From Gallionella sp. (GTDB lineage Bacteria; Pseudomonadota; Gammaproteobacteria; Burkholderiales; Gallionellaceae), in the NCBI GenBank assembly GCA_030653355.1, contig JAURZN010000224.1, positions 1 through 32,678 of the forward strand: a DNA stretch of 32,678 bases. The letters are read 5' to 3'. The translations under genes were made by a program, and so were the position numbers. The notes under the pieces were generated by a model that did not search any database, had not been told where the DNA came from, and saw only the letters and a program-made list of their open reading frames with translations. Every line of letters begins with the position of its first letter. Position 1 is the first letter of the stretch. This document shows, piece after piece, positions 1-32,678 of the stretch.

Positions 1-175
1 GATAAAATCCAGCAAGATATCAAAATTTACTTTAGGCATAGGCCGTTCGGAGCTTTTCCGTACAAAGTGGTTGAAATCCTAGCAACAACCGTCAACACTG
101 TAAAGACGTTTTTGGGAGGGCTGTTTATCTCGTATAATCCATGCGTCCGCTGAACAATACCATTTTTCATTATTT
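1..175. other. Intergenic region upstream of mrcA
   Basis: No coding region could be supported here. In many betaproteobacteria the gene divergent from mrcA is pilM, so this may be the shared promoter region, but pilM itself is not visible. The only recognisable element is a TATAAT box at 133-138. Confidence 0.4.
112..138 (+). promoter_or_regulatory. Candidate sigma-70 promoter for mrcA
   Basis: A perfect TATAAT lies at 133-138. The best -35 match is weak (TTGGGA at 112-117, spacer 15). Transcription would start near 145, about 45 bases before the mrcA ATG. No clear Shine-Dalgarno sequence precedes that ATG. Confidence 0.35.
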
Positions 176-190
176 TTGAACAATTATTCA

Positions 191-2500
191 ATGTCTACAC
201 GCCGCTGGCTACTCCCCGTTATCGTTGTACTGACGCTCATCTCGCTGCCGGTATTATTGCTCGGCATGGCAGCTATGCTGACCTATCCGACCCTGCCGTC
301 CCTAGAGGCGCTGACCGATTACCATCCCAAGGTTCCACTGCGCATCTACAGTGTCGAGGGAACATTGCTCGGCGAATTCGGCGAAGAGCGCCGTGCGCTG
401 GTGAAAATTGCCGATGTTCCCGAGACCATGAAGCAGGCCATACTCGCCGCTGAAGATGACCGGTTTTATCAACACGGCGGCGTTGACTACATGGGCGTAT
501 TACGCGCAGCGCTTTCAAATTTTACGGCAGGCGGAACTAAACAGGGTGCCAGCACCATTACCATGCAAGTCGCACGAAATTTCTTCCTGTCCAAGGAGAA
601 AACTTTTACGCGCAAGTTTAACGAGATGTTGCTGGCTTTCAAAATTGAGCACTATCTCAGCAAAGACGACATCTTGCAGCTTTACATCAATCAAATTTAC
701 CTCGGGCAGCGCTCTTACGGTTTTGCAGCGGCCTCGCAAATCTATTTCGGCAAACCGCTGAGCAAAATTTCTCTGGCTGAAGCCGCCATGCTCGCCGGTT
801 TGCCCAAGGCGCCGTCCAGCTATAATCCGGTCGTCAATCCAAAACGTGCGAAATTGCGCCAGCTTTATGTTCTGCGACGCATGCATGAACTGCGTTACAT
901 CGACGACGAGCAATACCATCTGGCCCAAAATCAGGTCATTACAACCCGACGCGGCAGTCAGGAATTCTCCATAAAATCAAACTATCTGACTGAAATGGTG
1001 CGTCAGGTAATGTATGCTAAATATCAGGAAGATACCTACACTCAGGGATTCAAGGTTTACACCACCATACGCGAACAGGATCAATTGGCCGCTTATCAGG
1101 CGGTGCGCAAGGGCGTACTCGAATATGACCGCCGTCACGGCTATCGCGGGCCCGAGGGCTTCATCGACTTGCGACAAGAACGCAGCGAAGAATATCTGGA
1201 AGAATCGCTACAGAATTCCACTGAGAATGACGACTTGCTGCCCGCCGTGGTGCTGACCGTTTCACCCAAACAGATTCTCGCCTACAGTAGAGGGGGCGAA
1301 CGGATCACCCTCAGCGATGATGCCTTGCGCTTTGCACAACGCGCTTTGAGCGATAAAGTCGCTTTAAATCAACGTATTGTCGTCGGTTCAATTATACGCG
1401 TCCAAAAAAATGAAAGCGGTGTCTGGCAAATCAGCCAACTCCCGCAAGTAGAAGCCGCATTCGTATCCGGCAATCCGCTCGACGGCGCGATATATTCTTT
1501 GGTCGGCGGCTTTGATTTTAATAACAATCAGTTCAATCACATCACGCAGGCGTGGCGCCAAGCCGGCTCCAGCGTCAAGCCCTTTATTTATTCTGCCTCG
1601 CTTGAGAAGGGCTTCACCCCTGCCACCCTCATCAACGACGCGCCGCTGGTGTTCGATGCGGAACAGACCGGCAGCGAACCCTGGCAACCCAAGAACTACG
1701 ATGGCACATTCGAAGGTCCGATGCGCATGCGCCAGGCGCTGCTCAAGTCCAAAAACATGGTCTCAATACGCATACTGCAATCCATCACACCGCAATATGC
1801 GCAAGACTACATCACCAAATTCGGGCTGCATGCCGACAAACATCCGCCCTATCTAACCATGGCACTGGGCGCGGGTTCGGTGACCCCCCTGCAGTTGCTG
1901 ACCGGGTATTCGGTATTTGCCAACGGCGGTTTCCGCACCACACCCTACTTCATCCAGCGCATTGAGGACGCACAGGGCAAGATACTCAGCAAGACCACAC
2001 CGGTTGCGGCCAACGAGGGTGCTGAACAGGTCATCGATGTGCGCAATGCTTACACCATGGTCAGCATGATGCAGGATGTGGTCAAACATGGCACCGCCAT
2101 ACGCGCGATGCAGCTCGGCCGCCAGGACCTGGCCGGTAAAACCGGCACCACCAGCGATTCGATTGATGCCTGGTTTTGCGGCTTCCAACCCTCCGTGGCC
2201 GGCGTAGCCTGGATGGGCTTCGATCAGCCGCGCAGCCTGGGCGACAAAGAAACGGGCGGCGGCGCTGCGCTGCCCATCTGGATAAGTTATATGGAAAAAG
2301 TGCTCAAAAATGTTCCTCAGGTGGAGTACACCCTGCCGGAAAAAATGGTCGCCGCGCGCATCAATGACAACGGGCAGCGCGACGAAAGTGGCGCGAGGGT
2401 CGAATTTTTCTACGAGGAAAACCTGCCCGCTGAATACAGCCTGCCAGCACCCCTTGAAGCAGGCAAGCCCGCCGAAACCGTCAAAGACCAGTTGCTCTGA
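191..2500 (+). CDS. mrcA: Penicillin-binding protein 1A, bifunctional murein glycosyltransferase/transpeptidase
   Basis: Polymerises lipid II into glycan strands and cross-links the stem peptides, anchored in the inner membrane facing the periplasm. One N-terminal membrane helix follows the start (RRWLLPVIVVLTLI). The glycosyltransferase-51 domain follows, with the EDDRFYQHGG and QGASTITMQ motifs. A middle OB-like region comes next, then the transpeptidase with SSVKPF (catalytic Ser of SxxK), SKN and KTGTT. The length of about 769 residues is normal for PBP1A. I chose the ATG at 191, which gives MSTRRW; a TTG at 176 in the same frame would add five residues. The stop codon overlaps the next start (TGATG at 2498-2502), so the two genes are probably translationally coupled. 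Confidence 0.95.
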   Translation: MSTRRWLLPVIVVLTLISLPVLLLGMAAMLTYPTLPSLEALTDYHPKVPLRIYSVEGTLLGEFGEERRALVKIADVPETMKQAILAAEDDRFYQHGGVDYMGVLRAALSNFTAGGTKQGASTITMQVARNFFLSKEKTFTRKFNEMLLAFKIEHYLSKDDILQLYINQIYLGQRSYGFAAASQIYFGKPLSKISLAEAAMLAGLPKAPSSYNPVVNPKRAKLRQLYVLRRMHELRYIDDEQYHLAQNQVITTRRGSQEFSIKSNYLTEMVRQVMYAKYQEDTYTQGFKVYTTIREQDQLAAYQAVRKGVLEYDRRHGYRGPEGFIDLRQERSEEYLEESLQNSTENDDLLPAVVLTVSPKQILAYSRGGERITLSDDALRFAQRALSDKVALNQRIVVGSIIRVQKNESGVWQISQLPQVEAAFVSGNPLDGAIYSLVGGFDFNNNQFNHITQAWRQAGSSVKPFIYSASLEKGFTPATLINDAPLVFDAEQTGSEPWQPKNYDGTFEGPMRMRQALLKSKNMVSIRILQSITPQYAQDYITKFGLHADKHPPYLTMALGAGSVTPLQLLTGYSVFANGGFRTTPYFIQRIEDAQGKILSKTTPVAANEGAEQVIDVRNAYTMVSMMQDVVKHGTAIRAMQLGRQDLAGKTGTTSDSIDAWFCGFQPSVAGVAWMGFDQPRSLGDKETGGGAALPIWISYMEKVLKNVPQVEYTLPEKMVAARINDNGQRDESGARVEFFYEENLPAEYSLPAPLEAGKPAETVKDQLL

Positions 2501-3099
2501 TGACGCATAAGGAACACGCTCACAAGCGCGACCTGATGCGCGAACAGCTGGCGCATCTGGCTGCCAAGCTGATGGCCGAGGGTGTCACTGATTTCGCCTT
2601 TGCCAAACGCAAGGCCGCCCGACAACTCGGCGCGTCCGACACCCAGCATTTACCCAGCAATCAGGAAGTGCAGGAGGCACTGCACAGCTATCGCCTGCTT
2701 TATCAGCACGACAGCCACCCCGGCGTACTGCATCAGCTCCGCACGGAAGCCCTGGACGCGATGCGACTGCTGGTCGATTTCAATCCCTATCTCACCGGAT
2801 CAGTCTTGAACGGTGCGGCAGGTGAAAACTCGGACATCAACCTGATGCTGTTTTCCGATGATGCCAAAGCCGTACTGCTGTTCCTGCTCAAGCACAAACT
2901 GGAATTTGAAGACGGCGAATGGCGAGTGAGACTGGGCGGACACGAAGAGACCGTGCCGAGCTACACCCTCACGACTGAATCAGGCACCCAGATACACATC
3001 ATCGTGCTGCCCGAAAATGCCCGCCACAGCGGCAGTCGCCACCCGGAGACCCATGCGGATACCGCAGCCGTGACCCAATTAATTGAGACTGAATCCTGA
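2500..3099 (+). CDS. Nucleotidyltransferase-fold protein of unknown function
   Basis: This 199-residue protein belongs to a betaproteobacterial family often mislabelled as UDP-N-acetylmuramate-alanine ligase; it has no ligase motif. The N-terminal third is helical and charged (FAFAKRKAARQLG). The middle carries a nucleotidyltransferase-like signature, GSVLNGAAGENSDINL. In the superfamily the pattern is GS...DxD; here the second acidic residue is Asn (DIN), so catalysis may be lost or altered. The start overlaps the mrcA stop (TGATG). The gene converges on hemB, with a heptamer repeat array between the two stops. Substrate unknown. Confidence 0.75.
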   Translation: MTHKEHAHKRDLMREQLAHLAAKLMAEGVTDFAFAKRKAARQLGASDTQHLPSNQEVQEALHSYRLLYQHDSHPGVLHQLRTEALDAMRLLVDFNPYLTGSVLNGAAGENSDINLMLFSDDAKAVLLFLLKHKLEFEDGEWRVRLGGHEETVPSYTLTTESGTQIHIIVLPENARHSGSRHPETHADTAAVTQLIETES

Positions 3100-3100
3100 A

Positions 3101-4979
<1,879 letters not shown>

Positions 4980-4980
<1 letters not shown>

Positions 4981-6263
4981 TATTTCCAGACCGAGAAGAT
5001 GGCGTCCGCCGCTGCAATCGTGGCTTGAATGTCGGCCTCGGTGTGCGCCGAGGAAACAAAACCGGCCTCGAATGCCGACGGGGCAAGATACACACCCGCA
5101 TCCAGCATGGCGTGGAAAAAACGGTTGAAAGCCTCCTTGTCACACGCCATGACTTCAGCGTAGCTGGCAGGCACGGCAGCGCTGAAATACAGCCCGAACA
5201 TGCCGCCCACCGATTGGGCGCAGAATTCAACGCCATGCTTTTTGGCGCTCGCACTCAGACCTTGAGTCAGTTGTTGCGCCAACTGTTCCAGACGCGCATA
5301 GAAACCTTCCGCCTGCACCAGTTTCAGCGTGGCTAAACCCGCCGCCACCGCGACCGGATTGCCCGACAGCGTGCCGGCCTGATAGACCGAGCCCAGAGGC
5401 GCCAGGCATTGCATGATATCGCGACGTCCGCCGAACGCGGCTGCCGGCAGCCCGCCGCCCATCACCTTGCCCAGCGTGACCAGATCCGGCTTGATGCCGT
5501 AATAGCCCTGCGCACCCTGAAGACTGACGCGGAATCCGGTCATCACTTCATCCAGAATCAGCACCGCACCATGCTTGGTGCACAGATTGCGCAATGCCGC
5601 CAGAAATTCAGGCTTGGGCGTAACCAGATTCATATTGCCTGCGACAGGCTCGACGATTACGGCGGCGATTTCCGAACCCATCTCGGCAAAGGCCGCTTCC
5701 AGGCCGGCTGCATCGTTGTAATCGAGCACGGTCGTCAGCGAGGCAATCTCGGCGGGCACGCCGGATGAACTCGGCTGACCGAAAGTCAGTGCGCCGGAAC
5801 CCGCCTTGACCAGCAGACCGTCGGAATGGCCGTGGTAACACCCTTCGAATTTAACGATACGGCTGCGGCCGGTAAAGCCGCGCGCCAGACGAATGGCCGT
5901 CATGGTGGCTTCGGTGCCTGAACTGACCAGTCTCACCATTTCCAGACTCGGCAACAGCTTGCACAACAACTCGGCTATTTCCAGCTCGGACGCGGTCGGC
6001 GCGCCGAAACCCAGTCCATTCGCCGCTGCATCCTGCACCGCTTTAACCACCTCGGGATGGCAATGCCCGGCAATCATCGGCCCCCATGAACCCACATAAT
6101 CAATATAGCGTTTGTCATCCGCATCCCAGACATAAGCGCCCTTGCCACGCTGAAAAAACAACGGTGTGCCACCCACCGAACGGAACGCGCGTACCGGCGA
6201 ATTCACACCGCCGGGAATAACGTGTTGCGATGCATCGAAAAGTTCCTGATTATGAGAAGTCAT
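4980..6263 (-). CDS. hemL: Glutamate-1-semialdehyde 2,1-aminomutase
   Basis: PLP enzyme that makes 5-aminolevulinate from glutamate-1-semialdehyde in the C5 heme pathway, the step before HemB. Full length at 427 residues. Visible motifs are [18 protein letters not shown] (cofactor phosphate binding), LDEVMTGFR with Asp238, and the Schiff-base lysine K266 in [17 protein letters not shown]. The start overlaps the end of thiE by 14 bases, and the stop overlaps the ysxC start by one base. It therefore belongs to a compact thiD-thiE-hemL-ysxC set. hemB is close by but separated by a structured leader. Confidence 0.96.
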
Positions 6264-6933
6264 GTTGCGTCTTTCTAAACTGATTGTGTAAATTCAAATT
6301 TGCCAGCCGCTGCGCGACAGACAGGATATCTTCTGCATCGAACAGCGCCGAAATCACGGCCAGTGCGTCAGCGCCGGCAGCCAGCACCGACGCCCCATTT
6401 TCTATCGTAATGCCGCCTATCGCCACCAGCGGCAGTTTAATCTCATTGCGCGCCTGGCGAAGCAACTCCAACGTTGCCCCTTGCGCGTCAGGCTTGGTCG
6501 CGGACGCAAAAAAAGCGCCAAACGCGACATAGTCAGCACCCTGGCTGACCGCCTGATGCGCCAGGCTCAGGCGATTATAACAAGACACACCGATAATTTT
6601 TCCACTACCCAGTACAGTGCGGGCGGCGACCACACTGCCGTCCTCACCGCCCAGATGCACGCCCTCGGCATCCACCTGTCCTGCCAGAGCAGCGTCATCA
6701 TTAATGATCAGCGGCACGCCACATTCCCGCGTCAATACGCGCAACGCCTTGGCCTGCTCCAGTCGCAATGCCGCATTGCCCAGCTTGTTGCGGTACTGCA
6801 AAACCCGCGCCCCGCCCTGCAACGCCAACCGTACACGGCGCAACAGCTCCGCTGTATCCGGCTCCTCCGGTGCAATCGCATACAGGCCGCTGATAGACTG
6901 TTGAACTACACGACGTGATTCAGCTTGCGCCAA
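6250..6933 (-). CDS. thiE: Thiamine-phosphate synthase
   Basis: Joins HMP pyrophosphate to the thiazole phosphate to give thiamine phosphate. The TIM-barrel protein has 227 residues. The substrate-binding patterns [31 protein letters not shown] and the phosphate-binding VAIGGI are all present. The start appears to be a TTG (minus strand, 6933) preceded by GGAAGGGG at good spacing; no ATG fits the conserved N-terminus better. It lies 26 bases after thiD and overlaps hemL by 14 bases. Confidence 0.93.
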
Positions 6934-6959
6934 GTCTTACCCCTTCCTCAATCCTGCAT

Positions 6960-7799
6960 TTAATTAAGTCTTTCAGGCTTGCCTTCATCTTCTTCGCCGC
7001 GCGCCCAGAACAGCCTGTCCGGAATATGCTGTCCCATGCCGGGCCGGAAACCCGCATTCAGCGTTTGCCAGGTGTATTCCTGCGCTTCCCGTACCGCCTC
7101 GACAATCTCCACACCTTGCGCCAATAAGGCCGCGATAGCCGAGGCCATGGTGCAGCCCGATCCGTGATAAATCCCCGGCAGACGATCCCAACTATCGCTA
7201 CGCACCACACCCTGTTCGTTATACAAGGTATTGATGACCTTGGAAGTCTGTTCGTGAGTGCCGGTAATCAGCACATATTCGCAGCCCATCGCCAGAATAC
7301 GCTTGGCGCATTCTTCCAGACCTGGATCATCTTCTTCATCGTCTTCATCTATTGCCAGCCGCCGCGCCTCTATGCTGTTCGGCGTGACAATGGTAGCCTG
7401 CGGAATCAGCAATTCGCGCATCGCATCCAGCATGTCTTCGTCAGCCAGCTCATCGCCGCGCCCCGAAGCCAGCACCGTATCCAGCACAAAGGGGATATCG
7501 GGGTAATCCGCCAATATCTCGGCAATTGCCACGACATTTTCCACGCTGCCCAGCATGCCGATCTTGAAAGCCGACACTGGCACATCTTCCAGCATGGCGC
7601 GCGCCTGATACACCACCCATTCCGTGTCTATCGGCAGAACATCCTCCACCCCGCTGGTATCCTGCACCGTGATAGCCGTAACGACCGACAGCGGATGACA
7701 CCCCATGCTGGCGATGGTCAACATATCGGCCTGCAAACCGGCGCCCCCGCTCGGGTCGGTGGCGGCGAAACTCATTACTAGAGGGAACGATTCAGACAT
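6960..7799 (-). CDS. thiD: Hydroxymethylpyrimidine/phosphomethylpyrimidine kinase
   Basis: Phosphorylates HMP and HMP phosphate for thiamine synthesis and supplies the pyrimidine substrate of ThiE next door. It is a ribokinase-fold protein of 279 residues. Markers are ATDPSGGAGLQAD at the N-terminus, AFKIGMLGS, TPNSIEARRL and the catalytic GSGCTMASAIAA anion hole. An acidic insert (DEDDEEDDPG) interrupts the middle region. First gene of the minus-strand set. A short stem (ATGCGC 7818-7823 with GCGCAT 7832-7837) lies just upstream, but nothing there looks like a TPP riboswitch. Confidence 0.94.
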   Translation of the reverse strand: MSESFPLVMSFAATDPSGGAGLQADMLTIASMGCHPLSVVTAITVQDTSGVEDVLPIDTEWVVYQARAMLEDVPVSAFKIGMLGSVENVVAIAEILADYPDIPFVLDTVLASGRGDELADEDMLDAMRELLIPQATIVTPNSIEARRLAIDEDDEEDDPGLEECAKRILAMGCEYVLITGTHEQTSKVINTLYNEQGVVRSDSWDRLPGIYHGSGCTMASAIAALLAQGVEIVEAVREAQEYTWQTLNAGFRPGMGQHIPDRLFWARGEEDEGKPERLN

Positions 7800-7912
7800 G
7801 ATGTAAATAGTAGTGTTATGCGCAACAGATAGCGCATTTTACCCTATATGTCCGTGATTACTAAACTGATGTTGCACACTCGGCGCCCGCGCCGCCGGCC
7901 CGGTACAGGCGA

Positions 7913-9235
7913 CTAAATTTTTCGCACGAATACCTTGGATTTACGCTGGTAGTTATACAGCGATTTCTTCTGCGCGGGCAGTTCGGTGACAGCGCTTTCC
8001 CTGAAACCGCGTTCGAGAAACCAGTGTGCAGTGCGCGTGGTAAGCACGAACAGCTTTTTCAGCTTCTGCGTCTTGGCGAGGGCGGTCATGTGATTGAGTA
8101 TGGCCTCGCCGTAGCCGCGATCGCGGCATTGCTCATCGACGGCCATACAGGCGAGTTCGGCGGCCGCCTCGTCCGGGAAGGGATAAAGTGCGGCACAGCC
8201 GACGATGCGGTGATCGTGCTCCAGCACCACGAAGCGTTCAATCTCGCGCTCCAGCAACTCACGCGAACGACGCACCAGTATGCCCTGCTCTTCAAGCGGG
8301 ATCAGCAAATTCAAAATGCCGCCCACATCCTCGATCGACGCATCGCGTAAGGTGTTGAGCGTCGATTCCACCACCATCGTGCCTATGCCATCATCGCTAA
8401 ACAGCTCCTGCAATATGGCACCGTCGGTGTGACGACTGATCAGATGGGTGCGCGCCACACCGGCTGCGCAGGCGCGCATCGCGCAGGGCAGAAACAGGCT
8501 TACATCGTCGGATAACGTCTGTTTGGTACCGAGCACCGACTGCACCTGTGCGATGGTCAGCTCCTTGAGCAGCTCGCCTTTCTTGTCCTGCACGCCATCG
8601 GTGTCCATCAAAAACACCAGCTTGTCGGCATCCAGTGCGATGGCGGTTGCGGTGGCGACATCTTCCAGCGTGAGGTTGAACACCTCGCCTGTGGGCGAAT
8701 AACCGAGTGGCGAGAGCAGCACCACCTCGCCAAATTCCATGCGATCGTTCAGCGCGGCGACATCCACCTTGCGCACGGAACCTGTGTGTTGCAAATCCAC
8801 GCCGTTGATCACGCCTATCGGCTGTGCCGTGATGAAATTACCGCCCGCCACGCGTATGTCGGCGTTAGCCATCGGCGAATTCGCCAGACCCATCGACAGC
8901 AGTGCCTCGATCTCGACACGCACGCGTCCCACCGACTCCTTGACGCACTGCATCGCCTCGGTATTCGTCATGCGTATGCCCTGATGATAGGTGTCCTCCA
9001 GATTTTTCCCGGCCAGATGCTGCTCGATCTGCGGGCGAGCACCATGCACCAGAACCAGCCTGATACCAAGTGCGGCGAGCAAATTGAAATCATGCGTCAA
9101 CTCGACGAATTTGCCATCGGCGACCATTTCGCCCCCGAAGGCAATGACAAAAGTCTTGCCGCGAAAGCTGTTGATATAAGGTGCAACCGAACGAAACCAG
9201 GCGACGAAATCAGCGGGATTGGTCTTGATTGGCAT
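7913..9235 (-). CDS. argA: N-acetylglutamate synthase
   Basis: Acetylates glutamate with acetyl-CoA in the first step of arginine synthesis. At 440 residues it has the classic proteobacterial form. The N-terminal amino-acid-kinase-like domain (to about residue 285; FVIAFGGEMV, LVHGARPQIE, FLMDTDGVQD) normally binds arginine for feedback control. It is followed by a GNAT acetyltransferase domain (LACMAVDEQCRDRGYGEAIL, the acetyl-CoA loop). AGGA lies six bases before the ATG. It has about 80 untranslated bases on its rsmE side and appears to be transcribed alone or with rsmE. Confidence 0.95.
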   Translation of the reverse strand: MPIKTNPADFVAWFRSVAPYINSFRGKTFVIAFGGEMVADGKFVELTHDFNLLAALGIRLVLVHGARPQIEQHLAGKNLEDTYHQGIRMTNTEAMQCVKESVGRVRVEIEALLSMGLANSPMANADIRVAGGNFITAQPIGVINGVDLQHTGSVRKVDVAALNDRMEFGEVVLLSPLGYSPTGEVFNLTLEDVATATAIALDADKLVFLMDTDGVQDKKGELLKELTIAQVQSVLGTKQTLSDDVSLFLPCAMRACAAGVARTHLISRHTDGAILQELFSDDGIGTMVVESTLNTLRDASIEDVGGILNLLIPLEEQGILVRRSRELLEREIERFVVLEHDHRIVGCAALYPFPDEAAAELACMAVDEQCRDRGYGEAILNHMTALAKTQKLKKLFVLTTRTAHWFLERGFRESAVTELPAQKKSLYNYQRKSKVFVRKI

Positions 9236-9317
9236 TGAAAATCCTTTTAGTTTGTGCGCATCATGCCGCGCTATTGCTTAGAAAAAGTATGGTCCTTCAT
9301 GGACAGGTTTTCGATTT

Positions 9318-10049
9318 TTAACAAAAATCACCCCACAGCGTTTGCAATGCGGCCAAACCAGCAACGGCGGCCGTTTCGGTGCGCAGCACGCGCGCCCCCA
9401 GACGGACAGGCGTAAAACCGCAGAGCCGTGCGGATTCGCTCTCGCTCTCAGTGAAGCCGCCTTCGGCGCCAATCAGCAATGCGACCCGTCCTTGTGGTCT
9501 GGGCTGGCTTTGCAGCGAGGTCGCACCCTGCGGGAGCAGAATATATTTGCTGTCGGCCGAGTCCCGCATCTGCTGCAACCATGCCATGATGTCCACAGGC
9601 GGGTGAATCACAGGCAATACATTGCGGCCGCACTGCTCACAGGCCGAGATGGCGACTTGCTGCCAGTGCTCGGTACGCTTAACGACGCGTTCGGCGGAAA
9701 GTTTGGCTACACTGCGCGCGGTGGCCAGAGGCTGGATTTCGGTAACCCCCAGTTCAGTGGCCTTCTGTATCACCCAGTCCATCTTCTCGCTGCTGGACAA
9801 GGCTTGCGCCAGCAAAACCGGCAAGGGCGATTCGCGATTGGCATCGATGCGTTTGAGCTCGCTGACGCTGACCTGCTTGCCACTCATATCGTCAAGCACA
9901 CCATGACACTCGTTGCCGAGCCCGTCAAACAATTGCACCGCGTCGCCCTCGCGCAGACGCAGCACGCGGCTGGCGTGGTGCGCCGCATCCGGCGGCAGCC
10001 TGAATGAACCCTGCTCCGGCAATGGAGGATGACAATAAAAACGCGGCAT
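9318..10049 (-). CDS. rsmE: 16S rRNA (uracil-1498-N3)-methyltransferase
   Basis: SPOUT-class enzyme that methylates U1498 of 16S rRNA using SAM. The 243-residue protein has a PUA-like N-terminus (AHHASRVLRLREGD) and the trefoil-knot SAM site formed by LLIGAEGGFTESE and VRLGARVLRTETA. KATELGV is also conserved. It is divergent from the redoxin gene at 10120, with 70 bases between the starts. No convincing ribosome-binding site precedes its ATG. Confidence 0.93.
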   Translation of the reverse strand: MPRFYCHPPLPEQGSFRLPPDAAHHASRVLRLREGDAVQLFDGLGNECHGVLDDMSGKQVSVSELKRIDANRESPLPVLLAQALSSSEKMDWVIQKATELGVTEIQPLATARSVAKLSAERVVKRTEHWQQVAISACEQCGRNVLPVIHPPVDIMAWLQQMRDSADSKYILLPQGATSLQSQPRPQGRVALLIGAEGGFTESESESARLCGFTPVRLGARVLRTETAAVAGLAALQTLWGDFC

Positions 10050-10060
10050 GATGAAGATAA

Positions 10061-10088
10061 TTGAGTGACTGACGGGCGTGATAATATA
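10061..10088 (+). promoter_or_regulatory. Candidate promoter of the redoxin gene
   Basis: TTGAGT (10061-10066) is followed, 16 bases later, by an AT-rich -10 (AATATA at 10083-10088). The divergent rsmE gene may use the overlapping TATTAT on the other strand. The redoxin start at 10120 has a good AGGAG site (10109-10113). Confidence 0.35.
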
Positions 10089-10119
10089 CCGCCTCTGAAT
10101 ATCTTGTCAGGAGCATGAA

Positions 10120-10674
10120 ATGGTCAGTTTGCAACCCCCTCTCTGTGACTTCGGCTGGAAGGCACCCGATTTCGATCTATTGGGCGTGGACGGCGTACGT
10201 TATAACCTTGCCAATGCGCGAGGCGAAAACGGTTTGCTGGTGATGTTTATCTGCAATCACTGCCCTTATGTGAAATCCATACGCGAGCGTCTGGTGCGCG
10301 ATACGCACGAGTTGAAGCTGCATGGCATCAACAGCATCGCCATTATGTCCAACGATCCGGCCGAATATGAGGAGGATTCGTTCGAGAACATGAAACAGGC
10401 GGCAAAAAACTATAGCTACCCGTTCCCATATGTGTGGGATGAAACCCAGCAGGTGGCCAAAAACTACGGGGCGGTGTGTACACCGGATTTCTTCGGTTTC
10501 GATGCCAACCTGGAACTGCAATACCGCGGTCGCCTGGATGCCTCGCGCAAGGAGGCGATTCCGAATGCACCGCGCGACCTGTTTGAAGCCATGTTGCAAG
10601 TGGCGCGGACAGGCAGAGGGCCTCGTGAGCAGATCGCCAGCATGGGTTGTTCCATCAAATGGAAAAACGAGTGA
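10120..10674 (+). CDS. Thioredoxin-fold redoxin (AhpC/TSA-like) family protein
   Basis: A 184-residue cytosolic redoxin with no signal peptide. The thioredoxin-fold active site reads CNHCPYVK near residues 44-51, a CxxC with a following Pro, as in a widespread but poorly characterised family. The cis-Pro loop is VCTPDFFGFD. WDETQQVAKNYGAVCTP matches the peroxiredoxin-like fold. Likely a thiol-disulfide reductase or peroxidase; substrate unknown. The AGGAG at 10109-10113 fixes the start. The stop overlaps the preferred start of the next gene (TGATG at 10672-10676). Confidence 0.85.
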   Translation: MVSLQPPLCDFGWKAPDFDLLGVDGVRYNLANARGENGLLVMFICNHCPYVKSIRERLVRDTHELKLHGINSIAIMSNDPAEYEEDSFENMKQAAKNYSYPFPYVWDETQQVAKNYGAVCTPDFFGFDANLELQYRGRLDASRKEAIPNAPRDLFEAMLQVARTGRGPREQIASMGCSIKWKNE

Positions 10675-11504
10675 TGGAACAGCGCAGCATGTCGAGAACC
10701 GGCACATTTGGCATGAGCGCGATGCTCAAGGCGGTGATCGCAGCAGTCAAACTGGTGGCAGCCGAAGAAATCATGCCGCGCTACCTGAAGGTGGCGCACC
10801 GGCACAAGAGCGATGGCAGCCTGTGTACTGACGCGGATATTGCCACGCAGACCGCGCTGACCCGGAAGCTGCAAGTCATTTGCAATGTCCCGGTGTTGGG
10901 CGAGGAGATGGCTGAAGATGAGCAACTGGCGATCTGGCAGAACTCACAAGACGGCCTGTGGTGCGTCGATCCGATCGATGGCACCTCCAACTTTGTGCAT
11001 GGCCTGCCTTACTTTGCGGTGTCGGTCGCATTGTTGCGCGAAGGCAAGAGCGTGTTAGGCGTAGTGTACGATCCGGTCGCCGATGAGGTGTTTGCCGCCG
11101 AATCAGGCAAGGGCGCCTATCTGAATGGAGAGAAACTGTTCGGCCGTGTGACGGCAGAAACGATGAATCGTGCGCTGGCCAATGTGGACTTGAAGCGACT
11201 GAACGCCGGGCTGGCGGCAACTTTGGCATCCCATCCGCCCTATGCTTCGCAACGCAACTTCGGCGCCAGCACGCTGGACTGGTGTTATACCGCCGCCGGA
11301 CGTTACGACATGTATCTGCACGGCGGACAAAAATTATGGGATTACGCTGCGGGCATGCTCATCTTGTCGGAAACGGGCGGACATGCCTGTTGCATAGAAA
11401 ATGACGATTTTGCAGCGGCCGATGTCTGGCAGCGTTCGGTCATCGCGGCACGCAGCGAAACCCTGTTTAATGAATGGAAAAACTGGATACGCGCGCATTC
11501 CTGA
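10674..11504 (+). CDS. Inositol monophosphatase family phosphatase
   Basis: Metal-dependent small-molecule phosphatase. Conserved metal ligands lie in LGEEMAEDEQ (Glu), in WCVDPIDGTSNFVHG (the DPIDGT signature) and in WDYAAGMLILSETGG (the C-terminal WDxAAG motif), so the site looks complete. Possible substrates in this family include inositol phosphates, histidinol phosphate and 3'-phosphoadenosine phosphate; the sequence does not decide. I prefer the ATG at 10674, which overlaps the redoxin stop (TGATG). Other in-frame ATGs are at 10647, 10662, 10689 and 10713; the homologous region begins near the last. Confidence 0.85.
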   Translation: MEQRSMSRTGTFGMSAMLKAVIAAVKLVAAEEIMPRYLKVAHRHKSDGSLCTDADIATQTALTRKLQVICNVPVLGEEMAEDEQLAIWQNSQDGLWCVDPIDGTSNFVHGLPYFAVSVALLREGKSVLGVVYDPVADEVFAAESGKGAYLNGEKLFGRVTAETMNRALANVDLKRLNAGLAATLASHPPYASQRNFGASTLDWCYTAAGRYDMYLHGGQKLWDYAAGMLILSETGGHACCIENDDFAAADVWQRSVIAARSETLFNEWKNWIRAHS

Positions 11505-11588
11505 ACATGGGCCACTTCTGTGCGCTCAGGCAATACGCGTTCTGGTAAAATCCGCGGCTAAGTCAATTTAGGTTGCTAAAATAAATTC

Positions 11589-12962
11589 GTGAAAATATTG
11601 ATACTGGGTGCGGGGCAGGTGGGCTCAACCGTGGCGGAAAGCCTGGTAAGCGAGGCCAATGACATCACGGTGGTGGATTCGGATGGCTCAAAGCTGGCTT
11701 TGCTGCAGGAACGTCTGGACTTGCGCACCCTGACCGGAAATGCCTCACATCCTTCGGTGCTGGAGCAAGCCGGCATTGCCGATACGGACATGTTGCTGGC
11801 TGTCACGCAAAGCGACGAAGTCAACATGGTGGCCTGCAAACTGGCTGCCAGTCTCTACAATACGCCCACGCGCATTGCACGGGTTCGCTCCGCCGATTTT
11901 CTGGCACGCCCTGAACTATTCAATAAAGACAACTTCTGCGTAGATTTTTCCATCTGCCCGGAACAAATTCTTACCGACTACATCACCAAGCTGATTGAAT
12001 TCCCCGAGGCTTTGCAAGTGCTGCGCTTCTCGCAGGGCAAGGCCTCGCTGGTGGCAGTCCGCGCCTTCGCCGGCGGGCCGCTGGTGGGGAAGCCGCTCAG
12101 CATTCTGCACGACAATATGCCGCATATCGATGCGCGCGTCGCTGCGATTTTCCGCAAGGATAGCCCGCTGATTCCCGAAGGCAGCACCGTAGTTGAAGAT
12201 GGCGACGAAATCTTCTTCATAGCCGCAACCAACAATATCCGCGCCGTACTCAAGGAAATGCGCCGCCTGGACAAGCCGACCAAGCGCGTGATGATCGTGG
12301 GCGGCGGCAACATCGGTCTTCGTCTGGCCAAGGTGCTGGAAAACGATTATCAGGTCAAACTGATCGAATACAACAAGAAAGCCTGCGCCAAACTGGCAGA
12401 AGAGCTAACCAACACACTGGTGTTGAACGGTGACGGCACAGATGAAAAACTGATGCAGCAGGAAAATGTCGGTGAGATAGACGTATTTTGCGCACTCACC
12501 AACGACGATGAGAACAACATCATGTCGGCGCTGCTGGCCAAGCAGGGCGGCGCACGCAAGGTCATCGCCCTGATCAACCGCAGCGCCTATGTTGATCTGT
12601 TGCAGGGCGGCAAGATCGACATCGCCCTGTCGCCCGCGAACGTCACCATAGGCTCGCTGCTCGCTTACGTGCGTCAGGGCGACGTGGCCGCAGTGCATTC
12701 ACTGCGCCGCGGGGCGGCGGAGGCGCTGGAACTGGTAGTGCACGGCGACCGTCAGTCTTCCAAGGTAGTGGGACGTCGCATCGACGAGATCGACCTGCCC
12801 AAGGGCGCAACCATCGGTGCCTTGGTGCGCGGCGACGAGGTCATCATGGGCCATCACGACACGCGTATCGAGGCTGACGACCATGTGATCGTATTTGTGA
12901 TCAACAAGCAAATGGTGAAAAAAGTCGAAAAATTATTCCAGGTCAGCCTCGGTTTCTTCTAA
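11589..12962 (+). CDS. trkA: Trk system potassium uptake regulatory protein TrkA
   Basis: Peripheral NAD(H)/nucleotide-binding subunit that gates the TrkH potassium channel on the cytosolic face. The 457-residue protein contains two RCK units, with Rossmann motifs GAGQVGSTVAESL at the N-terminus and GGGNIGLRLAKVLE near residue 238, each followed by a TrkA-C domain. The start is GTG at 11589, which gives the conserved MKILILGAGQVG. There is no ribosome-binding site. TGCTAAAAT (extended -10, 11574-11582) lies so close that a leaderless transcript is possible. trkH follows after about 118 bases. Confidence 0.95.
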   Translation: MKILILGAGQVGSTVAESLVSEANDITVVDSDGSKLALLQERLDLRTLTGNASHPSVLEQAGIADTDMLLAVTQSDEVNMVACKLAASLYNTPTRIARVRSADFLARPELFNKDNFCVDFSICPEQILTDYITKLIEFPEALQVLRFSQGKASLVAVRAFAGGPLVGKPLSILHDNMPHIDARVAAIFRKDSPLIPEGSTVVEDGDEIFFIAATNNIRAVLKEMRRLDKPTKRVMIVGGGNIGLRLAKVLENDYQVKLIEYNKKACAKLAEELTNTLVLNGDGTDEKLMQQENVGEIDVFCALTNDDENNIMSALLAKQGGARKVIALINRSAYVDLLQGGKIDIALSPANVTIGSLLAYVRQGDVAAVHSLRRGAAEALELVVHGDRQSSKVVGRRIDEIDLPKGATIGALVRGDEVIMGHHDTRIEADDHVIVFVINKQMVKKVEKLFQVSLGFF

Positions 12963-13024
12963 CGGAAATGGCAATGATGATGCTTTTGATGATAAAACGT
13001 GCCATGTCCGTTCCCTCTCCCCAA

Positions 13025-13048
13025 CCCTCTCCCGCCTGCGGGCGAGGG
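13025..13048. repeat. CCCTCTCCC-type intergenic palindrome between trkA and trkH
   Basis: CCCTCTCCCGC (13025-13035) pairs with GCGGGCGAGGG (13038-13048), with one mismatch, and is preceded by a direct CCCTCTCC copy (13013-13020). This looks like the common CCCTCTCCCCAACCCTCTCCC intergenic repeat of proteobacteria. Confidence 0.7.
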
Positions 13049-13080
13049 TGCAAACGAATCGCTGTGCGAGTTATACGTTA

Positions 13081-14541
13081 ATGAAACGCACGCTTACCGT
13101 TATCCGCGCGCTGGGGCTGATGCTGATGGTGTTCAGCCTGGCCTATGTCATGCCTGTGGTCACCGCGCTGATCTACGCTGACCACATCATGCTGCTGGAT
13201 TTCCTGCTGGCCATGATCTGGACGGCTGCCTTCGGATGCCTGATGTGGATGGCCACGCGCCGTTGCAAGGGCGAACTGTCTGTCCGGCACGGCTATCTGC
13301 TGGTGGCGGCGATGTGGACGGCGATGCCCGCCATGGCGACGCTGCCGTTGTTGCTGGTAATCCCCGGACTGTCCTTTACGGATGCCTATTTCGAGACCAT
13401 GTCCGCCATGACCACTACCGGCTCAACGGTACTGACCGGACTGGACAACCTGCCGCCTGCGCTTAATATCTGGCGGCATGAACTCAACTGGCTGGGCGGA
13501 CTGGGCGTCATCGTGCTGGCGGTGGCCGTGCTGCCGCTGCTGGGCATAGGCGGCCGGCAGCTATTCAAAGCCGAGACGCCGGGACCGATGAAGGATTCCG
13601 CGCTGACGCCGCGCATCGCCGACACGGCGCGCAACCTGTGGGCAGTCTATCTGGTGATCACGCTGGCTTGTATCGGGACACTGAAATGGGCCGGAATGAG
13701 CTGGCTGGACGCGGTGTGTCACGCATTCTCCGCCATGGGACTCGGTGGTTTCTCGACCCACGATGCCAGCGTCGGTTACTTCAACTCGCCGCTGATAGAA
13801 TTCGTCCTGATCGTGTTCATGCTTTTCGCCGTGGTCAATTTTGCCACGCATTTCCTGGTCTGGCGCAGCAGAAGTCTGGGTGTCTATCTGCGCGACGTCG
13901 AGGCACAGGCGGCACTGGGGCTGATCCTCCTCAGCTGCCTCGGAATCGCCTTCTTCCTGTGGTGGAACGGCATTTATACGGAATTGACGACCGCGCTGCG
14001 TCACGCCAGTTTTAACGTAGTCTCTATCGCCACCAGCTCCGGTTACGCCAGTGTAGATTATGCACAATGGCCAATCTTCGCACCCTTATGGATGATGTTC
14101 CTGACCGCGATCGCCGCGAGTTCCGGTTCGACCGGGGGCGGCATCAAGATGATACGCACGCTGGTGCTGGTCAAGCAGGCGGGACGCGAATTCGTCAAGC
14201 TGTTGCACCCCTCCGCCGTCAACCCCCTGAAGATCGGCGGAAGCGTTATTCCGAATGGCGTAGTTTTTTCGGTGCTGGGATTTATCTTCCTGTACTTCAT
14301 GACCATCGCCACATTGACCTTCATACTGCTGATCAGCGGCATGGATTTCATCTCGGCTTTCACCGCCGTGCTTGCCTCGATAAACAATTGCGGCCCTGGC
14401 CTCGGTACAGTCGGACCAGCCAGCAATTACCAGGGGTTGAGTGATTTTCAAACCTGGATATGCACGTTTGGCATGCTGGTCGGCCGCCTGGAAATTTTCA
14501 CGGTGCTGATACTGTTTACCCCGCAATTCTGGCGGCGCTGA
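13081..14541 (+). CDS. trkH: Trk potassium uptake channel subunit TrkH
   Basis: Membrane channel for K+ made of four fused pore units. The 486-residue protein is strongly hydrophobic with about ten or more membrane segments. The four selectivity-filter regions are visible: TTTGSTVL, AMGLGGFSTHD, ATSSGYAS and NNCGPGLGTVGP. The NWLGGLGVIVLAVA segment is typical. I use the ATG at 13081 (MKRTLTVIRALGL), because the longer frame from 13048 starts just downstream of a palindromic repeat. The stop overlaps the next start (TGATG at 14539-14543). Confidence 0.95.
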   Translation: MKRTLTVIRALGLMLMVFSLAYVMPVVTALIYADHIMLLDFLLAMIWTAAFGCLMWMATRRCKGELSVRHGYLLVAAMWTAMPAMATLPLLLVIPGLSFTDAYFETMSAMTTTGSTVLTGLDNLPPALNIWRHELNWLGGLGVIVLAVAVLPLLGIGGRQLFKAETPGPMKDSALTPRIADTARNLWAVYLVITLACIGTLKWAGMSWLDAVCHAFSAMGLGGFSTHDASVGYFNSPLIEFVLIVFMLFAVVNFATHFLVWRSRSLGVYLRDVEAQAALGLILLSCLGIAFFLWWNGIYTELTTALRHASFNVVSIATSSGYASVDYAQWPIFAPLWMMFLTAIAASSGSTGGGIKMIRTLVLVKQAGREFVKLLHPSAVNPLKIGGSVIPNGVVFSVLGFIFLYFMTIATLTFILLISGMDFISAFTAVLASINNCGPGLGTVGPASNYQGLSDFQTWICTFGMLVGRLEIFTVLILFTPQFWRR

Positions 14542-15572
14542 TGAGCAGACCGAAAATGGATAACCGCGTGCGCCCCGGTAAAGCCAGACAACAACAGCTG
14601 ACAGTGAACGACGATGTGGAAATGCTGTTGCTACCCGTGTTTCTGGAAGAGGCCGATGAATTGCGCCCGATGATTAACGAGTCCTTACGCGCTTTGCGCG
14701 CAGAACCCGGTGATGACTCGCAACGGCAATTGATAAATCGTCTGCTACACACCTTCAAGGGGAGTGCACGCATGACAGGCGCGATGCGCATTGGCGACAT
14801 TATTCACACCATGGAAGATCGTTTGCTCGTAGCCGACCCCTCAGCCGGACTTTGGGGTGCGTTAAATGACGATCTTGAACGGATAGACAGCCTGCTGGAA
14901 GCATTGCGTGAAGCGCAGCTGGTTGCCGAAGCCAACCCTGTTGAGGACGGCAGCAAATCCGAGCAAGTGACCGCTGACAGCCCATTTGCCCGCATGAGCG
15001 AACGACTTTACCGCACGCTGCGGCAAACGGCCAAGGAACTGAACAAGCGCGTCAATCTTGAACTGATCGTGAACGACGTTGAGCTGGAAGGACGTGTGCT
15101 GGAAAAAATGACCGCCCCGTTCGAGCACCTGTTGCGCAATGCCATCGCACACGGCGTGGAAAAAGAGCAACAGCGTATTGATAGCGATAAAGAGCTGATC
15201 GGCGAAATTCAGTTGTGCCTGCGTCAGGAAAACGATGAAGTGATCGTTGAATTCAGCGATGACGGGCGCGGCCTGAACCTGGCAGCTTTGCGCGCACAGG
15301 CTATCAAAAGGGGCTTGCTGAACGAGGCAGACATTCCGGAAGAGCAGCTGGAGCAACTGATCTTCATCCCCGGCATTTCGACGGCCGAGGCAGTGACCGG
15401 TGTGTCTGGTCGCGGTATCGGCATGGATGTGGTGCGCAGCGAAGTCACAGCCCTGGGTGGACGAATCGAAGTCCATTCGAAGCCGGGTCAGGGTACGCAA
15501 TTCACCATACATCTCCCGGCTCACACCCTGGTTAGTCATAAGACGCGGAGCCGTTCCGCTATCGACCTGTGA
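14541..15572 (+). CDS. Hpt-HATPase protein, shortened ChpA/PilL-type chemosensory kinase
   Basis: The 343-residue protein resembles the ends of the hybrid kinase that controls type IV pili. It has an Hpt domain with phosphorylatable H70 in HTFKGSARMTG. After a short linker comes a region matching the ChpA kinase core: RLYRTLRQTAKEL, EKMTAPFEHLLRNAIAHG (N-box, 188-205), DDGRG (240-244), GRGIGMDVV (290-298) and GTQFTIHLP (318-326). It then stops after an unrelated tail. The CheW-like and receiver domains that normally follow are missing, as are the multiple Hpt units and most of the linker. ATP-binding residues look intact. It is coupled to trkH by TGATG. It could be a decaying remnant or a small functional Hpt-kinase. 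Confidence 0.8.
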   Translation: MSRPKMDNRVRPGKARQQQLTVNDDVEMLLLPVFLEEADELRPMINESLRALRAEPGDDSQRQLINRLLHTFKGSARMTGAMRIGDIIHTMEDRLLVADPSAGLWGALNDDLERIDSLLEALREAQLVAEANPVEDGSKSEQVTADSPFARMSERLYRTLRQTAKELNKRVNLELIVNDVELEGRVLEKMTAPFEHLLRNAIAHGVEKEQQRIDSDKELIGEIQLCLRQENDEVIVEFSDDGRGLNLAALRAQAIKRGLLNEADIPEEQLEQLIFIPGISTAEAVTGVSGRGIGMDVVRSEVTALGGRIEVHSKPGQGTQFTIHLPAHTLVSHKTRSRSAIDL

Positions 15573-15589
15573 ATTTAAGCAACGTCGAA

Positions 15590-15618
15590 TTGTGAAGCAA
15601 CCCTTAGCCAGCTACAAT
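15590..15618 (+). promoter_or_regulatory. Promoter of algH, possibly giving a leaderless mRNA
   Basis: TTGTGA (15590-15595) and TACAAT (15613-15618) are 17 bases apart. The expected start point, six to eight bases after the -10, falls on the algH ATG at 15625. No ribosome-binding site precedes that ATG. Confidence 0.5.
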
Positions 15619-15624
15619 GCCGCC

Positions 15625-16185
15625 ATGTCTAAATTCGATCTTACCCATCACTTCCTGATTGCCATGCCCGCCATGCAAGAGGGCTTCTTTGCCGGCACGC
15701 TGACTTACATTTGCGAACACGACGAAAACGGCGCGCTGGGGCTGGTGGTGAACCGCCCGATCAGCCTGACGCTGTCCGAGATGTTCAGCCAGATCAATAT
15801 TCCGCTGCATCAAACTCGACTGGAAAGAATGACAGTGCATATGGGCGGCCCTGTGCAAGTCGAACGCGGCTTTGTCTTACACGACACCCGACAGGATTGG
15901 CAATCTACGCTGCGCATCAACGACAGACTGGCGCTAACCACCTCAAAAGACATACTCGAAGCCATGGGCGAAGGAAGAGGGCCGGACAATTTTCTGGTCA
16001 CGCTGGGCTATTCGGGCTGGGATCAAGGCCAGCTGGAGCATGAAATCAACGAAAACACCTGGCTGACCGAGCCCGCCAACGAACACATCCTGTTCAAGCT
16101 GCCCGCCGAAGAGCGCCTGGCTGCAGCGATGGCTTTGCTGGGCGTTGAATACTCAATGCTGGTCGAAGATGCCGGGCATGCCTGA
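15625..16185 (+). CDS. algH: YqgE/AlgH family protein (UPF0301)
   Basis: A 186-residue conserved protein named for an effect on alginate synthesis in Pseudomonas; its molecular role is not settled. The sequence matches the family along its length: LTHHFLIAMPAM, FAGTLTYICEHDENGALGLVVNRP, HMGGPVQVERGFVLH, LGYSGWDQGQLEHEI and NTWLTEPA. The start MSKFDL follows a TACAAT box by only six bases. It is the first gene of the algH-ruvX-pyrB-pyrC cluster; its stop overlaps the ruvX ATG (16178). Confidence 0.93.
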   Translation: MSKFDLTHHFLIAMPAMQEGFFAGTLTYICEHDENGALGLVVNRPISLTLSEMFSQINIPLHQTRLERMTVHMGGPVQVERGFVLHDTRQDWQSTLRINDRLALTTSKDILEAMGEGRGPDNFLVTLGYSGWDQGQLEHEINENTWLTEPANEHILFKLPAEERLAAAMALLGVEYSMLVEDAGHA

Positions 16186-16693
16186 TAAGGCAGGATCGAG
16201 GATCGATGTCACGCCTCAGCCCTCAGTCCTCAGTCCTGTAGTTGGCACCTTGCTCGCCTTTGATTTTGGCACCCGGCGCATCGGTGTGGCGGTGGGCAAT
16301 ACTTTTTCTGCCCATGCACAAGCTTTGACCACCATTGCCGAAGAGAAAAACGAAATCCGCTTTGCGGCGATCACAGCGCTGATCAGAGAATGGCAACCGT
16401 GCGCGCTGCTGGTGGGTCTGCCCTGTAACGATGACGGCAGCCCGCACGAATTAACCGCACTGTGCCGTCGCTTTGCAAACCGTCTGCACGGACGGTTTGC
16501 GCTGACGACCTTGCTGGTAGATGAGCGTTATACTTCGCTGGCGGCCAGCGAGCAGTTAAACAAGGAAGGCATAAGGGGCAGGCAGCAGCAGAGCCTGATA
16601 GACCAGTACGCCGCGCAGCAAATCATGCAGGCCTGGTTTGATGAACCGACAGCCTGTATCACCGTAGGGGCTGACAGGAAGAAAAATGAATAA
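16178..16693 (+). CDS. ruvX: Holliday junction resolvase-like protein RuvX/YqgF
   Basis: RNase H-fold nuclease implicated in 16S rRNA 5'-end maturation and, by fold, in Holliday junction resolution. Core motifs are present: [16 protein letters not shown] (first catalytic Asp), [11 protein letters not shown] (Glu/Asp strand) and [11 protein letters not shown], and near the end [12 protein letters not shown]. The family usually begins just before [10 protein letters not shown]. Here the nearest ATG (16178, overlapping the algH stop) adds about 22 residues, partly encoded by a heptamer repeat array. A TTG at 16250 would skip it but has no ribosome site. The ATG of pyrB lies inside the ruvX end (8-base overlap). 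Confidence 0.9.
16213..16237 (+). repeat. Second TCCTCAG heptamer array, in the 5' coding part of ruvX
   Basis: About 3.6 units, the first two with a changed first base (G, then C, in place of T), ending with TCCTG like the array at 3101-3160. It lies between the last ATG and the first conserved codon of ruvX, so a gain or loss of one unit would change the reading frame. Confidence 0.9.
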
Positions 16694-17642
16694 TCCGCAA
16701 CTGAATAAACACGGTGAGCTCCAGCATCTGCTGAGCACCGAAGGCCTGCCGGCACGCATCATGCGCGAGATACTCGACCGCGCCGCAACCTTTCTGGATG
16801 AGGCCGACGGCCATGAATTCAAAAAAGTGCCGTTGCTGCACGGCAAATCGGTGTTCAACGTATTCTTCGAGAACAGCACCCGCACCCGCACCACCTTCGA
16901 GATCGCGGCCAAGAAATTGTCTGCTGACGTGGTCAACCTGAACATCGGCTCCTCCTCCACCAGCAAAGGCGAGACGCTGCTGGACACGGTGGACAACCTT
17001 TGCGCGATGCATGCCGACATGTTCGTGGTGCGGCACTCGTCGAGTGGAGCGGCGCATCTGATCGCCCGTCACGTCGCGCCCGAGATACACGTCATCAATG
17101 CCGGTGACGGACGCCATGCGCATCCGACTCAGGCGTTGCTGGACATGTACACCATCCGGCATTACAAGAAGGAATTCCACAACCTGCGCGTCGCCATTGT
17201 CGGCGACATCCTGCATTCGCGCGTGGCGCGCTCGCAGATACACGCGCTGACCACGCTGGGCGTACCGGAAGTGCGCGTCATTGCACCGAAAACACTGCTG
17301 CCCACTCACGTCGAAAAACTCGGCGTGCAGGTCTATCACGACATGGCGCAAGGACTCAAGGACGTGGACGTGGTGATGACCTTGCGCTTGCAGAACGAGC
17401 GCATGCAGGGCGCGCTGCTGCCTTCCGCACAGGAATTTTTCAAATACTACGGTCTGACGCAGGAGCGACTGGCGCTGGCCAGACCTGACGCCATCGTGAT
17501 GCATCCCGGCCCGATGAATCGCGGCGTGGAAATCGATTCTTCCGTGGCGGACGGCCCGCAAGCGGTCATCCTGCCCCAAGTCACCTTCGGCGTCGCGGTA
17601 CGCATGGCGGTGATGAGCACCTTAGCCGGGAATACACCATGA
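16686..17642 (+). CDS. pyrB: Aspartate carbamoyltransferase catalytic subunit
   Basis: Forms carbamoyl-aspartate, the first committed step of UMP synthesis. At 318 residues it is normal. The carbamoyl-phosphate site STRTRTT is at 64-70, the SSSTSKGET loop follows, then HPTQALLD, and the aspartate site includes LRLQNER and [11 protein letters not shown]. It overlaps ruvX by 8 bases and pyrC by 4 bases (ATGA). The pyrR regulator often found before pyrB in related bacteria is absent. The partner downstream looks catalytically dead, as in the pyrB-pyrC' pair of Pseudomonas, where the two proteins form one complex. Confidence 0.96.
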
Positions 17643-18919
17643 ATATCCATATCAGGAATGGTCGGCTGATCGACCCCAAGAACAGAATAGACGCGCAGCA
17701 GGACGTGTATATCGCCGAGCGGCGCATCGTCGCCATCGGCCAGGCACCGCAGGATTTCATCGCCGGGCAAGTAATAGATGCCAGCGGATTAATCGTGATG
17801 CCGGGTCTGGTGGATGTGGCGGCGCGGCTGCGCGAACCCGGTTACGAATACCGCGCGACGCTGGAATCGGAAATGAACGCAGCCGTCGCGGGCGGCGTGA
17901 CCTCGCTGGCCTGCCCGCCCGACACCGACCCGCCGCTGGATGAACCCGGACTGGTGGAAATGCTCAAGCGCCGCGCACGCGTACTGAATCAGGCGCGCGT
18001 ATTCCCGATTGGCGCGCTGACTTACGGTCTGAAAGGGCAGGAACTGACCGAAATGATCGAGCTGACCGATGCCGGCTGCAAGGCTTTCAGTCAGGCGGAT
18101 GCGCCGCTCACCGATACGCGCGTGTTGATGCGCGCCATGCAATATGCCGCGACTTTCGGCTACCGGGTGTGGCTGCGCCCGCAGGACAGTTTCCTTGCTA
18201 AAAACGGTGTGGCGCATGACGGTGAAGTGGCGACTCGTCTGGGCTTGCCGCCGATTCCGGTGGTCGCCGAGACCATTGCGCTCACCACCGCCTTGCAATT
18301 GGCACGTGAGACGGGTGTGATGCTGCACATCTGCCGGATTTCCAGCGCGGCGGGGGTAGAACTGCTGCGCGCCGCCAAACGCGAAGGATTGCAGGTGACC
18401 TGCGATGTCTCCATGAACCACGTACACCTGACAGAGATGGACATCGGCTATTTCGATGCCAACTGCCATTTGATGCCGCCGTTACGCAGCCAGCGCGACC
18501 GGGACGGGCTGCTTGCAGGCTTGCTGGACGGAACGATAGATGCGATCTGTTCCAACCACTCGCCGGTGGACGACGATGCCAAGCAATTGCCGTTCGCCGA
18601 TGCCGAGGCGGGCGCGACCGGGCTGGAGTTACTGCTGCCGCTGGTGTTGAAGTGGGCGGAACAGGAAAGTGTGCCGCTGCTGGACGCGCTGGCGCGCATC
18701 ACCATCAGCCCGGCGCAGTTGCTGGGGCAGAAAATGGGGCATTTGTCGGTCGGCGCTCACGCCGACATCTGCATCTTCGATCCTCAGACAAACTGGCGGG
18801 TCACGCCTGCCGCGCTGAAAAGCCAGGGCAAAAACACGCCGTTCAACGGCTATGAAATGCAGGGTCGGGTACGCTATACGCTGCTCGACGGACAGATGGT
18901 CTATGAAAGCCAATCATGA
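17639..18919 (+). CDS. pyrC: Dihydroorotase-like protein lacking zinc ligands (PyrC'-type, probably non-catalytic)
   Basis: The 426-residue protein has the full amidohydrolase barrel of a class I dihydroorotase. The metal motif normally reading DxHxHxR is [10 protein letters not shown] here (residues 59-68): both His ligands are replaced, by Ala61 and Arg63. The later TDHAPH motif reads SNHSPV, so the catalytic Asp is Asn. In Pseudomonas such PyrC' chains are inactive but needed to assemble aspartate carbamoyltransferase. I infer the same role. An active dihydroorotase must then lie elsewhere in the genome. It is coupled to pyrB and to the next gene by ATGA overlaps. Confidence 0.92.
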
Positions 18920-19593
18920 GTGAAGCCATACAGCAGAGCAGTTTAACTGAAACGGAAAGAAGCGATTTCGAACAGCAGTTGAGCGAGAAATATCTTGCGC
19001 TGGCGCGCTGCCCAAATACTGACGCCCTGGAATACGCCCGCCTGCAACTGGATATCGCCGAAATCCTGGTTTGGCTGGAGCGCAGTGAAGCGGCGTGGAG
19101 CCAGGCACGCGCAGCATTCGACACTGCATTGAAAAATGAATCCTGGCAAGATGCCGTAGAGGCATGCAATGTACTCTACCAGACGGGACAAGCCGGTTCT
19201 ATCCCCGCGCTGGGCATGGGTGTCTGGCTGGCGGTCACTTTTCCGGTTGCGCATGAACTCACCTACGCCATGCTGGATCATGTGGTCACGGAAACACCCG
19301 ACAACGCCGATGGTGCAGCCCTCGCTGCCATCACGGCGCGCTATGTGGTGGATTTGCGCGCCGACGATGCCCAGCACGGCGACTGGAGTCTGCTGGCCAA
19401 TGATCTCATCGCCCGTGTCGCCGCGCGCCATAGCGGCGTGCGGAATCAACAGGCACTCGATGCGTGGATGGACAAGCTGAGCTTGCGCGACCCGCAGACA
19501 TTTCTGCCCCGCCTGAGTCAGGTGGTCAATGCCATTGTCGGTGATGCCTGGTGGTTTGACAGAAACGCGCTGCGCGACAAACTGCCGGATTAG
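18916..19593 (+). CDS. Conserved hypothetical protein, mostly helical
   Basis: I do not recognise a named family for this 225-residue protein. It has no signal peptide or membrane span. Its composition (Ala, Leu, Asp and Glu rich, with repeated helix-like stretches such as ALEYARLQLDIAEILVWLE) suggests a TPR-like or other helical repeat fold. The C-terminus contains LSQVVNAIVGDAWWFDRNALR, which looks well structured. Its ATG overlaps the pyrC stop (ATGA), so it is co-translated with the pyrimidine genes. The gene ends 38 bases before the convergent HPP gene. Confidence 0.7.
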   Translation: MSEAIQQSSLTETERSDFEQQLSEKYLALARCPNTDALEYARLQLDIAEILVWLERSEAAWSQARAAFDTALKNESWQDAVEACNVLYQTGQAGSIPALGMGVWLAVTFPVAHELTYAMLDHVVTETPDNADGAALAAITARYVVDLRADDAQHGDWSLLANDLIARVAARHSGVRNQQALDAWMDKLSLRDPQTFLPRLSQVVNAIVGDAWWFDRNALRDKLPD

Positions 19594-19630
19594 CGCCAGG
19601 CCGGCGACCCTCGTCCGACTGTCCACCGTA

Positions 19631-20182
19631 TCAAAACCAGACCTCCGGGTAACGTCTCGATTTCGGGATATTATTGACCAGCAGGGCGACCGCCAGCAGA
19701 ATCAGCGGGCCTATGGTCGCGGGAATCAGCACAAACAAGAACCCCATCTCATGCACCTCTTCCGATCCTTTCACCGCGATTAAGGCCGTGGCACCACCGG
19801 GCGGATGCAGCGTCCGTGTAAGGTGCATCAGAGCGATGGCGCTGGCTACCGCCATCGCTTCCGCTATTCCCGGAAAGGAATAAAACAATTTCCAGCAAAT
19901 GACGCCGACAATTGCGGAAAGGACATGTCCGCCCACCAGATTGCGCGGTTGCGCCAGCGGGCTGCGCACCGCACCGTAGATCAGCACTGCGGATGCGCCA
20001 AACGAGCCCATCATCAGCGACAGGTCCAGGCCTTTGAAAAAGAAGTGATCCACCCAGGCCACCGCCGCAATCCCCAGAAATGCCCCTATCCAGGACCATA
20101 CGATTTCAGAATTGCACACACGCGGCGGGCTGCCACGGGTCGTGCCACGCATCTTGAGGAAATACTCTGGGATTTTCATCAT
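19631..20182 (-). CDS. HPP family integral membrane protein
   Basis: A 183-residue membrane protein with four predicted helices (WIGAFLGIAAVAWVDHFF; LMMGSFGASAVLIYGAV; HVLSAIVGVICWKLF; MGFLFVLIPATIGPLILLAVAL). The name-giving motif HPPGGATALIA is present, as is the SPLAQPRNLVGGH loop. Chloroplast and cyanobacterial members have been linked to nitrite transport; the role here is unproven. It overlaps the upstream CBS-domain gene by four bases (ATGA). In many bacteria the HPP and CBS parts are one polypeptide; here they are two coupled genes. Confidence 0.88.
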   Translation of the reverse strand: MMKIPEYFLKMRGTTRGSPPRVCNSEIVWSWIGAFLGIAAVAWVDHFFFKGLDLSLMMGSFGASAVLIYGAVRSPLAQPRNLVGGHVLSAIVGVICWKLFYSFPGIAEAMAVASAIALMHLTRTLHPPGGATALIAVKGSEEVHEMGFLFVLIPATIGPLILLAVALLVNNIPKSRRYPEVWF

Positions 20183-20805
20183 AAATTTTCCGGATGATGG
20201 GCAGAAATAAAATCTTTACGCAGCAGCAAGCCCTGCAAGCGCCCGTCGCTATTCACTACGGGCAGGCTGCGCCCATCATGCCGGCGGAATGCCTCCATCA
20301 CCTCGCCAAACCCGGCGTAGCAGCTTACCGCAACGACGCTGCTGGTCATGGCTGCGCTCACAGGCATCTCATGCCAACGATGGGTTAATTCAAACGCGCT
20401 ATCCCGCGCGTTCAGCAGCAACTCCATAAAGGTAGCGACATTAAAACACTGCAAGAAATCGCGCTCAGTCAGCATCCCGATCACACAGCCTTGTGCATCG
20501 ACCACGGGTAGCGCCTTGTAGCCGGAACGCACCATCTCCCTTGCAGCTTCGACGAGCGACATCCCGGCTAGTAGTGGCTGAATTCCCGTGCGCATCAACG
20601 TACCTGCCGTGAAATCCCCCAGCAGACGTCCTAGCGCATGACGATGCGCCAGATGATAGATCGTTCGAAAATCTTCTGTGGTAATGTCAAGATAACCGGA
20701 GATGTGTCGCATCGCATCCAGAATATCAGCATCGGTCAACTCGATCTCCGCCGCCTCATCACCAGCGCGCCCTGTTCCGCGAATTTCGTGCAAAGTGTCT
20801 TGCAT
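20179..20805 (-). CDS. CBS-domain pair protein partnered with the HPP protein
   Basis: A 208-residue soluble protein. A helical N-terminal part (to about residue 70) is followed by two CBS motifs: MSLVEAAREMVRSGYKALPVVDAQGCVIGMLTERDF, then AGFGEVMEAFRRHDGRSLPVVNSDGRLQGLLLRKDF. CBS pairs sense adenosine nucleotides and commonly gate transporters. The ATGA overlap with the HPP gene implies a 1:1 partner, probably a cytosolic regulatory subunit. There is no ribosome site before the ATG; TGCTAGAAT (20844-20836) is a possible extended -10 just upstream. Confidence 0.88.
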   Translation of the reverse strand: MQDTLHEIRGTGRAGDEAAEIELTDADILDAMRHISGYLDITTEDFRTIYHLAHRHALGRLLGDFTAGTLMRTGIQPLLAGMSLVEAAREMVRSGYKALPVVDAQGCVIGMLTERDFLQCFNVATFMELLLNARDSAFELTHRWHEMPVSAAMTSSVVAVSCYAGFGEVMEAFRRHDGRSLPVVNSDGRLQGLLLRKDFISAHHPENL

Positions 20806-20839
20806 GGCGCTAACCCAAGTAATTTAATGGGGATTTATT

Positions 20840-20935
20840 CTAGCAGATTGCCTCGAATTGGAGGCCATGATATTCGACTGAGTCGTAAGCAGCTTCGCCA
20901 ATGCCCGGAATGTCTCGAAAGGAGTTGGTCAACAT
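20840..20935 (-). CDS. Possible small ORF of 31 residues between mpl and the CBS gene
   Basis: An ATG at 20935 is preceded by AGGA with seven bases between, and opens a 31-codon frame to a TAG at 20842-20840. The peptide contains DIPGIGEAAYDSVEY, which loosely resembles a helix-hairpin-helix turn. The region is otherwise intergenic (20806-20962) and has a small CCTGC...GCAGG stem just after mpl. It may be a small protein, a gene remnant or chance. Confidence 0.25.
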   Translation of the reverse strand: MLTNSFRDIPGIGEAAYDSVEYHGLQFEAIC

Positions 20936-20962
20936 TGTCAATTCCTGCCTGAAAGCAGGCGG

Positions 20963-22327
20963 TTAAGGATGTGTGCCTTCCGGGTGACACACCAATTTCT
21001 TGAGCAATTTGTCGTGTATCCCGCCGAAACCGCCGTTGCTCATTACCAGAATATGATCGCCGGGACGTGCCGTGGTCGCGATGGCTGCTATTAGTGCATC
21101 GAGATTATCCAGTACCGTCGCTTTGTCTCCCATGGGCGCCAGCGCGCCTTGCGCATCCCAGCCCAGGTTGCCCGAATAGCAAAAAACCAGATCGGCGTCC
21201 TTCAGGCTGCCGGGCAGCGCGTCTTTCATCACGCCCAGCTTCATGGTGTTGGAGCGCGGCTCCAGTATGGCAAGAATACGTGCCGCCCCTACTTTATGGC
21301 GCAATCCGGCGACGGTGGTGTCGATGGCAGTGGGGTGGTGAGCGAAGTCGTCGTAAACGGTGATGCCGTTCACCACCCCGCGCACTTCCATGCGGCGCTT
21401 CACGTTCTTGAATTCGGCCAGCGCGTCCAAGCCATGCGCGACCGGCACGCCTGCATGGCGCGCGGCGGCGAGTGCGGCGAGTGCGTTCATGCGGTTGTGT
21501 TCGCCGAATAAATCCCAGCTCAATACGCCCTGCGGTTCGCCGTTCAGGGTTACGCGATTGTCTGCGTCTATATTCCAGCCATCGTCATTGCCGAAAGCTT
21601 CCACCGGTGTCCACCAGCCGCGCTTGAGCACGCGTTCGAGCGCTGGTTCGCGGCCATTGCTGACGATCAGGCCGTTGCCGGGCACGGTACGCACCAGATG
21701 GTGAAACTGGGTTTCAATCGCGGCCAGATCGGCAAAGATGTCGGCGTGGTCGAATTCCAGATTATTGAGTATCACGGTGCGCGGATGGTAATGCACGAAC
21801 TTCGAGCGCTTGTCGAAGAACGCGGTGTCATATTCGTCCGCCTCGATGACGAAAAACGGCGATTCGGTAATACGCGCCGAGATGTCGAAATTCTGCGGCA
21901 CACCGCCGATCAGAAAGCCGGGGTTCAGCCCCGCGTGTTCCAGTATCCAGGCCAGCATAGACGCGGTGGTGGTCTTGCCGTGCGTGCCCGCTACGCCCAG
22001 CACCCAACGGTCGCGCAGCAGCGTGTCCGAAAGCCACTGCGGGCCGGAGACATAAGGCAAATTGCGGCACATGATCTCTTCCATCAGCGGATTGCCGCGC
22101 GTGACCACATTACCGATCACATAAACATCCGGGTTGAGCCCTAGTTGTTCCACGCCGAAACCGGTGATCAGTTCTATGCCCTGTGCCTCCAACTGAGTAC
22201 TCATAGGCGGATAGACATTGGTATCGCAACCGGTGACGCGGTAACCCGATTGCTTGGCGATCGCCGCGATGCCACCCATGAAGGTGCCGCAGATACCGAG
22301 GATATGAATGTGTTTGCTCATCATCAA
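20963..22327 (-). CDS. mpl: UDP-N-acetylmuramate:L-alanyl-gamma-D-glutamyl-meso-diaminopimelate ligase
   Basis: Recycles cell-wall tripeptide by ligating it to UDP-MurNAc. A Mur-ligase family enzyme of about 454 residues. The N-terminal HILGICGTFMGGIAAIAKQ replaces the usual MurC glycine motif and is typical of Mpl. The ATP loop is GVAGTHGKTTTASM. Other motifs are EADEYDTAFFDKRSKFVHY, LNNLEFDHADIF and DDFAHHPTAI. The frame may start at a TTG (22327) or, more likely, at one of the two ATGs that follow it at once. It lies downstream of a terminator-like hairpin that separates it from the por operon. Confidence 0.95.
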   Translation of the reverse strand: MMMSKHIHILGICGTFMGGIAAIAKQSGYRVTGCDTNVYPPMSTQLEAQGIELITGFGVEQLGLNPDVYVIGNVVTRGNPLMEEIMCRNLPYVSGPQWLSDTLLRDRWVLGVAGTHGKTTTASMLAWILEHAGLNPGFLIGGVPQNFDISARITESPFFVIEADEYDTAFFDKRSKFVHYHPRTVILNNLEFDHADIFADLAAIETQFHHLVRTVPGNGLIVSNGREPALERVLKRGWWTPVEAFGNDDGWNIDADNRVTLNGEPQGVLSWDLFGEHNRMNALAALAAARHAGVPVAHGLDALAEFKNVKRRMEVRGVVNGITVYDDFAHHPTAIDTTVAGLRHKVGAARILAILEPRSNTMKLGVMKDALPGSLKDADLVFCYSGNLGWDAQGALAPMGDKATVLDNLDALIAAIATTARPGDHILVMSNGGFGGIHDKLLKKLVCHPEGTHP

Positions 22328-22336
22328 TTATGCTCT

Positions 22337-22373
22337 GAAAATAAAATACACCGCGCCCATCATTGCAGCGCGG
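22337..22373 (-). terminator. Probable terminator of the por operon
   Basis: CCGCGC (22373-22368 on the minus strand) pairs with GCGCGG (22356-22351) around an 11-base loop, followed by the T-rich TGTATTTTATTTTC. It lies after the last por gene and before mpl, both on the minus strand. Confidence 0.55.
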
Positions 22374-22407
22374 CTTACGGATAAGTCTGGTTTACAGGCT
22401 GAAAAAC

Positions 22408-24033
22408 TCAGGTTTCCTCGGCAACCATTTTGATTGCGCCGCACGGGCATTCCGTCGCACACATGCCACAGCCTTTGCAGTAATCATAGTTGAACTCAAA
22501 GCGTTTGCCGGGGCCGAGCTTGATGACGGCATTGTCCGGGCATACGCCGTAGCAGTTGTCGCATTCGAAGCAGTTTCCGCATGACAGGCAGCGGCGTGCC
22601 TCAAACAAGGCATTGGTCTCGTCCAGTCCGCCTTGCACCTCGTCGAAACTGGTCTGGCGGCGGATGATGTCCAGCATCGGGCGCACCGTCTTGTCGGCAT
22701 CGGAGTAGTACCACGGGTTGAGTTTGTCGAATCCGGCCAGCTCATGTCTAGGCGCGGGTTGATAAGTTGCGTCGTTCAGCCAGGCGTTGATGTTGAGCGC
22801 GGCTTTCTTGCCATGACCTACCGCCACGGTGACGGTGCGTTCCGAGGGTACCATGTCGCCCCCTGCAAAGATGCCGGGATGGCCGGTCATCATATTGCCG
22901 GACACCTGTACCGTGCCGTCCACAATCTCCAGGCCTTCCACGCCTTCCAGCAGCGACAGGTCAACATCCTGTCCGAGCGCCAATACCACCGAGTCGGCTT
23001 CCAGCGTTTCGAATTCGCCGGTCGGTTGCGGATAACCCTTATCGTCCAGCGCCATTTTCTCGACGGTGATCGCACCCGCATCGGCCTGCTTGATAGTGGA
23101 CAGCCACTTGATCATCACGCCTTCCTGCAGCGCTTCCTCGATTTCGAAGTCATGCGCAGGTGCCTTGTCGCGCGTGCGGCGATAGACGACGATCGGTTCG
23201 GCGCCCATGCGCTTGACCGAGCGTGCGACGTCGATCGCGGTGTTGCCGCCGCCGTACACAATGACCTTGCGGCCCAGCATCGGCTTATCCTCACCTTCCA
23301 TTGAGCGCAGCACGGAAACGGCGTCTATGATGTGCGCTGCATCGCCGGAGGGGATGAAAGTGCGCTTGCCGATATGGGCGCCGACTGCCAGAAAAGCCGC
23401 GTCGAAGCCATGCTGTTTAATGCTCAGTGCTATGTTTTCGACTTTGGTATTGAGCTTGAGCGTCACGCCCATATCGAGGATGCGTTGCACTTCGGCATCC
23501 AGAACCTCGCGCGGCAGGCGATATTTAGGGATGCCGAAACGCATCATGCCGCCGGCCAGCGGGCCAGCCTCATGGATTTCGACCTGATGACCCATGCGTG
23601 CCAGATGATAGGCGGCGGAGAGGCCCGATGGCCCGGCACCTACGACTAATATCCGTTTGCCGCTGACAGTGGCGGGGGCATTGAATTTCCAGCCTAGCTT
23701 GATTGCCTCGTCTCCCAGAAAACGCTCGACCGAGTTGATGCCGACGGGGCTGTCCAGTTGCCCGCGATTGCATGCGCCTTCGCAGGGGTGGTAGCACACC
23801 CGCCCCATCACTGCAGGCAGCGGATTATCCTGCACCAGCACGCGCCAGGCTTGTTCATAGTCGCCGGATTCGGCGTGAAACAGCCAGCCCTGAATATTCT
23901 CGCCGGCAGGGCAGGCGTTGTTGCAGGGCGGCATACGGTCCAGATAGACGGGGCGCGTCGTGCGCCAGGTACCGGTCAAATTGGCCAGCGAAGTACCGGG
24001 TTTTAATGTAATCGCAAAGGGTTTGTTCGGCAT
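22408..24033 (-). CDS. GltD-like FAD/NAD(P)-binding protein with C-terminal 2[4Fe-4S] ferredoxin domain
   Basis: The 541-residue protein resembles the glutamate synthase small subunit. N-terminal cysteines (C37, C41, C80, C84, C88) form the usual Fe-S region, GAGPSG (132-137) binds FAD, and VIVYGGGNTAIDVA binds NAD(P). The last 60 residues are a PorD-like ferredoxin with two clusters: C488, C491, C494, C498 and C519, C522, C525, C529. It lies one base after the por beta gene. I infer that it replaces the separate delta subunit and links 2-oxoacid oxidation to NAD(P). The start MPNKPFAI is chosen over a frame extending into porB. Confidence 0.9.
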   Translation of the reverse strand: MPNKPFAITLKPGTSLANLTGTWRTTRPVYLDRMPPCNNACPAGENIQGWLFHAESGDYEQAWRVLVQDNPLPAVMGRVCYHPCEGACNRGQLDSPVGINSVERFLGDEAIKLGWKFNAPATVSGKRILVVGAGPSGLSAAYHLARMGHQVEIHEAGPLAGGMMRFGIPKYRLPREVLDAEVQRILDMGVTLKLNTKVENIALSIKQHGFDAAFLAVGAHIGKRTFIPSGDAAHIIDAVSVLRSMEGEDKPMLGRKVIVYGGGNTAIDVARSVKRMGAEPIVVYRRTRDKAPAHDFEIEEALQEGVMIKWLSTIKQADAGAITVEKMALDDKGYPQPTGEFETLEADSVVLALGQDVDLSLLEGVEGLEIVDGTVQVSGNMMTGHPGIFAGGDMVPSERTVTVAVGHGKKAALNINAWLNDATYQPAPRHELAGFDKLNPWYYSDADKTVRPMLDIIRRQTSFDEVQGGLDETNALFEARRCLSCGNCFECDNCYGVCPDNAVIKLGPGKRFEFNYDYCKGCGMCATECPCGAIKMVAEET

Positions 24034-24034
24034 G

Positions 24035-25036
24035 TCAGTTTCCCTCTTCTTCCAGCAAGCCGTACTTGCGGATGTTGCGGTCCGCGATCGCCTGAATGCG
24101 TGCCACGGTTTCCGGATGCGCATTCTTGCCGAACAGATGCGCGAAACGCCGCTGCGGTTTCATGTATTCCTCCACCGGGATTTTGCGGCGTATTTTCAAC
24201 ACGCCCGTGACTTCGCCATACTCGGCTTCGAAAACCGGGAATGTGCCGGATTCCTTGGCCATGCGTGCCATACGGATGGTGTCGTGTGATGCCGTACCCC
24301 AGCCCAGCGGACAAGGCACAAAAATATGGATGTAGCGTGCGCCATGCATTTTCATGGCTTTACGCACCTTGTATTCCAAGTCGCGCAGGTCGGCTACGGT
24401 CGCCGTCGCGACGTAGGGAATGCCGTGCGCCATCGCGATCTCCGGCACATTCTTACCCTGACCGAACACGTTACCCGGCTCAGGCCCGACCGGCATGGTG
24501 GTCGCGGTGCGCGCTGCCGGAGGCGTGGCAGAGGAGCGCTGTACGCCGGTATTCATGTAGCCTTCGTTGTCGTAGCAGATGTACAGCACGTCGTCATTGC
24601 GTTCGAACATGCCGGACAGGCAGCCGAAACCGATGTCGGTCGTGCCGCCATCGCCGCCCTGCGCCACGACGCGCACTTCGGGCCGTCCCTTAACCTTCAT
24701 CGCCGCCGCGATGCCGGTAGCGACGGCTGCGGCATTGCCGAACAGCGAGTGAATCCACGGCACCTGCCATGAGGACTCAGGGTAAGGCGTGGAAAACACT
24801 TCCAGACAGCCCGTTGCATTCGCCGCGATCAACTGGTTATTGCTCTCGGCCATTGCTGCATCGATGGCATAACGCGCGCCCAGCGCCTCACCGCAGCCCT
24901 GACAGGCGCGATGTCCGGAGTTGATCGAGTTGCTGCGCGTCTCCACCGATTGCAAACTGCGCTCATCGGGTGCGAGCAGACGGTTGCCGACGGTGAAGGT
25001 GCCGGTCTGGTAGAACTTGACTGCTTGAAAGCCCAT
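24035..25036 (-). CDS. porB: 2-oxoacid:ferredoxin oxidoreductase, beta (TPP-binding) subunit
   Basis: The subunit that binds thiamine pyrophosphate and one Fe-S cluster. At 333 residues it is normal for PorB. Cluster cysteines lie in CQGCGEALGARYA, GCLEVFSTPYP and VPCPLGW. The TPP-Mg motif runs through GDGGTTDIGFGCLSG to YDNEGYMNTGVQRS. The operon order on the minus strand is gamma, alpha, beta, flavoprotein. It lies nine bases after the alpha gene. Pyruvate is the likely substrate but 2-oxoglutarate or other 2-oxoacids are not excluded. Such enzymes are oxygen sensitive, which fits a microaerophile. Confidence 0.92.
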   Translation of the reverse strand: MGFQAVKFYQTGTFTVGNRLLAPDERSLQSVETRSNSINSGHRACQGCGEALGARYAIDAAMAESNNQLIAANATGCLEVFSTPYPESSWQVPWIHSLFGNAAAVATGIAAAMKVKGRPEVRVVAQGGDGGTTDIGFGCLSGMFERNDDVLYICYDNEGYMNTGVQRSSATPPAARTATTMPVGPEPGNVFGQGKNVPEIAMAHGIPYVATATVADLRDLEYKVRKAMKMHGARYIHIFVPCPLGWGTASHDTIRMARMAKESGTFPVFEAEYGEVTGVLKIRRKIPVEEYMKPQRRFAHLFGKNAHPETVARIQAIADRNIRKYGLLEEEGN

Positions 25037-25045
25037 GACAACTCC

Positions 25046-26299
25046 TTAACCGAATTTAGCCGAAACGATACCCTTGTCGTGCAGTATATTTTCGGCAGCA
25101 GGGCCGGAACGGCGCGTGGTCTTTTCGCGTTCCAGTTGTTTATTGACCGCGTCCCAGTCCAGATCGAGAAAGGTCACCGGCGGCAACTCTTCCTTTTCAG
25201 CCTGACGGAACAACGTGTGCAGCGAAGATTTAAGTATGGGTCGTCCGCCCAGACCCGCGACCGCAGTAAAACCCTTCAGGCCGGTGCCGCTCACTGCCAT
25301 GCGCACATCGGTTGCGACGATGCCGCCCATGCCCACGGCCAGGCTCTTCTCCAGCACCAGAAAGCGCTGGCAGCCTAATAGTGCTGCGCGTACTTGCTCC
25401 AGTGGAAAGGGACGGTAGCTGATGATGCCCAGCACGCCAATCTTGTGACCCGCTTCGCGCATCTCGTCCACCACGTCCTTGATGGTGCCGAGTATCGAGC
25501 CCATCGCGATGATCACGGTTTCAGCGTCCTCGATGCAATAGCTGCGCACCAGTCCGCCGCTGTCACGTCCGAATGTTTCCTTGAACTCGGCTGCCAGTTG
25601 CGGGATGAGTTCTAATGCCTGCATTTGCTTGGCGTGCGCCAGATAGCGCACTTCCATAAAGGCTTCGGGGCCAACCATCGCGCCGATGGAAACCGGCTCT
25701 GCCGGGTCGAGCACCTGACGGGGTTCGAACGGCGGCAGGTAATCATCCACCTGTTGCTGCGTGGGCATGTCCACGCGCTCGAAGGCGTGGGTGAGTATGA
25801 AGCCGTCCATGCACACCATGATGGGCATGGACAATTCCTCTGCCAGACGGAAGGCCTGAATGTGCAGATCGAGCGCTTCCTGATTGGTTTCGGCGAACAG
25901 TTGCATCCAGCCTGAATCACGTTGCGAGAGCGAATCGGAGTGGTCGTTCCAGATATTGATTGGCGCGCCGATGGCGCGGTTGGCGACCGTCATCACGATG
26001 GGCAGCCCTAAGCCTGACGCGTTATAGACTGCTTCGGCCATGAACAGCAGGCCTTGCGATGCAGTGGCGGTGTAGGCGCGCGCACCGGCGGCGGAAGCGC
26101 CGATCGCGACCGACATTGCGGCGAATTCGCTTTCCACATTGATGAACTCGCAGGGAGTCAGCTTGCCCGATTTCACCATTTCGCCCAGTGCCTCGACGAT
26201 ATGCGTCTGCGGCGAAATCGGATAGGCGCAGATCACCTCGGGGCGGCACAGCGCGATGGCTTCGGCGACGGCTTTTGAGCCTTCAGTTTGTTTAAGCAT
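25046..26299 (-). CDS. porA: 2-oxoacid:ferredoxin oxidoreductase, alpha subunit
   Basis: The 417-residue alpha chain carries the pyrimidine-binding part of the TPP site and the transketolase C-terminal-like domain. Motifs are AYPISPQTHIVEALG, NVESEFAAMSVAIGASAAGARAYTATASQGLLFM, and NIWNDHSDSLSQRDSGWMQLFAETNQEALD. The start overlaps the end of the gamma gene by eight bases. The protein fits the four-subunit rather than the fused pyruvate:ferredoxin oxidoreductase layout. Confidence 0.92.
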   Translation of the reverse strand: MLKQTEGSKAVAEAIALCRPEVICAYPISPQTHIVEALGEMVKSGKLTPCEFINVESEFAAMSVAIGASAAGARAYTATASQGLLFMAEAVYNASGLGLPIVMTVANRAIGAPINIWNDHSDSLSQRDSGWMQLFAETNQEALDLHIQAFRLAEELSMPIMVCMDGFILTHAFERVDMPTQQQVDDYLPPFEPRQVLDPAEPVSIGAMVGPEAFMEVRYLAHAKQMQALELIPQLAAEFKETFGRDSGGLVRSYCIEDAETVIIAMGSILGTIKDVVDEMREAGHKIGVLGIISYRPFPLEQVRAALLGCQRFLVLEKSLAVGMGGIVATDVRMAVSGTGLKGFTAVAGLGGRPILKSSLHTLFRQAEKEELPPVTFLDLDWDAVNKQLEREKTTRRSGPAAENILHDKGIVSAKFG

Positions 26300-26873
26300 C
26301 TGCCTGCTCCTTCATCATGGCCTGCACCAGCAGGTAGGCTTCCTCGGCTGCGGCAATGTTGCCCAGCGCCACTTTTCCGGAAAACTTCTCGTTGATGGCC
26401 ATGATTACCGATTCCAGTTTGATGGTGCCGGAGAGGGCGGCGAATCCGGCCAGCAGCGGGACATTGGGTATCGGACGGCCGACATGTTTGAGACCGAGTT
26501 CGGTGGCAGGCAGCGTGCAAAAGCGCTCGCTGCGGCGCTGTTTGACGAGCTCACTCAAGCCCAGTGTTTCCAGGCTGTGGTGCGAATTGAGCAGTACATA
26601 GCCATCCTGTTTTAACCCGGCGAATACGTCAATCTGATGCAACAGCGTGGGATCCTGGACGATGATCGCATCCGGTTGCATGACCGGTTCGCGCAGGCGT
26701 ATCTCTTTATCGGAGATACGGCAGAATGCCACCACCGGCGCGCCGGTGCGCTCCGAACCGAAGCTGGGGAAGGCCTGTGCATGACGGCCTTCCTCGAATG
26801 CGGCAACCGACAGCATCTCAGCGGCTGTCACCACACCCTGGCCGCCACGGCCATGAACTCGTACTTCAAACAT
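26292..26873 (-). CDS. porG: 2-oxoacid:ferredoxin oxidoreductase, gamma subunit
   Basis: The 193-residue gamma chain binds CoA. The family start VRVHGRGGQGVVTAAEMLS and the middle AQAFPSFGSERTGAPVVAF are clearly present. It is the first gene of the por operon. GGGAG lies six bases before its ATG. The 60 bases upstream, shared with the end of an FKBP gene, hold TAAAAT (26912-26907) as a possible -10 and a weak stem. Confidence 0.92.
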   Translation of the reverse strand: MFEVRVHGRGGQGVVTAAEMLSVAAFEEGRHAQAFPSFGSERTGAPVVAFCRISDKEIRLREPVMQPDAIIVQDPTLLHQIDVFAGLKQDGYVLLNSHHSLETLGLSELVKQRRSERFCTLPATELGLKHVGRPIPNVPLLAGFAALSGTIKLESVIMAINEKFSGKVALGNIAAAEEAYLLVQAMMKEQADA

Positions 26874-26933
26874 TAGCCACTCCCTATATGCATTGCCTAG
26901 AGCAGAATTTTACGCCTGTTCAGGCTGAATGGC

Positions 26934-27395
26934 TCAATTTACGCCCAGCAATTCCACATCAAATACCAGCGTGGCATTGGGAGGAATCACGCCGCCTGCG
27001 CCGCGCGCGCCGTAGCCCATGTGGGCAGGAATGATCAGCGTGCGTTGACCGCCCGCCTTCATGCCGTCAAAACCCTGATCCCAGCCCTTGATGACACGGC
27101 CTGCGCCGAGCGGGAAATCGAAGGGTTCGCTGCGGTCACGCGAACTGTCGAACTTTTTGCCTTTGTGATCGGCAGCAGCCTCGTCATACAGCCAGCCGGT
27201 GTAATGCACGGAAACGTGGTTGCCTGCGCTGGCTTCGGCGCCTTCGCCCAGTCTGGTATCGGTCTTGATCAGTTCGGTCATGCTGCTGTTCTCCATGGTG
27301 GGTGCGGGGGGTGCGGCCTGTTCAGAGCACGCGGTGGTGGAGAAAACTCCGGCAGATAAAAGCAGAGCCAGCGGTAAAAAAGCGATGCGTTTCAT
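26934..27395 (-). CDS. FKBP-type peptidyl-prolyl isomerase with N-terminal signal sequence
   Basis: Catalyses proline cis-trans isomerisation, here probably in the periplasm or on a membrane. The start [19 protein letters not shown] is a signal peptide; TTACSEQ could be a poor lipobox or a normal cleavage region. One FKBP domain follows: [71 protein letters not shown]. An open frame runs upstream to 27467, but that part is a palindromic repeat. The mature part is very close to the first domain of the tandem FKBP gene just upstream (LIKTDT.LGEGAEA.AG), so the two arose by duplication. Confidence 0.93.
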
Positions 27396-27413
27396 GTGAT
27401 TCCTTTGTGAATT

Positions 27414-27472
27414 GTAGGGTGGGCTAATGCCCACCTTATGTGTTTCGCGTGGGCACGTTGTGCCCACCCTAC
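27414..27472. repeat. Large GTAGGGTGGGC palindrome between the two FKBP genes
   Basis: GTAGGGTGGGC (27414-27424) is the inverted complement of GCCCACCCTAC (27462-27472). Two inner hairpins are nested: GGTGGGC-TAAT-GCCCACC (27419-27436) and GTGGGCAC-GTT-GTGCCCAC (27449-27467). It is the same family as 4328-4351. It could act as a terminator or RNA-stability element, or be a mobile palindromic unit. Confidence 0.85.
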
Positions 27473-27474
27473 GG

Positions 27475-28161
27475 TTAATTCAATTTCAGCAATTCCACAT
27501 CGAACACCAGCGTGGCATTCGCCGGAATTACGCCGCCCGCGCCGCGTTTGCCATAACCCATCTCCGGAGGAATGGTCAGCGTGCGCTGACCGCCCACCTT
27601 CATGCCCTGCACGCCCATATCCCAACCCTGGATGACACGGCCCATGCCCAGCGGGAAATCGAACGGCTCGTTGCGGTCGCGCGAGCTGTCGAACTTTGTG
27701 CCCTTGTTGTCAGGTGCTTTCTTGTCGAACAGCCAGCCGGTGTAATGCACGGAAACTTGGTTGCCTGCCTTAGCCTCATCACCCTCGCCGACCTTGCTGT
27801 CCACGATCTCGGTTCTGATCACCTTGAGCAGTTTCACTTCGAACAACAGGGTCGAGTCAGGCGGGATGTCGTCGCCCGCACCGCGCGCGCCATAGCCCAT
27901 CTCCGACGGGATGACCAGCGTGCGGCTTCCGCCTTCCTTCATGCCTGCCACGCCCTAATCCCAGCCCTGAATGACGCGTCCCGCACCGAGCGGGAAATCG
28001 AACGGGTCGTTGCGGTCGAGCGAACTGTCGAACTTTGCGCCCTTGTTGTCGGCGGCGGCTTCGTCGTACAGCCAGCCGGTGTAATGCACGATGACGGTCT
28101 GTCCGGCGGTGGCTTCAGCGCCTTCGCCCAGTTTGGTGTCGGTTTTGATGAGGTCGGTCAT
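27475..28161 (-). pseudogene. Two-domain FKBP-type isomerase interrupted by an in-frame amber codon
   Basis: Read as one frame from [10 protein letters not shown] to the stop at 27475, this is 228 residues with two FKBP domains in tandem and no signal peptide. A single TAG (27954-27952) stands where both the neighbouring gene and the second domain show the conserved GWD followed by Gln or Met (GWD[13 protein letters not shown]). CAG to TAG is the simplest cause. Both sides remain perfectly in frame and without decay. The second FKBP domain ([12 protein letters not shown] to [10 protein letters not shown]) is complete. The upstream part alone gives only 67 residues, and no ribosome site precedes the ATG at 27951. 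Possible explanations are recent inactivation, suppression or a base error. Confidence 0.85.
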
Positions 28162-28177
28162 GATATTTCCTTGGTAT

Positions 28178-28486
28178 TTAATTTGATGATGGTTTCGTTA
28201 AATGAGTTTTAATCCATGCGGGATTACGGCGACAATCCAGCACCGCGCAGATCAATACATCCTGCCCCTGTAACTTGTAATAGATTGCAAATGGGAAGCG
28301 CTTGGAAAGTACCCGGTGATATTGCCCGAAATACACTGCGTGGATGCCCGCATAAAGCTGCAAAGAATCAATGTCGGAGAACAACGAATCAAGGAAATAT
28401 TCCCCTAGTCCGGCCTGCTGTCTTTCGTAGAAGCGGTGTCCCTCGATTAAATCCTGAGATGCCGTATCAAGGATGCGCAGCTTCAT
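28178..28486 (-). CDS. RelE/ParE-family toxin
   Basis: A 102-residue protein of the type II toxin superfamily. [28 protein letters not shown] is the typical first strand and helix pair, and [26 protein letters not shown] is the typical C-terminal core with a conserved Arg-Arg. RelE-like members cut mRNA on the ribosome; ParE-like members attack gyrase. The sequence alone does not decide. The ATG overlaps the antitoxin stop by four bases (ATGA), the usual toxin-antitoxin layout. Confidence 0.88.
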
Positions 28487-28701
28487 TTCAGCGCGTCGCG
28501 GATTCTGGCTTTTTCGGTCTCCCAATCCCGATACGTTGCACTACCCTCGGCCACCGATAGCTCGCGCTGTGCCAATACCTCACCATGCCAATCCGGAGAA
28601 GATACCTCGTCCGCATGGCGGCAAAGGTCATCCCACAAATATTCCATCGTGCTGATCTTCTCGGCGGTGCTGAGCTGATCCAGTTGGGCGGTGATGTTCA
28701 T
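28483..28701 (-). CDS. Addiction-module antitoxin (unstable antitoxin family)
   Basis: A 72-residue protein. LDQLSTAEKISTMEYLWDDLC followed by SPDWHGEVLAQRE and a helical Glu/Arg-rich end ([14 protein letters not shown]) is the pattern of the short 'addiction module component' antitoxins that pair with RelE/ParE toxins. AGGA lies about five bases before the ATG. It overlaps the toxin start by four bases. A palindrome (28750-28776) separates it from the HARE-HTH gene. Confidence 0.88.
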   Translation of the reverse strand: MNITAQLDQLSTAEKISTMEYLWDDLCRHADEVSSPDWHGEVLAQRELSVAEGSATYRDWETEKARIRDALK

Positions 28702-28749
28702 GGCTATCCTTTCACAAATCGAGTCTGAACATAATACTTACATCCGTAA

Positions 28750-28776
28750 GGTGCAATACGCTACGCTTATTGCACC
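28750..28776. repeat. GGTGCAATA...TATTGCACC palindrome
   Basis: GGTGCAATA (28750-28758) and TATTGCACC (28768-28776) form a perfect nine-base stem with a CGCTACGCT loop. This looks like a common dispersed intergenic palindrome of proteobacteria. The plus side is followed by a T-rich stretch, so it might also act as a weak plus-strand terminator. Confidence 0.75.
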
Positions 28777-28800
28777 AGTTTTTAGTTTTAATTGTGTGAG

Positions 28801-29757
28801 CTATAACCCATTAATCTTATTCAAGATATAGGTATCTACGTCTTTTAGAACTTCGTCATATTCTGTTTTATGGATGCGCTTTGATTCAAAATCAATCTTT
28901 ACGTCTTCAAGAAACTTGTTGAAGTCAGGATTCTGTTCGCAGAGTTTGTTTATCGTTTCCCAATCTAGCGATGCTTTGGTCTTAGCTGGATAAAGAATCT
29001 TTGAGCTATCGATATCTTCAAGATTTAGCTGGATGATCCCGATACCAAATGATGAGACCAACCTTTCGAGTTCAGATAGAAAGTCATCATCTTGCAAAAT
29101 ATTCGGGGCAACCAACCAGCCTTCGTGAGCCCACGATGAATTTGAAACAGCCTGGAAATATGCTTCGCGATAATTCGCTTTATTCAATGATTTTTTAAGC
29201 TCGAATGAAAATAGCTTTAGTGAATCGTTATCTGAAAGCCTGTTGAACTCAATAACGCTCGGTCTCCAATCATCAAGCGGCAAATAAAATCCAACAATAT
29301 CTGGATGAATCCATTCGTTGTAGCCAGACTTGGTTGATTTTTCATGGAAAATGGTTTTCGTGAAAATTGATTTCCCACGATTAAAAGCTGGATTGGCGTA
29401 AACAAAATACGTGAGTAATGGATGAAGCGCTCGCTCGTGAAAGCTTGTTTTCTTCCCAGGCTTAGCTAATTCCTCTTTTTCTATGATGCTGATGGTGTCG
29501 GACTTAATTTCTAATTCACGACTCTTCAGAAAGAATCGTGCAGGGCGTTTACCCACCTTGATGAAGTGCGATTTTTCATTATCCCGAACATCAACATAAA
29601 GCCGTGCTCCCAAAGTTTGCCAAGGGGTTAATCCAGCAGTTTGAATTTTTTCTGTTAGCCCATTTGTTTTGCCGACTTCCCATATTTCTTGGTAGGTAAG
29701 CGGCTTTGCGGAGGTAGTGAGAACATCTATTGCCAAATCAAAGAAAGAATAACTCAT
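28801..29757 (-). CDS. HARE-HTH domain protein with PD-(D/E)XK nuclease-like C-terminal part (COG2958-like)
   Basis: A 318-residue protein, clearly more A+T-rich than its neighbours. Residues 1-75 match the HARE-HTH winged helix (FFDLAIDVLTTSAKPLTYQEIW, then GLTPWQTLGARLYVDVRDN). The rest fits a restriction-endonuclease fold: E108 in the FHERALHPLL helix, D153 in WIHPDIVGF, the E-x-K of FELKK (185-189), and a YREAYFQAVSNSSWAHEGW helix. HARE-HTH domains are found with restriction enzymes and have been proposed to recognise modified DNA. No methylase lies nearby. The ATG overlaps the stop of the metH-tail frame upstream (ATGA at 29757-29754). Confidence 0.8.
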   Translation of the reverse strand: MSYSFFDLAIDVLTTSAKPLTYQEIWEVGKTNGLTEKIQTAGLTPWQTLGARLYVDVRDNEKSHFIKVGKRPARFFLKSRELEIKSDTISIIEKEELAKPGKKTSFHERALHPLLTYFVYANPAFNRGKSIFTKTIFHEKSTKSGYNEWIHPDIVGFYLPLDDWRPSVIEFNRLSDNDSLKLFSFELKKSLNKANYREAYFQAVSNSSWAHEGWLVAPNILQDDDFLSELERLVSSFGIGIIQLNLEDIDSSKILYPAKTKASLDWETINKLCEQNPDFNKFLEDVKIDFESKRIHKTEYDEVLKDVDTYILNKINGL

Positions 29758-29795
29758 TTCTCAATGTCTCCTGGTATTGGTGCAAAGACGATTTG

Positions 29796-29904
29796 ACTTA
29801 GCACCGGCGCGAGCCACCGCTCCGCCTGTTCCAATGCCCAGCCCTTGTGTAAGTGTATAGCTTGCCACCTGATTCCTTTCAATCTTGTAGGTGGTGTGGT
29901 ATTT
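29796..29904 (-). pseudogene. Remnant B of a metH 3' end
   Basis: Lines up with the true metH end (31085-31195). Minus-strand translation gives YKIERNQVASY and, after a one-base shift, [18 protein letters not shown], against [14 protein letters not shown] and [18 protein letters not shown] in metH. Similarity runs about 109 bases. The differences at conserved positions (for example ALEQ for DIEK) suggest that it came from another metH, not from a fresh copy of this one. The shifted frame runs on to a TGA that overlaps the start of the HARE-HTH gene. Confidence 0.85.
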
Positions 29905-29924
29905 AGATTGTGTAAATTCAGGGG

Positions 29925-30305
29925 TCATTTGTCGGTTTTGAATTGCGCTAGCAGATTTTGCAGGCGCTGGTCGAGCGTCAACAGTGTGAGGTTGTTCACC
30001 AGTGCTGTGGCGGCAATGATGGCGTCCGGCAATTTGCAGTGGCTGGTGCGGCGCAACTGAATAGCCTTTTGCTCAACGAGTTCATCAATGAACAGGATGC
30101 GACAGTTTTGCAGCAAATCCAGAATGGCAAGCTCTTCTTCGGGCAACAAGCCGGGAAATCCAAGCAATTCCATGCGCGTGATCTGGCTGACGGCTGCTTT
30201 GCTCAAATCGAACGGGTGAGATTCGAGCAGCGCGATGGTGGCTGTTTGCTGTTTGAGCAAACCGATGACCACATTGGTGTCCAGCAACCACTCAACTCCA
30301 CTCAT
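29925..30305 (-). CDS. vapC: PIN-domain ribonuclease toxin (VapC-like)
   Basis: A 126-residue PIN protein. The first acidic residue is in WLLDTNVVIGLL. SQITRMELLGFPGL carries the conserved Glu, and KLPDAIIAATALVNNLTLLTLD carries the later Asp residues, so the metal site looks complete. VapC toxins cut tRNA or other RNA. The start MSGVEW overlaps the end of the antitoxin gene by 14 bases; a longer frame to 30329 lies wholly inside the antitoxin gene. It lies between metH remnants B and C. Confidence 0.9.
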   Translation of the reverse strand: MSGVEWLLDTNVVIGLLKQQTATIALLESHPFDLSKAAVSQITRMELLGFPGLLPEEELAILDLLQNCRILFIDELVEQKAIQLRRTSHCKLPDAIIAATALVNNLTLLTLDQRLQNLLAQFKTDK

Positions 30306-30516
30306 CGCGCATCTTTCGCTGAATGGCAACGGGGTCTTCGTTGAAACAAGGCGAGTCTTTTAATGCGCCAACAAAGCTACGCCAATCGGTTTTAGCTATC
30401 GTTTTTTCGGGTATCACTAACGTTAACAGTCCGCGCCGCTCCGCTGTCACGGGCAAGGTTTGCAAGGGGTGTATGCCGCCCTGTGCATCAATTTCGACTT
30501 CTATTGTCTGTAACAT
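30292..30516 (-). CDS. vapB: Antitoxin partner of the PIN toxin (VapB-like)
   Basis: A 74-residue protein: a beta-rich N-terminal half (MLQTIEVEIDAQGGIHPLQTLPV, GLLTLVIPE) that probably binds DNA as a dimer, and a C-terminal tail (DWRSFVGALKDSPCFNEDP) that probably wraps the toxin. AGGA lies six bases before the ATG. The layout, with a 14-base overlap into vapC, is typical. The closest antitoxin class is not certain. Confidence 0.82.
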   Translation of the reverse strand: MLQTIEVEIDAQGGIHPLQTLPVTAERRGLLTLVIPEKTIAKTDWRSFVGALKDSPCFNEDPVAIQRKMRDEWS

Positions 30517-30556
30517 GGCAATTCCTTGTAAATTGAACGAGCGCTATTCTACGCCC

Positions 30557-30640
30557 TCAAAAACTCGACACCTGCGCCAGCCAGCGTTCGGCCTGTTCCA
30601 ATGTTTAGCCCTTGTTTCTGGCGTAATCAGCAACTGCAAC
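30557..30640 (-). pseudogene. Remnant C of a metH 3' end, fused to the end of the DUF2442 gene
   Basis: Lines up without gaps with the metH end. Minus-strand translation reads VAVADYARNKG, a TAA, then TLEQAERWLAQVSSF and TGA; metH reads [11 protein letters not shown], then [15 protein letters not shown] and TGA. The conserved Trp codon has become TAA. Remnants B and C share LEQ and the plus-strand GCCTGTTCCAATG, which metH lacks, so they are closer to each other than to the intact gene. Confidence 0.82.
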
Positions 30641-30913
30641 TCGTTGCACCAATGTTAACGGCCTTGGCGCGGGCTCACCGTATAGCATGCCTTCGATGCT
30701 GATGTCTTCATCAACTTCGGGCCAATGGATGCCGATGCCGTCGCCGATGATCTCCCAGTGGCTGCGCTGTTCGGGCGTAGCTTCGGACAAGCGCCACGAC
30801 CAAGCAAGCGGTACGCTCACTGAGCGCCCGTCCATCAAATAGGCCGTGATTTCGGCTTCTGTGACCCGCAAATCGGAAATTTTGGGTTCAACGATTAACG
30901 CCACAGTGTTCAT
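30605..30913 (-). CDS. DUF2442 domain protein, probable addiction-module partner of DUF4160
   Basis: A 102-residue protein whose core is a clear DUF2442 domain: VTEAEITAYLMDGRSVSVPLAWSWRL, ATPEQRSHWEIIGDGIGIHWPEVDEDISIEGML. The family is commonly paired with DUF4160 as a putative toxin-antitoxin. GGAGG lies six bases before the ATG at 30913. The last 17 or so residues (LVQRVAVADYARNKG) do not belong to the domain; they are the start of metH remnant C, into which the frame has run. The intact family usually ends with its own WL..R-type tail. Confidence 0.85.
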   Translation of the reverse strand: MNTVALIVEPKISDLRVTEAEITAYLMDGRSVSVPLAWSWRLSEATPEQRSHWEIIGDGIGIHWPEVDEDISIEGMLYGEPAPRPLTLVQRVAVADYARNKG

Positions 30914-31040
30914 TCCATGCCTCCATCCAGTATTTACACACCTTGCGTTCGCGCTGGACATGCACATGCTTAGGTTCACTGCAATCAAAGCTGAAAAAGA
31001 AGAGCCGATATGGCCCAGAAATTTCTCGTATTGTGGGCAT
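30888..31040 (-). pseudogene. DUF4160 gene with a probable internal deletion
   Basis: A 50-residue frame, too short for most gene callers. MPTIREISGPYRLFFFSFDC and EPKHVHVQRERKVCKYW match the start of DUF4160 proteins, and MEAWNEHCG matches their end. About 30 residues expected between these parts (the helix region that usually begins after KFW) are missing without loss of frame. AGGA precedes the ATG at 31040. It overlaps the DUF2442 start. It is either a deletion-damaged gene or a functional miniature. Confidence 0.7.
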
Positions 31041-31081
31041 GCTCGTTCCTGAAAGTTCAGACTGCGATTCATTCTACTACA

Positions 31082-32678
31082 TCAATAACTCAACACCGGC
31101 GCCAGCCACCGCTCGGCCTTCTCGATGTCCCAGCCCTTGCGCTCGGCATAGCTTGCGACCTGATCTTTCTCTATCTTGCCGGTGGCAAAGTATTTTGCAT
31201 CCGGGTGCGAGAAGTAGAAGCCGGAAACCGCAGCGGTGGGCATCATCGCGAAACTGTCGGTGATGGTGATGCCGGCACGGTTGGGCGCATCCAACAGCTC
31301 GAACAACGGGCCTTTTTCGCTGTGTTCCGGGCAGGCGGGGTAGCCGGGGGCGGGACGGATGCCGCGATACTTCTCATTGATCAGCGCATCGTTATCCAGA
31401 CCTTCGTCGGCAGCATAGCCCCAGAACTCGCGGCGCACGCGGGCGTGCAGCAGTTCGGCGTAGGCTTCGGCCAGACGGTCGGCCAGCGATTTGAGCAGGA
31501 TGGCGTTGTAGTCGTCGTGGTTTTTCTCATATTGCGCTACGCGCGCGTCGAGGCCGATGCCGGCGGTGACGGCGAAACCGCCGATATAGTCCGCGATGCC
31601 GCTATCTTTAGGCGCGATGTAATCAGCCAGGCAATAGTTCGGGATGGATTCCGGTTTCTTGGTTTGCTGACGCAGGTTATGCCAGGTCATGGCCACCGTC
31701 GAACGGGTCTCGTCGGTGTAGATTTCGATGTCGTCGCTGTTCACGGAGTTTGCCGGGAACAGACCGAATACGGCATTGGCGGTGAGCCATTTACCGGCGA
31801 TGATTTGCTTCAACATCACCTGCGCATCGGCGAACAGCTTGGAAGCTTCCTCGCCCACGACCTTGTCCTGCAATATTTTAGGGTAACGTCCGGCCAGTTC
31901 CCATGCCTGGAAGAAGGGCGACCAGTCTATGTATTCGGCGATTTCCGCCAGACTATAGTCGCGCAGCTCCTTTACGCCGGTGAAGTTTGGCCGCGGCGGT
32001 GTGTAGCTGCTCCAGTCGGTTGCCAGTTTGTGCGCGCGCGCCTGTTCCAGCGGAACGTACACGGCCTTGGATTGTCTGGATTCGTGCTGTACCCTTGCAT
32101 CAGCATAGTCAGCCTTGATCTCGGCAACGTATTCGTCGCGCAGGGTGGAAGAGAGCAGGTTGCTGCACACGCCGACCGCGCGCGAGGCGTCGGTGACATA
32201 CACGGTGGCGCCACTCGGGTAATTCTGTTCGATTTTAACCGCCGTATGCACGCGCGAAGTCGTCGCACCGCCTATCAGCAGCGGGATCTTGAAGCCCTGG
32301 CGCTCCATCTCTTTGGCGACATGCGCCATTTCTTCCAGCGAAGGCGTAATCAGACCGGACAGGCCGATGATGTCGGCATTGTGCTCGCGCGCGGTGTCCA
32401 GAATCTGCTGGCAGGGCACCATCACGCCCATGTTTACCACCTCGAAGTTGTTGCACTGCAATACCACGGTGACAATGTTCTTGCCGATGTCATGCACGTC
32501 GCCCTTGACGGTCGCCATGACGATCTTGCCCTTGGTGCTGGTGTCGCCGGAGCGCAATTTTTCGGCTTCGATGTAGGGGATCAGGTGAGCCACGGCCTGC
32601 TTCATCACGCGGGCGGATTTCACCACTTGCGGCAAAAACATTTTGCCCGCGCCGAACAGGTCGCCAACCACGTTCATG
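31082..32678 (-). CDS. metH: Cobalamin-dependent methionine synthase, C-terminal part (runs off the window)
   Basis: Transfers a methyl group from methyltetrahydrofolate to homocysteine via methylcobalamin. Only the last 531 or so residues are present. They hold the end of the four-helix cap ([18 protein letters not shown]), the cobalamin-binding [10 protein letters not shown] with the cobalt-ligating His, then [15 protein letters not shown] and GGATTS. The SAM-dependent reactivation domain follows ([30 protein letters not shown]). The C-terminal [11 protein letters not shown] is intact. Two decayed copies of this 3' end lie downstream at 30557-30640 and 29796-29904. The N-terminal homocysteine and folate domains must lie beyond the right edge. 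Confidence 0.96.

Follow-up and report, generated by a model that had tools for sequence, protein, structure and literature searches.

Minimal mobile elements of Neisseria are alternative small cassettes that are swapped between two conserved genes through homology in the flanks, and in this they resemble the locus behind the methionine-synthase gene metH in Gallionellaceae; we know of no tail scars among them of the kind found at metH. Integrative elements at gene 3' ends are also similar in that they restore the gene end and leave the displaced old end downstream, which they do with an integrase and a fixed core site. In contrast, no integrase is recognised at the metH locus and the tail starts vary, and we found neither a recombinase in or near the element nor one fixed crossover point. 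Gene-turnover hotspots that lack mobile elements and whose flanks recombine have also been described (Oliveira et al. 2017, PMC5635113). Like the metH locus, these hotspots are small gaps of variable, rapidly changing content that lie between core genes and lack a recognisable integrase, and their flanks recombine, as those at metH may do; the double homologous recombination proposed there need leave no scar, whereas truncated flank copies lie between stacked modules at metH. The metH–FKBP interval has two conserved flanks and varied content, and no integrase or transposase was found in the gap among the Pfam matches listed. One-sided joining is known as homology-facilitated illegitimate recombination, in which (PMC3240628) one incoming end joins by homology and the other without it, giving insertions of about 1 kb as at metH; the products described there generally carry a deletion of similar size, unlike the metH locus, which keeps the old neighbors and where events repeat at one natural locus. 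We propose, with a probability of roughly 0.6, that in Gallionellaceae this interval acts as a recombination hotspot that carries no mobile-element genes and in which one-sided joins leave tail scars.

Gene order behind metH

The window, by which we mean the whole analysed stretch of 32,678 nucleotides of DNA from Gallionella sp., a relative of iron oxidisers, ends within metH (Table 1). On the minus strand metH is followed by a truncated DUF4160 and DUF2442, remnant C, VapBC, remnant B, and a HARE-HTH gene; this is the order given in the original prediction, with which Pfam and the alignments agree. Beyond the HARE-HTH gene lie an additional pair composed of Unstab_antitox and a ParE-like ORF (28178-28701) and then the FKBP gene, which is broken by an in-frame stop. 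The HARE-HTH gene had been called nuclease-like, a description that its sole match, the HARE-HTH domain, does not bear out. The antitoxin preceding the PIN toxin has no match in Pfam or NCBIfam and is named VapB because its ORF adjoins that toxin; its leader resembles one found behind metH in other genomes. The element GTAGTAGAAT follows the metH stop in 13 of 141 loci (window counted, one mismatch allowed) and precedes vapB, a vapB scrap, hicB or, in the window, DUF4160.

Table 1. Features of the window from metH to the FKBP gene.
Feature	Position	Strand	Evidence or remark
metH 3' part, B12-binding and activation domains	31082..32678	-	Pfam PF02965, E 2.5e-130; open to contig edge; stop ends at 31082; left flank of variable gap
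GTAGTAGAAT	31071..31080	-	Immediately 3' of metH stop
DUF4160, truncated (profile 2-32 of 65)	30888..31040	-	PF13711, E 1.5e-6
DUF2442 gene, within ORF 30605-31072	30605..30913	-	PF10387, E 4.8e-20 for ORF
Remnant C, displaced metH 3' end	30557..30640	-	blastn E 3e-10; nhmmer E 5e-12
VapB-like antitoxin	30292..30516	-	Position and similarity to relatives
VapC toxin, PIN domain	29925..30329	-	PF01850, E 3.8e-14
Remnant B, displaced metH 3' end	29796..29912	-	blastn E 1e-18; nhmmer E 3e-19
HARE-HTH domain protein, 318 aa	28801..29757	-	PF05066, E 6.6e-11
Addiction-module pair: Unstab_antitox	28483-28701	-	PF09720, E 1.1e-13
Addiction-module pair: ParE-like ORF	28178-28525	-	PF05016, E 0.0085, below Pfam cut-off
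Tandem FKBP gene	27475..28161	-	PF00254; right flank of gap

The blastn and nhmmer matches identify both remnants as metH 3' ends, as had been proposed, and two decayed ends stand behind the intact one. Against the intact end, remnant B is identical at 81 of 109 positions (29796-29904) and remnant C at 47 of 59; a profile of relatives, which also recovers remnant B, lengthens remnant C to 77 nt (profile positions 72-148 of 150). The start of remnant C falls within the end of the annotated DUF2442 ORF (VAVADYARNKG followed by TLEQAERWLAQVSSF), and the final codons of the DUF2442 gene are metH tail sequence. The LEQAERWLA residues of the remnants differ from metH, as originally noted. A DNA search of the window's own genome with the metH end returned metH and remnant B, all other matches having E values of at least 0.06, and a protein search returned three places in total.

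Displaced tails and a variable gap in Gallionellaceae

Of 140 additional metH loci from Gallionellaceae, 8 have a displaced metH tail 0.4-0.8 kb behind the gene (E<1e-4). At these loci and in the window every tail is on the strand of metH, and in each case one or two small modules (VapBC, BrnTA-like, DUF4160/2442, or HicBA plus DUF2442) lie between metH and the tail. The tail at L204 has DNA matches of E 1e-5 to 1e-6 and reaches only E 1.5 with a six-frame protein profile; an additional tail behind HicBA at L089 is borderline (E 0.003 in one DNA search and 0.037 in another) and is not supported by the six-frame protein profile. We reject chance matches: the best match on the opposite strand had only E 3.3, and five shuffles gave none. 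Origin from a different gene family is ruled out, as a metH-only profile recovers the tails and nothing comparable on the other strand. Part of the genome sample consists of metagenome assemblies, and an assembly artefact is unlikely because the copies are diverged and are seen in nine genomes. Retention of the tail as a promoter or terminator was likewise rejected, such sites not being in excess over shuffles in the window (28150-31300). The tails of the por gene gave no relics across 66 regions; a control with FKBP tails is confounded by FKBP paralogs.

Outside Gallionellaceae we saw no convincing case of a displaced tail. Among 54 loci taken as non-Gallionellaceae (L034-L076 and L078-L088, several with little downstream DNA), blastn with each locus's own tail gave weak matches only, at L074 and L080, and among 252 non-family genomes with a match in the protein search a second place was found only in G418, the window query being less sensitive there. 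One genome of the sample, G063, groups with the g14 genomes though it is listed as g1.

Two of the displaced tails retain the native right-hand neighbor of metH. In G031 (L098) the tail lies 8 nt before PhzF, shortly before which metH itself stands in seven other loci, and in G032 (L134) it lies ~40 nt before the FKBP gene. In 115 of 141 loci metH has an FKBP gene downstream of it, and the distance between the two genes ranges over 16-4548 bp. The gap is nearly empty (<200 bp) in 33 of 114 loci, the window left out, and elsewhere holds varied toxin–antitoxin, nuclease, and other genes (125 ORFs in 82 clusters, some of them surely spurious); this survey of Gallionellaceae supports the expectation that in related genomes the site behind metH is sometimes empty and otherwise varies in its modules. 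The absence of a visible integrase or transposase also holds by Pfam: no recombinase, integrase, or transposase was found among the matches in the window gap, in the full match lists of 49 of 62 gap-ORF representatives, or among the matches listed for the other 13. The sole transposon hint in the gap comes from L195, which has a MITE-like stretch. A mirror scar is present at L152, where 60 nt of the FKBP start are followed by NTase/HEPN and then by an intact FKBP gene. The counts are uneven, with metH tails at nine loci versus FKBP starts at one clear locus, an excess that chance joining need not give.

Ancestry of tails and modules

We measured the ancestry of ten displaced tails in two ways, by identity and by tree, ranking each tail's own metH among 141. 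For four of the ten (L093, L138, L204, and window C) another lineage's metH is the nearest on either measure, the own gene ranking 39-118 of 141 by identity and 28-118 in trees that fragments of 53-204 nt leave weak. The window B and L196 tails are foreign in the tree only (for L196, own rank 3 by identity versus 15 in the tree). The tails of L098, L134, L159, and L193 are close to their own or a sister metH, the first three grouping with their own clade in the tree. For C, whose own metH ranks 69 of 141 by identity and 105 in the tree, there is good support for the claim that the present metH was not the source of the copy; for B, with own ranks of 4 and 105, the support is weaker.

Between the window and its sister G077, the last 240 nt of metH have 24 mismatches versus 47 in 1186 nt upstream (p 5e-4, from a single sister pair split at a point that we chose); the last 60 nt alone give p 0.22, and other pairs are too diverged for their metH ends to be compared. 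The right flanks of this pair are 95.4% identical over 4184 bp, and the gaps are unrelated. The DUF4160/2442 DNA of the window is 87-88% identical over 283 nt to that of L159 and L196, whose metH ends are only 76-80% identical to the window's, a pattern by which this module has passed from one lineage to another.

Origin of the scars

The scars most likely record ordinary interspecies recombination of DNA and not a new integration enzyme. DNA of a related species, carrying a metH end with a small module behind it, would recombine with the metH already present through ordinary homology. The old module would be replaced where the second end also pairs, for example in the FKBP gene; where the other end joins without homology inside a metH tail, or alternatively where the incoming piece forms a circle that enters through a single crossover, DNA would be added. 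An additive event would rebuild metH, place the new module behind it, and leave a 5'-truncated tail and the former neighbor downstream, and the metH-module-tail-module-tail-module array of the window would represent either a pair of these events or a single one that brought in an array assembled elsewhere. The truncated tails and the one truncated FKBP start fit a pair of junctions of which one is homologous and the other is not. We infer this route and order of events; what is observed are recurrent tails, some of mixed ancestry, the neighbors kept in two genomes, the variable gap, and the mirror scar. Of 12 relatives in the same genus, 11 have ComEC (E. coli also matches), which was not found in the host's own, 89%-complete genome, so that competence of this host is only a possibility.

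The original prediction that modules arrive with a metH tail and push the old tail onward agrees with the native neighbors kept in G031 and G032 and with a metH end that in the window is more diverged from its sister than the rest of the gene, but the part of it by which every insertion merely shifts the host's own former tail downstream is not supported, as four of the ten tails, window C included, are nearer to the metH of other lineages. A mechanism special to gene 3' ends is disfavored because the mirror scar is a truncated FKBP start, and because tails begin anywhere between about -53 and -200 nt relative to the metH stop. The notion of an enzyme-free capture site is right in that no recombinase was recognised; the locus is better termed a homologous-recombination hotspot with one-sided joins.

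A module with its tail could instead be a RecA-dependent cassette, in which direct metH tails recombine to yield a circle that re-enters at any metH end by one crossover, the junction being fixed for each cassette. L159 and L196 have a DUF2442-to-tail junction region in common and the VapBC tails of three species begin at about one place, as such cassettes would predict; however, an allele made once and spread by ordinary recombination or descent gives equal sharing, and the spacers at the VapBC junctions are only loosely alike, and we regard this explanation as unlikely.

Slightly more doubtful is site-specific integration, in which a recombinase in trans would insert cassettes ~118 nt before the metH stop, each cassette supplying a metH end and displacing the old one, in the manner of integrative elements at the 3' ends of genes. 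This reading is kept alive because a tail start near -118 recurs: starts within about 3 nt of one another lie there behind VapBC in three genomes (window B, L138, and L193) and BrnTA in one (L098), with the borderline HicBA case of L089 in addition, and a near-palindrome, GGCGcAATATTtCGCC, was read by eye at this start. By our own grouping, close pairs of starts have P 0.03 without L089 and 0.002 with it, and the largest start cluster has P 0.04 with L089. These data are suggestive of a preferred break near -118 nt. The metH 3' end might then be a cassette-capture site, its -118 point reused by unrelated toxin–antitoxin modules (VapBC, BrnTA, perhaps HicBA) with the metH tail as address and moved by a recombinase in trans or as RecA-dependent circles, a scheme that we consider equally improbable. 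Against site-specific integration, the remaining tails begin at about -200, -78, and -54 (shorter tails may be decayed longer ones), the largest-cluster test, again with our grouping, gives P 0.50 without L089, which the protein profile does not support, and there are the FKBP scar and the lack of a recognised recombinase in the gap.

It is very improbable, and already disfavored, that the host duplicated its own metH end locally and that modules were later inserted between the copies: the copies are near metH on the same strand, the L159, L098, and L134 tails fall in their own clade, and own metH ranks high by identity for L196 and window B, but the window C, L093, L138, and L204 tails are nearer other lineages' metH by both measures and DUF4160/2442 has crossed lineages.

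The metH locus bears on the question of how small toxin–antitoxin and defence genes are moved in the absence of mobility genes. A double crossover can replace a module and leave nothing behind, whereas the truncated flank copies at metH record successive additions in order, some of them with readable ancestry, and it therefore becomes testable, at one locus in many species, by what route, in what order, and from which donors modules were gained.

Remnants of metH in the window and its relatives

Behind metH on the minus strand, the window carries a truncated DUF4160 gene with DUF2442, remnant C, VapBC, remnant B, and a gene for a HARE-HTH protein, the order given in the original prediction, to which an Unstab_antitox/ParE-like pair is added; beyond lie two FKBP genes, the nearer one a tandem gene, and genes for pyruvate:ferredoxin oxidoreductase. 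That both remnants are metH tails is borne out by alignment with the metH end (remnant B, 81 identical over 109 nt, E 1e-18; remnant C, 47 over 59 nt, E 3e-10) and by a profile of relatives' metH ends (E 3e-19 and 5e-12), which lengthens remnant C to 77 nt, so that C overlaps the final codons of the DUF2442 ORF. Searches of the window's own genome with the metH end returned metH, both remnants, and no other convincing place. An in-frame stop breaks the tandem FKBP gene, a copy uninterrupted in relatives, and short G+C-rich dispersed repeats (GTAGGGTGGGCACAAGTGCCCACG...) occur in intergenic gaps of the window and of metH locus L090.

Coordinates of features (window, forward strand; loci marked L, signed positions; extra metH-like ends, genome:contig:positions)
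Feature	Location	Position
metH stop (minus strand)	window	ends at 31082
Remnant C	window	30557-30640
Remnant B	window	29796-29912
Tandem FKBP gene with in-frame stop	window	27475-28161
G+C-rich repeats	window	27392-27472
G+C-rich repeats	L090	+34 to +124; +611 to +696
60-nt FKBP start	L152 (genome G036)	+719 to +778
VapBC between two FKBP genes	L104 (genome G084)	about +736 to +1420 behind metH
Extra metH-like end	G109	G109:C6:12361-12627
Extra metH-like end	G094	G094:C1:2197145-2197312
Extra metH-like end	G093	G093:C95:26871-27467

The nearest named relatives of the window are Gallionellaceae, and metH was detected in 142 of 158 genomes of this family. From 139 genomes we sampled 140 metH ends, each with as much as 8 kb of downstream DNA. 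The set lacks G096, G150, and G109's main copy, contains two divergent metH-like ends (L224 and L227), and includes 11 loci with <2 kb downstream. The original prediction pointed to the region behind metH in relatives, and there the tail–module–tail pattern is present at E<1e-4 in 8 of the 140 loci (9/141 with the window), alongside near-empty gaps; a tail at L089 is borderline (E 0.037 in one search, 0.003 in another) and lacks support from a protein profile. Every displaced tail lies on the strand of metH, the best opposite-strand match having E 3.3; five shuffles gave no match at E<1e-4, and the tails of three por genes gave no relics in 66 regions. Outside the family, 54 loci held no convincing displaced tail, and an order-wide sample yielded a second metH-end match, a candidate only, in one (G418) of 252 matching non-family genomes. 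Three genomes carry additional metH-like ends (55-63% identity) at a distance from the main metH gene.

Displaced tails, with start in nt before the metH stop and rank of the locus's own metH (by identity, of 141; in the tree)
Tail	Module before the tail	Start	Identity rank	Tree rank
L159	vapB scrap, DUF4160/DUF2442	about -200	2	2
L134	BrnT gene, presumed partner (no Pfam match)	-54	2	2
L196	vapB scrap, DUF4160/DUF2442	about -200	3	15
Window B	VapBC	near -118	4	105
L098	BrnT gene, presumed partner (no Pfam match)	near -118	5	5
L193	VapBC	near -118	5	7
L204	HicBA, DUF2442	-54	39	28
L138	VapBC	near -118	54	81
Window C	truncated DUF4160, DUF2442	-78	69	105
L093	vapB scrap, DUF4160/DUF2442	-78	118	118

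Content of the metH–FKBP gap

An FKBP gene lies downstream of metH in 115/141 loci, across a gap of 16-4548 bp; 33 of the 114 loci other than the window have a gap <200 bp. The 125 gap ORFs, some surely spurious, form 82 clusters, and 65 of these have a single member. Among the families that 62 representatives match in Pfam are HNH, GmrSD, Mrr, HipA, HEPN, HicA, HicB, PIN, ParE, BrnT, and AAA ATPases, as well as PhzF, FMN-binding, EAL/GGDEF, and a P-type ATPase, and AbiLi is among the PADLOC matches listed (25 of 118 families); the gap is therefore a mixed hotspot, rich in toxin–antitoxin and defense-like genes. No recombinase is present in the complete Pfam lists of 49 of the 62 representatives or among the matches listed for the other 13. 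Another recurring occupant of the gap, immediately after metH, is a PhzF-family gene (L115, L123, L135, L136, L143, L144, and L171); in L098 it stands behind the displaced tail, not behind metH itself.

The VapC group of the window (>60% identity) is present in 9/158 genomes: six members immediately follow metH, the one in the window follows remnant C, that of G084 comes after the first FKBP gene, and that of G065 lies ~1.3 kb behind metH, where no FKBP was found. The sequence GTAGTAGAAT (at most one mismatch) immediately follows the metH stop in 13/141 loci and precedes vapB, a vapB scrap, hicB, or, in the window, DUF4160. It also leads the VapBC of L104, a region with a possible metH tail scrap of ~30 nt. 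Directly behind metH in L195 (genome G114), between the metH TTAA and the vapB leader, a stretch of ~145 bp bounded by inverted repeats of 16 nt looks by eye like a MITE or IS remnant. After the displaced tail come a HARE-HTH scrap in L093 and an HNH gene in L204.

Ancestry of tails and modules

Tail ancestry was judged by identity rank among 141 metH ends and by a tree built from the final 210 nt. Based on these ranks, four tails (L093, L138, L204, and window C) look foreign by both measures and two (window B and L196) in the tree only, all from fragments of 53-204 nt. The L138 tail groups with L163 (support 0.99), that of L196 with L152 (0.93), and that of L204 with g14/g12 genomes (0.92); those of L098 and L134 fall inside their own clades (0.95 and 0.90). 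The original claim that neither remnant was copied from the present metH is well supported for C, by both measures, and more weakly for B, in the tree only. Given that the window DUF4160/2442 is 87-88% identical to those of L159 and L196 over 283 nt versus 76-80% for the metH ends, this module has passed from one lineage to another.

Relative to sister genome G077, the window metH has 24 differences in the last 240 nt versus 47 in the remaining 1186 (p 5e-4, at a cut point that we chose); with cuts between 90 and 570 nt p does not exceed 0.012, and for just the final 60 nt it is 0.22. This excess rests on one pair, other pairs being too diverged for the test. The window and G077 share 95.4% identity across 4184 bp of the right flank; their gaps are unrelated.

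Direction and a proposed mechanism

In L098, 8 nt separate the displaced tail from a PhzF gene, which metH itself shortly precedes in seven other loci (the L143 contig ends inside this gene), and in L134 about 40 nt separate the tail from FKBP, as metH from FKBP in near-empty loci. Based on this spacing, the downstream tail in these two loci keeps the former neighbor of metH.

Tail starts cluster. When each module–position combination is counted once, with a grouping picked after the data were seen, close pairs are in excess (P 0.03 without L089, 0.002 with it), and the largest cluster has P 0.50 and 0.04, respectively. L159 and L196 have a common junction region, so shared starts reflect, in part, either descent or transfer of a unit already assembled.

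Locus L152 has a 60-nt FKBP start, followed by an NTase/HEPN pair and an intact FKBP gene, and this truncated start mirrors the scars left by metH tails. A similar FKBP match in L146 resembles in situ decay.

Hotspots that have recombining flanks but lack mobile elements are documented for 80 species (PMC5635113); joining at one side only is known from transformable bacteria (PMC3240628). In titles and abstract openings on homology-facilitated illegitimate recombination, toxin–antitoxin systems, metH (an unspecific term that also retrieves "meth" words), Gallionellaceae, minimal mobile elements, and flank-copy hotspots, with few subscription papers covered, we found no description of the present pattern.

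A truncated tail would be left by a one-sided event, with a homologous join in metH and a non-homologous one at the other end, or, alternatively, by a circularized piece entering through one crossover. Interspecies recombination inside metH would carry the following module along. We infer this mechanism from the scars, and the scars, the ancestry of the tails, and the kept neighbors fit interspecies recombination in metH.
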